From Streptomyces aquilus (lineage in GTDB: Bacteria > Actinomycetota > Actinomycetes > Streptomycetales > Streptomycetaceae): a DNA stretch of 64,000 nt. The position numbers were made by a program, and so were the translations under genes. Below the pieces are notes generated by a model, which saw nothing but the letters and a program-made list of their open reading frames with translations, was not told the DNA's origin and made no database searches. The stretch lies in the NCBI RefSeq assembly GCF_003955715.1, contig NZ_CP034463.1:10292001-10356000 (forward strand), given 5' to 3'. Below are positions 1-64,000 of this stretch, piece after piece; position 1 is the first letter of the stretch; each line of letters opens with the position of its first letter.

Positions 1-25
1 CGGCAGGCGGGGGGGCCCGGAGGCG

Positions 26-237
26 ATGTTCGTGCCGCAGACCCATCTGCCAGGGGCAGAGGCGGAGGTCGACTGCGGCGACGTGCACGTCATGCTCGCG
101 GGCAAGATGACCAAGGTCTATCTGTGCTCGATGCGGCTGTCCTACTCCGGAAAAGGCGGTGCACCGGGTGTTCGCCTCCTGCGGCCAGGCGCAGGTCGAA
201 GGCCCCAGCTCCTTGCCCGTGTGCCGCTCCGCGCTGC
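26..237 (+). pseudogene. IS21-family IstA transposase remnant
   Basis: The translation begins MFVPQTHLPG and continues AEVDCGDVHVMLAGKM and VYLCSMRLSYSGK, which matches the start of the catalytic core of IS21-type IstA. There a VDFGD-like context is expected, but VDCGD is seen. An extra A in the run at 151-154 shifts the frame, so the expected SGKAVHRV reads SGKGGAPG. IstA-like residues (VFASCGQA) continue in the other frame and then fade by about 205. The fragment leaves the window on the left and ends on the right where the IS481 element inserted. No partner IstB is present. This is a dead relic, and its family is inferred from these short matches only. Confidence 0.6.
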
Positions 238-243
238 TCTAGA

Positions 244-1350
244 TGTACTGCCCAGGCAGGTTGGTCGAGTTTGTGCTCTGACACCGTCTGAATCGGATGA
301 CGGGTGAAGGCCTCCGGTTGTGGAGTGGAGCTGTCGAGGAACCGCTCCGCCAAACAGGAGGCCTTCGTGTCTCACGCTAACGCTGCTTTGACGCCTCGTG
401 CCCGTCTGCGCCTGGCACGTCTGATCGTTGATGACGGGTGGCCCGTCGCCCGTGCAGCCGAGCGCTATGACGTGTCCTGGCCCACCGCCAAGCGGTGGGC
501 CGACCGTTACGCCGAGTCCGGTGAGGAGGCGATGCTCGACCGGTCCTCACGGCCCCACCACAGCCCGCCCGGACCCCACAGCCGCAGGTCCGCCGGATCG
601 TGCATCTGCGCTGGAAGCAGCGGCTGGGCCCGGTCCAGATCGCCGGGCGGCTGGGCATGCCCGCCTCGACCGTCCACGCGGTCCTGACCAGGTGCCGGAT
701 CAATCGGCTGTCCCACATCGACCGCGTCACCGGCGAGCCGGTCCGCCGTTACGGACACGATCACCCCGGCGCGATGCTCCACATCGACGTCAAGAAGCTC
801 GGGAACGTGCCCGACGGCGGCTGGCGTTACGTCGGACGCGTCCAGGGCCGCACAAACCGTGCCGCAACACCCGACAGGCCCCGCAACAAGTACCGCGGAC
901 CGCTGCTGGGGACCGCGTTCGTGCACACCGTCGTCGACGACCATTCCCGCGTCGCCTACGCCGAGATCTGCGATGACGAGACGGCCGCGACCGCGGCCGG
1001 TGTTCTGCACCGGGCGGTCAACTGGTTCGCCGCCCGCGGGGTGAGCATCGAGCGGGTCCTCACCGACAACGGCTCGGCCTACCGCTCCCGGCACTGGTCC
1101 CGGGCCTGCGACGAACTCGGGATCACACCGAAGAAGACCCGGCCCTACCGGCCGCAGACGAACGGCAAGGTCGAACGCTTCCACCGCACCCTCGCCGACG
1201 GCTGGGCCCTGGGACGCTTCTACGCCAGCGAATCAGCCCGCCGCAAAGCCCTGCCGGCCTGGCTCCATCACTACAATCACCATCGCCCCCACACCGCGAC
1301 CGGCGGCAAACCACCCATCACCAGGTTGACCAACGTCCCTGGGCAGTACA
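244..1350 (+). mobile_element. IS481-family insertion sequence with 6-bp target duplication
   Basis: The ends are inverted repeats starting TGTACTGCCCAGG at 244 and finishing CCTGGGCAGTACA at 1350. The next bases also pair with a few mismatches (about 20 of 23). The hexamer TCTAGA flanks both sides (238-243 and 1351-1356), a direct repeat expected from target duplication. The element holds one transposase reading frame broken by a single-base shift. It sits inside the IS21 remnant, so the IS21 element was there first. Confidence 0.9.
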
Positions 1351-1355
1351 TCTAG
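367..1355 (+). pseudogene. IS481 transposase, frameshifted
   Basis: A GTG at 367 follows AGGAG at 356-360. The N-terminal part has the IS481-type helix-turn-helix (ARLRLARLIVDDGW to WPTAKRWADRYAESG). The frame breaks near 567-575 through an apparent one-base loss. The rest continues in the next frame with the DDE core: Asp in HIDVKKLG, Asp in LTDNGSAY and Glu in NGKVERFHR. IS481 transposases normally use one uninterrupted frame, so this copy is probably inactive unless ribosomes slip at the C-rich stretch. The TAG stop at 1353-1355 lies in the duplicated target, not in the element. The insertion site therefore supplies the stop codon. Confidence 0.85.
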
Positions 1356-1497
1356 ACGGACAGGGCATGCTCTGCCGTCTGCCGCGCCCGTCGCTGCCGC
1401 CGATTACCGGATACGGCGGTTCGACGGCGGAGGGCTGGAGCGCAGGCCCAGGGGGAGAAGGGGAAGCGACCTGGTGCTGCAGCAGCGGCGCTGGATG

Positions 1498-3867
1498 TCA
1501 GCGCAGGTTGGTGAGCCAGGTGACCTTGGCCGTCGGCGCAATCTTCTCGTTCACCAGGGTCTCGGTCCGCCGGTCCCACGCGGAGCCGGTGGTGGCCATC
1601 ACGAACTCGTCCGCGCTGAGCTCGTCGATCAGGCCCTTGAGAGCGGCGCAACGCCGCGCTTCCTCACGTTTCGTCTGCTCGAGACGATCACTGATCTTGG
1701 CTTCGCCGATGACGATCCGGCCGTCGACGATGGCCCAGAGGTCGACCTCGAGGTCCGGGTATCCATCCCGGCGGACGACCGCTTCGGGCATGTACTGGAA
1801 GGAGCGCGCCGGCTCCGAGAGCGCCGCGAGCGCGAGGACCGGCACCTGGACGTTCGAGCGCAGGCCCTGGTAGGCGACCTCGTCGAGACCGTAGTACCAC
1901 TGCGGCTCCAACTCCTGTCCCTTCCAGGCCGACCGGACGATCGGGTTGTGCTGACGGCAGCGCTGGCACCGGAAATGCGCTCCGATGTCCTCCAGCCGGT
2001 AGAAGGCCGTGCCGACACACTGCCCGCAGGTCAACAGCAGGCCCCGCGTCGCGATGGACCGCTGCAGGTAGCCGTCCAGCAGTTGCCGGGCACCTTCCTC
2101 GCTCCCGCCGGTGATCGAGCAGACATCGGCGAACGTAAGGTACTTGCGGTCCTGGTAGACGCGCCCGAGCTCTTTCCCGGCAGAGATCCACCCGGACAGC
2201 AGGTTCGCGGCGGGGCCCTCCTTGAGGTCGGCGGCCAGGGCCGCGAAGTCTCCCCACAGTTCGATCATGCGCCGGGTGTAGCGGCCCTTGTCGGACTCCT
2301 CCAGGGTGATGCCCGCCCCAGCCAGGAGGGTGCTGAACACCTGGCGGGCTGTGGGAAGCCGCAGCCTTACCTGAACCAGAAGTTGGGCCAGGGAGGTCCC
2401 GGTGACCGTGAAGATCCGGCCGTGGGAGTCGATGCTGATCCCGGACGTGCTGGAGCGGACTCCCCACGAGGTGCCGTCGGCGGTGATCACGTCGTTCAGC
2501 GCCCACCGCGCAGGAAGGACGGCTTTGGGGTCTAGGACGTCCACCTGCCACCGGCAGGAGTCCGGCTGGACCCCGGCCGCCTCGCTGGGCAGCGGGATCT
2601 CGACGTTCCGTGCCTGGTCGGTCCCGAGGAACGGCTCGTGCAGGGTGTCGCCGACGTGCGCCTTGTCGAGAAGGTGGAGGCGGCGGCACACCGGCAGATC
2701 CGCCGGGGCACAGACCTGTACGTCCAGCCGGCCTGGGGAGCCGGAGGCGGCCATCCGCCCCCATGGCGTGGCCACCAGCTGGTCACGGACTGCGTGCATC
2801 TGGTCCTCGCCGAGGGTGAGTGAGGACAGCAGGAGGGGACGGGCGGAGACCAGCGGTACCGCGAGGTCGTACAGGATCTGCATCAGCTCGGTGTGCAGCT
2901 GCGGGCTGAGGTCTTCGGTGTCCGGGCCGACCGGCAGCCAGTGCGCGTCTCCCACCACACGCTGGCGGGTGTAGGCGTAGCAGAAGTCTTCGGCGCTGTC
3001 CCCGCAGATGACCACCAACGGCTCGCTGTCCGCGTCCGTGTCGAACGTGGTGAACCAGGAGCAGCCCAGCCGGGACTGCGCCAGTGGCAGGTCGTCCAGG
3101 AAGTCCTGCTGGGTGAAATCGGCGCCGGTCTCAGGCCGGCCCGTCCACGCGTACCGCAGCACCTGGGCCAGGTCTTCCCGATGCACCGGAACGGTGGCAT
3201 GGTCCACCTCGCCGCGCTCCCGCAGCCGCGCCAGATGCCCCGGAGCCACCAAGCCGGCGCGCGCGGCGACGAGCAGCTGCACCGCAGGCGGCAGCTCGTC
3301 CGCGTCGAAGCCGGTGATGCGCGCGGGCTGAAACGTCAGCCCGCACATGTCCACCAGCCGGTGCGGCGGCGCCTCGTCCGCGCGGAACTCCGCTGTTACC
3401 GTGACCTGCGCCGACGCCAGCGGAGCCATGCGCCGCCGGATACGGTCCCCCAGCTCCCGCGGCGCCACCATTCCCGCGCCGGACGACAGAAGTTGAGGCT
3501 CGAGCATCCGCCGGGCCTGGGCTTCGTCAACATCGTTCTCCCTGGACCAGCCTTCCACGTACGAGGCGAGCTGCGCCTCGTACGCCCGAGGGTCCGACAT
3601 CTGAAGGCCCCGCCCTGTCCGGGCGAACACCGCCCAGTGATCCGCGTCGAAAGCCTCCGCGAGCCGCCAGAACGGCTCCGCGACCTCCCACTCGGGCGAG
3701 CAAGCGATCAAGCCGTGGCCGTCACCACCCCACGTGCGCGCATAGCACTCCACCATGCGCAGCACGTCCGCCCGCCAGTCCCCGCCCGAACACACCAGAG
3801 TCATGGCACGCGGGGGCCGCACATTCCGTTGCACCAGCCGATAGCCCAATGTGTTCGCTTCAGCCAT
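1498..3867 (-). CDS. 789-aa protein with zinc ribbon and C-terminal PD-(D/E)XK-type nuclease
   Basis: The start chosen is the ATG at 3867 (MAEANTLGYRLVQ). The frame stays open far upstream, but that part is low-complexity and not protein-like. The N-terminus carries a Trp-rich motif (GGDWRADVLRMVECYARTWGG, about residues 28-48). I recognise no family for the first 600 residues. A zinc ribbon follows with Cys614, Cys617, Cys634 and Cys637. The end reads EVDLWAI (Glu707, Asp709) then IVIGEAK (Glu722, Lys724), which is the D-x(n)-ExK pattern of PD-(D/E)XK nucleases. The role is inferred to be DNA or RNA cleavage in defence. The gene stands alone, with its 5' side facing the zinc-finger/Clp-N region. 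It could instead be a DNA-repair nuclease. Confidence 0.75.
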   Translation of the reverse strand: MAEANTLGYRLVQRNVRPPRAMTLVCSGGDWRADVLRMVECYARTWGGDGHGLIACSPEWEVAEPFWRLAEAFDADHWAVFARTGRGLQMSDPRAYEAQLASYVEGWSRENDVDEAQARRMLEPQLLSSGAGMVAPRELGDRIRRRMAPLASAQVTVTAEFRADEAPPHRLVDMCGLTFQPARITGFDADELPPAVQLLVAARAGLVAPGHLARLRERGEVDHATVPVHREDLAQVLRYAWTGRPETGADFTQQDFLDDLPLAQSRLGCSWFTTFDTDADSEPLVVICGDSAEDFCYAYTRQRVVGDAHWLPVGPDTEDLSPQLHTELMQILYDLAVPLVSARPLLLSSLTLGEDQMHAVRDQLVATPWGRMAASGSPGRLDVQVCAPADLPVCRRLHLLDKAHVGDTLHEPFLGTDQARNVEIPLPSEAAGVQPDSCRWQVDVLDPKAVLPARWALNDVITADGTSWGVRSSTSGISIDSHGRIFTVTGTSLAQLLVQVRLRLPTARQVFSTLLAGAGITLEESDKGRYTRRMIELWGDFAALAADLKEGPAANLLSGWISAGKELGRVYQDRKYLTFADVCSITGGSEEGARQLLDGYLQRSIATRGLLLTCGQCVGTAFYRLEDIGAHFRCQRCRQHNPIVRSAWKGQELEPQWYYGLDEVAYQGLRSNVQVPVLALAALSEPARSFQYMPEAVVRRDGYPDLEVDLWAIVDGRIVIGEAKISDRLEQTKREEARRCAALKGLIDELSADEFVMATTGSAWDRRTETLVNEKIAPTAKVTWLTNLR

Positions 3868-4162
3868 CCCCGCCCCATGTGCCGCCCTGGCCCCGTCGAA
3901 CCGACTTAGATCGACGTGGCATCTCCGCACTCCCGCGCCCCCTTGCCGAAGCCTACTGGGCCCACAGATCACAACTGGCCTGGGCGTGAAGTGGCCCGAG
4001 TGAAGACCAGGCCGCGGCTGCAGCTCACCCCCGGCCGGCAACACCCTCGCCCGGTGATCGCCTACTTCCTCCTGCACGACGCCTCGCTCGACCACCCGGG
4101 CCCCAGCGTCTGACACCGGCCGCCGGAGTCCCCACCATCGCGCACGCAGAAAGAGGCCGTCG

Positions 4163-4303
4163 ATGGCTGCCCAGAAAACCGAACTCCCCGCCGGCCCGGA
4201 TGCAGGTCCCGAGAAAGCGGACCGCAACCTTGCACTTGAACTCGTCCGGGTCATCGAGGCCGCAACCACCAGAACCAGGCCGACGCCTTGCGGACGGGAG
4301 TGA
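4163..4303 (+). CDS. Small hypothetical protein (46 aa)
   Basis: An ATG at 4163 lies 8 bases after AAGAGG. It opens a 46-codon frame starting MAAQKTELPAGPDAG, with one amphipathic helix (LALELVRVIEAAT), and stops at 4301. The stop is 6 bases before the GTG of the zinc-finger frame, with GGGAG in between acting as that gene's ribosome site. This fits a two-gene transcript. No family is recognised. The call rests on the start signal and the tight spacing only. Confidence 0.4.
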   Translation: MAAQKTELPAGPDAGPEKADRNLALELVRVIEAATTRTRPTPCGRE

Positions 4304-4309
4304 ACGCCC

Positions 4310-4895
4310 GTGTCTCCTGACCAGCCCACCATCCCCGAGGACACCGACGCCACGGCCCGACGCTGCCCGGTCTGCGAAACCGTCTTCGCCGTCGCCAGCA
4401 GCACCAGTCGGCAGGTGTTCTGCTCACCCACCTGCCGCGAGGCCAACCGGCAGAAGATCCCCACCCAGATGACCTGCCGGTCTGCGCAGGCGAGTTCACC
4501 GCCTACGGCCGCGCGAAGCGCCGCGTCTACTGCTCTCCGAGAACGTCTTCGACGCCCCCACAACGGTGCGGCGGGTCTACTGCTCGCCCGCATGCCGCAA
4601 GGATGCCGAACGCCAGCGCGAGCATGAACGTGACGAGGCCCGGGCCCGCCGCTTGGGTGAGGCGCCGCTCTCACGACCGCAGACACGGCCAGAGTTCCCG
4701 CCACCACCCAAAGCCGTCACTCGCCCCGGGCGCCAACTCGTCGCCGAACGAGACCCGTTGGAGCCTACGGCAACCCGCAACTGCCCCCACTGCCAGCAGC
4801 CCGTCACCATCGTCGCTCTGCTGGCCACCCCAGAAGCCGCTCGTCCTCCCATGCCCACCGGCCCCGACGTCATCCCGATGCGGAGACTCCCCTGA
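4310..4895 (+). pseudogene. Multi zinc-finger (FCS/MYM-like) protein, frame-broken
   Basis: From GTG 4310 the frame gives a clear treble-clef-like finger: CPVCETVF, then VFCSPTCREANR. A second finger (VCAGEFTAYGRAKRRVYCSP) is in the next frame from about 4470. A third (ENVFDAP, RRVYCSPACRKDAER) lies in yet another frame from about 4545. The coding end is NCPHCQQPVTIVALL near 4770-4815, with the stop at 4893. At least two frame changes and a fusion of fingers two and three near 4530-4550 show decay. The same finger type, C-x2-C then YCSxxCR, occurs in the cassette genes at 19.2-20.1 kb and 42.7-43.2 kb. Confidence 0.65.
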
Positions 4896-4910
4896 CACAC
4901 GCATGAAGCA

Positions 4911-4957
4911 AGGCAAGTACGCCTTGACAATTTTGAATTGTCAAGGCGTACTTGCCT
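4911..4957. promoter_or_regulatory. Perfect 22-bp palindrome abutting the start of the Clp-N gene
   Basis: The left arm is 4911-4932, the loop is TTG at 4933-4935, and the right arm is 4936-4957. The arms are exact complements with no mismatch. Each contains TTGACAA or its complement, close to a sigma -35 hexamer. The palindrome ends one base before the ATG at 4959, leaving no room for a Shine-Dalgarno sequence. Either the mRNA is leaderless, with this as promoter and operator, or the RNA hairpin controls translation. It also follows the stop of the decayed zinc-finger gene, so it could end that transcript. Confidence 0.75.
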
Positions 4958-4958
4958 C

Positions 4959-5675
4959 ATGGCTCTTCCGGACCTGGACGATCTCATCGCGGAAGTCGAC
5001 CGCAGATGCGACACCGCACACCGCCCCGGCGGACAAGAACAGCCCGACTGGCTCGCCCTCCTCACCGTTGCCGCCCAACTCGCAGGCCAGATGCAGGCGC
5101 TGGCGGACGACTTGGTCGAGGACTACGTCGAGCACTGCCGCATGCACGGCTCTTCATGGACTGACATCGGCGCCGCCCTGGGCGTGACCCGACAGGCGGT
5201 CCAGCAGCGTTTCCACGCCCCGCACAAGCGATACAGCCCCGAGACAATGACCGACGACCTCCGCCAGGCGATGGTCCACGTCAAACAGGCAGCGGTGCAG
5301 CACCGCAATAACTACATCGGCACCGAGCACCTGCTCTGGGGACTGACCGCGGAAGACAACAGCGCCACCCAACTCCTGCAGACCGCCGGCGTCTCGTCGA
5401 AGACGATCCACCGGTCCGTCGGAACCCGGCTGAGCATGGGTGCCTCCCAAGCAGCCGAACGCATCGCCTGGACGCCCTACGCCCGCAAAGCCATCGCTAT
5501 CGCCGAGGCACGGTCCGAGCAGAACGGCTCCGACCGCATCGACTGCGACGACCTGCTGATCGGCCTTGCCCAGGTCGGCCGCGGAGTGGCCGCCAACGTC
5601 CTGACCGAGGCCGGCTTCCACCCAGCCGCCCTCAACGCAACGACGGCGGACACCCACTCATCACAGAACGGCTGA
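4959..5675 (+). CDS. HTH plus Clp N-terminal (ClpC-type repeat) domain protein
   Basis: The ATG at 4959 (MALPDLDDLIAEVDRR) is preferred over the TTG at 4938, which lies inside the palindrome. Residues about 55-85 form a helix-turn-helix (SWTDIGAALGVTRQAVQQRF). Residues about 95-225 match the two-repeat Clp-N fold that binds adaptors and substrates in ClpC/ClpA, with HRNNYIGTEHLLWGL and ITPYARKAIAIAEA-like stretches. No AAA+ module follows, so it is not an unfoldase. A DNA-binding sensor using the Clp-N domain is likely. The palindrome at its start suggests autoregulation. A strong hairpin terminator follows at 5701. Confidence 0.85.
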   Translation: MALPDLDDLIAEVDRRCDTAHRPGGQEQPDWLALLTVAAQLAGQMQALADDLVEDYVEHCRMHGSSWTDIGAALGVTRQAVQQRFHAPHKRYSPETMTDDLRQAMVHVKQAAVQHRNNYIGTEHLLWGLTAEDNSATQLLQTAGVSSKTIHRSVGTRLSMGASQAAERIAWTPYARKAIAIAEARSEQNGSDRIDCDDLLIGLAQVGRGVAANVLTEAGFHPAALNATTADTHSSQNG

Positions 5676-5700
5676 CCACAACCCACTGCACCAATTCCCA

Positions 5701-5732
5701 AGGGGCCGCCGACCTCATGGTCGGCGGCCCCT
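5701..5732 (+). terminator. Hairpin terminator after the Clp-N gene
   Basis: AGGGGCCGCCGACC and its exact complement are separated by TCAT, 26 bases after the TGA at 5675. There is no U-tract, as is common for Streptomyces terminators. Confidence 0.75.
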
Positions 5733-6019
5733 CATGGCTCGTACTCCCCAACCTCCGCACACCCTTCAAAACCAGATCAACTGAGGAGGAAGAGCAACTC
5801 TGGCCGAATCCAGGAAGTCCCATCACCCCGTGGGCAGGCGGGCCGCCGTCCCGGTCGTCCCCAGGGCGCGTTCTGGGGTGTTCCATGGCTGTACGGCTGC
5901 GGCCGATGTCAGTGGCGTGAGCGATGATCTCGGCCATGACTGCGACTGCTGCCGAGTGTGTGTGGTGCGAACGGCGGTTGGGTGCGGATCCTTTGGAGTG
6001 ACGGTTCCCTCCTCGGGGA

Positions 6020-6463
6020 TCAGTTCGTGGCATCCCATTCGTCCGGGGTCATGGGCTTGGCGTCCGGATAGTGTCGTCGGATCTCGTTGAGTACCCACTC
6101 GTCTGCTGTGCGGACATCCCAGCTTGAACTGTCGAACTCCCTCAGGGTCAGCACGAGCTCGCTACCCGCGTAGCCTTCAAAGTCTCCGTCGACGGCCTGC
6201 AGGTGGGGCGCGTCCATGGCCAACAGCTCGAGGGTGGGGATTCCGTGGCCGGCTGAAGCTCTGACCAGCTCCGCGAAGCTGGAGTGTGGGTGATCGTCGA
6301 AGATCCGGGCTCGCCACGTGAGCGTGAGGCCGTAACTCCCCAGGCGGATCAGGAGTTCGGCCAGGGTGACGTAGTGCCGATCGGCATGGTGGCCCGTATG
6401 CGGGGCAGTGTCCCGCCAGGCCGCAAAGGAGACCATCTGCATCGTGGGCGGTGTTTTGATCAT
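6020..6463 (-). CDS. Hypothetical protein, likely transposon passenger (147 aa)
   Basis: The frame begins MIKTPPTMQMVSFAAWRD and ends MTPDEWDATN. It has ordinary mixed composition and the expected codon bias, so it looks like real coding DNA. No domain is recognised. Acidic and aromatic residues are spread through the second half (YAGSELVLTLREFDSSSW). The gene lies between the left terminal repeat and the accessory gene and points toward the left repeat, ending 18 bases inside it. If the terminal repeats define the element, this is cargo, not a transposition gene. A role as antidote or target-choice factor is possible but unsupported. Confidence 0.6.
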   Translation of the reverse strand: MIKTPPTMQMVSFAAWRDTAPHTGHHADRHYVTLAELLIRLGSYGLTLTWRARIFDDHPHSSFAELVRASAGHGIPTLELLAMDAPHLQAVDGDFEGYAGSELVLTLREFDSSSWDVRTADEWVLNEIRRHYPDAKPMTPDEWDATN

Positions 6464-6645
6464 CGGCTCAGCACCCTGCTCCGGTCTAGGGGAATCACTG
6501 ATTGCACTTGCCTATTGTCCTGCTCTTCCCCTTCGAATGATCGATTGGGTGTAGTTGCTCCCGGGCGGGGAGAGCTGGGCAAACGCTGATTGGTGTGTGG
6601 TGGTGTCGTCGGGCTTCTACCGTGGCGGGATGGAGGTGGGGCGCC

Positions 6646-7173
6646 ATGGTGTCTTTGCCGGAAGAGCTTCAGGCTCGAGAGGCCGCAGCTCGGCGGCGCG
6701 TGGAGGCACTCCAAGCTGAGGCAGCCGAGTTGGCCATCCGGCTGGAGGCGGCTCGGGAGGATCTTTCGCGGCTCGAGATCACGCGGGAGACCGTCGCGCA
6801 GGTGCTGGCGGAACTGTCGGCCGCTCAGGCCGGACCGCACCTTGCGGCGGGGGATGCTCCGGCGCCGGACGAGACGTCGGTGCCTCACGGCGTCGGGGTG
6901 ATGATGGTGCCGCCTTGGCGGGAGGGCCTGGTGGTGGCGGTATTACCGGATGTCTACCGGGACATCGTGGAGATCATCGCTGACGCGCCAGGACCGCTGC
7001 AGGCCAAGCAGATCGTGCCGCGGATCGGTCTGCCGACGACGACCGGGAAGATCGAGGGCACCCGGGAAAAGCTGAAGCGGCTGGTGGAACGAGGCTGGCT
7101 GGACGAGAACACGCCGGGACAGTTCACCCTCGCCCGGCAAGGCCCGGGGCGAGACCGCAGCAACTCGCAGTGA
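6646..7173 (+). CDS. IS accessory protein: coiled coil plus winged-helix-like end
   Basis: The ATG at 6646 follows GGAGGTGGG at 6632-6640 and starts MVSLPEELQAREAAARRR. Residues 5-65 are a Leu/Ala/Glu/Arg-rich coiled coil ending LEITRETVAQVLAEL. Residues about 110-165 look like a winged helix (VYRDIVEIIADAPG, GTREKLKRLVERGWLDE). It is clearly related to the accessory proteins of the two IS5 copies (26458-26874 and 45417-45833). They share the coil, an ItRET motif, a Y-x-x-I-L/V helix, KLKRLV-RG and PG-F-L. Here it precedes an ISKra4 transposase by 69 bases. Likely DNA binding or target choice in transposition. Confidence 0.75.
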   Translation: MVSLPEELQAREAAARRRVEALQAEAAELAIRLEAAREDLSRLEITRETVAQVLAELSAAQAGPHLAAGDAPAPDETSVPHGVGVMMVPPWREGLVVAVLPDVYRDIVEIIADAPGPLQAKQIVPRIGLPTTTGKIEGTREKLKRLVERGWLDENTPGQFTLARQGPGRDRSNSQ

Positions 7174-7242
7174 CCAAGGGGCTCTTCTCCGTAGATTCGT
7201 AGGTGCCAACCAAAACGAATCACTCCCGAAGAAGAGCCCTCG

Positions 7243-8781
7243 ATGGAACCGTACGATGCCTTACCCGAGCCTGATCCATACTCCGCCTCCCGTGATGCCT
7301 TCGAACGCCTCATCTCGACGCTGGCCGACGGCCCGGCAGCAGACTTGTCTCACGACGAACTCGAAGCCCAGCTCGAAGAGTTAGGGCGCGAACTGCTGCG
7401 GCATTTGATGCAGAACCACCTCGATCAGCGAGCCAGGAAGGAGGAGGACACGATGCGAGCGGACCGAGGGCAGCCCCTGGTACTCGGTCCGGAAGGACAG
7501 CCTCGAACCTGGCGAGAGATGGGTCACCGCCGCCTACTGACGTGCGTGTTCGGGCCAGTTCGGGTGACCCGGATCGCCCATCGTGGCCGAGGCGTTGCCA
7601 ACGTGCACCCAGCAGACGAGAAGCTGTCGCTGCCCGCGGGCCGGCACTCACGCGGCCTTGCCCGGCTCGCGGTCCTGGAAGCCGTGAGAGGCTCGTTCGA
7701 CCAGGCTGCCGCTGCAATCGAGCGACGATGTGGGAAGGTGCTGGGCAAGCGCCGCCTCAAAGAACTGGTGGTCGCCTCCGCGGTCGACATCGCCGCCTAC
7801 TACACGGCGAAGATCCCCACCCCGTGCACCCGCGAGATGCCGCTGGTCATCGAGATCGACGGCAAGGGCGTGGTGATGCGCCCCGAAGCCCTGCGCGAAG
7901 CCACCCGCCGAGCCGCGGCCAAGAGCGCGGCGGCCGGGCGACGCGGACGCCTGGCCCCGGGCGAGAAGCCCAACCGCAAACGCATGGCGACGGTGGCCTG
8001 CGTCTTCGATGTCGTTCCGGCCCCACGTCGGCCGCACGATATCGTCCACCCGCCCGGTGGCCGAAGCGAAACCCGGCCGCCACGACAGGGCCCGAAAGCG
8101 GAGCGCAAATGGTGCACCGCCTCGGTGATGCACTCTCCAGAACTGGTCGTCGCCGACGCCTTCGACCAGGCCGAGGCCCGCGACCCCCGGCATCTGCGGG
8201 ACTGGCTCGTCCTCGTCGACGGCGCCCGCCACCAACTCGACCTGATCCAGGCCGAAGCCGACCGCCGCGGCATTCACCTGAATATCCTGCTCGACTTCGT
8301 GCACGTCGCCGAGTACACGTGGACGGACGCGCATGCCTTCCATCCGGTCGGCAGCCGCGAGGCCGAGACCTGGGCCGCAGACAAACTCACCGCGATCCTC
8401 GCCGGACACGCCGACCGCGCCGCCACCGAGATGACCGCCCAGGCCGCAGCAGAACAGCTTCCCGCAACCCGCTGCGACGCCGTCACCACCTGCGCTCGCT
8501 ATCTCACCGGTCACCTCGACCAGCTCCACTACGACACCGCCCTCACGGCTGGCTGGCCAATCGCCACCGGCGCCGTCGAAGGCGCCTGCCGCCACCTCAT
8601 CGCCGACCGCCTTGACATCACCGGCGCCCGCTGGGGACTCGACGGCGCCGAAGCCGTCCTCCAACTCCGCGCACTGATCACGAACGGCGACTTCGAGGAC
8701 TACTGGCGCTACCACGCGGTGCGTGAACATCAACGCCTCTACCCCAGCCCCGACCCGCAGAACTACGGCCTCACCGCTTGA
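7243..8781 (+). CDS. ISKra4-family transposase (512 aa)
   Basis: This is a full-length ISKra4 transposase. The central core has PLVIEIDGKGVVMRPEALR (first catalytic Asp context), then WLVLVDGARHQLDLI and LDFVHVAEY. The family-typical C-terminus is GWPIATGAVEGACRHLI, then DITGARWGLDGAEAVLQLRA and EDYWRYHAVREHQRLYP. The ATG at 7243 follows GAAGAAGAG. No frameshift or stop is seen, so the copy may be active. The coding end lies 9 bases from the right terminal repeat. Confidence 0.9.
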   Translation: MEPYDALPEPDPYSASRDAFERLISTLADGPAADLSHDELEAQLEELGRELLRHLMQNHLDQRARKEEDTMRADRGQPLVLGPEGQPRTWREMGHRRLLTCVFGPVRVTRIAHRGRGVANVHPADEKLSLPAGRHSRGLARLAVLEAVRGSFDQAAAAIERRCGKVLGKRRLKELVVASAVDIAAYYTAKIPTPCTREMPLVIEIDGKGVVMRPEALREATRRAAAKSAAAGRRGRLAPGEKPNRKRMATVACVFDVVPAPRRPHDIVHPPGGRSETRPPRQGPKAERKWCTASVMHSPELVVADAFDQAEARDPRHLRDWLVLVDGARHQLDLIQAEADRRGIHLNILLDFVHVAEYTWTDAHAFHPVGSREAETWAADKLTAILAGHADRAATEMTAQAAAEQLPATRCDAVTTCARYLTGHLDQLHYDTALTAGWPIATGAVEGACRHLIADRLDITGARWGLDGAEAVLQLRALITNGDFEDYWRYHAVREHQRLYPSPDPQNYGLTA

Positions 8782-9100
8782 TCCCGACGGTCACTTCAAA
8801 GGATCCGCACCCAAAGCCGATGGCATCCCGATACGACTCCACCACCGCCTGCGGCGGGTGCGCCATGCGGCTGCCCTGCCAGTGCACCTCCTGGCCGGAA
8901 GAGCCGGGCAGCACGGCGGTCAGCCCGTCGGCCGCTTCCGCTGGCGTGCGTACCGCGGGCCAGCTGCCGTAGACGTTGGAAACTTGTAGCGCCCCGGCCT
9001 CGTCGGTGGCCTGTAGTGTGCCGCCGGGGACCAGCAGCTGGCGGACCTTGTTGCGCTCGTATCTCTCTTCAGCCCATACGGGCTGCGTGCTCACGTTCAT
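8771..9100 (-). CDS. Hypothetical protein, 3' end replaced by transposon
   Basis: The ATG at 9100 begins MNVSTQPVWAEERYERNK. The frame runs 109 codons. Its last 15 residues (from GFGCGSFEV) are read out of the right terminal repeat of the ISKra4 transposon, so the original C-terminus is lost. The remainder contains TLQATDEAGALQVSNVYGSW and AHPPQAVVESYRDAIG. No family is recognised. No continuation could be found beyond the left transposon end near 5977. It is probably a broken gene, but it is listed as coding because the frame is open. Confidence 0.5.
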   Translation of the reverse strand: MNVSTQPVWAEERYERNKVRQLLVPGGTLQATDEAGALQVSNVYGSWPAVRTPAEAADGLTAVLPGSSGQEVHWQGSRMAHPPQAVVESYRDAIGFGCGSFEVTVGIKR

Positions 9101-9204
9101 CCAGGTGCTCTCTGTTGCAGGTCCGGGCGCCAGCCCGTGGCGATGTGAGTGCAGAAGGCGAAGGGTTCACGACATCGGCTGATGCCAAGAGCCGTGCCTG
9201 CGGT

Positions 9205-10638
9205 TCAGCGGCGGTATCCGCGCTCTGGGGAGCGCGCAGGGACGTTGAGGAAGTCTTCGAACCAGTTGTCCGGGTGCAAGGCGGGCGGGACGCCGACAGG
9301 CTCCCTGCCCTCGGCTTCTCCGGCGTCTTCGCTGTACTTGCTGTCGTACAGCCACAGCACATCGTGGTCCTGGAAGAAGAAATCCGAGCAGGCGTCGAAG
9401 TCATAGTCGTCGCGGTGCGTGGGCAGTGCCGCATGCGGACTGCCGTCACCGGCTTCCAGATGCTCGAGGGCATCGTCGAGGGCGAGATGCAAGACCATCT
9501 CCTCCGCCGCGCAGACGGGCCGGGGCCATCTGCCGCTCGCGAGGTCGCCTGCCAGATCGTCGCAGGCCCGGGCCAGGCCGCGCCGCCACTGCGCGTTCTG
9601 GCGCCAGGTCACCTGCGGAAGACGGGAGAAGAAGCCCCAGGCACCGTCATCGTCCTTGATGACGGGACGATCACCCAACTCGGCGGCATCGTCGTAAGCC
9701 GACTCAGCAAGCTCGACCAGCGCGCTGTACAGCAGCTCGGCCGTGCGCGGCGTGAGCGTCCAGTCGCACTTGCGGCAGTCCTCCTCCTCGCAGTCGCACG
9801 CCGCGGGCAGCGCGAAGAGAGCGGCGAAGTCCGGCTGCTCCTGGTCGCTCTCGGGCACAGCGCCCGTGCTCGAGGCGGTGCCGGAGCGATTGGTCCGGTG
9901 CAGGCGCCAGCCCGAGCCGAAATCGACGCGGACCGGCTCAGCCGACCAGTCGGCGACCTCGTCTCCCTGAGCAGACAGCAGCAGTTGACCTTCCTGCGTG
10001 TCGTTCAGGCAGTCCGCGCCCGGCAGGTCACCCGTGGTCTCGGCAGCGAACATGACAGCGCCGGTCAGGTCGTGCGGATCCTCCTGGGTGAGCTCCTCCT
10101 GCGGCGCAGGCTCCCAGCCGCTGGCGGCCGCTGCCGTGAGTGCCTTGGCCTGGTCGTAGACGTGGAACTCGCGCAACTGGACCACGCGAATCACCGGACC
10201 GGGCAGGTCGGCGAGCCGAGCGTCCCTCGGGGTGCGGATAGCGGAAACGGGAAGTGCCTCTTCCGTGCCGCTCTCCTGCACCCAGTCGAACGGGTCGTCG
10301 GAAGGCCAGGTGAACCCCGGCGAGCCGGCGGGCCACACCCCCGCGCGTGCCTGGTCGAGAGCTTGACGGAAGGAGGCAGCAGGAGCATCCGGCAGCACAG
10401 TGAGCAGTTTGCCCGCCGTGTTCTGCTGCGGCGCGGTGAGGATCCCGTTGCGGGCAGCGAGGGAGAGGAGGAGCGCGGCATGCTGGGCCACGAGCGCATC
10501 CTTGCAGGTCATGACGGCCTGCAGGCTGGAGGGCCCGTCAGGGTGTGCCAGCAGAACGAGAACGCGGCTTTTGCTGGCGGAGTGCTCGCAGAAGAAGTCG
10601 CGGGGCAGCGCAGATGGGGTGGCCTGGACGGCTGTCAT
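9205..10638 (-). CDS. Hypothetical acidic protein (477 aa)
   Basis: The ATG at 10638 (MTAVQATPSALPRDFF) is chosen because a purine-rich GGAGCTCC lies just upstream and the residues beyond it lack protein-like composition. The first 60 residues contain VLVLLAHPDGPSSLQAVMTC. The middle is rich in Asp/Glu, with a short Cys cluster (CDCEEEDCRKC, about residues 300-310). The end contains DDYDFDACSDFFFQDHDVLWLYDS and HPDNWFEDFLNVP. I cannot name a family. It lies downstream of the GHKL-Mrr gene on the same strand but is separated from it by 336 bases and a hairpin, so it is probably its own unit. Confidence 0.7.
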   Translation of the reverse strand: MTAVQATPSALPRDFFCEHSASKSRVLVLLAHPDGPSSLQAVMTCKDALVAQHAALLLSLAARNGILTAPQQNTAGKLLTVLPDAPAASFRQALDQARAGVWPAGSPGFTWPSDDPFDWVQESGTEEALPVSAIRTPRDARLADLPGPVIRVVQLREFHVYDQAKALTAAAASGWEPAPQEELTQEDPHDLTGAVMFAAETTGDLPGADCLNDTQEGQLLLSAQGDEVADWSAEPVRVDFGSGWRLHRTNRSGTASSTGAVPESDQEQPDFAALFALPAACDCEEEDCRKCDWTLTPRTAELLYSALVELAESAYDDAAELGDRPVIKDDDGAWGFFSRLPQVTWRQNAQWRRGLARACDDLAGDLASGRWPRPVCAAEEMVLHLALDDALEHLEAGDGSPHAALPTHRDDYDFDACSDFFFQDHDVLWLYDSKYSEDAGEAEGREPVGVPPALHPDNWFEDFLNVPARSPERGYRR

Positions 10639-10936
10639 GGAGGAGCTCCAACGATGCGCGGCAAGCCGAAGCCCGCCGCAGTGAGAAGAAAGCTGCTGGT
10701 GGGCACGGTACGACCGCATCCCCGGACAGCGTGGAAGTCTGTTGCAGCTCGTGCCATCGCTACGAGCGGCGACCCGGGCCTGAAACGCGACTTTAGCCCC
10801 CGAGTAGCGAACAGGCAGGCAGATTCGGGTTATTTCCGATCGCGGCACGACAGCGCCCGCGCGCGGCGCGCTCCGCGACTGGTTCAGTCGACCAGGGACA
10901 GGCACAGCCGAAGCAGCGATGGCCTTCGCGAACGAC
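10639..10936. other. Intergenic, no gene seen
   Basis: This lies between the hypothetical gene and the hairpin at 10937. Open frames here have unsuitable composition and no start signals. It probably carries the promoter of the leftward gene starting at 10638. Confidence 0.5.
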
Positions 10937-10960
10937 GCTGCCAGCCGTACGGCTGGCAGC
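10937..10960 (-). terminator. Palindromic hairpin after the GHKL-Mrr gene
   Basis: GCTGCCAGCCGT is followed directly by its exact complement, giving a 24-bp perfect palindrome. It starts 15 bases beyond the stop of the leftward gene at 10975. It is probably a terminator, though the zero loop also allows a protein-binding site. Confidence 0.6.
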
Positions 10961-10974
10961 GAGAGCCGGGATGC

Positions 10975-13344
10975 TCAGGCAATGTCTCCCGGATTCCACT
11001 CAGGCGGAAGACGGCCAAGTCCGAGCCGGGCCTCGATGCCGAGGTGTTCACGCAGAAGGGCTTTCAGAGTTCGGCCGTCCACCAGATCGATGCGGCCGCT
11101 GCGTTGGGCGAACGCATGGCTGCTTGCCCCGAACCAGCTGGTGGTGACCAGGATGCCCCGGCTGGCCTGCACGTCCAGCATCTGCCCGGCCAGGGCGTGA
11201 ACCGTCTCCAGAGGCACGACGTGCCGGTTGCGCCGGCACTGAAGCACCCACCGTTCGCCGGTGGTGGGCCTGTCACGCAAGACAGTGGTTGCTGGCCCTG
11301 GTCCGATCAACTCGCGGGGGCCGCCTTCAGTAGTGCCGTGCAGCTCCATGCAGAGGCGGTGGACGAGATCGTCCAAGTCCTCGGGGGACAGGCTCACCAG
11401 ATCGATACGGTCGTCGGCGGCCGCAACGACGGCGGGACGCGGCGTGTCGTGTGCGAGGGCGGCCTCGTACCACTTGTCGTCGCTTTGATAGGCAGGATCT
11501 CCTTTGCGGAAACGCTCCGCCCATGCGGCGGCTTCATCGTGCAGGGCCTTTGCTCCGTCTCCGGGGATCAGGTTCCGCAGACCGGGATCGTTCCTGCGGA
11601 AGGCGCGGAAGAGGGTGGCCAGGGGACTGGTGTTGGGCGCGTATCCCAACCGCTGGGCGTGCCGGGGAGCAAGAGGGCCGGGGCCGCGCACGGCATGGAC
11701 GACCGCACGCCATTCCGGGCTGTCGTAATCGAATGCCGTCTTGGTGAAGTTGACGGGCACGTGGTCACAGTGGATCTCACCGACCAGCCTGCCCTTCGCG
11801 GGCCCGTCCACCGGATACTCCACCATGGAGCGGTCAGGGCCATCCTCGAAGAAGAACAGGCCTTTGTCCCTGACGAGAACCTTGCGGCCGTTGCGATAGA
11901 AGTCGAGGCCGTAGTCACTGCCGTGCAGATAGCGCTGAACGCCCAGCCAGCCCCATACGCGTTGTTCCGTCAACTCGAGCTGTGTTCCCTGGCACTGCAG
12001 ACAATGCGGTGAGCCAAGCGGACTGGTGTGACGGCAGTTCCGGCAGCGATACCGCGTGGCCAGCACGATGTCGAGGCGCTGCACGGCCGCGATGTTGCCC
12101 TCGCGCCGCTGGACAACGCGGTTCTCGCCCCAGATGCACGGCATGCGGGGAGCCACCGGCCGGTCAGACACGGTCAGCTGTACCTGCTCCTTGCGCAGCA
12201 GGTAGCTGTAAATGTCTCCCAGCTGATGCCGCAGACGGTTCTGCCTGCCCGGCGGCCAGGGGTCGCGCAGGGCTTTGATGGTGATGAACGTGCCCTGGTC
12301 CTCCGCCGCTGCTTTGGGTTCCGCGCCGATGAGCGCGTGCCAGGGGGAGCCGGCGGTAAGGGAGGCCAGATCGAAGGTGAGGACGGTCCATGCCGTATCG
12401 CCTGCCCGGGCGGTGCGCAGCGTGATGTGCGCACCCAGCTGCAGACACGCCACGACAAAGCCCAGGCCGAAGATGTCCTGGTCCTGCGTCCCGCCGGTCC
12501 AACTTGCCAGGAAAGCCTTGCTGATGGTGTCGCGGTCCATACCGGTGTGCCGGCACGAGACGGTGATCGTCTCGTGGCCGGGGGAGTCCGGATCGTGCTG
12601 GAATCCGACCGTGACCGCAGGGTGCTGCCCCGCCCCTGTGCTGCCTTTCATCACGGCGTCCACCAACTCGGCCACAGCCGCCCACTCGGCCAGCGGGATG
12701 TCGGCCAACGCGGCCAGCGCGGCCGGAGCAGGCACCAACATCAACGGCTTCGCCGGGGCCTTGAGGTCTCGTGCCGTACGAGCCCGTGCGGCACGAGAGT
12801 TGGTGTCGGCACGCTCCCAGGCAGCTGCCCAGGCTGCTGCCTCACTGCGTCCTACCCCCACGATCTCGGCGAACATCACCACCAGGTTCCGGCGGGGATT
12901 CACCGCTCCGCTCAGGACATTGCTCAAGGTGCTCCGCGTCAGCCTCTTTCCAGCCCGATCTTCCAGCTCACGCAGGCTCGGCGAACCTGCCAGGGCGCGC
13001 AGGCGGTTCATCGCTTCGCGCAATTCCTCGAAAGTGCCCACCTGCCCGATGGAGATCACATCGGGGCCCTGGTCGATCCCCTCAAGGGCGGCCTTCGCCT
13101 TCAGCCAGAGCTGTCTGGCCTCGGCTACGTCCGTGCCGCAGGCCCGGGTGAACGCCTCGACCACCGGCCAGGGGGAGCGCCAGCCGTGGGCTGCCCGGTT
13201 GAGTCTGCCCCTGCTGAAGCCCGTAGCCTGTACGAGGTCTTCGTACGTGAGGCCCGACAGGTGGCGCGACTGCCGCAGCCAGCGCGCCACCTCCGCCATT
13301 TCCGGCACCCGGGCAACAAGCTCCTTCTCCCGTCGCCCCGCCAT
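10975..13344 (-). CDS. HTH / MORC-like GHKL ATPase / Zn ribbon / Mrr-like nuclease fusion (789 aa)
   Basis: Domains in order: an Xre-type HTH (about 18-70) and a second HTH-like helix set (105-165). Then comes a GHKL ATPase (210-345) with ELVD 226-229, CRHTGMD 264-270 and FGLGFVVACLQLG 292-304. Next is a zinc ribbon (Cys434, 437, 448, 451). The second half is of GHKL/MORC type: DFYRNGRKVLVRDKG 481-495 and GEIHCDHVPVNFTKTAFDY 522-540. An Mrr-like domain ends the protein (675-770; WVLQCRR, SRGILVTTSWF, IDLVDGRTL). Two active centres look altered. The usual DNA of the ATPase N-box is absent, and the nuclease QxK lysine is Arg. It follows a small membrane-protein gene by 15 bases. A defence effector or sensor is inferred. 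Confidence 0.8.
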   Translation of the reverse strand: MAGRREKELVARVPEMAEVARWLRQSRHLSGLTYEDLVQATGFSRGRLNRAAHGWRSPWPVVEAFTRACGTDVAEARQLWLKAKAALEGIDQGPDVISIGQVGTFEELREAMNRLRALAGSPSLRELEDRAGKRLTRSTLSNVLSGAVNPRRNLVVMFAEIVGVGRSEAAAWAAAWERADTNSRAARARTARDLKAPAKPLMLVPAPAALAALADIPLAEWAAVAELVDAVMKGSTGAGQHPAVTVGFQHDPDSPGHETITVSCRHTGMDRDTISKAFLASWTGGTQDQDIFGLGFVVACLQLGAHITLRTARAGDTAWTVLTFDLASLTAGSPWHALIGAEPKAAAEDQGTFITIKALRDPWPPGRQNRLRHQLGDIYSYLLRKEQVQLTVSDRPVAPRMPCIWGENRVVQRREGNIAAVQRLDIVLATRYRCRNCRHTSPLGSPHCLQCQGTQLELTEQRVWGWLGVQRYLHGSDYGLDFYRNGRKVLVRDKGLFFFEDGPDRSMVEYPVDGPAKGRLVGEIHCDHVPVNFTKTAFDYDSPEWRAVVHAVRGPGPLAPRHAQRLGYAPNTSPLATLFRAFRRNDPGLRNLIPGDGAKALHDEAAAWAERFRKGDPAYQSDDKWYEAALAHDTPRPAVVAAADDRIDLVSLSPEDLDDLVHRLCMELHGTTEGGPRELIGPGPATTVLRDRPTTGERWVLQCRRNRHVVPLETVHALAGQMLDVQASRGILVTTSWFGASSHAFAQRSGRIDLVDGRTLKALLREHLGIEARLGLGRLPPEWNPGDIA

Positions 13345-13359
13345 GACATCAACCAGCCG

Positions 13360-13581
13360 TCACATGCGGTCGTGCGCCGACGGCTTCACCACGGCCACCA
13401 CCATCGCGGCCACTACCGCGGCCACTGTCTCGGTGACGAGTACCTGCGCCGCGTCCTGCCAGGCCGCCGCCGAACCCAGCGTGCCGACCACCACGATCAG
13501 CACGGCAACGACCATCACGACATCGGACAGGTGACGCGGCACCGGAGCGCCGTCCCCGACACACAGCAGAGCCTTACTCAT
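13360..13581 (-). CDS. Small membrane protein upstream of the GHKL-Mrr gene (73 aa)
   Basis: The ATG at 13581 (MSKALLCVGDG) follows AAGGGAG at a spacing of 8. A strong transmembrane segment covers about residues 22-42 (VVMVVAVLIVVVGTLGSAAA). A second hydrophobic stretch (VAAVVAAMVVAVV) is near 53-65, and the tail is basic. The stop lies 15 bases before the GHKL-Mrr start, so the two are almost certainly co-transcribed. Short membrane proteins also head the two zinc-finger cassettes at 20 and 43 kb. It could tether or sense for the downstream protein. No family name can be given. Confidence 0.75.
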   Translation of the reverse strand: MSKALLCVGDGAPVPRHLSDVVMVVAVLIVVVGTLGSAAAWQDAAQVLVTETVAAVVAAMVVAVVKPSAHDRM

Positions 13582-14491
13582 GCGTGAACTCCCTTGATGC
13601 ACCTCGGACATGTGTGCCACTGCCGACGGGAGGTTTGGGGCCAGCCCGCCGCTGCACACATCCCAGATCCTGCCGGACCCGCCCCCCTCAACACCACCCG
13701 GAACCTAGAGTTCAAGGCATTGTCCCAACTGTGTCCAGAACAGGACTCCGATGCGTTCTCCCTGTTCAAAGGCCTCCTCCGGCTAGTCGGCACGAGGCAG
13801 AACAACGCTGTCCCGCCCGTGTCCAGGTTTCGAGTTGCTTCCTGCGGCCAGCCTGGGACACCCTGGTCGCAGGATCTGGGCACCTCGGACAACGCCGTGC
13901 ACGGAACCCGGACCGCAGCGCATTTGGGGTGCGCCCGGTCAGCGGTGAGGCCGCGCGCCCAGCGCGCGGCCCGCCCGCACACCTCCGTGCAAAGCACCGT
14001 CTGAGCGCAACGGCGCCGCGTCTTCTCGAGCGCGGACGGCACACTGGGGATCATGACCCCGGTACAGATTTCCTTCGGCATCGGCGAACACAAAGACACC
14101 GCACGGCGTTGCTCCAGCGCGAGTGGCCCCTGACGGATCTGCCGTTCCCCGTGAACGAGCCGCAGCTCTGGACCATGATCTGCGTAGGCTCGAACGCCCT
14201 CGTCGGACTTGCCGTGGTGGCCAACGGATTCAGAGCCCCAGCGGTGTCAGCTCACGGCCCGCGTCCCTACCGCCCGCTACAGCCCGTCGACCTGCTCGAC
14301 GAAGGTGCGTCGCCGACACGACGGCCGGTCACGAAAGAACCGCCGTCCTCGCAATCGGATGACCAACTGCTGTCTTCCAAGCTGGCGTTCGGCCAGTCCG
14401 CGCTCATACGCGGAGTGCGCGCCCTCCTCGACTGTGCCTGCAGCCCGGACATCGCGGCGGCGGACTGCAGGCACCGGCGCACCCCGTTCCC
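13582..14491. other. Intergenic region with a possible decayed small gene
   Basis: Up to about 14050 nothing is supported beyond the promoter of the leftward operon. From the ATG at 14054 a frame reads MTPVQISFGIGEHKDTA and stops after 26 codons. The neighbouring frame continues ALLQREWPLTDLPFPVNEPQL and VGSNALVGLAVVANGF to about 14250. This looks like one small gene broken by a frameshift, with no family recognised. Confidence 0.35.
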
Positions 14492-14779
14492 CTAACGGTG
14501 GATGAACCAGTACAAAACCGTGCCCGTGCCGGTGGCACCGCACGTGTACGCCGCGCCGGCTACGGCCGCCCAGAGCGCCTCGTGCAGCAGGCGGCGGGGC
14601 ATGCGCGATGCGCGCTGCGGCCGGCCTCGGGTGCGGCCGGCCGCGCCCCCCTCGCAGCAGTGGGGCGCGCCGCAGCCGCACGGTCGGCCGGAGGCGGGGA
14701 TGCACGGAGTCGTCGTGACCACGATGGGCTGAGGCTCGGGGATGCGCGCGAGCCGGTGGCCGCGGGGTGCTGGGAGCAT
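14492..14779 (-). CDS. Hypothetical protein with C-terminal membrane segment (95 aa)
   Basis: The ATG at 14779 (MLPAPRGHRLARIPEP) follows GCGGAG at about 10 bases. The middle has a Cys-rich stretch (CGCGAPHCC). The end has a hydrophobic segment (LWAAVAGAAYTCGATGTGTVLYWF). It might be a tail-anchored membrane protein. It is divergent from the gene at 14916. No similarity is recognised, and the high GC makes chance frames common, so the call is moderate. Confidence 0.4.
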   Translation of the reverse strand: MLPAPRGHRLARIPEPQPIVVTTTPCIPASGRPCGCGAPHCCEGGAAGRTRGRPQRASRMPRRLLHEALWAAVAGAAYTCGATGTGTVLYWFIHR

Positions 14780-14915
14780 GGAGGGATCTCCGCATCTGCT
14801 GAACTGACAGTGACAGGGAGATCCTGTTCGGCCCCGAAAAGGGCCAACAGCCCTTCAGACGGCGTGCATTGGAACGCTCTGGACACCAGTGGACACCGCC
14901 TCTGCGGCGTAACGT

Positions 14916-15962
14916 ATGCTCATGAGGGTCACCGTGGCGACGCTGGCAAGGGCTCAGGGCCTGCGCGACGACTTCGACAGCCTGCAACGTCTGCGCCACG
15001 GCAGGGGCATCGCCAGCCCCGGTGATCTTTACTACCTGTCCGAGTTCGTCAAGCGCCGGGTGCTGTGTATCGAAGACGACACCGATAGCCAGCTCACCCA
15101 GGGGCTGGACAACCTCAAGAAGCTCATCGAGAGGGCACCGCCGCGTGAGCGGGAGCTGTTGAGGCTCAGTTTCAACATCGACGGCGCATTCGGTGACTTC
15201 AACTGGCTCGAACGAGTCGAAGACTTCGCGCTGGCGCACGAGTGGATCGGCAGTTCGCGCAACGTACGACACCAGGCCGACCTCGCGCTGTTGCAGCTGC
15301 TCATGCGGGCCCGCCCCGCTGCCGAGAGCGAGCCGGTGCCGCCGTCCGATTTCGACACGGTGATCGAACCGGCCCAGCCGAACGGACATGCACCGACCAC
15401 GGCCGGTGGCGTGTTCATCGAAAACTACGTGCACAACAGCCCTCGGTTCGCGGCGTCCTGGAAACATGCCCGCACCGTCGACATGTGCGGCTTCGGCCAC
15501 AACCGGATGGCTGTCACCTACTCCGACGAGATCGGCCGCATCCTCAGGTCGGGCGGCCAGGTCCGCGTCCTCATGCAGGATCCGGAGGGCCAAGCGGTCC
15601 TTGACGCAAACCGCCGCAGCTCCACGCCCAAGGCATCGGCCGAAGACGTCCGCCATCAACACCGCAGCGCCATCGCCACCCTGACATCGATCAGAGCAGC
15701 GGCAGCGGCCCCGGCCGACAGCCTGCAGCTGCGCGCCTACGACATCATGCCGCCCTTCACGGCGTACTTCTTCGACGCGGACGACGAGCGGGCGCACGTC
15801 TACATCTGGTTCTGGTCGTGGCGACAGCCATCGTCCTGGCGTCCGGGCTTCCTCGTGGCACGGGCGACCGACGCGTTGTGGTACGCACGCTTTCGAAGCC
15901 AATTCGAAGGGATGTGGACGAACGAGGAAACCCGCGAGATCGCTAACGGGAGGGGATCATGA
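14916..15962 (+). CDS. Hypothetical protein, first gene of a PhyH/HAD operon (348 aa)
   Basis: The start is ATG 14916 or the in-frame ATG 14922. No good Shine-Dalgarno is present, so a leaderless start is possible. The N-terminal 130 residues are helical. The second half (about 165-345) has DMCGFGHNRMAVTYSDEI, GGQVRVLMQDPEGQ and FTAYFFDADDERAHVYIWFW. This resembles the PLD-like fold of the DUF5919 type in shape, but no HKD motif is present, so that link is tentative. The stop overlaps the ATG of the dioxygenase gene by 4 bases, which points to translational coupling. Confidence 0.7.
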   Translation: MLMRVTVATLARAQGLRDDFDSLQRLRHGRGIASPGDLYYLSEFVKRRVLCIEDDTDSQLTQGLDNLKKLIERAPPRERELLRLSFNIDGAFGDFNWLERVEDFALAHEWIGSSRNVRHQADLALLQLLMRARPAAESEPVPPSDFDTVIEPAQPNGHAPTTAGGVFIENYVHNSPRFAASWKHARTVDMCGFGHNRMAVTYSDEIGRILRSGGQVRVLMQDPEGQAVLDANRRSSTPKASAEDVRHQHRSAIATLTSIRAAAAAPADSLQLRAYDIMPPFTAYFFDADDERAHVYIWFWSWRQPSSWRPGFLVARATDALWYARFRSQFEGMWTNEETREIANGRGS

Positions 15963-16708
15963 CAGACCTGGCCCGCTTCTTCGAAGCGACCGGCTACGCG
16001 AAACTCCCTGATCGTCTGCCTCCCGATCTGGTGAGCCGCATGCGCACGGTGATCGATGATCATTTCGCTCGCGGCGTCCCGCCCTACCGTGTCAACGACA
16101 CAGGAACGCCCTGCCGACTCGATGATCTGCTGGAAAGAGACCCTGTCTTCCTGGAAGCGCTGCGCCACGAGTGCGTTGCAGCGGCGTTGCGGCAAGTCCT
16201 CGGGCCAGCTGTCGACGTGGTGCACGCCAGGCACAATCATGCAACGCTGAACGGCCCAGGTGACATTCCGTTCCGGCTGCACCGCGACATTCAGCAGTGG
16301 TCACAGCCACTCGTCGCCGTCTTCTTCTACCTCGAGCCGGCCACCATCGCCAACGGCTGCACCACGGTCGTTCCGGCATCCCACCGTCTGCCGTATGCCG
16401 GCCCCCAGTCCGGCGGCGGCGGGGGCAACTGGGCCGACGAACACGACCAGTACCAGCACTTGATCGGCCAGGAGCTGCCGGTCGAAATGCCCGCCGGTGG
16501 CATCCTGCTCCTCAACTGCCTGTGTTTCCACAGCGTGGGGCGCAACACCTCGGCATTCTCGCGGCGCAGTGTGGTCTTCGCCTGCCGTGGCTCCGACGAA
16601 CTCAGCCAGGTCGACCACCCCGGGGCGACCCAGCTGTTCGGCAAGCGCCGCTTCCTCGCCAACCGCGTACTCCGCGTCTCCGGATCACTGCGGCAGGGAC
16701 AGAGCTGA
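15959..16708 (+). CDS. Phytanoyl-CoA dioxygenase (PhyH) family Fe(II)/2-oxoglutarate oxygenase
   Basis: The 249-residue length is normal for the family. The iron ligands are visible: His108 and Asp110 in RLHRDIQQW, and distal His191 in CFHSVGRNTS. Arg202/203 in FSRRSVVF is suited to binding 2-oxoglutarate. VPASHRLPY is also family-typical. The ATG overlaps the upstream stop, with AGGGGA upstream. It is followed after 4 bases by the HAD phosphatase. Substrate is unknown. The small operon hints at hydroxylation followed by dephosphorylation of a small molecule or nucleotide-like compound, which is inference. Confidence 0.85.
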   Translation: MTDLARFFEATGYAKLPDRLPPDLVSRMRTVIDDHFARGVPPYRVNDTGTPCRLDDLLERDPVFLEALRHECVAAALRQVLGPAVDVVHARHNHATLNGPGDIPFRLHRDIQQWSQPLVAVFFYLEPATIANGCTTVVPASHRLPYAGPQSGGGGGNWADEHDQYQHLIGQELPVEMPAGGILLLNCLCFHSVGRNTSAFSRRSVVFACRGSDELSQVDHPGATQLFGKRRFLANRVLRVSGSLRQGQS

Positions 16709-16712
16709 CCTG

Positions 16713-17372
16713 ATGCTGGCTCTGTTCGACTTCGATGACACGCTGGTCAGCCGCTCTGCCGCCATCCGGCGCTGGGCGCGGTTGCTCGCCCGCCGCGAAG
16801 GCATGCCCGAAGGCGCCGTTGAGGCCATCGTCGACGCCGACCAAAAGGGCACCAGGCCGCGGGACGAGTTCCTGGCAGTGGTGCGCACTCTCCCCGGGGT
16901 CCACATGACCGATGGTGAGATGCGCGAGTGGTACGCGGTCAGCTACCCCTCGTGCTACGGAACAGAACAGGAGTCGATTCAGGCCCTGACCCTGCTACGC
17001 GATGCCGGCTGGAAGATCGGCGTGGTGACCAACGGATCGAACACGAGGACGAGCCAGAAACTCGCCCGCTCGGGGCTGACGCCGTTGATCGACGCGCTGT
17101 GCGTGGCGGAGGACGTCGGCGTAGGCAAGCCGGATCGAAGGATCTTCGAAGAGGCGGCCCGCCGCTGCGGTGTTGAACTGGCCGGGTGGATGGTCGGTGA
17201 TGCACCGGTTGAGGACATCTTCGGGGGAGCACAGGCCGGTCTGCGGACAGCATGGCTCCGCAGAGGCCGGAGTTGGAACGGCACGATGACTCACCCCGAC
17301 ATCGAGGTCGATTCCGCCCTCGAAGCCGCGATCACCATCGTGAACAGTCCTCAACGCATGGTCAGCGGTTAA
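16713..17372 (+). CDS. HAD-superfamily hydrolase
   Basis: The ATG at 16713 is four bases after the dioxygenase stop. Motif I is FDFDDTLV (nucleophile Asp6, acid Asp8). Motif II is GVVTNGS, the motif III Lys lies in GVGKPD, and motif IV is MVGDAPVEDI. The cap is helical between motifs I and II (WARLLARREGMPEGAV), as in C1-cap phosphatases. The 219 residues are complete. It is likely a phosphatase acting in the same pathway as the PhyH enzyme. The substrate cannot be read from the sequence. Confidence 0.85.
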   Translation: MLALFDFDDTLVSRSAAIRRWARLLARREGMPEGAVEAIVDADQKGTRPRDEFLAVVRTLPGVHMTDGEMREWYAVSYPSCYGTEQESIQALTLLRDAGWKIGVVTNGSNTRTSQKLARSGLTPLIDALCVAEDVGVGKPDRRIFEEAARRCGVELAGWMVGDAPVEDIFGGAQAGLRTAWLRRGRSWNGTMTHPDIEVDSALEAAITIVNSPQRMVSG

Positions 17373-17490
17373 AGCGTGGTGCAAAAGCCGTGACCGGGTA
17401 GGTGTGGGCTGAGCAGGGCCTGCACGTGCCGGACGCGGCCAGCGAGCCTGCCACGCCACGGTCACCGTTACAGGTCGCTCACATACCTGC

Positions 17491-17668
17491 TCACGGCGGT
17501 TCCAGGTCGCGGAGTGCTTGTAGTTCAGCGTCCCGCCGTTCTGCACAGGTGACAGTGCAGTTCGCTTGTGAGTCGAACGCACTGTTGCTGCGAGCCATGG
17601 AAGCCTTGAAGGCTTCCAGGAAGCTCTGTTCGACCGTTGTCGCGCGCGTGTAGGCAGCGGAAAGGATG
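17491..17668 (-). pseudogene. C-terminal fragment cut by the IS3 element
   Basis: Reading leftward from the IS3 left end gives SAAYTRATTVEQSFLEAFKA, then NSAFDSQANCTVTCAERRD and a stop after LRDLEPP. It looks like a real helical C-terminus whose N-terminal part is gone. It may or may not belong to the MFS fragment on the other side of the element. From 17373 to here no gene is seen. Confidence 0.4.
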
Positions 17669-17736
17669 TAGGGACTGCTGCAGGGTTGGGTGACCCTGAT
17701 CTGGCTCGCTGAGGGGCGGGCTGGAAGGATGTCGCA

Positions 17737-18048
17737 ATGCCCAAGCCGTATCCGAAGGAGTTCCGCGAGGACGTCGTGCGGGTCGCGCGCAACCGCGAGC
17801 CCGGCGTCACCCTGGAGCAAGTCGCCGCTGATTTCGGCGTCCACCCGGCCTCATTGACGAAGTGGATCCGACGCGCGGCGGCTGAGGAACGCGGCGAGCC
17901 GGGCCCGGCCGCCGGTCCTGGCTCCGCAAGGAGTGAGTTGGCTGAGCTGGCCGAGGCCCGCAAGCGGATCAGGCTGCTGGAGCAGGAGAACGAGGTACTG
18001 CGCCGGGCCGCGGCGTATCTGTCGCAGGCGAATCTGCCGGCAAAATGA
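17737..18048 (+). CDS. IS3-family OrfA (HTH_Tnp_1)
   Basis: The 103-residue protein starts MPKPYPKEFREDVVRVARN. Its helix-turn-helix (VTLEQVAADFGVHPASLTKW) is followed by a leucine zipper-like helix (RIRLLEQENEVLRRAAAYL), typical of IS3 OrfA proteins that bind the ends and pair with OrfB. The stop overlaps the orfB start as ATGA at 18045-18048. OrfB is therefore made by coupled re-initiation, not by the usual frameshift. Confidence 0.9.
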   Translation: MPKPYPKEFREDVVRVARNREPGVTLEQVAADFGVHPASLTKWIRRAAAEERGEPGPAAGPGSARSELAELAEARKRIRLLEQENEVLRRAAAYLSQANLPAK

Positions 18049-18935
18049 TGTACCCGCTCGTCCGCGAGCTGGCCGCCGCCGTCGCCCCTCGTCGTGTGCC
18101 GGTGGCGGTGACGTGCCGGGTGCTCGGGCTGGCCCGTCAGCCCTACTACCGGTGGCTGAGGTCCCCGGTCACCGACACCGAACTGACCGAGGCCTACCGG
18201 GCCAACGCCCTGTTCAACGCGCACCGCGACGACCCGGAGTTCGGCCACCGCTTCCTCGTCGACGAGGCCCGCGCCGCAGGCGAGGCGATGGCTGAGCGGA
18301 CCGCCTGGCGGATCTGCCGGGACAACCGCTGGTGGAGCGTGTTCGGCAAGCGCAAGGGCCGCGGCAAGAACGCCAAGGCGGGGCCGCCGGTTCACAACGA
18401 CCGGGTGCAGCGCGACTTCACCGCCCAGGCGCCGAACCGACTGTGGCTGACCGACATCACCGAGCACCCCACCGGCGAGGGCAAGCTGTATCTCTGTGCG
18501 GTCAAGGACGTGTTCTCGGGCCGCATCGTGGGCTACTCCATCGACGCAAGGATGAAGTCCCGCCTCGCGGTGACCGCGCTGGAGTCTGCCATCGCCCGCC
18601 GCGGCCAGGTCGCCGGATGCATCGTGCATTCGGATCGTGGATCGCAGTTCCGTTCACGGAAATTCGTCGCCGTTCTCACCCACCACGGCATGGCCGGCTC
18701 GATGGGAAAGGTCGGGGCAGCCGGCGACAACGCGGCGATGGAGAGCTTCTTCGCGCTGCTGCAGAAGAACGTCCTGGATCGCCAAGTCTGGTCCATTCGA
18801 CAGGAGTTGCGGATCGCGATCGTGACCTGGATCGAGCGCAATTACCACCGCCGTCGACGCCAAAGACGCCTGGCCCGTTTGACCCCCATCGAGTACGAGA
18901 CCATCATGACCCCACCCGCAGCCCTGGCTGCATAA
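18045..18935 (+). CDS. IS3-family OrfB transposase
   Basis: The 296-residue integrase-fold transposase carries the DDE residues in LWLTDITEHPTG (Asp), CIVHSDRGSQFRS (Asp) and NAAMESFFALLQK (Glu). It ends RLARLTPIEYETIMTPP, typical of the family. All motifs are present, so the copy may be active. Its start overlaps orfA by 4 bases. Confidence 0.93.
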   Translation: MMYPLVRELAAAVAPRRVPVAVTCRVLGLARQPYYRWLRSPVTDTELTEAYRANALFNAHRDDPEFGHRFLVDEARAAGEAMAERTAWRICRDNRWWSVFGKRKGRGKNAKAGPPVHNDRVQRDFTAQAPNRLWLTDITEHPTGEGKLYLCAVKDVFSGRIVGYSIDARMKSRLAVTALESAIARRGQVAGCIVHSDRGSQFRSRKFVAVLTHHGMAGSMGKVGAAGDNAAMESFFALLQKNVLDRQVWSIRQELRIAIVTWIERNYHRRRRQRRLARLTPIEYETIMTPPAALAA

Positions 18936-18969
18936 ATCCCGCTGTCACCTGATCACGCAGCAGTCCCTA

Positions 18970-19138
18970 TGGCGGTAGACGAAGCTGCTGAGGGCGACGA
19001 AGTGAACCAGCCACCAGTCAGGCTGAGAGCGGAAGCACAGAAGAGGCGTCGGAAGTCGGCGTTGTCGCGCAGGAGCGCGACGAGACTTGCGTGAGGGCGG
19101 CGTCGAGCGAAGAGCACCAGTGACTCCAGCAGTGTGAC
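18970..19138 (-). pseudogene. MFS-type transporter N-terminal fragment
   Basis: Leftward translation gives DNADFRRLFCASALSLTGGW, which is the start of many MFS drug-efflux proteins (usually FRRLFxARALSxLGDWF). One base is missing near 19003. The continuation FVALSSFVYRH is in the next frame, and the gene then ends at the IS3 right end. Only the first transmembrane helix survives. Confidence 0.55.
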
Positions 19139-19194
19139 GTCCCGAACGATGACCGGGACGAACGACCGGAATGACGTCGTTTGTGTCCCGCGGC

Positions 19195-20097
19195 CTACGG
19201 AGGGCCACGGAACGATCGCTGGTCAATCACAGAGGTGATGCATGACAGGCATCGTACGGGCCACGGCATCATCACATCTCCCGCGCTCCCGAAGGACAGC
19301 GAGCTGGAGGCGTCTCTGCGAGGGAAACACCTGCTTGCCGTCGTACGACGCCTACGTCGGCTGCGCTGGCCGTGCAATTGGCTGCTGTAGCGAGGCGCGC
19401 CACCCACGCGGTTACGTCCGGAGGCCATTCGGCGCATCGCCTGCACTCCTTCCCGGCGGTCCGCATCTTGGTCTCGCACCAGCCCCGCTGTGCCGTACCT
19501 CCTGAAGGTGAGGTGGCGCTCCCGCCATCGTTGACGTGCCTCCCTCATCAGTTCGGGATCCGCGAGCGGCACGTCGCCTACCTTCGGCAGAGCCCAGGCA
19601 GCGGCGAAGAGATCACGCACAGGAAACAGGTTTTCCCCTGGTGGGGGAGCAGATCCTGAGGGCGCGGTTTTGCGGATCCGGTAAGCCGCTTGCTTGCATG
19701 CGTTGCCGCAGTAGCGGCGAGGTCGGCCTGTCGCGGTCGGCTCCAGCATCGGCTTGCGGCAGTGTGCGCACCGAGGCACGCGGTCCTGTGCCTCCATTGC
19801 TGCGCGCATCATGAGCGAATGCCGTGGACCGTGCTCTGCTGCGTAATCTTCACGCAAGCCCTCTACCGCAGATGAGGTGCGCAGCTGCTGCAGAATGGTG
19901 CCCAGCACCATGTCGAGTCGCTGGTCGACTTCTCTCGTCGCGGTGATCGCCAGAGACAGCTGAGTACGGCTGGCCCCGCCCACGTAGGCGAGCAAGATCT
20001 CCCTGTCGCACGGATGCAGTTCGTTCAGCGCCCGATCCAGCCACCGTTCGTCCGCATGACGCGACGTCGGATCACGGAAGGTCGACGGCCGGCTCAT
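19195..20097 (-). CDS. Zinc-finger protein with sigma-region-4-like helices, cassette A
   Basis: The ATG at 20097 follows AAGGAGAA at 7 bases and overlaps the membrane-gene stop (ATGA). Residues 18-75 are helical and sigma-region-4-like (LDRALNELHPCDREILLAYV, then ASRTQLSLAITATREVDQR). A C-x2-C...C-x3-C finger follows at about 112-140 (CAHCRKPM, YCGNACKQAAYRIRK). It is homologous to the protein at 42692-43174. After about residue 205 the composition turns Arg/Ser-rich and unlike protein (SRRRRRTTASRCFPRRD), so the natural C-terminus has probably been lost by frameshift. DNA or RNA binding is likely. The link to the three-hairpin leader is described separately. Confidence 0.65.
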   Translation of the reverse strand: MSRPSTFRDPTSRHADERWLDRALNELHPCDREILLAYVGGASRTQLSLAITATREVDQRLDMVLGTILQQLRTSSAVEGLREDYAAEHGPRHSLMMRAAMEAQDRVPRCAHCRKPMLEPTATGRPRRYCGNACKQAAYRIRKTAPSGSAPPPGENLFPVRDLFAAAWALPKVGDVPLADPELMREARQRWRERHLTFRRYGTAGLVRDQDADRREGVQAMRRMASGRNRVGGAPRYSSQLHGQRSRRRRRTTASRCFPRRDASSSLSFGSAGDVMMPWPVRCLSCITSVIDQRSFRGPP

Positions 20098-20342
20098 CGC
20101 TGTTCTCCTTCCGAGGCCGAACCCGATGGAGCACCGGTCAACACCCCCTGGGCTTTGCGGCTCGGCAGCAGTGCAACCAGGGTGCGGCCCGTGACTTCCA
20201 GGGTCGAGACCAAGTCGGCCCCGTTCAGGCGCCGTACGACCATGACTGCGATGACACCGAAGACCACAATAGCCGCGATGACCGGCACGAGGGCTGCCAG
20301 CACGATCAGGGTGCTGGTATGGAGGAGCTGAGTAGGGAACAC
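20094..20342 (-). CDS. Small membrane protein, cassette A (82 aa)
   Basis: The GTG at 20342 lies 9 bases after GGAGG. Residues 10-33 form one long transmembrane helix (LIVLAALVPVIAAIVVFGVI), followed by VVRRLNGADLVSTLEVTGR and a polar tail. The stop overlaps the start of the zinc-finger gene by 4 bases. The gene follows a leader with three hairpins (20375-20471). The arrangement is the same as at 43171-43500, although the sequences have drifted. Confidence 0.75.
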   Translation of the reverse strand: MFPTQLLHTSTLIVLAALVPVIAAIVVFGVIAVMVVRRLNGADLVSTLEVTGRTLVALLPSRKAQGVLTGAPSGSASEGEQR

Positions 20343-20374
20343 GATGAGAGCCTCCGGCCCTGAAAATGACGAAA

Positions 20375-20471
20375 GGCCCCCAGCGTGAAGCTGGGAGCCC
20401 GGATGAGTTGAGGAAAGCGAAAAGCCCGCCAGTAGGCGGGCTCGAAGCTTGACTAGGGCACAAGAATGCCC
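20375..20471 (-). promoter_or_regulatory. Three-hairpin leader of cassette A, two terminator-like
   Basis: In transcript order: a GGGCA/TGCCC hairpin (20471-20456); then a perfect 8-bp GC stem (20442-20423) followed by UUUUCG; then a 10-bp stem with one mismatch (20399-20375) followed by UUUCG. The GGAGG and GTG of the membrane gene come next. Both later hairpins look like intrinsic terminators, yet the genes lie downstream. Attenuation or a small RNA with read-through is implied. Confidence 0.7.
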
Positions 20472-20485
20472 GACGTCAACCAATG

Positions 20486-21400
20486 TTACACATGATCAGG
20501 CAGGCATGAAACGTGCAGGTCAGATCGCCGGCCGGTGCTACTCGCCGCTTTCGTAACACAGCTCGATCGCCCAACTGTGCATCGTTGCACTGGTGGGGAA
20601 GCGGTGACACGACTACGGTGCTGCCCCCCCCTGTGCCAGCAGTCCGCGACGTCCTCTGTCGGCGCGTCCTTCCTCGGCTGCAGCGGCGGGGCCTGGACGT
20701 CGGCGCGCCTTGGGGCGTTGGAGATGAACGAGCCGAGCCCGAGCAGCTTCGCCGTCGACGTCCTCGCGGTGCTGACGACCCACGCGAAGGTGCCCCTCCC
20801 GGGTGTGGAACTGGCATGGTCGAAGGGACGGACCCGGCGCGCTCCATCGGGCGGATCTGGCGTCTCCACGAAGAGGATCTCGGGCAGCACTTTGATGAAC
20901 CATGGCGTGAGCTCGGGGAGTGCAGTTGCCAGCGCGTCGGAGCGCAACCTGACGGTGGGGACCACCTCGAAGTGCATGGGCCGACTGGTGTAGAGGTCGA
21001 TCATGTGACGGAGGACCTTCACGAACGACTGCCCCGCCGTCATCCACACCTCAGTGAGCTTGAGGGCGGAGGCCAGAGTCAGCCGAACCCGGTCAGTGCC
21101 GTTGATGGGGGCGCGCATGGGGACGGTGAAGCCGTAGCCAGCGGCATACGGCGCCTGGACGCCGATGCGCGGCAGTGAGTGGAAGATGGCGTCGGCGTCC
21201 TGGCCGCGCATGTCGAACTGGTACTGGACGATGTCCCATTGCGGCTACTCGCCGCGGGCGAGCCACATATGGGCGATCGCGTCGAGGAGGCTGCGCTGAT
21301 CCTGCGTGAGCTCCACGTCGAAGAGCGATTCCAAGGAAACCTCGTGGTACGAAGCAGAGGTGGCGGGCGACCATGGTGGTGCGTCCGTGTCCGACAGACC
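20486..21400 (-). pseudogene. Hypothetical gene with in-frame TAG and decayed end
   Basis: Leftward from about 21400 the frame reads SYHEVSLESLFDVELTQDQR and LLDAIAHMWLARGE, then TAG at 21247-21249. It resumes PQWDIVQYQFDMRGQDADAI and TGTDRVRLTLASALKL-like sequence with good coding character to about 20800. A single change (TGG to TAG) explains the stop. The last 100 codons are low-complexity, so the tail is probably also shifted. No family is recognised. It could be a real gene if the stop is suppressed. Confidence 0.5.
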
Positions 21401-21537
21401 GTCAGGGCGCGTTCATCCTACCGATTCCCTCCTTCGTCACCCTTGTGTAGATCCTTTATGCGAGCCTGCTTGTGTGAGAACGACCTCTGAAGCCGAGGGC
21501 TTCACCGAGTCGTCAGGGCGGGTAGTGGGGGATTGCT

Positions 21538-22326
21538 GTGGATTTGGTCTATGTCTCTGAGCGCAAAATCTACGGGCGGCTTGGTATCCGGCCTGTCTCC
21601 GTGCAGCAGGGTCTGCAGGCCTCGTTGAAGGTTCCGCCGTTGATCGAGGTGTCGGGAAGCCGGAGCTGGGATGAGGCGGCTGAGCCAATCGCCGGGCACG
21701 CGTTAGTGGAGAAGGCCCGGAGCAGCATCGAGCGGCGGTTCAGCCCGGTGCCGTTTACGACCCGAAACTTGCAGGTGAATCAGTGGGTCAGTTTCGATCT
21801 GGACATGGCTCAAGTAGCCGTTCACGAAGACAGTGGCACACCGCCCGAGGACGTTGCTTTGTTCGTCGGGCAGGTTCCTGCGGGGACGGCTGGCCAGCCG
21901 CGCGACCTGGGGCTCATGTTGTGCGGCTCGGTGCAGCATCTGCGTACGCAGGTGTGCGGGCGAGGCCGGATGGGCTCGGATACCACGTGGCTGCACGATC
22001 TGATTCTCGAGGTTGAGCGTCGTGAGGACCGCGGACTGAACGTGATTCCCGAGTTCCTCAATGATCTGATGCCCCATCGCCGCAGCGAAGTGCTCATCGA
22101 AGACGCCGCGTTCGGGGTGCACGGCTGGATTCAGCGAGAGCACCCGCCGTCTACTCGGGGACGTCTGCGAGGGCATGCCATTGTGTTGATGGACATTGAT
22201 CGTCCGCGGTGGGTTCACCGGCTGGTGGTGGCGACCCCTTTGTATGTGGAGGCCGTGCACGAGCCGACGTCACAGGCGCGAAGGCGGATTCTTCCCAAGA
22301 TGCGCAGGCGGGCTCGTACGCCCTGA
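21538..22326 (+). CDS. Hypothetical protein with YVSE-K N-terminus (262 aa)
   Basis: The GTG at 21538 follows GGGGGA. The protein starts MDLVYVSERKIYGRLGIRP. The short YVS-x-x-K opening recalls actinobacterial DUF7019/SAVMC3_10250-type proteins, but this is a weak resemblance. It goes on VNQWVSFDLDMAQVAVHED, PRDLGLMLCGSVQHLRTQV and GHAIVLMDIDRPRW. Composition and codon bias support coding. It is convergent with the membrane gene at 22333, with only 6 bases between the stops. Function unknown. Confidence 0.7.
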   Translation: MDLVYVSERKIYGRLGIRPVSVQQGLQASLKVPPLIEVSGSRSWDEAAEPIAGHALVEKARSSIERRFSPVPFTTRNLQVNQWVSFDLDMAQVAVHEDSGTPPEDVALFVGQVPAGTAGQPRDLGLMLCGSVQHLRTQVCGRGRMGSDTTWLHDLILEVERREDRGLNVIPEFLNDLMPHRRSEVLIEDAAFGVHGWIQREHPPSTRGRLRGHAIVLMDIDRPRWVHRLVVATPLYVEAVHEPTSQARRRILPKMRRRARTP

Positions 22327-22332
22327 TGTTCA

Positions 22333-22977
22333 TCAGCGTTCGTTGACAGTCGGCGAGGTGGGCATCAGGTCCGCGCGTGCCTGGCTCTTGATGCTCGCGA
22401 TGAGGGACTGCAGTTCCTGCCACTGCTGCCAGCACCCCTGTTCGGGCCGGGATGATGCCGGGGCGTCGTCGGACTCGGTCGGCAGCATGGTCAGCCGTAT
22501 GTGTGCGACGAACTGTGCGTAAGGACCCTGCAGCTCGCGAATCTTCCGCAGCACCTCCGGACTCCAGTAGAACGCGGCTGCGGCTGTGCTGGTTGGCGGT
22601 GAGACGACTTCCCAGGGTCGGACGCTGATGAGTGCTTCGGCTTTGTCCCGCATCGGCTGCTTGTCCGACACGGCCCCAAAGTAAATCTCGTCGAGGGTCT
22701 GGCCCAGGCGGTGAAGCCAGATACCGAGTGCTTCATAGCTGTCTTTCAGCTCCTCACGCGACCTCCTGTGCGCGTCGGTCTGCCGCTGAATATCTTGTTG
22801 GTGTTCGAAGAGCCGACGGCTGTTCTCGAAGTGCCGGTCTATCAGATCGATGTGGTGCGCTGTTCCGCGAGCTGCGACGATGTAGCCGAGACGGGTGCCG
22901 ATCGCCAGGGCGAAGAACACGGTGATGAGGTTGGCTACAAAAGAAATGGAGTTATCTGTCACTCCGCCAGTGTCCAC
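22333..22977 (-). CDS. Membrane-anchored hypothetical protein (214 aa)
   Basis: The start is the GTG at 22977 (MDTGGVTDNSISFVANL) or a GTG five codons later. One transmembrane helix lies at about 9-35 (ISFVANLITVFFALAIGTRL). A long soluble helical part follows (FENSRRLFEHQQDIQRQTDA; SYEALGIWLHRLGQTLDEI), probably a coiled coil facing the cytoplasm. The C-terminus has QLQ-type helices and no catalytic motif. Not recognised. Confidence 0.7.
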   Translation of the reverse strand: MDTGGVTDNSISFVANLITVFFALAIGTRLGYIVAARGTAHHIDLIDRHFENSRRLFEHQQDIQRQTDAHRRSREELKDSYEALGIWLHRLGQTLDEIYFGAVSDKQPMRDKAEALISVRPWEVVSPPTSTAAAAFYWSPEVLRKIRELQGPYAQFVAHIRLTMLPTESDDAPASSRPEQGCWQQWQELQSLIASIKSQARADLMPTSPTVNER

Positions 22978-23064
22978 AGCACCTGCAGCGTGCGCAGGAC
23001 AACAGCCAAGAGCAAGCGGCCGGGATGATCGCGGAGCGGATCGTGCCGAGAGAACCAGGCGGGT

Positions 23065-23409
23065 TCACGCCGCTCGCCACCTGCGGCCGGCAAGGAGGTC
23101 AGGTCTCACAACGCATGGCGCCGCGTCGATGCTGGGGCCGTGGTTGCGCTCACCGGCGAGGAATTCCCAGAGCCACTGCGGGCGCGGCGGCGCCGTTGCT
23201 GACAGGTCCTCAACGACGCAGTCATGGCCGAGTGAGCTCCTTCCCACAGGTGCCCGGACGCTGCGGAGCGCCTGGCCGATGTGTTGCTCGCCGCGGCCGG
23301 TAGTAGTCGGGCTGTGGCTTGTGGTCAGAGGAGGGGGTGGACCTTTCCTTGACGAAGGCGGCGGTATGGGCGAGGCCGTTGTCGGGCCATCCCATGGGTT
23401 ACGGCCCAT
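23065..23409 (-). CDS. Possible hypothetical protein (114 aa)
   Basis: The ATG at 23409 (MGRNPWDGPTTASPIPP) opens a frame whose second half looks coding (GEQHIGQALRSVRAPVG, PRPQWLWEFLAGERNHG). The first half is Pro/Ser-rich. There is no clear ribosome site and no family match. Listed with low confidence because nothing else explains this stretch. Confidence 0.3.
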   Translation of the reverse strand: MGRNPWDGPTTASPIPPPSSRKGPPPPLTTSHSPTTTGRGEQHIGQALRSVRAPVGRSSLGHDCVVEDLSATAPPRPQWLWEFLAGERNHGPSIDAAPCVVRPDLLAGRRWRAA

Positions 23410-23477
23410 GACGAGAGATTGAGTGGCTCCTTGCCGTGGATGAGCGGGCTGCCCCTGCTGCACTTGGGGAGCAGGTG

Positions 23478-24026
23478 TTAGCTCGGGGGTGAGGCGTGTT
23501 CGGCTGCGTCGAGGAGGAGGTGCCAGGGGTACTCCTTGGGTTTGCCTTGGCCTGGCTGGTTGGGGATGAAGCCGTCCTTGCCGTACAGGACCCCAACGCC
23601 CATCGCGCGAAGCTCGGCGACGCTGCGTTCGAACCCGTGATGCTGTACGTATGCAGCGTTGACGCAGGGCATGGTCACGGTCGGAATGTTCTTGCCGATG
23701 GCTTCGGCGGCGACGCCCACCACGAAGTCGTGGGTGAGGCCGAGCGCCCATGAGTTGATCGTGTTGAAGGTGGCCGGCGCGACCGCGATCACGTCCGCTG
23801 TCGGCCACACGTCCGGTTCGCCGGGCAGCTTGTACTCGCTGCGCACGGGATGCCCGGTCAAGCGCTCCAGCTCGGCGAGTTGCGGGGCCAGCCAGCGTGC
23901 GGCGGTGGGGGTGAGACCGAGGCACACGTCGAAGCCGCGCTCGTGCGCGTTGTGGATCACCTGCGCGACGTCGAAGACGGGAGGGGCGGCGCTGCCGAAC
24001 AGGTAGAGCACACGAGTCGTCGTCAT
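23478..24026 (-). CDS. Flavoprotein of the HFCD (phosphopantothenoylcysteine decarboxylase-like) family
   Basis: The ATG at 24026 gives a 182-aa protein starting MTTTRVLYLFGSAAPPV. The fold's landmarks are a first strand and loop (RVLYLFGSA), ADVIAVAPATFNTINSWALG (FMN-phosphate/active-site region of HFCD proteins), and IPTVTMPCVNAAYVQHHGFE near the catalytic loop. It is divergent from the HTH/TPR-like regulator at 24117 with a 90-bp shared promoter region. This pairing recurs in streptomycetes as far as I recall. The reaction is unknown; a decarboxylase or FMN-dependent reductase role is inferred. Confidence 0.85.
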   Translation of the reverse strand: MTTTRVLYLFGSAAPPVFDVAQVIHNAHERGFDVCLGLTPTAARWLAPQLAELERLTGHPVRSEYKLPGEPDVWPTADVIAVAPATFNTINSWALGLTHDFVVGVAAEAIGKNIPTVTMPCVNAAYVQHHGFERSVAELRAMGVGVLYGKDGFIPNQPGQGKPKEYPWHLLLDAAEHASPPS

Positions 24027-24116
24027 GGCTCTATACGACCACATGCAACGGTGCCCGCCCGGAGGGGAGTCGGGCGCGGGTAGTGTTCCCAGTGGGTGCT
24101 TTGAACGGAGAGCAGA

Positions 24117-25307
24117 ATGCCCACACCGGACGAGAACCACACGGGCGCACGGATCAGGGAGCAGCGCAGGCTGGCCCGGCTCACGCAGCGGCAGTTCGCT
24201 GCCCGGTTGCCCTACTCCTACAGCTACCTCACCCAGGTGGAGTGCGGTGCGCGCCCGGCGACGGCCGACTTTGTGGCGGCGTGTGCGAAGACGCTCAACA
24301 TTGACGTGACCGTGCTGACCGGCCAGCCGTACGTGACGCAGCTCCAGCGGGACCGGCTGGCCGAACTCGTGCGGCCGATCCGTGAAGCTCTCGACCTGTA
24401 TGACCTCGGCCCGAACCCGGACGTGACTGCACGGCCGGCCGGCCAGCTCGTCGCCGGTGCGGACCAACTGTGCGCACAGGTCCGTGCCGCGCACTTGCGG
24501 ACGGCTGCCCGCGCTCTTCCGGGCATCATTGCCGAGCTGACGCACACGGCGTGGTCGACGCCTTCGACCGCGTTGTGGCAGGCCCTTGCCTCGTGCTACC
24601 GCACCGCGCACGACATCAGTGTGAAGCTCGGCTACTACGACCTGTCGGCTGTTGCCCTGGACCGGATGGATTGGGCGGCGCAACGGGCCTCCGACCCCTG
24701 CCTGGCCGCGGTGCGCCAGTACATGCGGGCCCTGGTCTACTTCCGCGAGGGCGAGTACCGGATCGGCCAGAGGCTGATCGCTTCTGGCCAGAGCGTGGTG
24801 GGCCAGGACGGCACGACCCGCGAGGCGTTGGCCGTCACAGGACAGCTGCACCTGGGTGCCTCAGTGATCTCCGCACGTGCTGAAGACGCCGCCGCCGTCC
24901 AGGTCCACATCGGCGAGGCGCGCCGCATCGCGGGAAAGCTCGGTGACGCCGGCGAGATCCACTGGCTCAGCTTCGGCCCGACCAACGTGGACCTGCACGA
25001 GATGTCCGCGGCCGTGGAGATGCACGCCTACGACGACGCCCTCACCAAAGCCCACAAGATCGGAAAGAAGCTGCCGCCGCAGCTGGCTACTTCCCGGCGA
25101 GCTCATTTCCTGATCGACCAGGCACGCACCCAGATGGAGACGGGACACGCCGACGGCGCGCTGATGTCGCTGCTTGAAGCCCGTCGCGTTGCTCCGGAGC
25201 AGACCCGCTATCACCCGGCGGCGAGGGAGACTATCACCGGCCTGGTGCACCTGTCCCGCCGGACCCCGGACAGCCTCAACCACATGGCTGCCTGGATCGG
25301 CCTGTAA
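24117..25307 (+). CDS. XRE-family regulator with TPR-like C-terminal region
   Basis: The ATG at 24117 follows GGAGAGCAG. Residues 10-70 hold an Xre HTH (ARIREQRRLARLTQRQFAAR, LPYSYSYLTQVECGARPA). The remaining 320 residues are helical repeats (ALWQALASCYRTAHDISVKL; LAAVRQYMRALVYFREGEYR; AHFLIDQARTQMETGHADGA), as in actinobacterial Xre-TPR regulators. No frame damage is seen. It likely controls the divergent flavoprotein gene across 24027-24116 and may itself respond to a small ligand. Confidence 0.85.
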   Translation: MPTPDENHTGARIREQRRLARLTQRQFAARLPYSYSYLTQVECGARPATADFVAACAKTLNIDVTVLTGQPYVTQLQRDRLAELVRPIREALDLYDLGPNPDVTARPAGQLVAGADQLCAQVRAAHLRTAARALPGIIAELTHTAWSTPSTALWQALASCYRTAHDISVKLGYYDLSAVALDRMDWAAQRASDPCLAAVRQYMRALVYFREGEYRIGQRLIASGQSVVGQDGTTREALAVTGQLHLGASVISARAEDAAAVQVHIGEARRIAGKLGDAGEIHWLSFGPTNVDLHEMSAAVEMHAYDDALTKAHKIGKKLPPQLATSRRAHFLIDQARTQMETGHADGALMSLLEARRVAPEQTRYHPAARETITGLVHLSRRTPDSLNHMAAWIGL

Positions 25308-25396
25308 AGCGCTCTCGCATCTCTCACAAAACAGTGAGAGTTCTGCCCCTCGCACCGCGCCACGCTGTTCTCATTCCTGGTCAACGATCAGGCGGT

Positions 25397-25515
25397 GTGA
25401 GCACGGTGACACCTGCTCAGACTCTCAATGCAGCGTCGGCCCGTGCTTCCACCGAGGCCGTGATGGGGTGCGCCCCGACAGCCGCGCAAGCGGCTTGGGG
25501 GACTGGCCTATCTGA
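25397..25515 (+). pseudogene. 5' fragment of a gene cut by IS5 copy 1
   Basis: The GTG at 25397 opens VSTVTPAQTLNAASARA, then EAVMGCAPTAAQAAWGTG, and is interrupted by the IS at 25516. The original 3' part is not recognised on the other side of the two IS elements. Evidence is limited to the start and composition. Confidence 0.35.
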
Positions 25516-25595
25516 GTGGGTGTTCTGCGAGTCGTCGTGTCTGGTTGTCCGGTTTGAGGGGTTGCGGTTGACGGCTTCTGCGGTGTGCTGGAGAC

Positions 25596-26453
25596 GTGGC
25601 TGAGCGGCAGCCGTACCCGAGTGATCTGTCGGATGAGGCATGGGAGTTGATCCGGCCGGTCATCACGGCCTGGAAGGGACAGCACCGCTCGGTCAGCGGT
25701 CATCAGGGCCGATACGAGATGCGGGAGATCGTGAACGCGATCCTGTATCAGGCCCGGGTCGGCTGCCAGTGGCGTTACCTGCCGCACGACTTCCCGCCGT
25801 ACACCGCGGTGTACTACTACTTCGGGCTGTGGCGCGATGACGGCACCGACCAGACCATCCACGATCTGCTGCGCTGGCAGGTCCGCGAGTCGAAGGGCCG
25901 GCGCGAGGACCCGTCCGCGGTCGTCATGGACTCCCAGACCGTGCACGCCTCGGTCAACGCCCCCAAGGAGACGACCGGGCTGGACCCGGGCAAGAAGAGC
26001 CGGGGCCGCAAGCGGGGCATCGCCACCGATGTACTCGGTCTGCTCATCGCCGTGATCGTGGTCGCCGCGAGCGTGCACGACAACGCCGTCGGAATCACGC
26101 TGCTGGACAAGGTGGCCGCCGACAACCCCGGCGTGGTGAAGAGCTGGGTCGATGCCGGGTTCAAGAACGCCGTCATCGAGCACGGCAGGTCGCTGGGCAT
26201 CGACGTCGAGGTGGTATCGCGTGACCCGCAGGCGAAGGGGTTCGCCCCGTCACCGAAGCGGTGGATCGTCGAGCAGACCTTCGGCACACTCATGCTGCAC
26301 CGCCGCCTGGCCCGCGACTACGAGACCCTGCCCGCCAGTTCCGCGTCCTGGATCCGCTGGTCGATGACCGACGTCATGACCCACCGGCTCACCGCCACGA
26401 CCACTCCCACCTGGCGGGACCGCCGCCGACCCGCTTCCCCCGGACCGGCATGA
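25596..26453 (+). CDS. IS5-family transposase (copy 1)
   Basis: GTG at 25596, 285 aa, complete. The N-terminal helices (YPSDLSDEAWELIRPVIT) and RVGCQWRYLPHDFPPYTAVY are typical of IS5 proteins. DDE residues are Asp in VVMDSQTVHAS, Asp in WVDAGFKN and Glu in WIVEQTFG. Identical in translation to the gene at 44555. Followed 4 bases later by the accessory gene. Confidence 0.92.
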   Translation: MAERQPYPSDLSDEAWELIRPVITAWKGQHRSVSGHQGRYEMREIVNAILYQARVGCQWRYLPHDFPPYTAVYYYFGLWRDDGTDQTIHDLLRWQVRESKGRREDPSAVVMDSQTVHASVNAPKETTGLDPGKKSRGRKRGIATDVLGLLIAVIVVAASVHDNAVGITLLDKVAADNPGVVKSWVDAGFKNAVIEHGRSLGIDVEVVSRDPQAKGFAPSPKRWIVEQTFGTLMLHRRLARDYETLPASSASWIRWSMTDVMTHRLTATTTPTWRDRRRPASPGPA

Positions 26454-26457
26454 ACGA

Positions 26458-26874
26458 GTGAGCGTGAGCATGCAGGAGTTCCTGGAACAGCTCGAGATCC
26501 GCGAGGCGGCCGGCCGTGACCTCGCGGACAGACTCCGCACTCAGATCGCCGAGCTCACCACCCAACTCGCGGCCGCCGAAAAGGCGTTGGAGAGACTGAG
26601 GATCACCCGGGAGACGATTCTGGAGATCGCACCAGACCTTCCCGGCGGCCTCGCTCCGCTGCCCTCGGCCTACCGTCAGATCCTCGCCCTCTTCGAAGAC
26701 ACCGCAGACGGACTGCGCCCCAAGGACGTCTGCATCGCCCTGGACACCGGCACCGAACCCCGGCATGTCGAAGGCGTCCGCGCGAAACTGAAACGCCTGG
26801 TCAGCCGCGGCATTCTCACCGAGCCGGAGCCCGGCCTCTTCCGGCTACCGCAACCAACGCCATCCCCGGACTGA
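26458..26874 (+). CDS. IS5-linked accessory protein: coiled coil plus winged helix (copy 1)
   Basis: GTG at 26458, 138 aa. Residues 5-55 form a coiled coil (LADRLRTQIAELTTQLAAAE, then LERLRITRETILEI). Residues 70-130 form a winged-helix-like unit (YRQILALFEDTADGLRPKDV; VEGVRAKLKRLVSRGILTE). It has the same layout as the protein at 6646-7173 beside an unrelated ISKra4 transposase. It lies inside the IS ends, so it moves with the element. Confidence 0.8.
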   Translation: MSVSMQEFLEQLEIREAAGRDLADRLRTQIAELTTQLAAAEKALERLRITRETILEIAPDLPGGLAPLPSAYRQILALFEDTADGLRPKDVCIALDTGTEPRHVEGVRAKLKRLVSRGILTEPEPGLFRLPQPTPSPD

Positions 26875-26906
26875 GACCCCACGAAAGCTCACAGAACACC
26901 CACTTA

Positions 26907-27772
26907 GACCGTGTCCTACGTGGTGAGGCGGACGTTGATTCGTTCATGGGGCGGGGTACATGGAGTTGGATTGTTCCGGACGGGCTGTGGGAGATCGCAA
27001 AGCCACTGATCCCTCCGTCACGGGTGCGGCCGCAGGGCGGCGGAACGCAGGACACGCCTGACGAGACACTGTTCGCGGCCATCATCTACGTCCTGGTCAG
27101 CGGCTGCGCCTGGCGCCAACTGCCGCCCTGCTTCGGCATATCGAAGTCGACCGCCCACCGCCGGTTCCTGATCTGGTCGAGAGCCGGCGTCTGGGGCCGC
27201 CTGCACGAAGCCGTACTGCACCGCCTCGACGACGCCGGCCTCATCGACGTCACCCGCGTCGTCCTCGACACGGCCCACGTCAGGGCTAAAAAGGGGGCGA
27301 ACACACAGGTCCGAGCCCCGTGGACCGAGGCAAACCGGGTTCCAAGATGCACGTCCTGTCGGACGCGAACGGACTGCCCCTTCTCGTCGGCATCTCAGTC
27401 GGCAACACCCACGACAGCGAAGGGCTGAAGCCCATGATCGAGGGTCACCAAACGAGACACGACCCCTGCAACGGCCGGTACTTCAAGCCCCAGCGTCTAC
27501 ACGCAGACAAAGCTTACGACCGTGCCGACCTGCGCAGATGGCTCCGATGGAAACGCATAGGCGTGCGCATCGCCCGCAAAGGCATCGAGTCCAGCGAACG
27601 ATTAGGGCGGCGCAGGTGGGTGATCGAGCGCACCATGTCGTGGCTGTCCGGCTACCGCAGACTCAGCCCCCGCTACGAGCGAAATCCCCGTAACTACCTG
27701 GCCTTCCTCGGGCTCGCCGCAGCCATCTGCTGCTACAAGCGGCTCGTCCGCCTCACCACGTAGGACACGGTC
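26907..27772 (+). mobile_element. IS5-type (IS427-like) element, 866 bp, target TTA
   Basis: The ends are GACCGTGTCCTACGTGGTGA and its complement at 27753-27772. TTA is repeated at 26904-26906 and 27773-27775. It inserted directly beside IS5 copy 1 and into a nuclease-like pseudogene. Confidence 0.9.
26946..27763 (+). CDS. IS427-like transposase in two frames
   Basis: ORF1 (26946-27428) has SWIVPDGLWEIAKPLIPP and CAWRQLPPCFGISKSTAHRR. The catalytic Asp in VVLDTAHVRAKKG lies just before the run AAAAAGGGGG at 27288-27297. ORF2 (27320-27763, -1 frame) has DRGKPGSKMHVLSDANG, LHADKAYDRADLR and Glu in RWVIERTMSWL. The two frames overlap across the A/G run, which fits programmed -1 frameshifting known in this IS group. 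If no slippage occurs the element is dead. Confidence 0.85.
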
Positions 27773-27775
27773 TTA

Positions 27776-28300
27776 CTCGTATCGCACGGCAGGACGTCTA
27801 GGACCGGCTTCGTCACGGACGGGGGCAGCGGCTGTGACGGCAGCGACGGCGAGGACGGCTTCTTCGGCGGACCAGCATGCTGACGCGCTGAGAACCATCT
27901 TTGAATCTTTGATCGATCGCTGCCCCAAAGGCGGTGACTTTGGCGAGGGCGCGTCGTTGCGGTGACGTCGGCGACCAGGTCGCGGTGCGGGAGCTTCAGG
28001 AGCCGCGTGAGGGTGAAGGCGAAGCCGATCGGCGTACGGGCGAGGGCCTGGTACCAGGCTGCCGCGATGAGCATGCGGGCCAGGACCTCCTCTTCGTCTT
28101 GGCCGCGATCGACCGGCAGCTCCCGGTTGTCGAGGTCCAGGCGCCGCACCGTCTCGGTGAGGCGCACCGCGAGCTCGGTGCCGACCGTTCGCATCCGCAG
28201 ACCCGCCCCGCGGCCGCCGATCCCGTGGTGACCTTGATGTCGATCCCGCCATCCCCGCCGCGCCCGTTGACGACCTCGACCGCCGCGGTGGCGTCGCAGC
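27776..28300 (-). pseudogene. Remnant of an Mrr-like nuclease gene downstream of SIR2
   Basis: Leftward from 28300 the text reads ATAAVEVVNGRGGDGGIDI then KVTTG. This is the GGDGGID-type catalytic strand pair of Mrr-like nucleases. The frame then shifts near 28215, and a plausible coding stretch follows (MRTVGTELAVRLTETVRRLD; EEEVLARMLIAAAWYQALAR; LLKLPHRDLVADV) until the IS at 27775. The conserved Gln-x-Lys part is not seen. It is broken at both ends. It may have been the partner gene of the SIR2 protein. Confidence 0.45.
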
Positions 28301-28410
28301 CTGCTGGTAGGGCTCGGGGGCTGCCTCGCGGGTGATCACCGGCACGATGACGGCGGGGGCGTACCTCCCGCCGGCTGCCGGGGAGGTGCCGTGACTGCGT
28401 CCGCGTTCGG

Positions 28411-30129
28411 CTACGCGTAGCGCATCTGTTGGGCCATGTAGTTGAAGGATTTCTCGACGCGGGTGACTGCCTGGTCGAGCCGTTGGCGGCTGCCGTCGAG
28501 GAGGCCTTCGCGGAGTACGGGGATGTTGTCGCCGTACTGGTCGATCTGCTTCTTCAGCCAGGCGGCGGGGGCGGGGTCGAAGGTGCCGAGGTAGCCGGTC
28601 GGGCTGATGTGCGGCAGGCTGAAGGCCAGATCGGCATCGTCCTCGACGAGCACGCGCAAATACTCGAAGCGTTCCCACGCCTCGCCGTAGGCGGTCTCGC
28701 TGAGGGCGAGGTGCTGGGTGAAGACGGGGCGCAGCTGGTCGTGAACGCGCTTGGAGGAGCCGTTGACGTTGAGGGTCTCCCACGGGCTCAGGAGGGCGGC
28801 CGCGGCGTAGGTCTTCCCGTTGATCCGCTGCTCGACTCGGGGCTCGGTGAGAACGTGGGCGAGAGTGTCCCAGCGCTCGTTGGCCAGTGCGGCGATACCC
28901 GCCGCGTAGATCATCATGGTGGCGGGGGCCCTGACGAGTTTCATCAGGCCGAGGTCGCCGCCGGGATCGTGGAGTGCGCCGAGCTGTTCGATGTCGCGCA
29001 GCCACCAGCGGTCGGTCGTGTTGTTCCCCCAGTAGGCGGTGACGGCGACCAGGGTGAGCAGGAGTTCCATCTCGGTTTCCAGGGTGTTGAGCCGTCGGCC
29101 GTGCTCGGCATCGGTCTCGGCGCGGTTCCCGACGTTCCACGGGCCGGTGGTGCGCAGGGGGAGGGCGGCGATGCGGTCGATCTCGCGGCGGAGGGTGTCG
29201 TGCAGGGTGATGCCCTGGCTGAAGCCGTCCAGGGCGCGCTTGGCGGCGGCCACGGCGATGTCGATGCTCGCGGGGTGCCGGCGCTTGGTGTCGGTGACCG
29301 CGTCGGCTGCGTCGGCGGTCCGGGTGAAGAAGGTGTCGGCGTCGGCCTGGACGTAGGTGAAGGCGCGGTGGGTGAGAAGTTTCTGGGCGGTCTCCGACAG
29401 CGGCCTGGGGTCGGTCCAGTAGGAGGCGAAGTAGCGGGTGGTGCTTCGGGCGATGGCGTTGCGCAGGGCGGGGTCCCAGGTGCTGGACCAGCCGGAGATG
29501 ATCAGCCCGTAGTCGGTGAAGACGCGGTCGAGCAGGCGGTCGATGTCCTCGGCGTAGCGGTCGAGTTCCTCGGGGGTGTTGAGCATGCTCGTCGGGGTGA
29601 GGTAGTCGCCGTGGACATGGACGACGAGGCACCTGATGGTGTGCAGCGGGGCGAGGCCGGCGGCGTCGGCCGCGTCGGCGACGACGACGGGCTCGATGTT
29701 GACCTCACGCAGCGCGGTCTCAACAAGCCGGTCGAAGTTCGTCGTCAGCACGATGCGGACGTGTCCCGCGGCAACCAGACGGGCGATCTCGCGGTGCGCG
29801 GCGGTGGGCTGTTTGAGGCCGTCCTCCCGCTCCTGCTCGTCGGGCTCGAAGTAGGAGCGCAGCAGCGCCTGCCGCTCGAACGGGGTGCTCGTGAGCGCCG
29901 CCAGGAGATCGTCGTAGGTAGCCGAGTGGCTGAAGCGCTCCTGGTACCAGGCGTGGGGGTCCCCGATCCCGGTGGAGCCCTCGGTGGCCGCCAGGCGCGC
30001 GATGAGATCCTCTTGGACGTCCCACGCCGACGGCATGCCCGCAGCGATCGAGGCGCCGGCCCCGAGCAGGACCGCGTACGCGCCGGGGGTGTCGCGCATG
30101 GTGAACGCGAGCTTGACGTAGGGCTCCAC
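28411..30129 (-). CDS. SIR2-domain protein (putative NADase of an antiphage system)
   Basis: The GTG at 30129 lies 8 bases after GGAGG. The 572-aa protein begins with a SIR2 fold: LLGAGASIAAGMP (21-33, nucleotide loop), RIVLTTNFDRLVETAL (125-140), HVHGDYLTP (171-179, catalytic His173) and YGLIISGWSSTWDP (207-220). The long C-terminal half (300-572) is helical with Trp-rich parts (WWLRDIEQLGALHD), resembling the effector/sensor halves of defence-associated sirtuins that deplete NAD+. There is no adjacent HerA-type helicase. The only neighbour downstream is a broken Mrr-like fragment. NAD+ hydrolysis is inferred. Confidence 0.85.
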   Translation of the reverse strand: MEPYVKLAFTMRDTPGAYAVLLGAGASIAAGMPSAWDVQEDLIARLAATEGSTGIGDPHAWYQERFSHSATYDDLLAALTSTPFERQALLRSYFEPDEQEREDGLKQPTAAHREIARLVAAGHVRIVLTTNFDRLVETALREVNIEPVVVADAADAAGLAPLHTIRCLVVHVHGDYLTPTSMLNTPEELDRYAEDIDRLLDRVFTDYGLIISGWSSTWDPALRNAIARSTTRYFASYWTDPRPLSETAQKLLTHRAFTYVQADADTFFTRTADAADAVTDTKRRHPASIDIAVAAAKRALDGFSQGITLHDTLRREIDRIAALPLRTTGPWNVGNRAETDAEHGRRLNTLETEMELLLTLVAVTAYWGNNTTDRWWLRDIEQLGALHDPGGDLGLMKLVRAPATMMIYAAGIAALANERWDTLAHVLTEPRVEQRINGKTYAAAALLSPWETLNVNGSSKRVHDQLRPVFTQHLALSETAYGEAWERFEYLRVLVEDDADLAFSLPHISPTGYLGTFDPAPAAWLKKQIDQYGDNIPVLREGLLDGSRQRLDQAVTRVEKSFNYMAQQMRYA

Positions 30130-30299
30130 AACTGGCCTCCGGGTGCGACGGCATGACCGGGTGTCGGTCGCACGGGGCGGCCTCTCCGCATCCAATCTTA
30201 CCGTCAGTTTGACGAGAATGGGAATCGGAGAGAAAGGGACCTTCTGGATCGTCGGACGCTGTGGAGTCAGTAGCCGCCGATGAGCCGGACATCCCGGCC

Positions 30300-30690
30300 A
30301 ATACCCGCACTACGATGCGCGGATGAGCGAGCTGGTGTCGGCCACGTGCACGCTGCTCGCGCGGTACGGCATGGCCGCCGCCACCGTCGACATGAACCCG
30401 GCACTCCCGTCCTCCCGGCTCTCCGTCGTACGGTTCCACGGGCGCAGCGAGTCCTGGAGGCCCGGGAACAAGGAGGAGCGGTTCCGGTACTCGTACGACC
30501 GGGACGAGCTCACCGAATGGTGCTGCCACGGCTGCACGCCCTCGCCGAGCGGGCCGAGCGCGTCCACGTCCTGTTCGACAACTGCTGTGGGGACGCTGCC
30601 GTACGCGCCGCCGAGACCATGACCCGGCTGCTCCCCGGCAGGCCGGCGAGTGCCACTACAAGGGTCAGAGACAACGACGAACTCCCTTGA
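30300..30690 (+). pseudogene. DUF72 (YecE-like) C-terminal fragment, frameshifted
   Basis: One frame gives RLSVVRFHGRSESWRPGNKE and RFRYSYDRDELTEW. After a shift near 30515 the next frame gives LPRLHALAERAERVHVLFDN and GDAAVRAAETMTRLLP. Together these match the end of DUF72 proteins (FHGR, RY-Y, EVHVLFNN, A--A--L). The N-terminal half is missing. Confidence 0.6.
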
Positions 30691-30699
30691 CCGCTCCGG

Positions 30700-30900
30700 T
30701 CACGTCCGGTCCAGCGCCGAGAAGATGGCGAGGCACAGGGTGAGGCTGGCGGCGAACGCGATGCCGCAGCGGGACAGGGCCGACGGCACGGCGGCTCCCT
30801 CCCAGCGGGCGAGGGCGAAGGCGATCGCCGCAGCGACGACGGAGAAGAGGACGGCCACCGCCAGCGCGAGGAGCAGGAACGCCGGGAGGGTGTGTTTCAT
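30700..30900 (-). CDS. Small two-helix membrane protein (66 aa)
   Basis: ATG 30900 gives MKHTLPAFLLLALAVAVLFS, a first membrane helix to about residue 30. A charged turn (RWEGAAVPSALSR) and a second helix (CGIAFAASLTLCLAIFS) follow. The ribosome site is weak. It is divergent from the GGDEF gene. No function can be read. Confidence 0.6.
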   Translation of the reverse strand: MKHTLPAFLLLALAVAVLFSVVAAAIAFALARWEGAAVPSALSRCGIAFAASLTLCLAIFSALDRT

Positions 30901-31035
30901 GAAGGCACCGCCTGGGTCGTGTGGTGTCGATGACGAATTACGACGATCCCTGCGCGGAATCGCAGGTGGGGCGGTTGGATGATTCTCCGGTAACAACAGA
31001 GGGTTGTCCGGCGAACAAACCATGGGGGAGAACGA

Positions 31036-34000
31036 GTGGCCGGCGAGAGGAAGCGAGCGGGGCGCCCGTGGGGACCGGCCCGGGGCTCGTGCGTCGAGAT
31101 CAATCAGCTGGTCGCGGTGGTGCGCTCCTGGCTCGATGAATCAGCGGTGTCTGTACGGGAGCTGCACGCACGGCTCACTCCCGAGCACTTCATCGCCGGC
31201 GCCGTGCCCGAGTTACGCCGGTTGCGCGACCGGCTGTCCGGTGAGTCGCTGGCGTGGGATCTCGTCGAGGCCGTGGCCGACGTGTGTTTTCCCCACGAAC
31301 AGGCCGGCCTCTCCCGGCAGCGCCTCGAGGAGGCGAGGATGCTGTGGGATCGGGCGGGCACGAACCCCACAGCGATCACGGAGGCGCAGGAGCTGGTGCC
31401 TGCCCGGGAGTTGCTGGAGGCCAAGGACCGCATCATCGAGGTTCTCCAGGAGATGCAGCGCGCCCGGCAGGCCTACGAGGCTGGCGAGCACGGGCGGCAA
31501 CAGGCCCTGTCAATCGCCACGTTGCTGTTCGTCATGCTCGGACAGGCCCAGGCGAAGGTCGCCGAATTGAGGCGTCGGCTTGACGCGCTGGAGTCGGTGG
31601 CGGTCCACCTCCCTGGCGGTCAAGGGGTGGTGGAGCTTCTCTTCCGAGCGCAACGGCAGGAGACGGAACTAAGTGAACAGCTGATTCGCGCCGAGCGGGA
31701 GCGGGATATCGCCCAGCAGGTCGCCGACCACGCGGCACGCCGTATCGATGAACTGGAGGCCGAACTAGCCCAGTTGCGGCACCGAATGGGGGAGGACGGG
31801 CCATCCCGGACGCAGGAGCCAGCCCCGCTGCTGTCCCGGCCCGATCTGCACGCACTCAGCCCGGACGACGCTGCGCTCAACGACGTGGACCGTGCGCTGG
31901 AGAAGGCGCGCGCCGTCCTCGACCAGGAGCACGAAGCCGTTCAGCAGGCCGCCGACGAGGTGGGTTACTGGTCGTCCTCAAGTCCCCCTGCTTCTCCGGC
32001 GCAAGCCAGCGTCTTAGCGCCCGGACACATTCGGCAGAACCCAGGGGGACAACCCTTCGGGTCGTCCGGAACAACCCCGAACAACCCGCCGACCAGCCAG
32101 GACACAACCTTCCCCGCGCTCGAATCCCCACGGCCTCCGGCCGCCGACCCCCAGGGCGACATCTCCGAGGCCGCCCGGCGGATCACCTGGGGAAGGGACC
32201 CGGAGGACATCGTGACGCGGCTGCGCCGGGCCGCCGTCCCCACCGTCGCTGACGCGGTCATGGTCTACCTGCGGGACCCGCTCCCGGTGGACGACGAAGA
32301 ACACGCGGGCCCGCTGGTGCTCCGGCTGCAACAAGTGCAGCCGCTCCATGCCGGAGGGGGTGCCGCGCAGTGCGAGGTACGCCCCGACAGCGCGCTCTTC
32401 GAAGTACTGAACGGGGCACTGCCGGTCACCACCGACTCGCCGGTCGGTGACACCGCACTGCTGGAACTGCTCGGCGAGGGGCATAAGGCACCTGGCGGAG
32501 GCCACACCGTTCTTGTGCCCCTGCACGGTCGCAGGCGGATCATCGGCACGGCGGTCCTCCTGCGGCACCCCACCGAGCAGCCCTTCCAGGACGCCGATCT
32601 GTCGGTTGCTGCCGAGTTCGCCACCGGCAGCGCGCTCGCCATCGACAAGATTCACAGTCTGCGGGCCGCGGTCCAGGGTCTCCATCTCGCCCACAATCTC
32701 GCGGACACCCTGAAGGTCGTCGCCCACGGAGTTGTGGCCGGTCTCGGGTACGAGCTGGCATCCGTCAACCTCGTCCGCCCGGACGGCGATCTCGTGGTCG
32801 CCTCTTTCGCGGGCAACCCCGCCGCCGAGGCACAGATCACTGGCCGGGTCGGCTCCCGTGACTCCTGGGAGCGCCGGCTGAGCATGGGTGAGAACTGGGG
32901 AGACCTGGTCTTCATCCCGCACACCGAGGGCTGGGTCCTCGACGACGACGACGTACCGCAGTGGTACACCGACGGCCCCGTACCCCGCTTCGAGGACGAG
33001 TGGCACCCCTCCGACCGCCTCTTCGCGCCGATGTACACCCGGAGCGCTCCCGGCGCCGCCCACCGTGAGCTGCTCGGTGTGATTTCCGTGGACCAACCCC
33101 TCACCCGCCGTCGTCCCCGGCCGGACGAGCGCCGGGATTTGGAGGAGTACGCCTTCCAGGCCGCCATCGCGATCAGCAACGCGCGGCTACGCTCGAATAT
33201 GCAGCGGGCACTGGTCAGGCTCGAAAGGGAGCAGCAGGCGCTGCGGGCCAGCGAGGAATCCTTCCGGCAGGCCTTCGAGTACGGGCCCAACGGTATGGCC
33301 ATCGCCGAGATGGACGGCGGCCGCCACGGCAGCATCCTCCGGACGAACGACGCACTGTGCCGCATGCTCGGCCGCCCCGCCTCTGCCATGCGCCGCTATT
33401 CGTTCTCTGATTTCGTCCACCCCGAGGACATGGCCATCCTGCTCCGCACCAGCGCCGAGGGCGGGCGCGCGGAACTACGCCTCGGGCGCCGCGACGGGAC
33501 GTATCTGTGGGTCTCGCTGCGCAACAGCGTGGTCGCGGACGCCGCCGATGGCCCCCGCTTCTTGCTCATTCACGTCGAGGAGATAGAGGACCGCAAGCGC
33601 CGCGAGCTCCGGCTCGCCCACCGCGCCTCCCACGACTCCCTCACCGGCCTGCCGAACTCCGCCGAGTTGCACGCCCGTATTGACGCCAGGCTCTGCGCAT
33701 ACCGGGGCCACGGGTCCGACACTGCTGCGGAGCGGGTCGACGACCCCCACCTCCGCCACGCCGACCAGGCCGCGTCCCCCCACATCCACGTATTGGCCCC
33801 TGTGGGCGACGACAACACCCATGGCCTGGCCGTGGTGTTCCTCGCCCTCCGCGACTTCAAGGCGATCAACACCCGCTTCGGGCACGACGCGGGGGACAGA
33901 GTCCTCGTCGAGGTCGCCCGGCGGCTCAGTAAGGCCGTACGCGACGGCGACACGGTCGCCCGGTATGGCGGTGACGAGTTCGTCGTCCTCGCCGACGGCT

Positions 34001-34173
34001 TCGGTCCCGCCGATGCGCACAGCGCCGCGGTGTGGATGCAGTCCCAGATCCACCTGCCGATCCCCCTGGGCAACCAGACCGTGCAGATGCGCGCAGGTGT
34101 CGGTATCGCATGGGCCCAGTGCGGGACCGCTCCAAGTGACATCCTGCGGGCGGCCCGCGGGTTCGCGTCGTGA
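31036..34173 (+). CDS. Large sensor: coiled coil, GAF-like, PAS and truncated GGDEF (1045 aa)
   Basis: GTG 31036 follows GGGGGAG. Residues about 1-240 are helical and coiled coil. A Pro/Ser-rich linker lies at 310-380. Two GAF-like regions cover 380-700 (VLVPLHGRRRIIGTAVLLRH; ELLGVISVDQPLTRRR). PAS covers about 740-870 (SFRQAFEYGPNGMAIAEMDG; FSDFVHPEDM). GGDEF begins at 880 (HDSLTGLPN) with signature RYGGDEF at 975-981 and an inhibitory-site RDGD five residues before it. The domain ends DILRAARGFAS, about 15-20 residues short of the usual ADxAMYxAK helix. It should make cyclic di-GMP if stable, but the clipped end may have inactivated it. Confidence 0.8.
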   Translation: MAGERKRAGRPWGPARGSCVEINQLVAVVRSWLDESAVSVRELHARLTPEHFIAGAVPELRRLRDRLSGESLAWDLVEAVADVCFPHEQAGLSRQRLEEARMLWDRAGTNPTAITEAQELVPARELLEAKDRIIEVLQEMQRARQAYEAGEHGRQQALSIATLLFVMLGQAQAKVAELRRRLDALESVAVHLPGGQGVVELLFRAQRQETELSEQLIRAERERDIAQQVADHAARRIDELEAELAQLRHRMGEDGPSRTQEPAPLLSRPDLHALSPDDAALNDVDRALEKARAVLDQEHEAVQQAADEVGYWSSSSPPASPAQASVLAPGHIRQNPGGQPFGSSGTTPNNPPTSQDTTFPALESPRPPAADPQGDISEAARRITWGRDPEDIVTRLRRAAVPTVADAVMVYLRDPLPVDDEEHAGPLVLRLQQVQPLHAGGGAAQCEVRPDSALFEVLNGALPVTTDSPVGDTALLELLGEGHKAPGGGHTVLVPLHGRRRIIGTAVLLRHPTEQPFQDADLSVAAEFATGSALAIDKIHSLRAAVQGLHLAHNLADTLKVVAHGVVAGLGYELASVNLVRPDGDLVVASFAGNPAAEAQITGRVGSRDSWERRLSMGENWGDLVFIPHTEGWVLDDDDVPQWYTDGPVPRFEDEWHPSDRLFAPMYTRSAPGAAHRELLGVISVDQPLTRRRPRPDERRDLEEYAFQAAIAISNARLRSNMQRALVRLEREQQALRASEESFRQAFEYGPNGMAIAEMDGGRHGSILRTNDALCRMLGRPASAMRRYSFSDFVHPEDMAILLRTSAEGGRAELRLGRRDGTYLWVSLRNSVVADAADGPRFLLIHVEEIEDRKRRELRLAHRASHDSLTGLPNSAELHARIDARLCAYRGHGSDTAAERVDDPHLRHADQAASPHIHVLAPVGDDNTHGLAVVFLALRDFKAINTRFGHDAGDRVLVEVARRLSKAVRDGDTVARYGGDEFVVLADGFGPADAHSAAVWMQSQIHLPIPLGNQTVQMRAGVGIAWAQCGTAPSDILRAARGFAS

Positions 34174-34479
34174 GCGTAGACCTTCAAGGACCGGTGCGCT
34201 GGACGGAAACGGCGTTGTGCGGCGGGCTGAGTCTTGTAGTTCTGCGGTCGAACTTCGGTGGCCGGCTGCCACACGAGCCGCGTTTCTTGAGGACGGGATG
34301 GTGCGGCGGATCCCGCGCGCCCCGCTCCTCGGTACGCGATCGTGGCACGGCAACGGCGGAGTGAAGCGGTGAGCGGCAGTTGCGGCCCAGGGCGGTGGGG
34401 ATGGCGTATATCGCCGTGCTGTTGGAGTGAACTGGGACGACGGTGCCGTTCCCCGGGCGCCGGGACCTCAGTTGGGCGT
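34174..34479. other. Intergenic, possible former 3' end of the GGDEF gene
   Basis: No gene is seen in these 306 bases. The abrupt loss of the GGDEF C-terminal helix at 34173 suggests a deletion junction here. Confidence 0.4.
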
Positions 34480-34998
34480 GTGGTCAACAGGAAGCCGAAG
34501 TCTACGGCCGTTCATGAGTGCAACGCGCACGGGGTGGTGCCGAAACCGATGGTGTTCCGGGACAAGCCAGCCGTGATCGGGGGCCGGATGTACCCGCCCA
34601 CTGCACGGATGCGCGTGGAGGACGAGGACACCGTCTTTGATCTGATCGCGTCGCTGTATGCCGTGGTCCATGAGGAGGTCACCGGGCCGTGTGCCGACAT
34701 CCTGACGGTGATCTGTCATGCGTGGCTGCAGCAGAGCCCCGTCGGATTCCCGTTGCTGGAGGACGTACCGGCCAGTTTCTCTGCTCTGCGGGAGCGGGCC
34801 GCCCGTCTCTTTGCGAACGGCGTGTACGAGCGGGACGAGCACGGCGGATACGTCGCCGCGCACAGCCATCATGCCCATGGAGGTCCCGGTCCCGGTCCTG
34901 GGCATCGGCATGATCACGCGCCTCGTTCCGCGACGGTGCCACCGGTATTCCGCGGTCTGGCTTACCAGCCCGCCGCGGAGCAGGCGACCATCTGGTGA
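34480..34998 (+). CDS. Hypothetical protein with His-rich tail (172 aa)
   Basis: The chosen GTG 34480 starts VVNRKPKSTAVHECNAHGVV. The body has GGRMYPPTARMRVEDEDTVF, FDLIASLYAVVHEEVTGP and VICHAWLQQSPVGFPLLEDV, with good coding character. The tail has AAHSHHAHGGPGPGPGHRHD, a possible metal-binding stretch. The frame is open upstream to 34342, so the start is uncertain. No family recognised. Confidence 0.5.
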   Translation: MVNRKPKSTAVHECNAHGVVPKPMVFRDKPAVIGGRMYPPTARMRVEDEDTVFDLIASLYAVVHEEVTGPCADILTVICHAWLQQSPVGFPLLEDVPASFSALRERAARLFANGVYERDEHGGYVAAHSHHAHGGPGPGPGHRHDHAPRSATVPPVFRGLAYQPAAEQATIW

Positions 34999-35217
34999 GC
35001 GCACCGATGGCGCGCCAGTGAGAGTTCCCGCATCATCTCTGTCACTCGATCGCGTCCGGGCGGCCGTGCGCTGCTCGGATCCGGGCTACGAAGGGTCCGG
35101 CTGACACTCGGGCGGAGTGCCAGCCGTCCAGCTGCCGGTCCAGCGATCCGCGCGTCCTGGAACGCAGCGGCGCCTTGGTACACGACGGGCGCAACTGGAA
35201 CACCTGCCGCTGACCCG

Positions 35218-36071
35218 CTAGAGGGCCGTCCCGAACCGCGGCACCTCGCCGGGCTCCATGTCGGTGCGGATACGTGTGAGCCGTGTCGGGTGGCGCCAGC
35301 GCCCGGCGCTGTCCCGGGCAACGTCCACGGCGACTTCGGCGATGACCTCGGGCACGACCAGGAGCACCGACAAGTGCTCCCGGGAGCCCCACTCGGCGGA
35401 TTCTCTGTCAAGTTCAGCATGTTGGCGCGCAATGGCCCACCCGTCAGCTCAACCGATGACCGGGCTGCAGCGTTCGACGGAACCCGGTCTCTCGCCGAGC
35501 GGCCGAAGACGCGTACGAGCACGCGTGGGAAATGAGGGCGCCTTACGAGCACTACAAGCCAGGCGGCAGCCTGCTCGGGGTCAGTCGTGGTCGGGCACAG
35601 CGACCACGGCGCCGCCAGGGCGTGCTCGCGGAACAGTTCCTCCAGCGCGATCAGACGCTCAGCGAGCGGACGGCTGGTCAGATCCCGTCCGTGCAGACGC
35701 AGGACATCGAACGCCACCAGGTGCGCCGGCCACTTCTCCGCCGCCCGGGCCGCACCCGCGCCGCGGCGGTGCATGCGCTGCTGGAGACGCTCGAACGCCA
35801 GCCGACCCGCCTCCCACACCACCAGTTCGCAGTCGACGGCCGTGTCGACGGGCAGCTGCTCCACCGCGTGCGCGATCTCCGGGAACGGGGCGGCCAGGTC
35901 CCGGCCGTTACGGCTCCGTACGGCGATATGGCCGTCGGCCCACCGCCCCGCGAGGGCGCGATAGCCATCCCACTTGACCTGTGCCGCGCACCCGGAAGGC
36001 AAAGCCGGATCGTTGACCGGTACGGCGCGCATCGGTTCGGCCAGAGACCAGTCGGGCGTAGGCGAGGACAT
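35218..36071 (-). pseudogene. ATP-dependent DNA ligase, internally deleted copy
   Basis: From ATG 36071 it matches the intact ligase at 57262-58257 nearly residue for residue: motif I QVKWDGYRALAGRW, AVRSRNGRDLAAPFPEI, LAFERLQQRMHRRGAGA, up to TTTDPEQAAAWL. The sequence then departs. The EGLVF and WTKYK motifs are absent, and the C-terminal OB part (SREHLSVLLVVPEVIAEVAV) resumes in another frame to a TAG at 35218. About 100 residues of the catalytic core are gone. It cannot seal DNA. Confidence 0.85.
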
Positions 36072-36202
36072 GGTCAACGACTTCCACCGTCATGAGCATC
36101 TTTGGCACAGGCCCCCCGGACGGCTGCACAGATGGCGTGGAGGGCGCTGCCCGCTTCGTCGGATTCGGCAAATCGGCGCGCCATGTCCGCAGTGCAGGTT
36201 GA

Positions 36203-36907
36203 ATGCCGCGCATGGACCTTGTTGAGGGCAGCCTCGCGGCTGCTGCCGCGCTCTTCACGGGCTGGGCTGCGTACAGCGCCATGGACGCCGCGAAGACAGC
36301 TAAGAAGGCTGCCGAGTCGTCAGACCACAACGGGCAGACGGCGAATCGGACGGCCGAACTGGCTGCTCAGACTGCCGAGTCGGTGGCCCAGATCGAGCGG
36401 GACCGCTGGCACCGCGAACTGACCCCCCGCCTCCGAGTACGCGTTGACCTTTCCGAGCCCAATCACGTGCTCGTTCTGCGATTCGAGGGACCAGGGGAGC
36501 TGGGACGCCTTCAGGTCCGCCTGAGCATCCGCGACGACCGCGACCACTCCGATGACCCGGTCCTTGGCGCGGACCCCGAGGAACAGCGAGCCGAGCGCGC
36601 CGCAGTGATCTGGGGCCCGCTGAGGTTCCGTCAAGGGGTCGACCGGGCCGACGCAGGAGAGCGAACCGCTGGGCCTTTCCACCTGGAGGCTCACGACGAG
36701 CGGAAGGTCACTGTCCAACCCAGCATGCGGCCGCGCTGGTACGAGGGCGCGTCCGGCGAGTTGCGATGGGAAGCCGACTACCGCTACCAGCGTCCCCTGC
36801 GGTTGTGGGCCGACTGCGAAGCTGAAGGGCATAAGCCGTGGCGCCTGCCCTTCGAAGTGTCCACCACGAGCGGCGCGTGGGCTGTGCCCTACGCCGACAC
36901 GGCCTGA
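36203..36907 (+). CDS. Hypothetical protein with N-terminal membrane/helical segment (234 aa)
   Basis: ATG 36203 or 36212 (MDLVEGSLAAAAALFTGW). A short hydrophobic helix is followed by an Ala/Lys-rich coil (AAKTAKKAAESSDHNGQTAN, RTAELAAQTAESVAQIERDR). A beta-rich domain follows (RLRVRVDLSEPNHVLVLRFE; RRWYEGASGELRWEADYRY-like). This layout is common in small membrane-tethered actinobacterial proteins of unknown role. Confidence 0.65.
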   Translation: MPRMDLVEGSLAAAAALFTGWAAYSAMDAAKTAKKAAESSDHNGQTANRTAELAAQTAESVAQIERDRWHRELTPRLRVRVDLSEPNHVLVLRFEGPGELGRLQVRLSIRDDRDHSDDPVLGADPEEQRAERAAVIWGPLRFRQGVDRADAGERTAGPFHLEAHDERKVTVQPSMRPRWYEGASGELRWEADYRYQRPLRLWADCEAEGHKPWRLPFEVSTTSGAWAVPYADTA

Positions 36908-37345
36908 GCACGTGCGGGCTGGGGACGTGTCGCTGGTCGCAGAGGGGCGTTCTGCCAGACGGGACGTACTACCAGATTTCCCGTCCCGCCGCGGTCTAGC
37001 AGCCTGGTCGGCCGCCCCGTGAGCCCATCCCCAGCGAGACCGCGGCTCTTGAAGCGACTGCCGCCGCCGACCTGCGGGCGGCGAACTGGCTTCGTTCCTG
37101 CCTGGCCCGGCGACCGGGAACTGGATCACAGGAGATCTGGCCGACGCTGTCGAGGAGGCCACGAGCAGCCTGGACCCGGCGGACTGCGATGAGCCCGACC
37201 GATGGGGAGAGGCCGGCGTCCCGGAAGTTCTGGCGATCACAGGCTGCGTGCTCGGCATCCCGAAGATCGTCGCCAGCGATCCCGTCGCCGCTGTCCAGAA
37301 GGAGCTGGCGGCAATGTACGTAATTCTCGACAGCGCGCATCTGCC
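36908..37345. other. Intergenic with a possible gene tail
   Basis: From about 37137 to 37371 on the + strand a frame reads LADAVEEATSSLDPADCDEP, VLAITGCVLGIPKIVASDPV and ends PQVGPGAV. It has no start and overlaps the 3' end of the next leftward gene. Probably the tail of a lost gene. Nothing else is seen. Confidence 0.3.
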
Positions 37346-37702
37346 TCAGGTTGGGCCAGGAGCTGTATAGGTGATGCCGATGTCCCCGGCGGACGTCGCG
37401 GCCAGGGCCACCACCTTCCAGATCGCCTCGGGAACATCGTCCCGGGGCCCGTCCCAGGAGTCATTGAGGAGATCCACGGTCAACCCCACGTTCTTGCCGT
37501 CCGGTCCCGTCGCTGAAAACTTGACCTCCTGCGCTGCCCACGGGTTGTCGTGGACGCCGACGAACTGCACCACGGCGCGGTACGGCTCGAAGTCCTCTCC
37601 GTCCCGGATGAGGGTGAGGCTGCCCGGCCGGAGATCCAGGCCGACGTGGACATGGGTGTCTTCCTGCACGACGGCGGGTTCGCCGGTGGCGCTCAGTTCC
37701 AC
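37346..37702 (-). CDS. Hypothetical beta-rich protein (118 aa)
   Basis: GTG 37702 (VELSATGEPAVVQEDTHVHV) lies 5 bases after GGAGAG and is preferred to the TTG four codons upstream. The rest reads LDLRPGSLTLIRDGEDFEPY, RAVVQFVGVHDNPWAAQEVK and KVVALAATSAGDIGITYTAP. Alternating hydrophobic residues suggest a beta-sandwich. Not recognised. Confidence 0.6.
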   Translation of the reverse strand: MELSATGEPAVVQEDTHVHVGLDLRPGSLTLIRDGEDFEPYRAVVQFVGVHDNPWAAQEVKFSATGPDGKNVGLTVDLLNDSWDGPRDDVPEAIWKVVALAATSAGDIGITYTAPGPT

Positions 37703-37894
37703 ACTGCTCTCCAAAGGTGGGGTGAGGTGTGCGTTCGGCGGCTCAGCATGGCAGTTGGTTGTCTGTCGGGAGAGGGTGCCTCAGCAACCGGTCCGTTCCC
37801 GTACACCCGCGGTGTGCTGCCCTTCAGGATTCGCGGATGCTCGGGAACGATTGCATGGGAGGCGAAGGATGCCCAGGGCCGGGCAAGAGCCCCA

Positions 37895-38107
37895 TCACTG
37901 GCGGTTGCGCACGCCGATCTGCACGCCGCCCAGAGCCGTTACTGCCGTGCCGATGGCGCCGACGGTGGCTGCGGCCTCGGTGTTGTGGGTCAGGGACAGG
38001 ACCACGATCCCGATGATGGAGACGAGTCCGGTCAGGGCGGTCAGCCGCGTGAGCCATGCGGAGCTGGGCGGCGGGGTCTCGCCTGGGGTACGTTCGTGAA
38101 GCGTCAT
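37895..38107 (-). CDS. Small membrane protein with structured leader (70 aa)
   Basis: ATG 38107 lies 9 bases after AGGAG. One or two membrane segments are seen (LTALTGLVSIIGIVVLSLTH; TVGAIGTAVTALGG). Upstream, 38141-38206 holds an inverted repeat (AGGGAGA...TCTCCCT with CCCC/GGGG inside) that would form a long hairpin in the leader RNA. This resembles the structured leaders of the small membrane genes at 20 and 43 kb, but without U-tracts. Confidence 0.6.
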   Translation of the reverse strand: MTLHERTPGETPPPSSAWLTRLTALTGLVSIIGIVVLSLTHNTEAAATVGAIGTAVTALGGVQIGVRNRQ

Positions 38108-38388
38108 CCGGTTGGTCTCCTAACAGCGGACAAGCCGTTGACGACACGAGAGGGAGATCCCCGCGTGGCCAGGCCCGCCAAAGCACGGACCGCGCAGGGG
38201 TCTCCCTTCGTCATGCCTCCGAAGGGGTTTTCGGTAGCGACAACCGTACTGGTGGGGACTTACACCGGACACGACCTGTATTCGGGCTAATCGGACTATC
38301 GCGACGCCCGGAAACGTGGATTTCGGCGTTCAGGTAGCGTGTTGCTCAACCTCTTGCCTACGTCCGGCGCTTTTCCAAAAACCGCTGG
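38108..38388. other. Intergenic with leader hairpin
   Basis: It contains the 38141-38206 inverted repeat described with the preceding gene. Nothing else is supported. Confidence 0.4.
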
Positions 38389-38666
38389 TCAGGGGCATTT
38401 GGGCCTGTCGCAGAGGAGCAGGACCGTGTGCTCCGAATCACACTTCGTGAGTCCATGCGGCGTGTCGCTGTAGCCGTCGGCCTCGCAGTCGTGGTCGCGT
38501 TCATCTGCGGCGAAGAAGTCGACCAGCATGCAGTTCACGTACGCGTGGACCTCGTATTCCTTGTTGAAGACAGGTCGTCGTCCTTGAGGTAAGCGCCGTC
38601 GGTCATCCGGATCTTGTCCTGCTCCTTCTCCATGGGCAGCAGGTTGCCGTCCCCGATGACGAACAT
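38389..38666 (-). pseudogene. Small hypothetical gene, frameshifted
   Basis: ATG 38666 gives MFVIGDGNLLPMEKEQDKIR and MTDGAYLKDDDL. Near 38575 the frame slips by one, and FNKEYEVHAYVNCMLVDFFA, DCEADGYSDTPHGLTKCDSE follow, ending RPKCP. The cysteines suggest a secreted or cell-surface product. One base change would restore a 92-residue frame. Confidence 0.45.
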
Positions 38667-38783
38667 CGTCGAAAGCGGTACTGAACACGTGCCCATCGGC
38701 GCAACAGACAACGGCGCACTGATGGTGGAAACAGCGCCCGTCCCCGGCTCTCGGGGGTAGGCGCTGCGTTCTACGGCTCATCG

Positions 38784-38800
38784 CCCCCCCCGGGGGGGGG
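38784..38800. repeat. C8-G9 homopolymer palindrome
   Basis: Eight C followed directly by nine G. Self-complementary and prone to slippage or sequencing error. It lies between two frameshifted genes. Confidence 0.9.
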
Positions 38801-38810
38801 CTTGACCGGC

Positions 38811-39123
38811 CTAGTGGTTGACCTTCTTCAGGCAGGTCTGGGGGACCTGTCCGCCTCGGACGATCTGCCACAGGTGTCCGTCGCGGCCGCACTTGTGGTA
38901 GGCGGGTCCGCTCTCGGTTCTGGCGATGGCGGTGACGCAGGAGGTCACGCGGTCGCCCTCCGCTCGCCGGGCGCCGTACGGCCACCGTCTTGCCCGTGAC
39001 CTCCCACTGCGTGGTGCACGGTGCGGCGGTCGTCTTCTGCGGGGGTGCGGCGGCGGCCTGTGGAGCAACGGCGAGGCCGGCGAGGATGGCCGTGATCGCG
39101 GTCATGGTCATGAATCGGTTCAT
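38811..39123 (-). pseudogene. Small secreted protein gene, frameshifted
   Basis: ATG 39123 starts MNRFMTMTAITAILAGLAVA with cleavage likely after AAAA (about residue 27). The mature part begins PPQKTTAAPCTTQWEVTGKT. After a shift near 38965 it continues GDRVTSCVTAIARTESGPAY, GRDGHLWQIVRGGQVPQTC in the next frame and ends KKVNH. This looks like a secreted SH3-like or inhibitor-type protein broken by one base. It could be intact if the shift is a sequencing error. Confidence 0.55.
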
Positions 39124-39457
39124 AATCGTGCAAACTGTCGTGATCTCCTGGCCCGTCACGGCCTGCGATCCAAGATCACTCCGTTGTGGGGTGCCTCGTA
39201 CAAGAGGGCGCACCGCGGGGCCGGGTGCAGCGGCGGCCGACCAGGAGCCCGACCATCGACGTCCCTGTCGAGGCGATCGCATACCCGGCGGGCGCTCCCG
39301 CGTGCGCAACGGGTGGGCCGGTCATAGCCTGCTGTAGGATCTCGCGGCTCGTGTCACAGAGCATTGCGCTGACGAGCAGGTTCCTGATCTGTCTCAAGAT
39401 ATTGGCCTACGCCTCTGTCTCACCTCCCATGACATTTCCTCGGGGGGCGACACAAGC
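39124..39457. other. Intergenic, no supported gene
   Basis: A leftward 73-codon frame from ATG 39397 (MRQIRNLLVSAMLCDTSRE) exists, but it lacks a ribosome site and its second half is Arg/Pro-rich. It is not accepted as a gene. Promoters for both flanking genes must lie here. Confidence 0.35.
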
Positions 39458-40486
39458 GTGCTGGATGATGGGGCGGTGCAGCTCCCCTACGTCTACCGCG
39501 TCACCAAGTACGACCCTGCCGACCGTGACGAACACGGGCATTACACGGGCAGTGAGGACACCGTCAGCGATCACGGCGAGGTCGAGGCGTCTTATCTTCA
39601 GGCGGTCGCGGCCTTCGCCGGGGACAGCGGCGTCGATCACCTGGCCGTACGTGAACCACAGGTCCCGTCCTTGGCGCACTTCGGTGTGGAGCCTCCGGTG
39701 GACGGCTTTGGGTTGGACGGGCTCTTCCCTGGCGGCCTTACCGGTTTTCACGACGGGGCAGAAGTACCGCTCGATATCGGGCTGCAGCTGGTGCGAGCCA
39801 TGTTGCGCGAATACGGAGCCTGGTGTCGGCTGGAGGCGGAAGGCGCGTTCGCGGTCCATGTGGGATGGGACCAGTACCTCTACATCAGCAGCAGTCGGCC
39901 TTGCGAGGAAGCGTTGGCCCACACCCGGGAGCTCGGACTCTTCCCAGAACGCCTGGACGCCTCCCCGTACGCCTTCGAGGCCGAGGAGGAAGAGCAGGTC
40001 ATCCAGCGTCCCGGCGATGACGACTTCTGGGCCGACCTGTACTGGGCAGTCGTCACCGGCCAAGCAGGAATTCTGGAAGAGACGTATCTCGAAGGTGCCT
40101 CACGATGGCACCACCTCACCAGCGACACCATCGACCCCGTTCGCGCTGGACTGGCTCCCCGGGCCCGTCTCGCCGTCTGGCCGCCCCTGTCCACCAACAT
40201 CGACGCCGTCCTGAGAGCCCTGCCCGCTGATGGCCTCGTCGAAGGCGTGTGGCAGGACGACGACGGCAACATCCGCAGCGCCATCGCCGAAGAGGACGAG
40301 TTCCCCGAACTGGCCGCCCGGATATCCCGTGCTCATGCCGCCGCGTTCCTGTCTGTATATGCGGGTGAATCTGTGCCTCTGTGCACTGCTGTCATGCCCG
40401 ACAACGACGGAGTCCTACGGGCTCGTTGGCGAACCGAGCCGACGCCGGGCGACCGCGACTGGGCACTTCGTCAGCCTCCAGGGTGA
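39458..40486 (+). CDS. Conserved actinobacterial protein often annotated RNA-binding (342 aa)
   Basis: GTG 39458. N-terminal signature PYVYRVTKYDPADRDEHGHY, then AVAAFAGDSGVDHLAVREPQ, LQLVRAMLREYGAWCRLEAE and GWDQYLYISSSRPCEEAL. This is a family I recall in Streptomyces, usually labelled RNA-binding protein without strong proof. The C-terminal third (from about 200) has a separate part (STNIDAVLRALPADGLVEGV; AARISRAHAAAFLSVYAGES). It is complete. It stands 128 bases before ku on the same strand. Confidence 0.75.
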   Translation: MLDDGAVQLPYVYRVTKYDPADRDEHGHYTGSEDTVSDHGEVEASYLQAVAAFAGDSGVDHLAVREPQVPSLAHFGVEPPVDGFGLDGLFPGGLTGFHDGAEVPLDIGLQLVRAMLREYGAWCRLEAEGAFAVHVGWDQYLYISSSRPCEEALAHTRELGLFPERLDASPYAFEAEEEEQVIQRPGDDDFWADLYWAVVTGQAGILEETYLEGASRWHHLTSDTIDPVRAGLAPRARLAVWPPLSTNIDAVLRALPADGLVEGVWQDDDGNIRSAIAEEDEFPELAARISRAHAAAFLSVYAGESVPLCTAVMPDNDGVLRARWRTEPTPGDRDWALRQPPG

Positions 40487-40613
40487 GCGCTTCGACCTGC
40501 GGGTCTCAGATTGGTGGCCGCCCGGCCATCGAGTGGCCATCGGTCGTGAGATTCGGCCACGGAATCTGAGATCCCACACCTGCTGGTGCTCGGGGTTTGT
40601 GCGGAGGTCAGTC

Positions 40614-41585
40614 ATGCCCCGAACCATCTGGTCAGGTGCCATCAGCTTCGGTCTGGTGACCGTTCCTGTGCATGTTCAGTCCGCGACGGAAGATCACAGC
40701 ATCCGCTTCCACCAGTACCACCTGGAGGACATGGGCCGGGTACGGGTGAAGAAGGTGTGCGAGCTGGAGGACCGTGAGGTCAGCCAGTCTGAGATCGGCA
40801 AGGGCTACGAGTACGCACAAGACCAAGAAGTCGTCCCGATCACCGATGAGGAGCTGCGTGAGCTTCCGCTGCCGACCGCGAAGGCCATCGAGATCGAGGC
40901 GTTCGTGCCGCTCGACAGCATCGACCCGATCCGCATCGCGGAGGGCTACTACCTGGCGCCGGACGGGCAGGTCGCGGCGAAGCCGTACCGGCTGCTGGTG
41001 CAGGCGCTCGGCCGGTCGTCGAAGGTGGCCGTCGCGAAGTACGCCTGGTCGGGCCGCGAGCGGCTGGGCCTGCTGCGGGTCCGGGACGATGTGATCGTGC
41101 TGCATGCGATGCGCTGGCCGGATGAGGTCCGCAGCCCGGCTGAGCTGCTGCCGCCGCCCACGGAGGTGTCCGACGACGAGATCGAGGGTGCGCTGGCGCT
41201 GATGGAGTCGATGAGCCGCGACGACCTCGAAGGCCCAGAGTTTGCGGACGCCTACACCGACGCCATGGCGAAGATCATCGAAGCGAAGCGCGAGGAGAAA
41301 CCCCTTCCCGAGGCCCCGGAGTCGGGGAAGCCGGGCAAGGTACTGGACCTGATGGCTGCCCTGACGGAGTCCGTGCAGAAGGCCAAGGCCTCCCGCGGCG
41401 AGGCGGGCGACGCCGACGTCCACGATCTGACCCAGGCCAAGAAGACCACCAGGAAGAAGACCGCCGCGAAGAAGACGGCAGCCACGAAGAGCACGGCGAA
41501 GAAGACGGCAGCGAAGACCGCGAAGAAGACGACCGCCCGTAAGACTGCGAAGAAGAGCGCCGGCCGCAAGCCGCGCAGCGCCTGA
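40614..41585 (+). CDS. ku: Ku DNA-end-binding protein
   Basis: ATG 40614 (MPRTIWSGAISFGLVTVPVH) is the canonical start of bacterial Ku. The beta-barrel/ring region follows (IRFHQYHLEDMGRVRVKKVC; YEYAQDQEVVPITDEELREL; AEGYYLAPDGQVAAKPYRLL) to about residue 250. A Lys/Ala-rich tail of about 60 residues (KKTTRKKTAAKKTAATKSTA) is typical of the extended Ku of streptomycetes and adds DNA binding. It works with an ATP-dependent ligase in NHEJ. The intact ligase of this window is 16 kb away at 57262, and a broken copy is at 35218. Confidence 0.95.
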   Translation: MPRTIWSGAISFGLVTVPVHVQSATEDHSIRFHQYHLEDMGRVRVKKVCELEDREVSQSEIGKGYEYAQDQEVVPITDEELRELPLPTAKAIEIEAFVPLDSIDPIRIAEGYYLAPDGQVAAKPYRLLVQALGRSSKVAVAKYAWSGRERLGLLRVRDDVIVLHAMRWPDEVRSPAELLPPPTEVSDDEIEGALALMESMSRDDLEGPEFADAYTDAMAKIIEAKREEKPLPEAPESGKPGKVLDLMAALTESVQKAKASRGEAGDADVHDLTQAKKTTRKKTAAKKTAATKSTAKKTAAKTAKKTTARKTAKKSAGRKPRSA

Positions 41586-41965
41586 TCCCGGCGTGCCGTC
41601 CCTCGGTAGCGAGGGCGGGAATGTCTGCCCGGCCGGGCAGGTTGTGAGGGACGTGGTTGTGAAGGGGACAGTGTCCCCGGGCCTCACCTATTGCCTGCAG
41701 GGACGATCGTTCGGCTGAAGCCCTGCAGTGCCTTTCGCCGCGTAGGCGACCGCCCTTCACCTCCACACTCTGCGTACGCGGCCCCGAGCGCTCCACTGCC
41801 CGGGGCCGCGGTGCGGCTGTGGGTGCGCCGCCATCGCGAGGGACATCAGCCGTGGACGGTCACCTACAACGTGACCGTTCCCGACCCGCGGTGATCGCTT
41901 CCCTCGTACTGCATGGCTGGGGGAGCGAACCGGCCCTTGGGTGCGGGGCCTGCCCGTGCGAGGTC
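41586..41965. other. Intergenic between ku and the lipoprotein gene
   Basis: It contains the palindrome 41625-41640 acting as a terminator. No gene is supported in the rest. Confidence 0.45.
41625..41640 (+). terminator. Hairpin after ku
   Basis: CTGCCCGG is followed by its exact complement, 40 bases after the ku stop. Probably a terminator. Confidence 0.5.
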
Positions 41966-42304
41966 TCAGCCCGGAAGCCCGTCGACGCCATCATGAGCCC
42001 ACTGGCAGTCCCACTTGGTGCCGTAGAGCTCGTCTGCCCACCTCTCGACATTTGCGTGTGTCGCTGAGTCGTTCTGGAGTCGGCCCTCGTACGCCGCGAC
42101 TGCGCCAGCAGGGTCGTATCCACCGTTGATGTCTTCTTCAAGCGCAGTCGCCGAGTCATGGTAGCGAGACAGCGTTCCGGCATAAGCCTTGAGTGTTCCC
42201 ACGTAGTCGGAGCAGTCTCCTTCTTCGGCCCCCTGGAGCCCTGACGAGCAACCCGCTGCTGCCAACATCAACAGGGCGACAGCCACTGTCCTCGTACGTC
42301 TCAA
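41966..42304 (-). CDS. Small lipoprotein (112 aa)
   Basis: TTG 42304 lies just after GGGGGCAGGAA. The signal peptide has RRTRTVAVALLMLAAAGCSS with lipobox LAAAGC, so the Cys near residue 19 would be lipidated. The mature part is helical and acidic (YVGTLKAYAGTLSRYHDSAT; AYEGRLQNDSATHANVERWA). The role is unknown. Export to the outer face of the membrane is likely. Confidence 0.7.
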   Translation of the reverse strand: MRRTRTVAVALLMLAAAGCSSGLQGAEEGDCSDYVGTLKAYAGTLSRYHDSATALEEDINGGYDPAGAVAAYEGRLQNDSATHANVERWADELYGTKWDCQWAHDGVDGLPG

Positions 42305-42691
42305 TTCCTGCCCCCTGGCTAGCGATGGCGGATGGTGCCCCTGATTGTGCGGCTCAGGGGTGTGGCCTTGTAGGGCCCTTCGGTGTTTACGCTGAGCACG
42401 GCCGTCTCGGTGGTTTCCCCCCCGTGCCACCGGGACGGCTTTGGCGTTTGCCGAGGCCGTCCGGAGAGTGTCTCAGCGCGTGCTGTCGCCGGGGGCGAGC
42501 AGACGGCGGGCACCGCTTCTCCCTTGCCACAGATAACAGGGTCGCTTCGCACACGGCCCCGCGGAGTCGCCGCAGGTCGTGATCGGCGATGCCGCAGATG
42601 ATAGGGCGTTATCTGCGGGAAGACTTCAGAACACCGAACGCTCGCGAGAGCCTGCCTGCATCACGTTGACCTCCACCTGCTCTCTCGGGGC
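42305..42691. other. Intergenic with AGAT/ATCT inverted repeat
   Basis: CCGCAGAT (42592-42599) pairs with ATCTGCGG (42611-42618). CACAGATAACAGGG at about 42528 repeats part of it. It lies between the end of the zinc-finger gene and the start of the lipoprotein gene. It may be a terminator or operator. No gene is seen. Confidence 0.4.
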
Positions 42692-43174
42692 TCACCCGCG
42701 GTCGCCGTCTCCTGAGCGCGCCGCCTTCCGGCGGGCGCGATATGCCTTCTGACGGCACGCGTTGGAGCAGTACTCGCGCGGTCGCCGAGCGCTCTTGGGA
42801 CGCTCGAAGACCACGCGACACTGTCGGCAGTGGGGCGCGAACCGTTCCTCGATCTTCCATTCGCGGATCAGGGCCCGCAATTCCTCGTCGATGACAAGGG
42901 AGTTTCCATCGTCCGTGTACCAGAGTTCCCGGGCGCTGCTGTGGTTCCTCGGCAGGCGTGCTTGAAACAGCGCAGTCTGAGACTTGAAATGGGCGAGCCA
43001 CTCGTTGATCCCTCCCAGCCCCCGAGCCAGGTCTGCACGGTTCGCGCCATACAGCGCGTAGGCGAGGAGTAGGACCGCCGTCTCGTGGTCGAGAGAGCGG
43101 AGGAGGTAAGTCAGCGAGGCGGTGCGCTCCACGCGGGGCCGGTGTTGCCCGCTGGCTCGGGGCCGCCGACTCAT
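42692..43174 (-). CDS. Zinc-finger protein with sigma-region-4-like helices, cassette B
   Basis: ATG 43174 overlaps the membrane-gene stop (ATGA), as in cassette A. The 160-aa protein starts MSRRPRASG. Residues 22-75 match cassette A in the helices (TYLLRSLDHETAVLLLAYAL, then ANRADLARGL). Residues 115-150 form the finger CRQCRVVFERPKSARRP, then YCSNACRQKAYRARRK. It ends soon after the finger, which suggests the longer tail of cassette A is aberrant. Nucleic-acid binding is likely. Function unknown. Confidence 0.75.
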   Translation of the reverse strand: MSRRPRASGQHRPRVERTASLTYLLRSLDHETAVLLLAYALYGANRADLARGLGGINEWLAHFKSQTALFQARLPRNHSSARELWYTDDGNSLVIDEELRALIREWKIEERFAPHCRQCRVVFERPKSARRPREYCSNACRQKAYRARRKAARSGDGDRG

Positions 43175-43500
43175 CCCTCGTGCCCTGACCTGGCAGACCG
43201 CAGCGCGGTCTCGCTCCGCACGACGACCACGGTCGGCACTGCAGCGGGTTCCTGCTCCACAACCGGGGGCGTCTGGAGGGCCAGTGGCGCCGAGGGCTTG
43301 CCCCAGGGCAGCAGGCCGCAGAGCGCGGAAATGACGTGACTGAGCCCAAGCAGAACCTGCGGTAGGTCGGCGGACGGGGTCCGTCGCGCAATCAGCCAGG
43401 CCATGCAGACCACCATGCCGAGCAGGGCCACGAGGAGCAACGCGGCCAGCACTGCCAGCCAGATGGGCATGCCCAGCAGGGCGGCGGACGGGGTGGGCAA
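43171..43500 (-). CDS. Small membrane protein, cassette B (109 aa)
   Basis: TTG 43500 lies 6 bases after GGAGG. The membrane helix is at about 12-36 (IWLAVLAALLLVALLGMVVC) followed by AWLIARRTPSADLPQ, parallel to cassette A (VVRRLNGADLVS). A second hydrophobic patch (VLLGLSHVISALCGLLPW) precedes a Pro/Val/Glu-rich tail. The stop overlaps the zinc-finger start by 4 bases. It is preceded by the three-hairpin leader. Confidence 0.75.
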   Translation of the reverse strand: MPTPSAALLGMPIWLAVLAALLLVALLGMVVCMAWLIARRTPSADLPQVLLGLSHVISALCGLLPWGKPSAPLALQTPPVVEQEPAAVPTVVVVRSETALRSARSGHEG

Positions 43501-43517
43501 CGGTACCTCCAGGTACG

Positions 43518-43625
43518 AAAAAAGCCCCTGGGGTCACCCAGGGGCTGGTCGAAGAAACAAAAAAGGCCCGTCTTCGCCACTGGAAGAAGAGCCTCAGCAT
43601 GTGAGGGCACACGCGTGTTGCCCTC
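43518..43625 (-). promoter_or_regulatory. Three-hairpin leader of cassette B, two terminator-like
   Basis: In transcript order: GAGGGCA/TGCCCTC stem (43625-43603); an 11-bp stem with two mismatches (43593-43565) followed by UUUUUUG; a perfect 10-bp stem (43546-43523) followed by UUUUUUCG; then GGAGG and the TTG start. A TTGACC-18-CAAGAT promoter-like pair lies upstream near 43633-43662. The order matches the leader of cassette A. Confidence 0.75.
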
Positions 43626-43629
43626 AATC

Positions 43630-44037
43630 TCATCTTGTCAGAGTCGCCGCAACAGGGTCAACCCCCGGAAAACCGCAGGGCAGTTGTGATCCGGCTGCAT
43701 GGGTGGGGTTCCTTCGAATTTCGTAACGCACCTGTCCTCGGCGTGGGTGGGCAGCTACGCGGTCGCGGTGACCCGTGGAATCGGTGTCCCGCCCTACGGC
43801 GACGGCGTCGCCGTGCTTCCACTGACCTGGCAAGCACCCCGGTGGGGCGCACCGCGCGGCGAGCAGCTCTTGGATGGCGAAGGCGGTCGTGTCATCGGCG
43901 GCCGCGATCTCCACCACGGCCAGGCCCGGTAGCGCCGTATGTGCCTGGTTGATGTACGGCATGACGCGCTGGCGCGTACGGGCGTTCTCGATCAGCGGTG
44001 CGTTGACGTGGTCGGCCTCATGGTCGGGGCGCGCCAC
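43630..44037 (-). CDS. Small hypothetical protein, paralogue of 44102-44362
   Basis: GTG 44037 opens a 135-codon frame. The core LIENARTRQRVMPYINQAHT, GLAVVEIAAADDTTAFAIQE matches the neighbour's GLAMVEIAAADTATALAVQA. After LLAARCAPPG the similarity ends, and the tail to 43630 overlaps the promoter region of cassette B, so the true stop may have been lost. The start lies within the inverted repeat 44007-44070. Function unknown. Confidence 0.45.
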   Translation of the reverse strand: MARPDHEADHVNAPLIENARTRQRVMPYINQAHTALPGLAVVEIAAADDTTAFAIQELLAARCAPPGCLPGQWKHGDAVAVGRDTDSTGHRDRVAAHPRRGQVRYEIRRNPTHAAGSQLPCGFPGVDPVAATLTR

Positions 44038-44070
44038 CCGTGGTCTGCCCCGACCATGAGGCCGACCACG
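44007..44070. repeat. 24-bp perfect inverted repeat with nested second palindrome
   Basis: 44007-44030 is the exact complement of 44047-44070, with a 16-base centre. An overlapping pair (44034-44045 and 44064-44075, CCACCCGTGGTC type) uses part of the same DNA, so two alternative hairpins can form. It sits between the paralogous small genes. The motif GGTCGG..(T/C)CATGGTCGGGG also occurs at 58.5 kb. Confidence 0.85.
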
Positions 44071-44101
44071 GGTGGGTGTGGAGGTGCGGGGCTAGGGCTG
44101 C

Positions 44102-44362
44102 CTAGGTGTCGTTGTCCTGGCGGATGTCGAGGTAACAGGTCAGCCGCACGCCGGGTTCGCCGGGTTCCCGGTAGGGGTTGGTCACTGACGTCGCCCACCG
44201 TCCGGCGAGCGTGGCCTGGACGGCGAGTGCGGTCGCCGTGTCCGCGGCCGCGATTTCCACCATGGCGAGCCCGGGCTCTTTCAGGTGCTGCTTCTTGATC
44301 TGCCTCATGCCCGGTACGACGGGTTGGCGCCGGCCAGGGTTCTGCTCGCGGGGTGTCTTCAC
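44102..44362 (-). CDS. Small hypothetical protein, paralogue of 43630-44037
   Basis: GTG 44362 (VKTPREQNPGRRQPVVPG) gives 86 residues: MRQIKKQHLKEPGLAMVEIA, then ALAVQATLAGRWATSVTNPY and GVRLTCYLDIRQDNDT. The last part (GVRLTCYLDIR) is beta-like, and the core may form an alpha/beta unit. It shares the VEIAAAD..TA.A.Q..LA motif with the downstream paralogue. No family name is known. Confidence 0.55.
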   Translation of the reverse strand: MKTPREQNPGRRQPVVPGMRQIKKQHLKEPGLAMVEIAAADTATALAVQATLAGRWATSVTNPYREPGEPGVRLTCYLDIRQDNDT

Positions 44363-44554
44363 CCGACCGGGTGGCCCGTGTACATCGGCAGGCCTCGGAC
44401 AGGGCGCGCCGCACGGAGAGCAGGCTCGGAGCGCGATAGCTGTCGGCGCATGGCTGTCGAACGCGACGATGTCAGTGGGTGTTCTGCGAGTCGTCGTGTC
44501 TGGTTGTCCGGTTTGAGGGGTTGCGGTTGACGGCTTCTGCGGTGTGCTGGAGAC

Positions 44555-45412
44555 GTGGCTGAGCGGCAGCCGTACCCGAGTGATCTGTCGGATGAGGCAT
44601 GGGAGTTGATCCGGCCGGTCATCACGGCCTGGAAGGGACAGCACCGCTCGGTCAGCGGTCATCAGGGCCGATACGAGATGCGGGAGATCGTGAACGCGAT
44701 CCTGTATCAGGCCCGGGTCGGCTGCCAGTGGCGTTACCTGCCGCACGACTTCCCGCCGTACACCGCGGTGTACTACTACTTCGGGCTGTGGCGCGATGAC
44801 GGCACCGACCAGACCATCCACGATCTGCTGCGCTGGCAGGTCCGCGAGTCGAAGGGCCGGCGCGAGGACCCGTCCGCGGTCGTCATGGACTCCCAGACCG
44901 TGCACGCCTCGGTCAACGCCCCCAAGGAGACGACCGGGCTGGACCCGGGCAAGAAGAGCCGGGGCCGCAAGCGGGGCATCGCCACCGATGTACTCGGTCT
45001 GCTCATCGCCGTGATCGTGGTCGCCGCGAGCGTGCACGACAACGCCGTCGGAATCACGCTGCTGGACAAGGTGGCCGCCGACAACCCCGGCGTGGTGAAG
45101 AGCTGGGTCGATGCCGGGTTCAAGAACGCCGTCATCGAGCACGGCAGGTCGCTGGGCATCGACGTCGAGGTGGTATCGCGTGACCCGCAGGCGAAGGGGT
45201 TCGCCCCGTCACCGAAGCGGTGGATCGTCGAGCAGACCTTCGGCACACTCATGCTGCACCGCCGCCTGGCCCGCGACTACGAGACCCTGCCCGCCAGTTC
45301 CGCGTCCTGGATCCGCTGGTCGATGACCGACGTCATGACCCACCGGCTCACCGCCACGACCACTCCCACCTGGCGGGACCGCCGCCGACCCGCTTCCCCC
45401 GGACCGGCATGA
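44555..45412 (+). CDS. IS5-family transposase (copy 2)
   Basis: 285 aa, identical in translation to the gene at 25596-26453, with the same DDE residues (VVMDSQTV, WVDAGFKN, WIVEQTFG). Two identical copies 19 kb apart imply recent transposition and offer a site for recombination that would delete or circularise the DNA between them. Confidence 0.92.
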   Translation: MAERQPYPSDLSDEAWELIRPVITAWKGQHRSVSGHQGRYEMREIVNAILYQARVGCQWRYLPHDFPPYTAVYYYFGLWRDDGTDQTIHDLLRWQVRESKGRREDPSAVVMDSQTVHASVNAPKETTGLDPGKKSRGRKRGIATDVLGLLIAVIVVAASVHDNAVGITLLDKVAADNPGVVKSWVDAGFKNAVIEHGRSLGIDVEVVSRDPQAKGFAPSPKRWIVEQTFGTLMLHRRLARDYETLPASSASWIRWSMTDVMTHRLTATTTPTWRDRRRPASPGPA

Positions 45413-45416
45413 ACGA

Positions 45417-45833
45417 GTGAGCGTGAGCATGCAGGAGTTCCTGGAACAGCTCGAGATCCGCGAGGCGGCCGGCCGTGACCTCGCGGACAGACTCCGCACT
45501 CAGATCGCCGAGCTCACCACCCAACTCGCGGCCGCCGAAAAGGCGTTGGAGAGACTGAGGATCACCCGGGAGACGATTCTGGAGATCGCACCAGACCTTC
45601 CCGGCGGCCTCGCTCCGCTGCCCTCGGCCTACCGTCAGATCCTCGCCCTCTTCGAAGACACCGCAGACGGACTGCGCCCCAAGGACGTCTGCATCGCCCT
45701 GGACACCGGCACCGAACCCCGGCATGTCGAAGGCGTCCGCGCGAAACTGAAACGCCTGGTCAGCCGCGGCATTCTCACCGAGCCGGAGCCCGGCCTCTTC
45801 CGGCTACCGCAACCAACGCCATCCCCGGACTGA
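45417..45833 (+). CDS. IS5-linked accessory protein (copy 2)
   Basis: Identical to 26458-26874: 138 aa with an N-terminal coiled coil and a C-terminal winged-helix-like unit. It starts 4 bases after the transposase stop and lies within the IS ends. Confidence 0.8.
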   Translation: MSVSMQEFLEQLEIREAAGRDLADRLRTQIAELTTQLAAAEKALERLRITRETILEIAPDLPGGLAPLPSAYRQILALFEDTADGLRPKDVCIALDTGTEPRHVEGVRAKLKRLVSRGILTEPEPGLFRLPQPTPSPD

Positions 45834-45862
45834 GACCCCACGAAAGCTCACAGAACACCCAC

Positions 45863-46641
45863 TCAGAGCTCTGCGCAACGCCTACAGCAGGACCCTGGAC
45901 CAAGGGGACGCGCTGTTCGCCACCGAGCCGTTGTCGAAAAGGATTCTGCACGCCGTGGTCGCTGCTTCGGCCGCGGACGCTGACTCATGGGTTGCCAGCC
46001 GGGTGGATGACGGCGACGAATTGCGCAAGGAACTGGCGCCCCTGGTGGAGGAACTGCAGAAGCATGATGTCGTTGGCAACAGCCTCCAGGCCGTGCGGAA
46101 GTGGGTCGCCGAGCAGATGTTGAGCCTGGGTTCTGCTGCCGTCCTGCACACCACGTGGCCCTGGTGGGTCGGGGCCGCCGGGGCCGGTATGACCGCCTTG
46201 CTGACCGTTACCGCCGAAGCAGGCCAGGCGACAGGAAGCATCTTCATTCCTTTGGTGCTGGGCGTGCTGGGTATGGGAGGCGGCGTTGCCGTCCTCGCGC
46301 TCAGAGGCACAGCCCATGCCGCGTCGAGGGGAGGTCAGCAGATGTCGAAGGTGACGGACTACCTTTTCCACCGAGCCGGATCCATTGGAGCGGAGCCTGA
46401 ACGACTGTTTGAGGAACAAGTCCGCCCGGCATTGGCGGCTCTCTTCGAGAAGCACGGCCGAGCCGACGCCGCCTTGGCTGGGCCGGCTCCCGTGGTGCCC
46501 AGGCTGCGCAACATGGCTGAGACGAGTCTGGTTCTGGCCATTGGCCTTCTTGTTGTCAGCGCGATCGTTTTCGCGGTCGGGTTCGGGGATGCCTGGCATA
46601 AGAACACCTGTGTGCCCAGCGCTGTGCAGTACTGCCCGTAG
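45863..46641 (+). pseudogene. Three-helix membrane protein, 5' end split off by IS5
   Basis: Joining 44450-44474 to 45866 onward restores MAVERDDVRALRNAYSRTLD in one frame, so the original gene began at ATG 44450. The 3' part encodes a soluble helical region (ELRKELAPLVEELQKHDVVG) and membrane segments WWVGAAGAGMTALLTVTA, IFIPLVLGVLGMGGGVAVLA and LVLAIGLLVVSAIVFAVGF. It ends NTCVPSAVQYCP outside or inside the membrane. An internal start could still make a shortened product. The family is not recognised. Confidence 0.75.
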
Positions 46642-47067
46642 GAAGGTGCTTCTGGTGTCGGCAGATGCCCTTCGGGATCGCCGCGCTCAGCCGCGGGTGC
46701 TGGTGTAGCGCACGGCGGGGCCCCATTTGTCCTGTACGGGTGCCATGCACCACTGGCACATCGGGTTCTCTCAGGCTGATGGTGTGGCGCAGGTCGGTGA
46801 TGGACGCGTCAGCACAGCTCAGCACCGGTGTCTCTGACGCTATCTGGTGCAACAGGTGTGGCGCCATCACTGAATCGAGCGAAGGGAAGCCGCGAGGAAA
46901 TTTCCGTGGAACCGTCGTGGTCCTGGCTGCCGGGGCGGCGTGGCAGCCAGACGCGGCTCGTAGGTGTGTCGATGCCTCTGATGTGGACGACGCAGGAGTT
47001 GCCGCGTAGCCACCCCGCGACGGCCGACGCCCGCCTCTCACCCTTGGCGCTGACAGCACCCGAAGCC
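46642..47067. other. Intergenic, no supported gene
   Basis: Open frames here have no start signals. One + frame contains IWCNRCGAITESSEGK, a possible zinc-ribbon scrap near 46845-46890, but no gene is called. Confidence 0.35.
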
Positions 47068-48150
47068 CTACAAGTCGCGAATCGCCTCGTGGAGGTGCCG
47101 CTGCTGGCGGTACAGGAAGGCGTCGCTGGTTGTCAGCTCCCACCAGCCTTCGCAAACCTCAGGGCGGCAGTGGTTGCGTGGAGTCTGCAGCGGGACGCTG
47201 GCGAGCGGCGAGCCGGCAGCAGTCAGGTGACCTTCCTCGTCGACGGTGACGTCGTGCTGGGTGCCGTCGGAGGTGATGACGGAGTACGGAAACCCAGCGC
47301 GGATATCCCGTGTGACTTGCATGCCTGGCTCGACGAAGGCCGTGCGGATGTCGTGGCGGATCGTGTTCCCGCAGTAGACCTCCTGACCGTCGCGGTTGAA
47401 GCTGTGGAGAATCTCCCGGCCGGTGCCGTAGGGCGGGGTCTCTTGGGTGAGCCGGCGGATCTCAGCGTCGAGCTGCGGCCGGCTGGGCTGATCGGGGTGG
47501 AGCCGGTCGTAGTCGTGCGTGGTGTAGTCGTGCAGCGGAAAGTACTCAAGGTCGTCAGTTCCCCGGACCCGGCGCGCCAAGGTGGGGTCGCATCGGTCGA
47601 TGAAGGCGAAGGCGTCGAGGAGGGTGTCCATGACGAGCTGGCCACCGACCGCGTCCTTGTATGCCTGGACGGCGCCGGGGTTGTTCTTGGGGTTGTTGCG
47701 GATGGCGTCCGGCAGATCGTCGAACGAGAGCCATCGGGGCATGACGCGGTAGCCGAGGCCGACACCGCCGACAACACGGTCCGCCGGGACTTCGATTGTG
47801 GCGGGCACGTGGGTGTCGGCGTTGCGCAGGATCAGAAGGCCGCGGACCGCGCGTCCCTGCGGATCGTCTTTCTGGAAGTCGAGGTACCGGGTCTGTTCGG
47901 CCGCTGTCTGGCTGAGACAGATGACGTCTCGATCTAGGGTGCGGATGGCAGCGAGCGCCGGGGCGACCTCAAGGGCGATGCGCTCGGTGTCCACCTCCAT
48001 GCCGTGAACACGGCACAGGGATGTGTCGGTCGTCGCAGCGGCTTCCCAGACGTGGGTGATGTACAGGGCGAGGCCGTGCATCTTCTGTTTGCCCTTGCCA
48101 TGACGATCCGCGTCGTGGGCGGGGAAAAGGCCGAGTGGATGTGAGGCCAT
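47068..48150 (-). CDS. Hypothetical protein (360 aa)
   Basis: ATG 48150 lies 7 bases after AGGAGC. The sequence has strong coding character: MHGLALYITHVWEAAATTDT, RVLLILRNADTHVPATIEV-like strand, VMDTLLDAFAFIDRCDPTLA, FPLHDYTTHDYDRLHPDQ and YCGNTIRHDIRTAFVEPGMQ. No domain is identified, and neither signal peptide nor membrane helix is seen. It is probably cytoplasmic and is transcribed alone. Confidence 0.7.
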   Translation of the reverse strand: MASHPLGLFPAHDADRHGKGKQKMHGLALYITHVWEAAATTDTSLCRVHGMEVDTERIALEVAPALAAIRTLDRDVICLSQTAAEQTRYLDFQKDDPQGRAVRGLLILRNADTHVPATIEVPADRVVGGVGLGYRVMPRWLSFDDLPDAIRNNPKNNPGAVQAYKDAVGGQLVMDTLLDAFAFIDRCDPTLARRVRGTDDLEYFPLHDYTTHDYDRLHPDQPSRPQLDAEIRRLTQETPPYGTGREILHSFNRDGQEVYCGNTIRHDIRTAFVEPGMQVTRDIRAGFPYSVITSDGTQHDVTVDEEGHLTAAGSPLASVPLQTPRNHCRPEVCEGWWELTTSDAFLYRQQRHLHEAIRDL

Positions 48151-48264
48151 GGAGTGCTCCTACGGGACTCCGCCCGTCGGCGAAGAGATCAACGTACCGC
48201 AAGCTCCGCGCGATGCCCCGGTTTTCCCGGATGGGGCGTCAGCAGCGCGCCCAACCCTGGTTGG

Positions 48265-48456
48265 GTGACGGATGACCCGAAGCCCGGCGACGAAGAGCCG
48301 TTGCACCTGGTCCAGTTGAACACCGACGAGGGTTACGAGGCCGTGATCTACGATCCCGGCCCGGAGCACACCGTGGTCGGCACGTGTTCGTGCTGGCAAG
48401 GTGCAGACCGAGGGAGTCGTAGCCCTGAGGCCCCCCATTCGGTGATCAGAACTTGA
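48265..48456 (+). CDS. Small hypothetical protein (63 aa)
   Basis: GTG 48265 starts VTDDPKPGDEEPLHLVQLNT and goes on DEGYEAVIYDPGPEHTVVGT. The first 45 residues look like real acidic coding sequence. The tail GADRGSRSPEAPHSVIRT does not, so the 3' end may be shifted. It precedes the PIN gene by 49 bases on the same strand. Confidence 0.4.
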   Translation: MTDDPKPGDEEPLHLVQLNTDEGYEAVIYDPGPEHTVVGTCSCWQGADRGSRSPEAPHSVIRT

Positions 48457-48505
48457 GAGGGTGTGACCGTACGACTCGGATTCGAGGGAGACGGAGCACC
48501 CCACC

Positions 48506-49795
48506 TTGATCATCTTGGACACGAACATCCTGAGGGGCTTCGAGCTGCAGAGTCCCAAGGCCGAACTCCTTCGGGCCATCAAAACAGCGGACGTAGGAGG
48601 GGTGTCAGTCCCTTGGGCTGCTCTGGAGGAGCTGGCGGGGCAGCGCGCTCGGACTTACCACCTGGCTCATGAGAAAGCCGAAGCGGCCTTGCGGGCCCTC
48701 GCCAAGAGCGCACCGACCGGCAACTCCGGCGTCGTTGCACCCCTGGATCACGATCGGGTCCTTCAGTACTGGAGGCAGAGGTACCTGGAGATCGTCGACG
48801 TCATCCCGACGAGCGCAAACGCTCTCGAGCAGGCCACGACACGCGAAGCAGCCGTGCTTCCGCCATGCAAAGCGGTCGACATCGTGAACGAGGAAGGCAA
48901 GGTCATCAAGACGATCAAGACTGGTGGCCGTGACACCGCGATCTGGCTGTCGGCCGTGGAATACGCCACGGAGCATCCACAGGAGACGGTCTACTTCGTC
49001 AGCGAGAACATCAAGGATTTCGGCCGTGGCGAAACCTACAAGTACCCGATGGACAGGGATGTTGAGAAGCTCGGCGACCGCTTCGTACATCTGCTGAAGC
49101 TGGAGGACATCCTCCCGCAGTTCTCGGAAGAGATCGACGTTCCTGAGAGCGATCTCGATTCCGCTCTCAGGGGGCAAGGGAACCTGGAGACGATCGCCTT
49201 CGAGACGCGCTTCGGCGCGCCTCTGCGCCCCAGCCGCCACCAGACCGGGTGGCGTCGGTTCAGAAGCACTCAACTGGAAGAGCCGACGGGGGCGGAGCTT
49301 CCTGAGGGCATCGCGGAGGTGTGGCTCGGGAACCCGAACGTCTCGTTTGCCTCGGTCCGTGATGCGAAGGCATATCGCATTGGTGACCACGTCTGGTGCA
49401 CAGCATGGGTCACGTGGTTGCTCAGCGGGCACGCTCTTCTCAACCGAACGCTCGACATCGCAGAAGTTGGGTGCGCCTGGGAGACACGAGTACTCGTCTC
49501 CCTGACGGACTCAACTTCGAAGCTCGACATCTTGCGGAGCAGCACACCACGAGCCGCGACCGCCCAGGAAGCCGACAACCTCCCCGAGGTGGACCCCCTC
49601 ATCCTGCCGGACTACATCGCGGAGTTGGATGACCGGATCAGGCGAAACCGCATGAGTCGGAATATGCGGCACTACCTTGGCCAGGCCAGCACCGCGGAGG
49701 AAGCACTCGACATGATGCTGGGCTTCGCGCGTCCTAGCCCGCTGCCGCTGCCGACCGCAGAGGTCGAGGTCTGGGTCGAGCCCGACGAGGACTAG
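48506..49795 (+). CDS. PIN-domain ribonuclease-like protein (429 aa)
   Basis: The TTG 48506 start follows GGGAGACGGAG. PIN-fold acidic residues are in IILDTNILRGFE (Asp5), VSVPWAALEELAGQ (Glu), GGRDTAIWLSAVEYA (Asp) and VYFVSENIKDFG. This is the DUF4935-like pattern of larger PIN proteins. The C-terminal half (230-429) is a separate beta-rich then helical part (EVWLGNPNVSFASVRDAKAY; RMSRNMRHYLGQASTAEEAL). It has no antitoxin neighbour, so it is more likely a stand-alone defence or RNA-processing nuclease than a VapC toxin. Confidence 0.8.
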   Translation: MIILDTNILRGFELQSPKAELLRAIKTADVGGVSVPWAALEELAGQRARTYHLAHEKAEAALRALAKSAPTGNSGVVAPLDHDRVLQYWRQRYLEIVDVIPTSANALEQATTREAAVLPPCKAVDIVNEEGKVIKTIKTGGRDTAIWLSAVEYATEHPQETVYFVSENIKDFGRGETYKYPMDRDVEKLGDRFVHLLKLEDILPQFSEEIDVPESDLDSALRGQGNLETIAFETRFGAPLRPSRHQTGWRRFRSTQLEEPTGAELPEGIAEVWLGNPNVSFASVRDAKAYRIGDHVWCTAWVTWLLSGHALLNRTLDIAEVGCAWETRVLVSLTDSTSKLDILRSSTPRAATAQEADNLPEVDPLILPDYIAELDDRIRRNRMSRNMRHYLGQASTAEEALDMMLGFARPSPLPLPTAEVEVWVEPDED

Positions 49796-49811
49796 GGCCG
49801 GATAACCAGCA

Positions 49812-49825
49812 CCGGGCCGGCCCGG
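49812..49825. terminator. Bidirectional hairpin between convergent genes
   Basis: CCGGGCC is followed by its complement between the PIN gene (+) and the DUF6262-like gene (-). Confidence 0.5.
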
Positions 49826-49830
49826 GCACG

Positions 49831-50355
49831 TCAGCCGCGTTGGTTCAGGGCTCGGGTCAGCTCGCGGTTCGCGGCGCGAGCCGCTTCAAGTTCGGCCTGT
49901 CGCTCCTCCAGGTCGCGGCTGAGTTCGACGGTGCGTTGTTCGAGGTGGGTGACCGCGGCATGCAGTTCGGCGATGTCGGCCGGAGCACTGAGTCCGGACT
50001 CATGCCAGGCCCGTTCGCCGAGCTGACGGGACAGGTGCTCTTCCAGGTGCCGGACGCGGGCGGCCAGACGAGTCGCTCGAGCGTTGGCGTTGGCGAGGTC
50101 CGCTTGGAGCGAGGCCGTGGTGACCGTCGGGGCGGATCCGGGGGACGGGCTGGTCGAGCGGCTGCTCGCGGTGTGCAGGTTGTCCAGGAGGTCGCGGTGG
50201 CGGTAGAGGAAGGTGCGGTCGACTCGGGCCGCATGGGCGATCGCCGAGGCGGTCAGAGCGGTGCCGTCGCGTACGGCGGCGGCGATCGCGTCCTGGACTC
50301 GTTGCCGGCGTCGTTCGGTGCCGGCGTGTCGGCCGTCCTGCATCGGGCTGGTCAC
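49831..50355 (-). CDS. TnpC-like (DUF6262-type) protein of a Tn554-like element
   Basis: ATG 50355 overlaps the upstream gene's stop by 4 bases. The 174-aa protein has an N-terminal HTH (ALTASAIAHAARVDRTFLYR) and a long coiled coil (LQADLANANARATRLAARVR; HLEQRTVELSRDLEERQAEL). This is the layout of the third protein in Tn554-type recombinase modules. It probably helps the two recombinases choose or pair sites. The ATGA overlaps show a single coupled transcript. Confidence 0.85.
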   Translation of the reverse strand: MTSPMQDGRHAGTERRRQRVQDAIAAAVRDGTALTASAIAHAARVDRTFLYRHRDLLDNLHTASSRSTSPSPGSAPTVTTASLQADLANANARATRLAARVRHLEEHLSRQLGERAWHESGLSAPADIAELHAAVTHLEQRTVELSRDLEERQAELEAARAANRELTRALNQRG

Positions 50356-52850
50356 GTCGGGGTCCTTGCCGGTCGGACGTCGGGGAGGGGCTGGCGGACT
50401 CGGGGCATGCCGAGCATCACGGTGCGGCTACGGCGCACGACGGTGACGGCCTGTTCGATCTGGGCGCGGTCTTCGGGGGTGAGGTCGTCGAGGTCGGTCT
50501 GGACGCGTTCGATCAGGCGGCGAATCCGGCGGATCTCTTCTTCGGAGGGCATGGCCTGGGTCCGGGCCCAGTCGTCGGCTTCGAAGGCGGACATGAGGCG
50601 TTCGCGGCTGCGGAGCAGGTCGGCGAGGTGGGCCTGGAGGTCGGGGAGGTAGGAGACGTCGGTGGAGAAGTGTTCGCAGCCCAGGCAGCGGAAGCGCAAT
50701 GGGCAGGCGTGGCCGCCGGCGGCGACGTTGGTGGGTTCGCGGCACACGCCGTAGGGGACGGCGACCTCGCCGATCGCGCGGCGGACGTGTTCGGAGTCGA
50801 GCAGGCTCTTCGCCGTGCGCCACACCCGGTCGCCGTGGCGGTCGAACTGCAGCGCGGTGACGCGGTCGACGGCTTCGCGGCGGCGTTCGTCGCCGACGCG
50901 GTAGTAGCCCATGGTGGTGCTGACCAGGCGGTGGTCCATCAGCTCTTTCAGGACGTCGACCGGGACGCCGGCGTCGGCGTGCCGCTGGGCGTAGCAGTGC
51001 CTGTAGGCGTAGGGGAAGATCCGCTTCTTGTCGAACGGCACCAGCCGCGTGACTCGGGTGTCTGCGTCGGCGGCGACGACGGGGACGAGGATGTCGGGCA
51101 GGGACTTCACCCAAGCCCGGTGGTGGCCGGAGACGTCGACGAGTGGCTTGGTGCCCTCCGGGTTGGACTTGGGGCGCGGCAGGAGCCGCAGCCGGGCCGG
51201 GGCGGTGGTGGGGAAGCGTTCGCGGACGCGCTGCTGCTGGCGGCGGATGACCGCGGCGGTCTCGGCCCCGATCGGCAGCCGTCGGCCGAGCCGGTAGGCC
51301 TTGTGGTTGTCGTAGACCAGGACGTCGGAGCCGTCCGGGTCCTGTTCCAGGCAGTTGAACGGCAGAGTGTTGATCTCGTCGGGGCGCCGCCCGGTGTCGA
51401 TGAGCAGCTCGGTGGCGACGCGGACCTCGGTGCTGCTCTGGGCCTCCAGCTCGTCGAGGTGGGCGCACAGTTCGCGCAGCACCTCGTCGGGCAGGTCGCG
51501 GCCGGCCTCGGTGTCCTCGGGCTCGTCGGGCATGTCCTCCGGCCCGACCGCGAAGTCGGCCGGCATGCCCTCCAGCAGCTGCCCGCGAGCGGTGAGGCCG
51601 AGGGTGCGGAAGCGGAGCAGGACCCTGCGGACGAACCGCGTGAAGGCCAGGCGCCGCGCTGGGCTGATCTTCCCGGTCGAGGTGAAGTAGCCCATGCGGT
51701 TGGTGAAGGCGACGATGTCGCCGCGCCCCCACGCCGCAGGCACTGCGCCGCGGTCCTCACGCTGCAGGCACAAGCTCTCCGAGAGCATGCCGATGGCCGC
51801 GATGATCGCGCGGGCGTGCTGGACGGCGTTCTTGTTCCGGCGCCGGGGAAGGTCGTCGTACACCCAGACCTTCATCGCCTCCCGCAGCGGCACCTGCAGC
51901 ACGGGCGCGAACGAGATGCGGCCGGTGTAGCCGAAGACCGCCATGTCCCAGACGTCCTTCACGCGCTCGGCTTCCGGCGTCATGTTCAGCAGGCGCAGCG
52001 CCCGCTGCCAGGCCCGGATCATCGTGACCTGCTCGCTGCTGTGCCCGTGACCGGCCGGGTCCGTCACCTCCTGCAGCTCCTGCACCTGATGGGCGCGCAG
52101 CCGGTCGTAGAGCGGGCGCAGGCACTCGGGCCGTGCCTTCATTCCTTCCTGGGTACGGGCCCACAGCCCGTAGAGGAGCTCGGCGACCAGGCGGTCCGGC
52201 AAGCCGCGCAGACTGACCTCGCGGGTGGTGCAGATCGCCTTGTCCGTCCGGCGCCAGTGCGCCTCGTCGAACCCGGGCGCCGACCGTGCCCGGTAGAGGC
52301 GGCGCACGTGTGCTTTGCAGTACGGGTCCTGGCGACCGGCTCGGTCGAGGTAGCAGGCGACCACCTCGCACGGCCCGAACGAGGCGTACCCCGTCACGCA
52401 AGGATGGGTAAGGAACTCCTCCAGGCTCAAGGCGCTCAAGCTCGTGTTCGTGTGCTGGGCGTGGTGGGCCTGGCACAGCCGGCCGGCGACTGTGTCGCGG
52501 GGCCGCTCGCAGCCTCCGACCACGCACAGGCTCTCGCCGACTCCGCGGCTCGTCTCCTTCGGCACGAGCAGAAACTCGTCGAGCGGGAGGCTGGAACCGC
52601 GCCACCGCTCCATGCAGCCCCCACACATCGGTCGCGTCAGCACGGTGATCGCCAAGGGGCAGCCCGGCACCGGGCAGTCCGGCAGCCCGATCACCGGATG
52701 CCGGCGCGGCCAGGTGATCACGCGACGGTTCCAGTCCCACCCCAACAGGGCCAGGAAATCGGCATCGAGGGCGCGCAGGAGCTCCCCCACCCGCTGGTCT
52801 TCGTCCGGCGCCTCGGCCTCGGACAGGGCTGGGGCGCTGGCGGCCGTCAC
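50352..52850 (-). CDS. TnpB-like tyrosine recombinase of a Tn554-like element (832 aa)
   Basis: GTG 52850 lies 4 bases after GGAGGACAG-type sequence and overlaps the upstream stop. The N-terminal 180 residues are Cys-rich (CPVPGCPLAITVLTRPMCGG). The catalytic domain has DTGRRPDEINTLPFN (first Arg), YAYRHCYAQRHADAGVPVDV (His/Arg box), ELMDHRLVSTTMGYY (His and nucleophile Tyr). A zinc-type tail (CREPTNVAAGGHACPLRFRC, GCEHF) is typical of TnpB. Length and motifs look intact. Confidence 0.9.
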   Translation of the reverse strand: MTAASAPALSEAEAPDEDQRVGELLRALDADFLALLGWDWNRRVITWPRRHPVIGLPDCPVPGCPLAITVLTRPMCGGCMERWRGSSLPLDEFLLVPKETSRGVGESLCVVGGCERPRDTVAGRLCQAHHAQHTNTSLSALSLEEFLTHPCVTGYASFGPCEVVACYLDRAGRQDPYCKAHVRRLYRARSAPGFDEAHWRRTDKAICTTREVSLRGLPDRLVAELLYGLWARTQEGMKARPECLRPLYDRLRAHQVQELQEVTDPAGHGHSSEQVTMIRAWQRALRLLNMTPEAERVKDVWDMAVFGYTGRISFAPVLQVPLREAMKVWVYDDLPRRRNKNAVQHARAIIAAIGMLSESLCLQREDRGAVPAAWGRGDIVAFTNRMGYFTSTGKISPARRLAFTRFVRRVLLRFRTLGLTARGQLLEGMPADFAVGPEDMPDEPEDTEAGRDLPDEVLRELCAHLDELEAQSSTEVRVATELLIDTGRRPDEINTLPFNCLEQDPDGSDVLVYDNHKAYRLGRRLPIGAETAAVIRRQQQRVRERFPTTAPARLRLLPRPKSNPEGTKPLVDVSGHHRAWVKSLPDILVPVVAADADTRVTRLVPFDKKRIFPYAYRHCYAQRHADAGVPVDVLKELMDHRLVSTTMGYYRVGDERRREAVDRVTALQFDRHGDRVWRTAKSLLDSEHVRRAIGEVAVPYGVCREPTNVAAGGHACPLRFRCLGCEHFSTDVSYLPDLQAHLADLLRSRERLMSAFEADDWARTQAMPSEEEIRRIRRLIERVQTDLDDLTPEDRAQIEQAVTVVRRSRTVMLGMPRVRQPLPDVRPARTPT

Positions 52851-54016
52851 CGGCTGTCCTCCGGGCCGGCCATGCCACGCGGCGATGGCACCCGCTCGAT
52901 CGCCGCCCGCACCCGCTTCGGATCCGGGAACAGGTACGGCGCCTGTGAGTCGAGGCTCTTCTGCCCGAGCACCGCCTGCACCTCGTCCGGCTGGCCTCCG
53001 GCGTCGGTGACGTTGGAGGCGAACGCCCGGCGCGCCATGTGCGCGCCCACCCGCCGGTCCAGTCCGGCCCGGCCGCTGAGCCGTTCCAGGAGCTCGCCGA
53101 TCGCCTCCGGCGACATTGGCTCTCCCAGCGGCGCCCGGAAGAGGTTCACGAGCAGGAAGTCGCTCCCGCCCATCCCGAGCAGCCGGTGCCGCTCGTCGTA
53201 GTACAGGTCGAACGCGGACACCACGAGGAAGTCCAGCGGCGCCACCCACGCGGGCCGCGACTTCGACCAGGCCCCGTTCACGTTCTCCCGCCGCCGCACA
53301 TGAACGTGAGCGCCCGGGTAGTCGCAGCCCAGCGCCCGGGAGTCCGGCAGCAGATGGACATCGCTGCGCCGCAGGCCCGCCACCTGACCGCGACGAAGCC
53401 CGACCCGGCCGACCAGCAGGACGATCAGCCGGTCACGCGCGTTACGGCAGGCGACGAACATCGCCACCAGCGCGGCGTCCGCGGCCCGGTCCACCGTCGT
53501 CTCCGGCTCGCGCAGCGAGTGCACCGGACGCAGCCGGTAGAACAGGCCGCCGTCTTCCCCCTGTGCCTCCGCGGGAAGATCCCGGCTGTCGGCAAGCTCG
53601 TAGATCTGCCCGAGCACCGACCTCGGTGCCTCACTGACTGACACCGCGTACGACAGCAGACCCCGCACCGCGACCAGCACCCGGTTGATCCGCCGCTCAC
53701 CGCGCACCGGGACGGCACCGGGCCCGGCCCGCACCACCGGCACCACCCCGTCCCGCGGGGCCGGGGTGTACTTCAACCAGACCATGAACAATCCGAGGTC
53801 TCGCCCGGCCTCCGCCCACGCCCGCCCCGTCGATCCGCTCCAGCGCAGGTAGAGCGCGACACTGCCGGCGTAAGCCTTGGTCGTCAGCTCCGCCCGGTCT
53901 CGGCCGAACCTCAGATGCCGAAGCCACTGATCAGCTAGAGAGACGACCTCCAAATGGTCATCAAGGACCGTCCAGTACCTCTGCCCGGACGGCATCACCA
54001 CGGGAAACGCTCGCAT
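52847..54016 (-). CDS. TnpA-like tyrosine recombinase of a Tn554-like element (389 aa)
   Basis: ATG 54016 (MRAFPVVMPSGQRYWTVLDD) follows AGGAGT. SAM-like N-domain (AELTTKAYAGSVALYLRWSG). Catalytic box I GLRRGQVAGLRRSDV (Arg), HMARRAFASNVTDAGG (His..Arg), AVLGQKSLDSQAPYLFP (Tyr nucleophile; Gln replaces the usual His). It is the first gene of the three. Element ends and target site could not be fixed by eye. Confidence 0.88.
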   Translation of the reverse strand: MRAFPVVMPSGQRYWTVLDDHLEVVSLADQWLRHLRFGRDRAELTTKAYAGSVALYLRWSGSTGRAWAEAGRDLGLFMVWLKYTPAPRDGVVPVVRAGPGAVPVRGERRINRVLVAVRGLLSYAVSVSEAPRSVLGQIYELADSRDLPAEAQGEDGGLFYRLRPVHSLREPETTVDRAADAALVAMFVACRNARDRLIVLLVGRVGLRRGQVAGLRRSDVHLLPDSRALGCDYPGAHVHVRRRENVNGAWSKSRPAWVAPLDFLVVSAFDLYYDERHRLLGMGGSDFLLVNLFRAPLGEPMSPEAIGELLERLSGRAGLDRRVGAHMARRAFASNVTDAGGQPDEVQAVLGQKSLDSQAPYLFPDPKRVRAAIERVPSPRGMAGPEDSR

Positions 54017-54102
54017 CCCAAACTCCTGCCACGAGTCGTGCAACAACCCGCCGCAGAGCCACACCCCCCGAGAACGAGTCCCCGAGGGTCAACGAACCCG
54101 CC

Positions 54103-54270
54103 TCACCCCACGTCACACCACAGCCGGTCCACCCCGAGAGAAATCGGGCAGCCGCCGTTGCCGTAGCGGTGTGTCTTGCGCTGGCATCCGGCACACAGGC
54201 CGACCTGGTCGCCGGGGCAGGTCAGCGCGGACGGGTCCGGTTCGGAGGCCGGGGGAGGGGGAGTCGACAT
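54103..54270 (-). CDS. Small zinc-ribbon-like protein (55 aa)
   Basis: ATG 54270 follows AGGAC. The protein starts MSTPPPPASEPDPSALTC, then GLCAGCQRKTHRYGNGGCP and ends LWCDVG. Five cysteines (CPGD, CAGC, GGC, WC) fit metal binding. It overlaps the end of the DUF6233-like frame in another frame, and its cysteine pattern favours it as real there. Confidence 0.5.
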   Translation of the reverse strand: MSTPPPPASEPDPSALTCPGDQVGLCAGCQRKTHRYGNGGCPISLGVDRLWCDVG

Positions 54271-54757
54271 CGTGCGTCCTGTTCTGGGCGGCGAAGACCA
54301 GCCGCCTTCCCGCAGGATAACCGGCCGAATGACACGACTGTTCGAGCCACGCCGGTGTCAGAATGCCCCAAACCGTGCGTCGGTGTTGCTGCGCCCGGCC
54401 CGGCGGGCGGCGGGCGGCTAAGTCGATGATGTGGAGCTGGACGTCGGGCTGGCAGTGGGTGCAGCCGGGCAGGCCCGTGGCGAGCAGGCGGCGGGCTTCG
54501 TCGCGGTCGACAGGGCGGCGGCGTTTGCCTGCCGCGTAGCAGTCGCCGGCGTGGACCTGGACGGGCGGGTGGCCCGCGCCGATGCCGAGTCCGACGATCC
54601 ACTCCGGCGGGGCGGGCCGGTTGCGGCGGCCGCGTTCCTGCTCGCGTTCCCGCTGCCGGAGGGCTTCGATCTTGCGGTCGATGCGCTCGATCCACAGGGC
54701 ATGCCAGACCCGCAGGGTGTGAAGGCGCTCCAGGTCGGGCGGCAGATCATCGAACAC
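54113..54757 (-). CDS. DUF6233-like protein
   Basis: GTG 54757 starts VFDDLPPDLERLHTLRVWHA. The family layout is clear to about residue 120: coiled start (RIDRKIEALRQREREQERGR), RPAPPEWIVGLGIGAGHPPV, HAGDCYAAGKRRRPVDRDEA and CTHCQPDVQLHIID. The remaining 90 residues to 54113 are Arg/Pro-rich and overlap another small gene, so the natural end may be near 54390. It is divergent from the polymerase-Y-like gene. Function unknown; common in streptomycete accessory DNA. Confidence 0.65.
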   Translation of the reverse strand: MFDDLPPDLERLHTLRVWHALWIERIDRKIEALRQREREQERGRRNRPAPPEWIVGLGIGAGHPPVQVHAGDCYAAGKRRRPVDRDEARRLLATGLPGCTHCQPDVQLHIIDLAARRPPGRAQQHRRTVWGILTPAWLEQSCHSAGYPAGRRLVFAAQNRTHDVDSPSPGLRTGPVRADLPRRPGRPVCRMPAQDTPLRQRRLPDFSRGGPAVV

Positions 54758-54845
54758 ATTGCCGATTCTAGGCCCATGATCCTTCCCCGTGCCCTCGCGT
54801 GTTCGATTTTGCGTTCGATAACGTGGGGTGTGGGAGGTGACGGTG

Positions 54846-55856
54846 ATGACCACGAGCGCGGTGACACCGGACCAGGTGTCGACGATCATGCATGTGCGGT
54901 GCCCGGACGGGCTGCCAGAGCCCGCCTACCGGCAGCTACTGGAACTGATGGCGGAACTCTCGCCGATCGTCCAAGCCCTGCCGCCGAGCGCGGCTGTGGT
55001 GGAGTTGAAGGGGGCTTTGCGCTATCACGGCACCGATGCCCGCCGTCTGGGGGAGATCCTGCGGATCCGCTCCCTGTCCCGCCTCGGCGTCGACGTCCGT
55101 GTCGGTATCGGCCCCACGATCACGGTGGCGGCCACCGCCTCCGCCCAGGTCCCGTCTCCGGGCGGCATCCTCGCCGTCGCCCCGGGCGAGGCGGACGACT
55201 GGCTGGGGCCGCTGCCGGTGGAGGCCCTGCACGGCATCGGCCCGCGGCAGGCGGCGGTGCTGCGTGACTACGGCATCCACTGTGTCGGCCTGCTCGCGGC
55301 CGTCCCGCCCGCCACCGTGCACCGTCTGCTGGGCGGCCGCGCTGGCCGCATCGCCGCGGACCGTGCCCGCGGCATCGACCCGCGCCCCGTCGTCCCCCGC
55401 GCCCTGCCTCCGGCCGCCTCCGTGCGGTGTCGCTTCGAGCGGCACGTCCTGGACGGTGCCACCGTGCGTGCCGCCCTGCTCGAACTCGTCGTCCGGCTCG
55501 GACGCCAGCTGCGCCGTCGCGACCAGGTGGCCCGCGCCCTGACCCTCACCCTCACCTTCGCCGGCAACACCCGATGGGAGAAGACCCGGCGCCTGGTGGA
55601 GCCGTCCGCCCACGACGACGACCTGCGCACCCTCGCCTACCAGCTGATGGACGCCGCCGGCCTGCAACGCGGCAGGCTGACCGGACTGTCGCTCAGGGGT
55701 GAGGACCTCATCGGCGCGGACCAGGCCGCCGAGCAGATCAGCCTGGACGACGCCCGTGAAGCCCGCCTGGTCGCCGAAACCGTGGTCGACCGGGTTCGGG
55801 ACAAGTTCGGTGCGGGCGTCATCGGCCCGGCCGCCGTCTTCCGCCGCGCCTCATGA
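54846..55856 (+). CDS. Y-family DNA polymerase-like protein without catalytic acids
   Basis: ATG 54846 follows GGGAGGTG. Over 336 aa it has the palm/fingers outline (LSPIVQALPPSAAVVELKGA; LGVDVRVGIGPTITVAATAS), a helix-hairpin-helix (PVEALHGIGPRQAAVLRDYG) and a little-finger domain (LLELVVRLGRQLRRRDQVAR to TLTLTFAGNTRWEKTRRL). The N-terminal DxD region and the second acidic pair are missing: VVELKG stands where DEAFLD is normal. It therefore probably cannot polymerise, like ImuB-type accessory factors. A partner polymerase is not in this window. Confidence 0.8.
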   Translation: MTTSAVTPDQVSTIMHVRCPDGLPEPAYRQLLELMAELSPIVQALPPSAAVVELKGALRYHGTDARRLGEILRIRSLSRLGVDVRVGIGPTITVAATASAQVPSPGGILAVAPGEADDWLGPLPVEALHGIGPRQAAVLRDYGIHCVGLLAAVPPATVHRLLGGRAGRIAADRARGIDPRPVVPRALPPAASVRCRFERHVLDGATVRAALLELVVRLGRQLRRRDQVARALTLTLTFAGNTRWEKTRRLVEPSAHDDDLRTLAYQLMDAAGLQRGRLTGLSLRGEDLIGADQAAEQISLDDAREARLVAETVVDRVRDKFGAGVIGPAAVFRRAS

Positions 55857-55877
55857 CCCGCACGCCGTCCGCTCCCG

Positions 55878-56582
55878 ATGCTTGTGGGGGTGAGGTCCGT
55901 GCTGCTTGAGCCGCCCGGATGGCCAGGCCGACCCGAAGGACTGCCGCACTGGCCCTATGTGCGGGCCGTCGACGACGCGCTCGCTGCACGCGGCATCCCG
56001 CCCGGCTCGGTACACGCCGACTGCACCACCCGCGAGTACGGCGGCCTGACCACCTACATGTGGCTGACCTGGGACGCCAGCCGCACCCGCTACCGAAGCA
56101 GCGGCATCCGCCTGCACTGGCAGGAACGCCGCGGCTGGTTCTACGCCCTCACCTGCCTCAACACCCGGGAGATCCTTCTCTACGCGCCGCTCGCCCCGCT
56201 GCGCACCGTCGTCCCCGACCCGGAGCACGTCACGGACGTCGCCGAACAGCTGGTCCGCTTCCGCCAGATCCCCGACATGGAGTACCGCACGGAGTGGGAG
56301 CGAGGAGAGGAACTCCGGGCCGCCGCCCGCGACTTCCGCCGCGCCGTGCTTGGCCTGCCGCCACTCGCACACCCCGAGACGCCCACCGGCCCCGGCGGCA
56401 GACCGGACGCGGAGCAGGAGCAGGGCATGCGGCTGACGATCGACACCCTCACCGACACCTACGAACAGGCACTCGCCGCCGTGCAGGCCATCTACGGACA
56501 CAACGAGGACGCCCCGCACCGCCGCTCACCGACCGACCTCGGGCAAGCACTCCGGCCGACCATGGAAGAACATGAGCGGTGA
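55878..56582 (+). CDS. Hypothetical protein, possibly DUF6292-like (234 aa)
   Basis: The start is ATG 55878 or a nearby GTG. Early motif WPYVRAVDDALAARGIPPGS, then TYMWLTWDASRTRYRSSGIR and GWFYALTCLNTREILLYAPL. This resembles the small actinobacterial DUF6292 fold, but I am not certain. The second half is acidic and helical. It follows the polymerase-like gene by 21 bases, so the two are likely co-transcribed. Confidence 0.6.
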   Translation: MLVGVRSVLLEPPGWPGRPEGLPHWPYVRAVDDALAARGIPPGSVHADCTTREYGGLTTYMWLTWDASRTRYRSSGIRLHWQERRGWFYALTCLNTREILLYAPLAPLRTVVPDPEHVTDVAEQLVRFRQIPDMEYRTEWERGEELRAAARDFRRAVLGLPPLAHPETPTGPGGRPDAEQEQGMRLTIDTLTDTYEQALAAVQAIYGHNEDAPHRRSPTDLGQALRPTMEEHER

Positions 56583-56598
56583 CAGCTCAAGGAAGAAG

Positions 56599-56627
56599 GG
56601 CCCGCCGAGGAACTGACGGGCCCCTAC
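56599..56627 (-). terminator. Hairpin downstream of the first secreted peptide gene
   Basis: AGGGCCCG and CGGGCCCT enclose a 13-base loop. A related hairpin (about 56837-56868) follows the second peptide gene. Also positioned to end the rightward genes at 56582. Confidence 0.5.
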
Positions 56628-56656
56628 TGCTGCGCCGAAGTACGGGTGAGGGTCTC

Positions 56657-56773
56657 CTACTTGGGGTTTTGCCCGCAGCAGGCCACGGTGTCGGACTGGC
56701 CGGCGGTGGTGAGGGGGGTTACGGCGAGCACTGCTGCCAGTGCTACGAACAAGCCGATTGCTGCTTTGCGCAT
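56657..56773 (-). CDS. Secreted Cys-Cys peptide 1 (38 aa)
   Basis: ATG 56773 lies 6 bases after AAGGAGA. The peptide starts MRKAAIGLFVALAAVLAV, a basic then hydrophobic signal peptide with cleavage likely after LTTA. The mature part is about GQSDTVACCGQNPK. It is 30/38 identical to the peptide encoded just upstream at 56898-57014. Export by Sec is expected. A vicinal Cys-Cys in a 14-residue product suggests metal or disulfide chemistry, or a signal. No known family. Confidence 0.75.
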   Translation of the reverse strand: MRKAAIGLFVALAAVLAVTPLTTAGQSDTVACCGQNPK

Positions 56774-56897
56774 CGCGTCTCCTTGTCGATCTCGTTACTG
56801 CCAGGCCCACCTGAACTGCGCACTCCCGAAGTGACCAAGGGCCTGTCGAAGAGCTGACGGGCCCCTACTGCTGCGCCGAAGTACGGGTGAGCGTCTC

Positions 56898-57014
56898 CTA
56901 CTTGGGGGTTTGACCGCAGCAGGCGACGGTGTCGGTGTGGCCGGCGGTGGTGAGGGGGGTTACGGCGAGCACGGCCGCCAGCGCCACGAACAAGCTGATT
57001 ACTGCTTTGCGCAT
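56898..57014 (-). CDS. Secreted Cys-Cys peptide 2 (38 aa)
   Basis: ATG 57014 lies 6 bases after AGGGAGA. The protein starts MRKAVISLFVALAAVLAV, ends GHTDTVACCGQTPK, and has the same signal peptide and DTVACCGQ core as peptide 1. The duplication covers gene, ribosome site and downstream hairpin (about 56614-56800 and 56853-57040). Conservation of the mature core and of the frame argues that both are real genes. Confidence 0.75.
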   Translation of the reverse strand: MRKAVISLFVALAAVLAVTPLTTAGHTDTVACCGQTPK

Positions 57015-57261
57015 CGCGTCTCCCTGTCGATCTCGTTCAGCACGTCCGCCGACGACAGCTCTTTACGGCTGTCTGGCGGTTTACCGCAGCCGCGCCCACG
57101 TGGTGGCGCGGGAAGGCGGTGTTGCCCACGGCGTCGACCCTAGGGAGAGGGGCCATATGCGACAAGCGAATGTCTCGCATGGCTGCCATCCGGAAACCGC
57201 ATGAGCCGAGGCTGTCGGGCCCTCAAACCCGCGCAGGTTGGTCGCCTTTGATGGTGACCTG

Positions 57262-58257
57262 TTAGGGAGCCGCCCCGAACAGTGGCACGTCGCCTAGTGT
57301 CATGTCGGCTCGAATGCGGGTGAACCTGACCGGGTGGCGCCAGCGCCCGGGGCTGTCCCGGGCGACGTCCACGGCGACTTCGGCAACTGCTTCGGGTACG
57401 ACCAGGCGCACCGACAGGTGCTCCCTTGAACTCCACCCAGCGCTGAAGGTGCGGCCTGTCCAGGGATAGTCGGCGCCACCGGTGCGCAGCTGCCCGGCGA
57501 GAGTCTGGCGCGCGGTCGTGCTGAGGGTGGTGGTGCGGCCTGCGTACCGGAGCCGGCCGGCGTCGTCGTAGCGGCCGAGCAGGGCGGTCGTGGGGGCAGT
57601 GAGGCTGCCGGTGACCGCGCCGACGACTGCCTCCGTGGTGTGGCGCATCTTGTACTTGGTCCAGCCGCGCCCGCCCGGCACGTACCTGCTCGCCAGAGGC
57701 CGGAACACCAGGCCTTCGATGCCGACGGCCGGGTAGTCGGCCAGCCAGGCGGCCGCCTGCACCGGGTCGGTCGTGGTCGCACACAGCGACCACGGCGCGG
57801 CCAGATGATGCTTGAGGAACAGCTCCTGCAGCGCGGCATAGCGGTCGCTGAAGGGCCAGCCGGTGAGGCCCTGGCCGTTCAGGCGCAGGAGGTCGAACGC
57901 AACCAGATGCGCGGGGAGCTCGCCGGCCGCGCGGGTCGCGGCCGCGCCGCGGCGGTGCATGCGCTGCTGCAGCCGCTCGAACGCGAGCCGTCCGCCCTCC
58001 CACACGACCAGCTCGCCATCAACCGCCGTGTCGTCGGGAAGCAGGCGAACGGCCTCCTCAATCTCGGGGAACGATGCGGTCAGATCGCCGCCGTTACGGC
58101 TGCGCACCGCGACCCGGCCATCAGCCCACCGGCCAACCAGTGCACGGTAGCCGTCCCACTTGAGTTGCGCCGCCCACCCGGCCGGGAGCGCCGGGTCGGT
58201 GACGGGCACGGCGCGCATGGGCTCCGGCAGCGACCAGCCGGGTGAGGAAGCAGGCAT
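57262..58257 (-). CDS. ATP-dependent DNA ligase (LigD ligase-domain type, 331 aa)
   Basis: ATG 58257 (MPASSPGWSLPEPMRAVPV) follows GGAAGGGG. Nucleotidyltransferase motifs: I LKWDGYRAL (Lys33, adenylated), III VDGELVVWE (80-87), IV EGLVFRP (181-187), V WTKYKMRH (199-206). The OB-fold end has HLSVRLVVPEAVAEVAVDVA and GRWRHPVRFTRIRAD. It is complete, unlike the copy at 35218-36071. It would seal breaks held by Ku (40614). The upstream region carries seven TGCGCA sites. Confidence 0.92.
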   Translation of the reverse strand: MPASSPGWSLPEPMRAVPVTDPALPAGWAAQLKWDGYRALVGRWADGRVAVRSRNGGDLTASFPEIEEAVRLLPDDTAVDGELVVWEGGRLAFERLQQRMHRRGAAATRAAGELPAHLVAFDLLRLNGQGLTGWPFSDRYAALQELFLKHHLAAPWSLCATTTDPVQAAAWLADYPAVGIEGLVFRPLASRYVPGGRGWTKYKMRHTTEAVVGAVTGSLTAPTTALLGRYDDAGRLRYAGRTTTLSTTARQTLAGQLRTGGADYPWTGRTFSAGWSSREHLSVRLVVPEAVAEVAVDVARDSPGRWRHPVRFTRIRADMTLGDVPLFGAAP

Positions 58258-58323
58258 GCTCAACCCCTTCCACCCTGGGCGGCATCTCCTGCACACCGCC
58301 CACCAACGGCCGCGCCGACAGGC

Positions 58324-58481
58324 TGCGCAATCAGCTGCGCAATCACGCAGACGGCCGGTGCGCAGCGAGTGCGCACCAGGCCGGTCCTGCTGCGCAAGCG
58401 GCCGGGAGCTTCGCACGTCTGCGCACTCAAGGGGGCGGTGGGCGGCTATGGCTGGTGCACAACGCCCCATCTGATTGCGCA
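58324..58481. promoter_or_regulatory. Cluster of seven TGCGCA sites upstream of the ligase gene
   Basis: TGCGCA occurs at 58324, 58336, 58359, 58370, 58391, 58420 and 58476. The first five are 11-12 or 21-23 bases apart, placing them on one face of the helix. Each is a six-base palindrome. This suggests cooperative protein binding or an iteron-like site. Confidence 0.6.
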
Positions 58482-58528
58482 GGCCTATGACCTGCATGGT
58501 CAGCCCTGTGGCTGGGGGCGGGGAGACC

Positions 58529-58575
58529 GTGGTCGGGCCCATGGTCGGGGTGTGGTCAGGCCCATGGTCGGGCTT
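58529..58575. repeat. Tandem repeat of a GGTC(G/A)GGCCCATGGTCGGG unit
   Basis: Two copies about 27 bases apart with one change. A related string is in the inverted repeat at 44007-44070. It overlaps the 3' end of the Replic_Relax pseudogene. Confidence 0.6.
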
Positions 58576-59510
58576 GCCGTCCGGTCGACGCCGCACCAAA
58601 GCCAGCCCTTGGCAGCCTGTCAGCCTGCCAAGGGCGCAACCCAGGAACGCACTGCCCGGCCTCGGTCATCGGCTGCCAGACGGGTGCAGAGGGCCCCGCA
58701 CGGAGCAGCTCCGTCAGCGGGGCCGCGAGGATGGGTACCTGTCGCGCGAAATCGGCGCCGGCCAGCCGGGCGGCCGCGCGCAGTGCACTCAGCCGGTTCT
58801 CCACCCCGGCGGGGCCGGTGCCGTCCAGGACGAACAACAGACGCGGGAAGAGCGGATACCGCCGCCACTCTTCCTCGAGAACAGCGCTCCCGCGCGGCCG
58901 GCCGACAGGAGTCGGTACATACCGATACAGCCGCTCATAGGCCCGGATCTTCGCCGCCACACGCTCGGGCCTCATGGTGGCCCGGTCCACCTCCACGAAC
59001 GCCCGCAACATCGACCAGTCCCGCTCACCCTCACCGCCGCGCCGGTAGTAGAGCAGGGCGTCGGGAATGACGGCCTCGCCACCCCCCAAGGGGTGGTGCA
59101 CTTCAGGGATCCAGTCCAAGGGCCGGCACACATCCCCGCAGCGGCAGGCGTCCTGCACGAACGCCAGCGCGGTCTCCGTCACCGTCAACACGTGCCCCGC
59201 CCGCAGACGGACCGCCGTACGGTCGGCTCCCAGCCGGGACGGCCGCCAGCCCCGCAACTCCGCGAACCCACCAACAACCTCCGCCCCGTACTCGGTGACG
59301 AACCAGGCCCGCATCCGGCCCGCCTGAGGCAACGTCACACGATCAACCAACCCACCCCTCACCCCGCAGCTTCACCAGCCGCCGCCTCGTCTGCTCGATC
59401 CGCACCCCCGGCCCGATCATCAGATGCATCTGCTCAGTGGTAGCCATCCGGTGCTGCGCCAGGACCGTCAACGCCAACCGGTCCCCGCCACCCGCATCCC
59501 TCTTCACCAT
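58556..59510 (-). pseudogene. Replic_Relax family gene split by a 4-bp duplication
   Basis: ATG 59510 (MVKRDAGGGDRLALTVLAQH, RMATTEQMHLMIGPG) begins a winged-helix typical of replication-relaxation proteins. At 59345-59352 the quartet AACC is doubled, stopping the frame after LRGEGWVG. In the next frame the protein resumes RVTLPQAGRMRAWFVTEYGA, WRPSRLGADRTAVRLRAGHV, PEVHHPLGGGEAVIPDALLY and EVDRATMRPERVAAKIRAYE. Removing one quartet gives GEGWVDRVT and restores about 316 codons. These proteins belong to actinobacterial plasmids and integrative elements. Confidence 0.8.
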
Positions 59511-59715
59511 GACCCGCCGCCTCCCGTACGGGGCGGCACCACCACCGGCGCCGCGCCTACGGGACAGGCCAGCAGCCGGCCCTGACCAGACCACCGACCA
59601 TGAAGGCCCGACCAGCATCACGATGCGATAACCCCACCCCCGACCACGCCGTACAACCCCACCCGCGAACGGAATTGAGGGCGTGGCGGCTACCGGCAAT
59701 GCGACGCCCCGAGTT

Positions 59716-61749
59716 TCAGGGAAGGTCCGCTGGTTGGGGGTGCTGGCGGAGCCAGTGCTGGAGTTCGCGGTGGCGGTACTGATAGGCGGGTCCGCTGTAG
59801 CGCATGAGTCCTGCGGTGACAGCCCAGTCCAGGAAGAGGCCGAGCCGGAACGGCAGACGGCGGCGCGAGCAGAGCAGGAACACCGCATACCGCCGCGAAG
59901 CCCGGGCACCGCCCGCGAGTCCGGCCGAAAGTCCGGCCGCGAGCCCCATTGCGAGTCCGGCTGCGAGCCCGGCCGCGAGCCCGATTTCGAGGCCGCCTGC
60001 TAGCCCGACTGCGAGCCCGAACGTGAGTCCGAACATGAGTCCGGCCATGGCGTCACTCCTGATGACGGCCCGGGCTCCGAGATTTGTACCCGGCTCACGC
60101 GTGAGTCCGACCGTGAGTGCGGTCGCGAATCCGGCTGCGAGCCCGACTGTGGGTCCGGCTGCGAGCCCGATCGCGAGCCAGATCGCGAGCCCGATCGCGA
60201 GCCCGAGTACGAGCCCGCCTGCAAGCCAGAACGCGAACTCCCTGCGTCCTTGACGGGTCCTGAGCGGGTTCGCCGTACTTGTGGGCTGGCCGGTTGTGAT
60301 GGCGAGGGCTCCGGACATGACGGCAAGCGCAGTGATCAGGGCGGCGAGCCCTGTCGGCTTTAGGGGGGCTGTCCAGGCGGACGGGAGGACGGCGAGAGTG
60401 GTGAGGACGGCGTCGGTAGTGCGGACGCGGGTGCGTCCGGCGAGGGGCCACAGTTCGTGCAGGAGCAGATCGGTGGCCTCCACAGATGTAGGGGCCGTGG
60501 CGGGGAGGGCGCCGGTTGGGTCGAGGTGGGTGGTGAGGTGGTGGAGCCAGCGGTGGACGTCCTTGGGCGCGTACCCGTGAGGGTTGGGCGCGATGCGGGT
60601 GGCCGCGGGGATGTACCGGGCCAGTAGATGGTCGTCCAGGGTGCTCGCGTCGAGGAGAGTGCGGAGTTCCCCGGGGTCACCGTCGCGGTGGTAGACGGTG
60701 GCAGTCAGACACAGTCGCCAGGGGGTGGAAAGTACCGTCGCCAGGAGTCCGCTGGGGTGGGCAGCCAGGTGGTCGAGTAGGGGCTGCCAGCGGTCCGTTG
60801 TGAGGGCGCGGTCGGTGAGGTAGGTGCGGGCGTCGGTGGCGTCAACGGGGGCGATGGTGATGCGGGCGGCATCCAGCACCTCAGCATGTGTGGCTAGAGC
60901 GTCGTAGTGCCGGGTGCGGCACGTCAGGATGAGAGGCCCGGCGTCACGGCCCTGCTGGTAGGCGTTGAGCGCGCGGACGACGGCGGTGGCGCGGGGCGCG
61001 GCAGGATCGGGGGAGCCATCGACCAGGGGGTCCATTTCGTCCAGGCCGTCTAACACCGGCAGCACCAGATGCTGCCGCACTAAGCCGGCCGCCAGGTCGG
61101 TGGGCCAGTCATAGGCCTCCACCAACCGCTGCCGCAGCAGGTCGGGCAGCAACTGGCGTTCAGTGTCCCATCGGGACAGCGGGATACGCACGGGAACGGG
61201 ATCGTCCTCGGCCCGGCCGTCCAGGAGGGCCAAGAGTAGTTCCAGGGCGAGGACGGTCTTGCCGGCCCCGGCAGCGCCGGTGATGACCAAGCGCAGAGGC
61301 TGGGTGGCTCGGTAATAAGAGACGATATCCGGCACCGTCGCCGAATTTGCTCCGTCGGCGGTCAACCGTCCGGCCGCCAACGCCACGGCGGGGCGGGAGA
61401 CAGCAGGTTGCAGGTCATAGGCAAGGTTGATGCGCCGGGTGTCGTCACCCAGCAACTGCCGCCACACCCCGCTTTCCCCATCCTCAACCTGTTTGGCCAG
61501 CGTCGCGGCCCAACCACGGGAACGCTCAGCATCGTTGCCCTCGACCGGATTGCGCAATGCGACCACGGAGACCACGAGCCCGATTACCCCCAGGGGCAGA
61601 CCCAGCAGCCCGGCGGTGTCACCCGGTTCCAGACCACCGTGCAACAACTGTCGCATCGCATACGCGACACTCGCCACGACCGCCAGGGCACCCAGAGCCC
61701 CGAACATCTGCCACCTGCGCCGCCAGCGGCGCCCCCCGAGTCCTGCCAC
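59716..61749 (-). CDS. Membrane NACHT NTPase (STAND family)
   Basis: The frame is open to 61860, but 61837-61860 belong to the neighbouring IS481, so a start at GTG 61749 (VAGLGGRRWRRRWQMFG) or slightly upstream is used. Two membrane helices (18-31, 46-66) precede the NACHT: Walker A GAAGAGKT (158-165), Walker B LVLPVLDGLDEMD (228-240), LILTCRTRHYDA. The C-terminal third has about ten short Gly-Leu-Ala repeats (LGLAIGLAIWLAIGLAAG) that probably form membrane helices. It ends with a soluble helix (YQYRHRELQHWLRQHP). The IS may have removed the native promoter. A bNACHT-like immune role is inferred. Confidence 0.8.
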   Translation of the reverse strand: MAGLGGRRWRRRWQMFGALGALAVVASVAYAMRQLLHGGLEPGDTAGLLGLPLGVIGLVVSVVALRNPVEGNDAERSRGWAATLAKQVEDGESGVWRQLLGDDTRRINLAYDLQPAVSRPAVALAAGRLTADGANSATVPDIVSYYRATQPLRLVITGAAGAGKTVLALELLLALLDGRAEDDPVPVRIPLSRWDTERQLLPDLLRQRLVEAYDWPTDLAAGLVRQHLVLPVLDGLDEMDPLVDGSPDPAAPRATAVVRALNAYQQGRDAGPLILTCRTRHYDALATHAEVLDAARITIAPVDATDARTYLTDRALTTDRWQPLLDHLAAHPSGLLATVLSTPWRLCLTATVYHRDGDPGELRTLLDASTLDDHLLARYIPAATRIAPNPHGYAPKDVHRWLHHLTTHLDPTGALPATAPTSVEATDLLLHELWPLAGRTRVRTTDAVLTTLAVLPSAWTAPLKPTGLAALITALAVMSGALAITTGQPTSTANPLRTRQGRREFAFWLAGGLVLGLAIGLAIWLAIGLAAGPTVGLAAGFATALTVGLTREPGTNLGARAVIRSDAMAGLMFGLTFGLAVGLAGGLEIGLAAGLAAGLAMGLAAGLSAGLAGGARASRRYAVFLLCSRRRLPFRLGLFLDWAVTAGLMRYSGPAYQYRHRELQHWLRQHPQPADLP

Positions 61750-61836
61750 CCCCCGATCATCACCACCGCGAGCTCCCCACAACGGCGACTTCTCCCACTC
61801 GTGACCAGGCGGACGGACAACCCGACAGCCCGAGTC

Positions 61837-62874
61837 TGTCGGTGTGCAACTGACGATCACCGGTTACGCCTGAGTCGTGGTCTTCTGCTTGAGGCGTTCG
61901 TAAGGTGTCTGGCCGCCAAGGCCGCCGTGCGGGCGATGGTAGTTGTAGTAGTCCTCCCACTCACGCAGCTTGTCGTTGAAGACCTCGGCGTCGTCGATGA
62001 TGACGCCCTCGAGGAGCCGGTAGAACTCCTCGGCGTCGATGCGGTGAGAGCGCTCAACCTTGCCGTTCAGGCGCGGTGTTCGCGGCTTGATGTAGGTGTG
62101 GGCAATGCCCTTGTCCAATACGTGCCAGTGGAACGCAGACTGGAACTCGGCGCCGTTGTCCGTCTGGATGACCTCGACCTGGAACGGCAGGCGCTGGATG
62201 ACGTAGTCGAGGAACTGGATCGCGGTCGCTTGGTTCAGCGTTGGGTAGATCCGCAGGACTCGCAGCCGGGTGCAGTCGTCGATCGCGGTGAACTGGAAGT
62301 ACTTGTTGCGCCCACCGCGGCGGCCCTGAGGCATCGAGGCAAGTGGTTCGATGAACTTCACGTCGATCTGCACCCGATGGCCGGGCAGCTTCTTCTCGTA
62401 CCGCTTCCATCGGCGGTCGTGGCGTTTGTACCGCTGAGAGGCCGGCAGACGGCCCATGTCCAGGCGGTTCAGGATCCGCCACACGCCCGACTTGCTGATC
62501 GTGACGTCGTGATACCGCTTGAGGTACATCGCGATCTTCTCTGGCCCGAAGTGGTAGTTCTGCCGGAGGTAGATGATCTTCCCGACTACCTCAACGTGGG
62601 TGGCGTTCGGGCTGTGCTTGGGGGCCTTCGAGCGCGTGCGCAGCCCCTCGATGCCCTCGGCTTGGTAACGGCGGTACCAGATGTAGTAGGCCTGCCGACT
62701 GATGCCGAAGTACCGGCAACTCATAGCAACGTTGCCGGTGACCTCTTCGACATGGCGTATGACGGCCAGGCGCCGCTTGGCCTCGCGATCGAGCGGGGTT
62801 GTCTTCGACATGTGGATCTCCGTAGGCGTCGGGAGACCCAGGTGTCAACGATGGTCGTCAGTTTTAGACCGACA
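61837..62874 (-). mobile_element. IS481-family element 2
   Basis: Terminal repeats TGTCGGT..AACTGACGA at 61837 and the matching complement ending 62874. One intact transposase gene. No clear target duplication. It lies between the NACHT 5' end and the CRISPR relic. Confidence 0.8.
61864..62811 (-). CDS. IS481-family transposase (315 aa)
   Basis: ATG 62811 (MSKTTPLDREAKRRLAVIRH). HTH part VAMSCRYFGISRQAYYIWYR. DDE residues: Asp in VQIDVKFIEPL, Asp in VIQTDNGAEFQSA, Glu in LNGKVERSHRID. The C-terminus YNYHRPHGGLGGQTPYERLK is typical. Intact, unlike the IS481 copy at 244-1350. Confidence 0.93.
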   Translation of the reverse strand: MSKTTPLDREAKRRLAVIRHVEEVTGNVAMSCRYFGISRQAYYIWYRRYQAEGIEGLRTRSKAPKHSPNATHVEVVGKIIYLRQNYHFGPEKIAMYLKRYHDVTISKSGVWRILNRLDMGRLPASQRYKRHDRRWKRYEKKLPGHRVQIDVKFIEPLASMPQGRRGGRNKYFQFTAIDDCTRLRVLRIYPTLNQATAIQFLDYVIQRLPFQVEVIQTDNGAEFQSAFHWHVLDKGIAHTYIKPRTPRLNGKVERSHRIDAEEFYRLLEGVIIDDAEVFNDKLREWEDYYNYHRPHGGLGGQTPYERLKQKTTTQA

Positions 62875-62885
62875 AGGCACGCCCG

Positions 62886-62975
62886 CGAGCAACCCCCGCG
62901 GGCGCGGGGACGACAGGGCGGGGTGGCTCCGGCCCCCGAGGACTGCCCGAGCAACCCCGCGGGCGCGGGGACGAC
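62886..62975 (-). CRISPR. Two-repeat relic of a type I-E CRISPR array
   Basis: Repeat 1 is 62886-62914 (29 bases). Repeat 2 is 62948-62975 (28 bases, one C lost). The spacer between them is 33 bases. Read on the minus strand each repeat begins GTCGTCCCCGCG and ends GTTGCTCG, with the inner GC stem of actinobacterial I-E repeats. Only two repeats remain, next to an IS481 end. Confidence 0.75.
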
Positions 62976-63111
62976 ACTTTGTGACCTGCGGTGATGCTAG
63001 TAAGGGGGCTGGTTTTCCTTTGCCTGCATGCCGCTTCTGTGTCTTTGTTGGGGGGTGTTGTCAGTGGCGCGGTCTAGTGTGCCAGGGCGCTTGGGCGGAG
63101 GGGTGGTTTCC

Positions 63112-63312
63112 ATGGTGGAGCGTGGGGGTTCTGTCGTCGGGCCGATGGAGGCGACGGGGTTGTCGGCCGGGGGCTGTGAACGGATGTCGCAGCTTTGGGG
63201 GAAGTCGGTGGCGAAGACCTGTGGCCGCATGCATTAGTTGCAGGGGCATCTGTTCGACACGGCAGCGGTGGAAGGGCTGATGGGGGATCAGTATCTGTTG
63301 CGGGCGTGTTAA
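63112..63312 (+). pseudogene. cas3 N-terminal (HD) relic
   Basis: The frame reads VERGGSVVGPMEATGLSAGG, then MSQLWGKSVAKTCGRMH, a TAG at 63235, and LQGHLFDTAAVEGLMGDQYL before TAA at 63310. The LWGKS...HLxDTAAV pattern is the start of the HD nuclease of type I-E Cas3. With the CRISPR relic 140 bases away it marks a lost I-E locus. Confidence 0.55.
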
Positions 63313-63615
63313 CCACGCTCCCAGAACCTGACCCCCTCAGATCATCATGTGGGGCCACTTCACGTTCCTGCGGCCAGGCAGGAGGTCTGGCACCTCTTCC
63401 ATCAGCTACCAGGTGGGCTCGCCCACCATGTTCAGGGCATGTGGGTAGTGCATGGGGTCAGCGGCTTGGAGCGAGCGCGGGTCCGTGCACGCCCCGAGCG
63501 TTTGTTCGGCGGGTGTCGCGTCTCGAAGCGAGGTCGGCGGCGGCTTGATGAACGAGAGCCTGGTCGATCAGGCCGAGCCTGGTCTGCAGGTCCTGCGGGG
63601 GCCCCATGACTTCGG
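63313..63615. other. Region without a supported gene
   Basis: It may contain further decayed cas3 DNA (reading VWHLFHQLPGGLAHHVQGMW in one frame) up to the IS110 remnant. No gene is called. Confidence 0.3.
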
Positions 63616-64000
63616 TCAAGGGGCAGCTGGGGTTGGTGGTTGGTAGAAGGTGCCGTTGCGGAGCATCGCGAAGAGCACGTCGGCTCGGTGTCGGGCGAGG
63701 CAGAGGATGGCCTGGGTGTGGTGCTTTCCCTGGGTGATCTTCTTGTCGTAGTAGGTGCGGGAGGCCGGGTCGGCCAGTGCGGCGAACGCGGAGAGGGGTT
63801 TCCTCTCCGTGAGGGCTGTTCGCCGCGGATGGACGACCCGGAGGTGCGGGTCGCCGGGGCGAGGCCGGCGTAGGCGGCAAGGTGGGCGGCGGACGGAAAC
63901 GCGGTGCCGTCGCCGCCGTCGATGAGGATGCGGGCTCCGATCCTGACGCCGATGCCGGGCATGGACATCAGGACTTTGGAAAGAGGGTGGGCCTCCAGGA
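63616..64000 (-). pseudogene. IS110-family transposase C-terminal part, deleted and running off the window
   Basis: The leftward translation has MSMPGIGVRIGARILIDGGD, AHLAAYAGLAPATRTSGSSI (IS110 C-terminal Tnp_20 domain), then RGEQPSRRGN. Some ten residues (KRLKRALFL-like) and a frame step are missing at about 63793-63805. AFAALADPASRTYYDKKITQ, KHHTQAILCLARHRADVLFA and FYQPPTPAAP then follow to a TGA at 63616. The N-terminal DEDD domain lies outside the window. Confidence 0.75.

Follow-up and report, generated by a model that had tools for sequence, protein, structure and literature searches.

A structured RNA leader, a gene for a small membrane (TM) protein and a gene for a protein predicted to consist of a sigma-70 region 4 and a zinc module (the sigma-4/Zn or Zn-finger protein) form a unit that is present twice, as copies A and B, in the 64,000 nucleotides of Streptomyces aquilus DNA analysed here (the window). 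The combination suggests an unrecognised, self-controlled genetic switch. The first-pass annotation of this DNA described at copy B a three-hairpin leader followed by a membrane gene and a zinc-finger gene overlapping by ATGA, all of which are present there on the minus strand (43727-42692), and the same order and overlap were confirmed at copy A (20557-19195, also minus strand). In both copies the order is M1, promoter-like sequence, H1, T1, T2, TM gene and Zn-finger gene (Table 1). The upstream site GTTACGAAA (M1), the relation of the second protein to sigma region 4 and the presence of both copies at the other chromosome end as well go beyond that first reading. No description of the unit was found in the open-licence literature.

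Organisation and location of the units

The window comprises bases 10292001-10356000 of a single-contig genome of 10.39 Mb. Matches of equal score to both Zn-finger genes were found near the opposite end of the chromosome (58814 and 81993 in G000:C1), and the window was therefore taken as terminal inverted repeat. It appears to lie within a long one, so that each of the two units occurs twice and the genome holds four. Genes that we take to be transposases of insertion sequences are located close to both units (17737-18935 and 44555-45412, plus strand). The window also holds a large near-perfect inverted repeat at about 43995-44080 (gtggtcggcctcatggtcgggg / ccccgaccatgaggccgaccac) and, at 40230-41585 on the plus strand, a gene whose translation is presumably Ku-like with a long lysine-rich C-terminal tail.

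Table 1. Features of the two units, in window coordinates
Feature	Copy	Position	Strand	Remarks
M1, GTTACGAAA	B	43719..43727	-	102 nt 5' of H1
M2-like site, TGCCCTGC (consensus TGACCTGC)	B	43675..43682	-	
Predicted promoter, TTGACC - 18 nt - CAAGAT	B	43632..43661	-	by eye and by comparison of class I loci
H1, predicted 5'-terminal hairpin, GAGGGCA..TGCCCTC	B	43603..43625	-	
T1, terminator-like stem	B	43563..43595	-	followed by TTTTTT
T2, terminator-like 10-pair stem	B	43523..43546	-	followed by TTTTTTCG
Ribosome-binding site, GGAGG	B	43506..43510	-	5 nt before TTG
TM gene	B	43171..43500	-	109 aa, TTG start
Sigma-4/Zn gene	B	42692..43174	-	160 aa; ATGA overlap with TM gene
M1, GTTACGAAA	A	20549..20557	-	
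M2, TGACCTGC	A	20515..20522	-	
H1, GGGCATTCTTGTGCCC	A	20456..20471	-	
T1	A	20422..20443	-	stem ending in TT, then TTCGCTTT
T2, weak	A	20375..20400	-	U-run short and broken (CCTTTCGTC)
TM gene	A	20094..20342	-	82 aa, GTG start
Sigma-4/Zn gene	A	19195..20097	-	300 aa, C-terminal extension; ATGA overlap

The protein pair

The second protein, first described as nucleic-acid-binding, can now be characterised more closely: a Pfam match, a family profile and a similarity in fold point to a sigma-70 region 4 that stands alone, next to a zinc module. The homologue at locus L265 (167 aa) matched PF04545, sigma-70 region 4, with 64.6 bits against a cut-off of 24.1 (E 5.7e-18), the N-terminal part of the family profile matched region 4 in the PDB, and the fold search with the copy B protein gave similarity to region 4 with middling scores. 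In copy B a region-4-like helix-turn-helix at about residues 16-87 is accompanied by a CxxC...RPRxYCSNACRQxAYR module. When 23 sequences are compared, the four cysteines of the module are invariant and RPRxYCSxxCRQxAYR is nearly so. Sigma70_r4_2 was matched weakly by 4 of the 11 members of one protein set (A2; best E 0.0033), and window protein P0002 had no Pfam match. The Zn-finger proteins of copies A and B match at 32% over 121 residues (E 2e-11).

Region 2 was found neither in the copy B protein (160 aa) nor in that of L265, and the sigma-4/Zn protein is therefore not a complete sigma factor. The Pfam and NCBIfam scans gave no NusG family for the scanned proteins and no family above cut-off for the window proteins, and PADLOC-DB 2.0.0 gave no family for any of four window proteins at E up to 1. 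There was no antiterminator among the fold-search matches listed, which carries no weight against antitermination.

The TM proteins of copies A and B have no BLASTP match to each other and are linked only through intermediates. Of the TM proteins scanned, none matched a curated Pfam or NCBIfam family above cut-off, known anti-sigma domains included. The predicted model of the copy B protein, which is of low confidence (mean pLDDT 67), has one long helix (13-40) followed by a second helix (43-63), and the latter spans the conserved ADLPxVLxGLxxVIxALxxLLPWG. A related TM subfamily is present at L052, L053, L054 and L057 (ARPEDLQHILPGLGQVLAALALFLPWG in L053 and L054), where the sigma-4/Zn gene was not found; the leader model described below matches weakly at L052 and L054.

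The Zn-finger gene starts inside the stop codon of the TM gene, with an overlap of 4 nt in 24 of the 26 pairs computed, which are those of all loci compared except L271. The exceptions are L021, with a longer overlap, and L060, with a gap of 31 nt. An alternative ATG start 3 nt later is possible in L024.

Loci and genomes with the unit

Twenty-seven loci with the pair were compared: the two in the window and others from Streptomyces genomes, four plasmids and two genomes of another family. They include L271, where the contig end cuts the second gene before the zinc module. Left out were TM matches with no verified partner (L047, L049, L052-L054, L056, L057, L063, L065, L066 and lower ones), the decayed L103, the leaders with no TM gene (L114, L247, L249) and duplicates of other places (L007, L041-L044, L050, L055).

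In the named genomes the copy B Zn-finger protein matched 17 loci, six of them in Streptomyces (L020-L025) over most of the protein and the remaining eleven at the zinc-module end only. Of 392 Streptomyces genomes, 44 had a TM-profile match at E up to 0.01, and for 25 of them the match was at E up to 1e-4. The co-occurrence of the two protein families, proposed as a check at the outset, was seen in 16 of the 392 genomes, where profile matches to both adjoin. The Zn-finger profile by itself is broader (122/392 at E up to 1e-6): the zinc module is also present in other proteins, and most of the matches listed span the module only. Four of 236 genomes drawn from the class matched the TM profile, one of them outside the genus (G590), and among 140 genomes of that genome's family G590 and G720 matched. 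The unit is found near a contig end in G000, G236 and G284 and in mid-contig in G101, G226 and G348.

Five Streptomyces plasmid records hold four complete units and one decayed unit. The latter, in a plasmid of 1.56 Mb (L103, 7800-8120), has by eye one of the two terminator stems and a disturbed TM frame, and GTTACGAAA was not found there. The second protein of copy B had no match among 50,697 phage records, and no relative of window protein P0001 was found in viral contigs. The L265 protein matched one viral contig with its region 4 part only and the L025 protein seven with its zinc-module end only. When the L265 protein was compared by tblastn with plasmids (at least 312 records with matches) and phages (at least 38), the matches listed were mostly sigma factors.

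The leader RNA

Three stems, recognised by eye and folded with RNAfold, precede the TM gene in all 27 loci (H1 strings were picked by eye), and no pair among these loci lacks a structured leader. From H1 to the TM start codon the distance is 122-136 nt and once 160 nt. T1 and its T-run end 47-70 nt past the start of H1 in 27 leaders, a set in which L047 and L049 replace L265 and L271. The window leaders fold better than dinucleotide shuffles, with z -3.97 for copy B (1/200 as good) and z -6.97 for copy A (0/200). The description of the second and third hairpins as terminator-like with U-tracts was confirmed, except that in copy A the U-run behind T2 is short and broken. A simple terminator scan detected T2 alone of the named stems in copy B, together with an unrelated 5-pair site (2 found vs 0.8 in shuffles), and T1 alone in copy A (1 vs 0.4). 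In the class II loci (L058-L064) T2 is longer and has little or no U-run, and may therefore not be a terminator there.

Compensatory changes were found in the stems. In 14 class I leaders 87.1% of the cells of H1, T1 and T2 are paired and 13 of 31 pairs have changed on both sides. There are 27 double-change cells against 10.2 after shuffling (0/500 as high), and the covariation drops when the pairing partners are slid. The number of further pair types is unexceptional (55/500 shuffles; 32 vs 31 at slide +1). In H1 four of the seven pairs have changes on both sides. RNAalifold on alignment A4 favours T1 and T2 arms that are swapped. The earlier suggestion that the unit is regulated and has an RNA part is supported by 27 leaders of 27 and by compensatory changes, as far as sequence can support it, and the leader may have a regulatory role.

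A covariance model (R1) was built from the 14 class I leaders, copy A not included. It matched copy A at 20344-20477 with 20.1 bits (E 7e-4) and, among 12 further leaders of pairs, recovered 10 (E up to 1e-3), with L061 and L064 missed and with matches that omit H1 in L008, L015 and L059. The search of genomes with such a model, also proposed initially, gave under stricter filters seven matches of at least 75 bits in 246 genomes, all directly before a TM gene; in one of the seven, G050, the sigma-4/Zn gene was not found. Below 75 bits the matches are mixed. The weak ones (<40 bits) include one real unit (G196), and among 13 others listed L247 and L249 look like leaders with no TM gene while the rest read as chance terminators or tRNA neighbourhoods. 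In L247 another frame, by eye possibly membrane-bound, starts about 230 nt after the leader. In 17 genomes with the unit all R1 matches above 30 bits are at units, and the leader was found in 11 of them; G056, G101, G115, G173, G201 and G306 were missed, and R1 is therefore a model of class I. Rfam 15 gave no match at gathering score in the window, the best sub-threshold match being suhB/mmgR (19.8 bits vs 41).

Sequence elements upstream of the leader

M1 is found upstream of the pair as an exact match in 24 of 27 loci and with one mismatch in the other three, where mononucleotide shuffles of the same 200-nt stretches give an expectation of 0.21 of 27. It is located 86-136 nt 5' of H1. M2, which resembles a -35 element and lies upstream of the predicted promoter, is exact in 11 loci and has at most one mismatch in 18 (1.2 expected, mononucleotide shuffles), some of the one-mismatch matches being outside the usual place (L021, L064). 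By eye, class I loci have TTGAC and a -10-like hexamer 17-18 nt further on. A simple promoter scan found no promoter in the region of copy A or copy B, the by-eye promoter of copy B included.

The combined pattern of M1, gap and M2 was found at 15 places in 13 of 246 Streptomyces genomes, against 3 for the reversed control. Five of these places are units (two in G000 and one each in G115, G173 and G236) and one is the leader-like sequence L114 (1500-1730), which has GTTACGAAA and no recognisable TM gene. The remaining nine places, among which several are nearly the same in sequence, resemble matches within coding regions. A role of GTTACGAAA as a wide regulon site is unsupported: in 16 genomes it occurs at 55 places, 40 of them away from units, and the reversed control at 57. 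In L009, L010 and L013, near 1508-1511, GTTACGAAA lies in coding sequence where the zinc-module match begins; these genes are presumably TetR-like with the same zinc module at the C-terminus, and the site may there be a codon coincidence or a shuffling junction.

Proposed mechanism and alternative explanations

Sigma region 4 binds a -35-like DNA element and the beta-flap of RNA polymerase, and NusA also binds the beta-flap tip. From the conserved parts, the covariation, the placement of M1 and M2, the gene overlap and the identity of region 4 we infer how the promoter might be used, where transcription might end, what the protein might bind and what the TM protein might do. RNA polymerase would start a few nucleotides before H1, so that the RNA would begin with this hairpin. 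Termination at T1 (after about 50-75 nt) or at T2 (after about 110 nt) would leave the majority of transcripts as short leader RNAs, and only read-through of both would yield the TM and sigma-4/Zn proteins, with their translation coupled. Because M2 is -35-like and M1 is no commoner than chance elsewhere, the likeliest target of the sigma-4/Zn protein is its own unit. Through binding of region 4 to M2 and/or M1 and to the beta-flap tip it might act back on this unit and promote initiation, passage through T1/T2 or both, H1 serving as a landing site on the RNA. The TM protein, with a conserved helix beside its membrane helix, may hold or release the sigma-4/Zn protein or be the effector.

In view of the LoaP precedent (see below) and of the binding properties of region 4, we prefer a unit that controls its own read-through and/or initiation, the TM protein serving as membrane tether or effector. 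In our judgement there is an even chance that the unit is a single conserved operon which controls itself and is off by default, its expression depending on read-through of the terminators in the leader. A bolder version, tentative and rather improbable, makes the former sigma region 4 an elongation factor that stands alone, fused to a zinc module. On this view the protein would load at the leader of its own unit, through H1 RNA and/or M1/M2 DNA, take the place of NusA on the beta-flap and bring the polymerase past T1/T2 while the membrane partner gates it. Such a system would represent a new class of antitermination switch on actinobacterial plasmids and chromosomes.

The main product might instead be an sRNA from the leader that acts in trans and consists of H1, a U-rich linker and T1, about 60-75 nt in all. 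TM would then be a toxin or exclusion protein of the membrane, small in size and limited in amount by termination, much as in type I/III toxin-antitoxin loci. H1, linker and terminator do have the form of an sRNA, the TM protein is small with one helix, the unit is found on plasmids, and leader-like sequences with no recognisable TM gene exist (L114, L247, L249). However, the lone leaders resemble decay products or else are weak matches, the scans matched neither a toxin nor a defence family, no tandem RNA repeats were seen by eye, and the sigma-4/Zn partner is left unexplained; this explanation is unlikely. Slightly less probable still is that H1 acts as DNA and not as RNA: a palindromic operator close to where transcription starts, which the sigma-4/Zn protein would bind as an autorepressor, with T1/T2 doing no more than damp expression. 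H1 is an inverted repeat a few nucleotides after the predicted -10, and covariation alone cannot separate a palindrome from a hairpin, but the arm spacing of H1 varies among loci, which is unusual for a dimer operator, H1 has five G-U cells, and the invariant DNA site is M1.

Ribosome-mediated attenuation, in which a short frame from a GUG in the top of H1 controls T1, is very improbable. Such a frame has 6 codons and stops at the T1 base in 6 of 25 frames (L023, L024, L025, L102, L104, L105), but 19 run through T1 or stop elsewhere, two of the 27 loci have no such GUG, and the close relatives L020 and L021 differ in T1 length; the short frame was rejected. It is scarcely credible that the stems serve upstream genes as ordinary terminators, or act as insulators, and have no relation to the pair. 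T1 and T2 resemble ordinary terminators, but in 27/27 loci they lie past the predicted promoter, in the stretch of 122-160 nt that leads up to the TM start, a position by which this explanation was rejected. Furthermore the stems covary and the neighbours differ in the plasmid records; ownership of the hairpins by unrelated upstream genes, which the first-pass annotation had named as a possible objection, was not seen.

The covarying RNA, the invariant DNA site and the defined protein pair make the unit directly testable in a laboratory Streptomyces. Should region 4 function apart from a sigma factor, one small protein would join promoter recognition and termination control. The covariance model and the motif also enable annotation of a unit whose window proteins have no match above cut-off in Pfam or NCBIfam.

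Comparison with known systems

To our knowledge, descriptions of transcription switches that work through a leader are scarce for the mobile or accessory DNA of Actinobacteria. Should the unit indeed act by antitermination, it would count as a new class. The nearest precedent is LoaP and the dfn operon of Bacillus velezensis where a small 5' hairpin upstream of an intrinsic terminator and a dedicated NusA-antagonising factor are described as sufficient for read-through (PMC12691694). The unit likewise has a hairpin upstream of terminator-like stems, as predicted structures. LoaP is a NusG paralogue and its leader is 417 nt, whereas the candidate factor here joins a zinc module to a sigma region 4, and the leader, of 122-160 nt and with two stems, precedes the factor's own operon.

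In the lambda Q and N systems a promoter is followed by a short terminated leader, the factor contacts RNA polymerase, and Q has a helix-turn-helix and a zinc site. A promoter, a short terminated leader and a candidate polymerase-contacting factor are proposed for the unit as well. In contrast, window proteins P0001-P0004 and the two L265 proteins have no Pfam match to such families at E up to 1, and the unit is found on plasmids and chromosomes, with the second protein of copy B unmatched in the phage records. Sigma factors paired with membrane anti-sigma factors, and the split sigma SigO-RsoA of Bacillus, couple a small membrane protein with a sigma-region protein in the same manner. They differ in that neither region 2 nor a known anti-sigma domain was found in the unit, that its membrane gene comes first and that it has a structured leader. 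Type I/III toxin-antitoxin loci have a short RNA with a terminator before a small protein gene, as the unit has a leader with terminator-like stems, but here the second gene encodes a sigma-4/Zn protein and neither tandem RNA repeats (by eye) nor a matched toxin family was seen. Control by a leader that needs read-through is already a known kind; a sigma-4/Zn protein with its own leader and a membrane partner is new.
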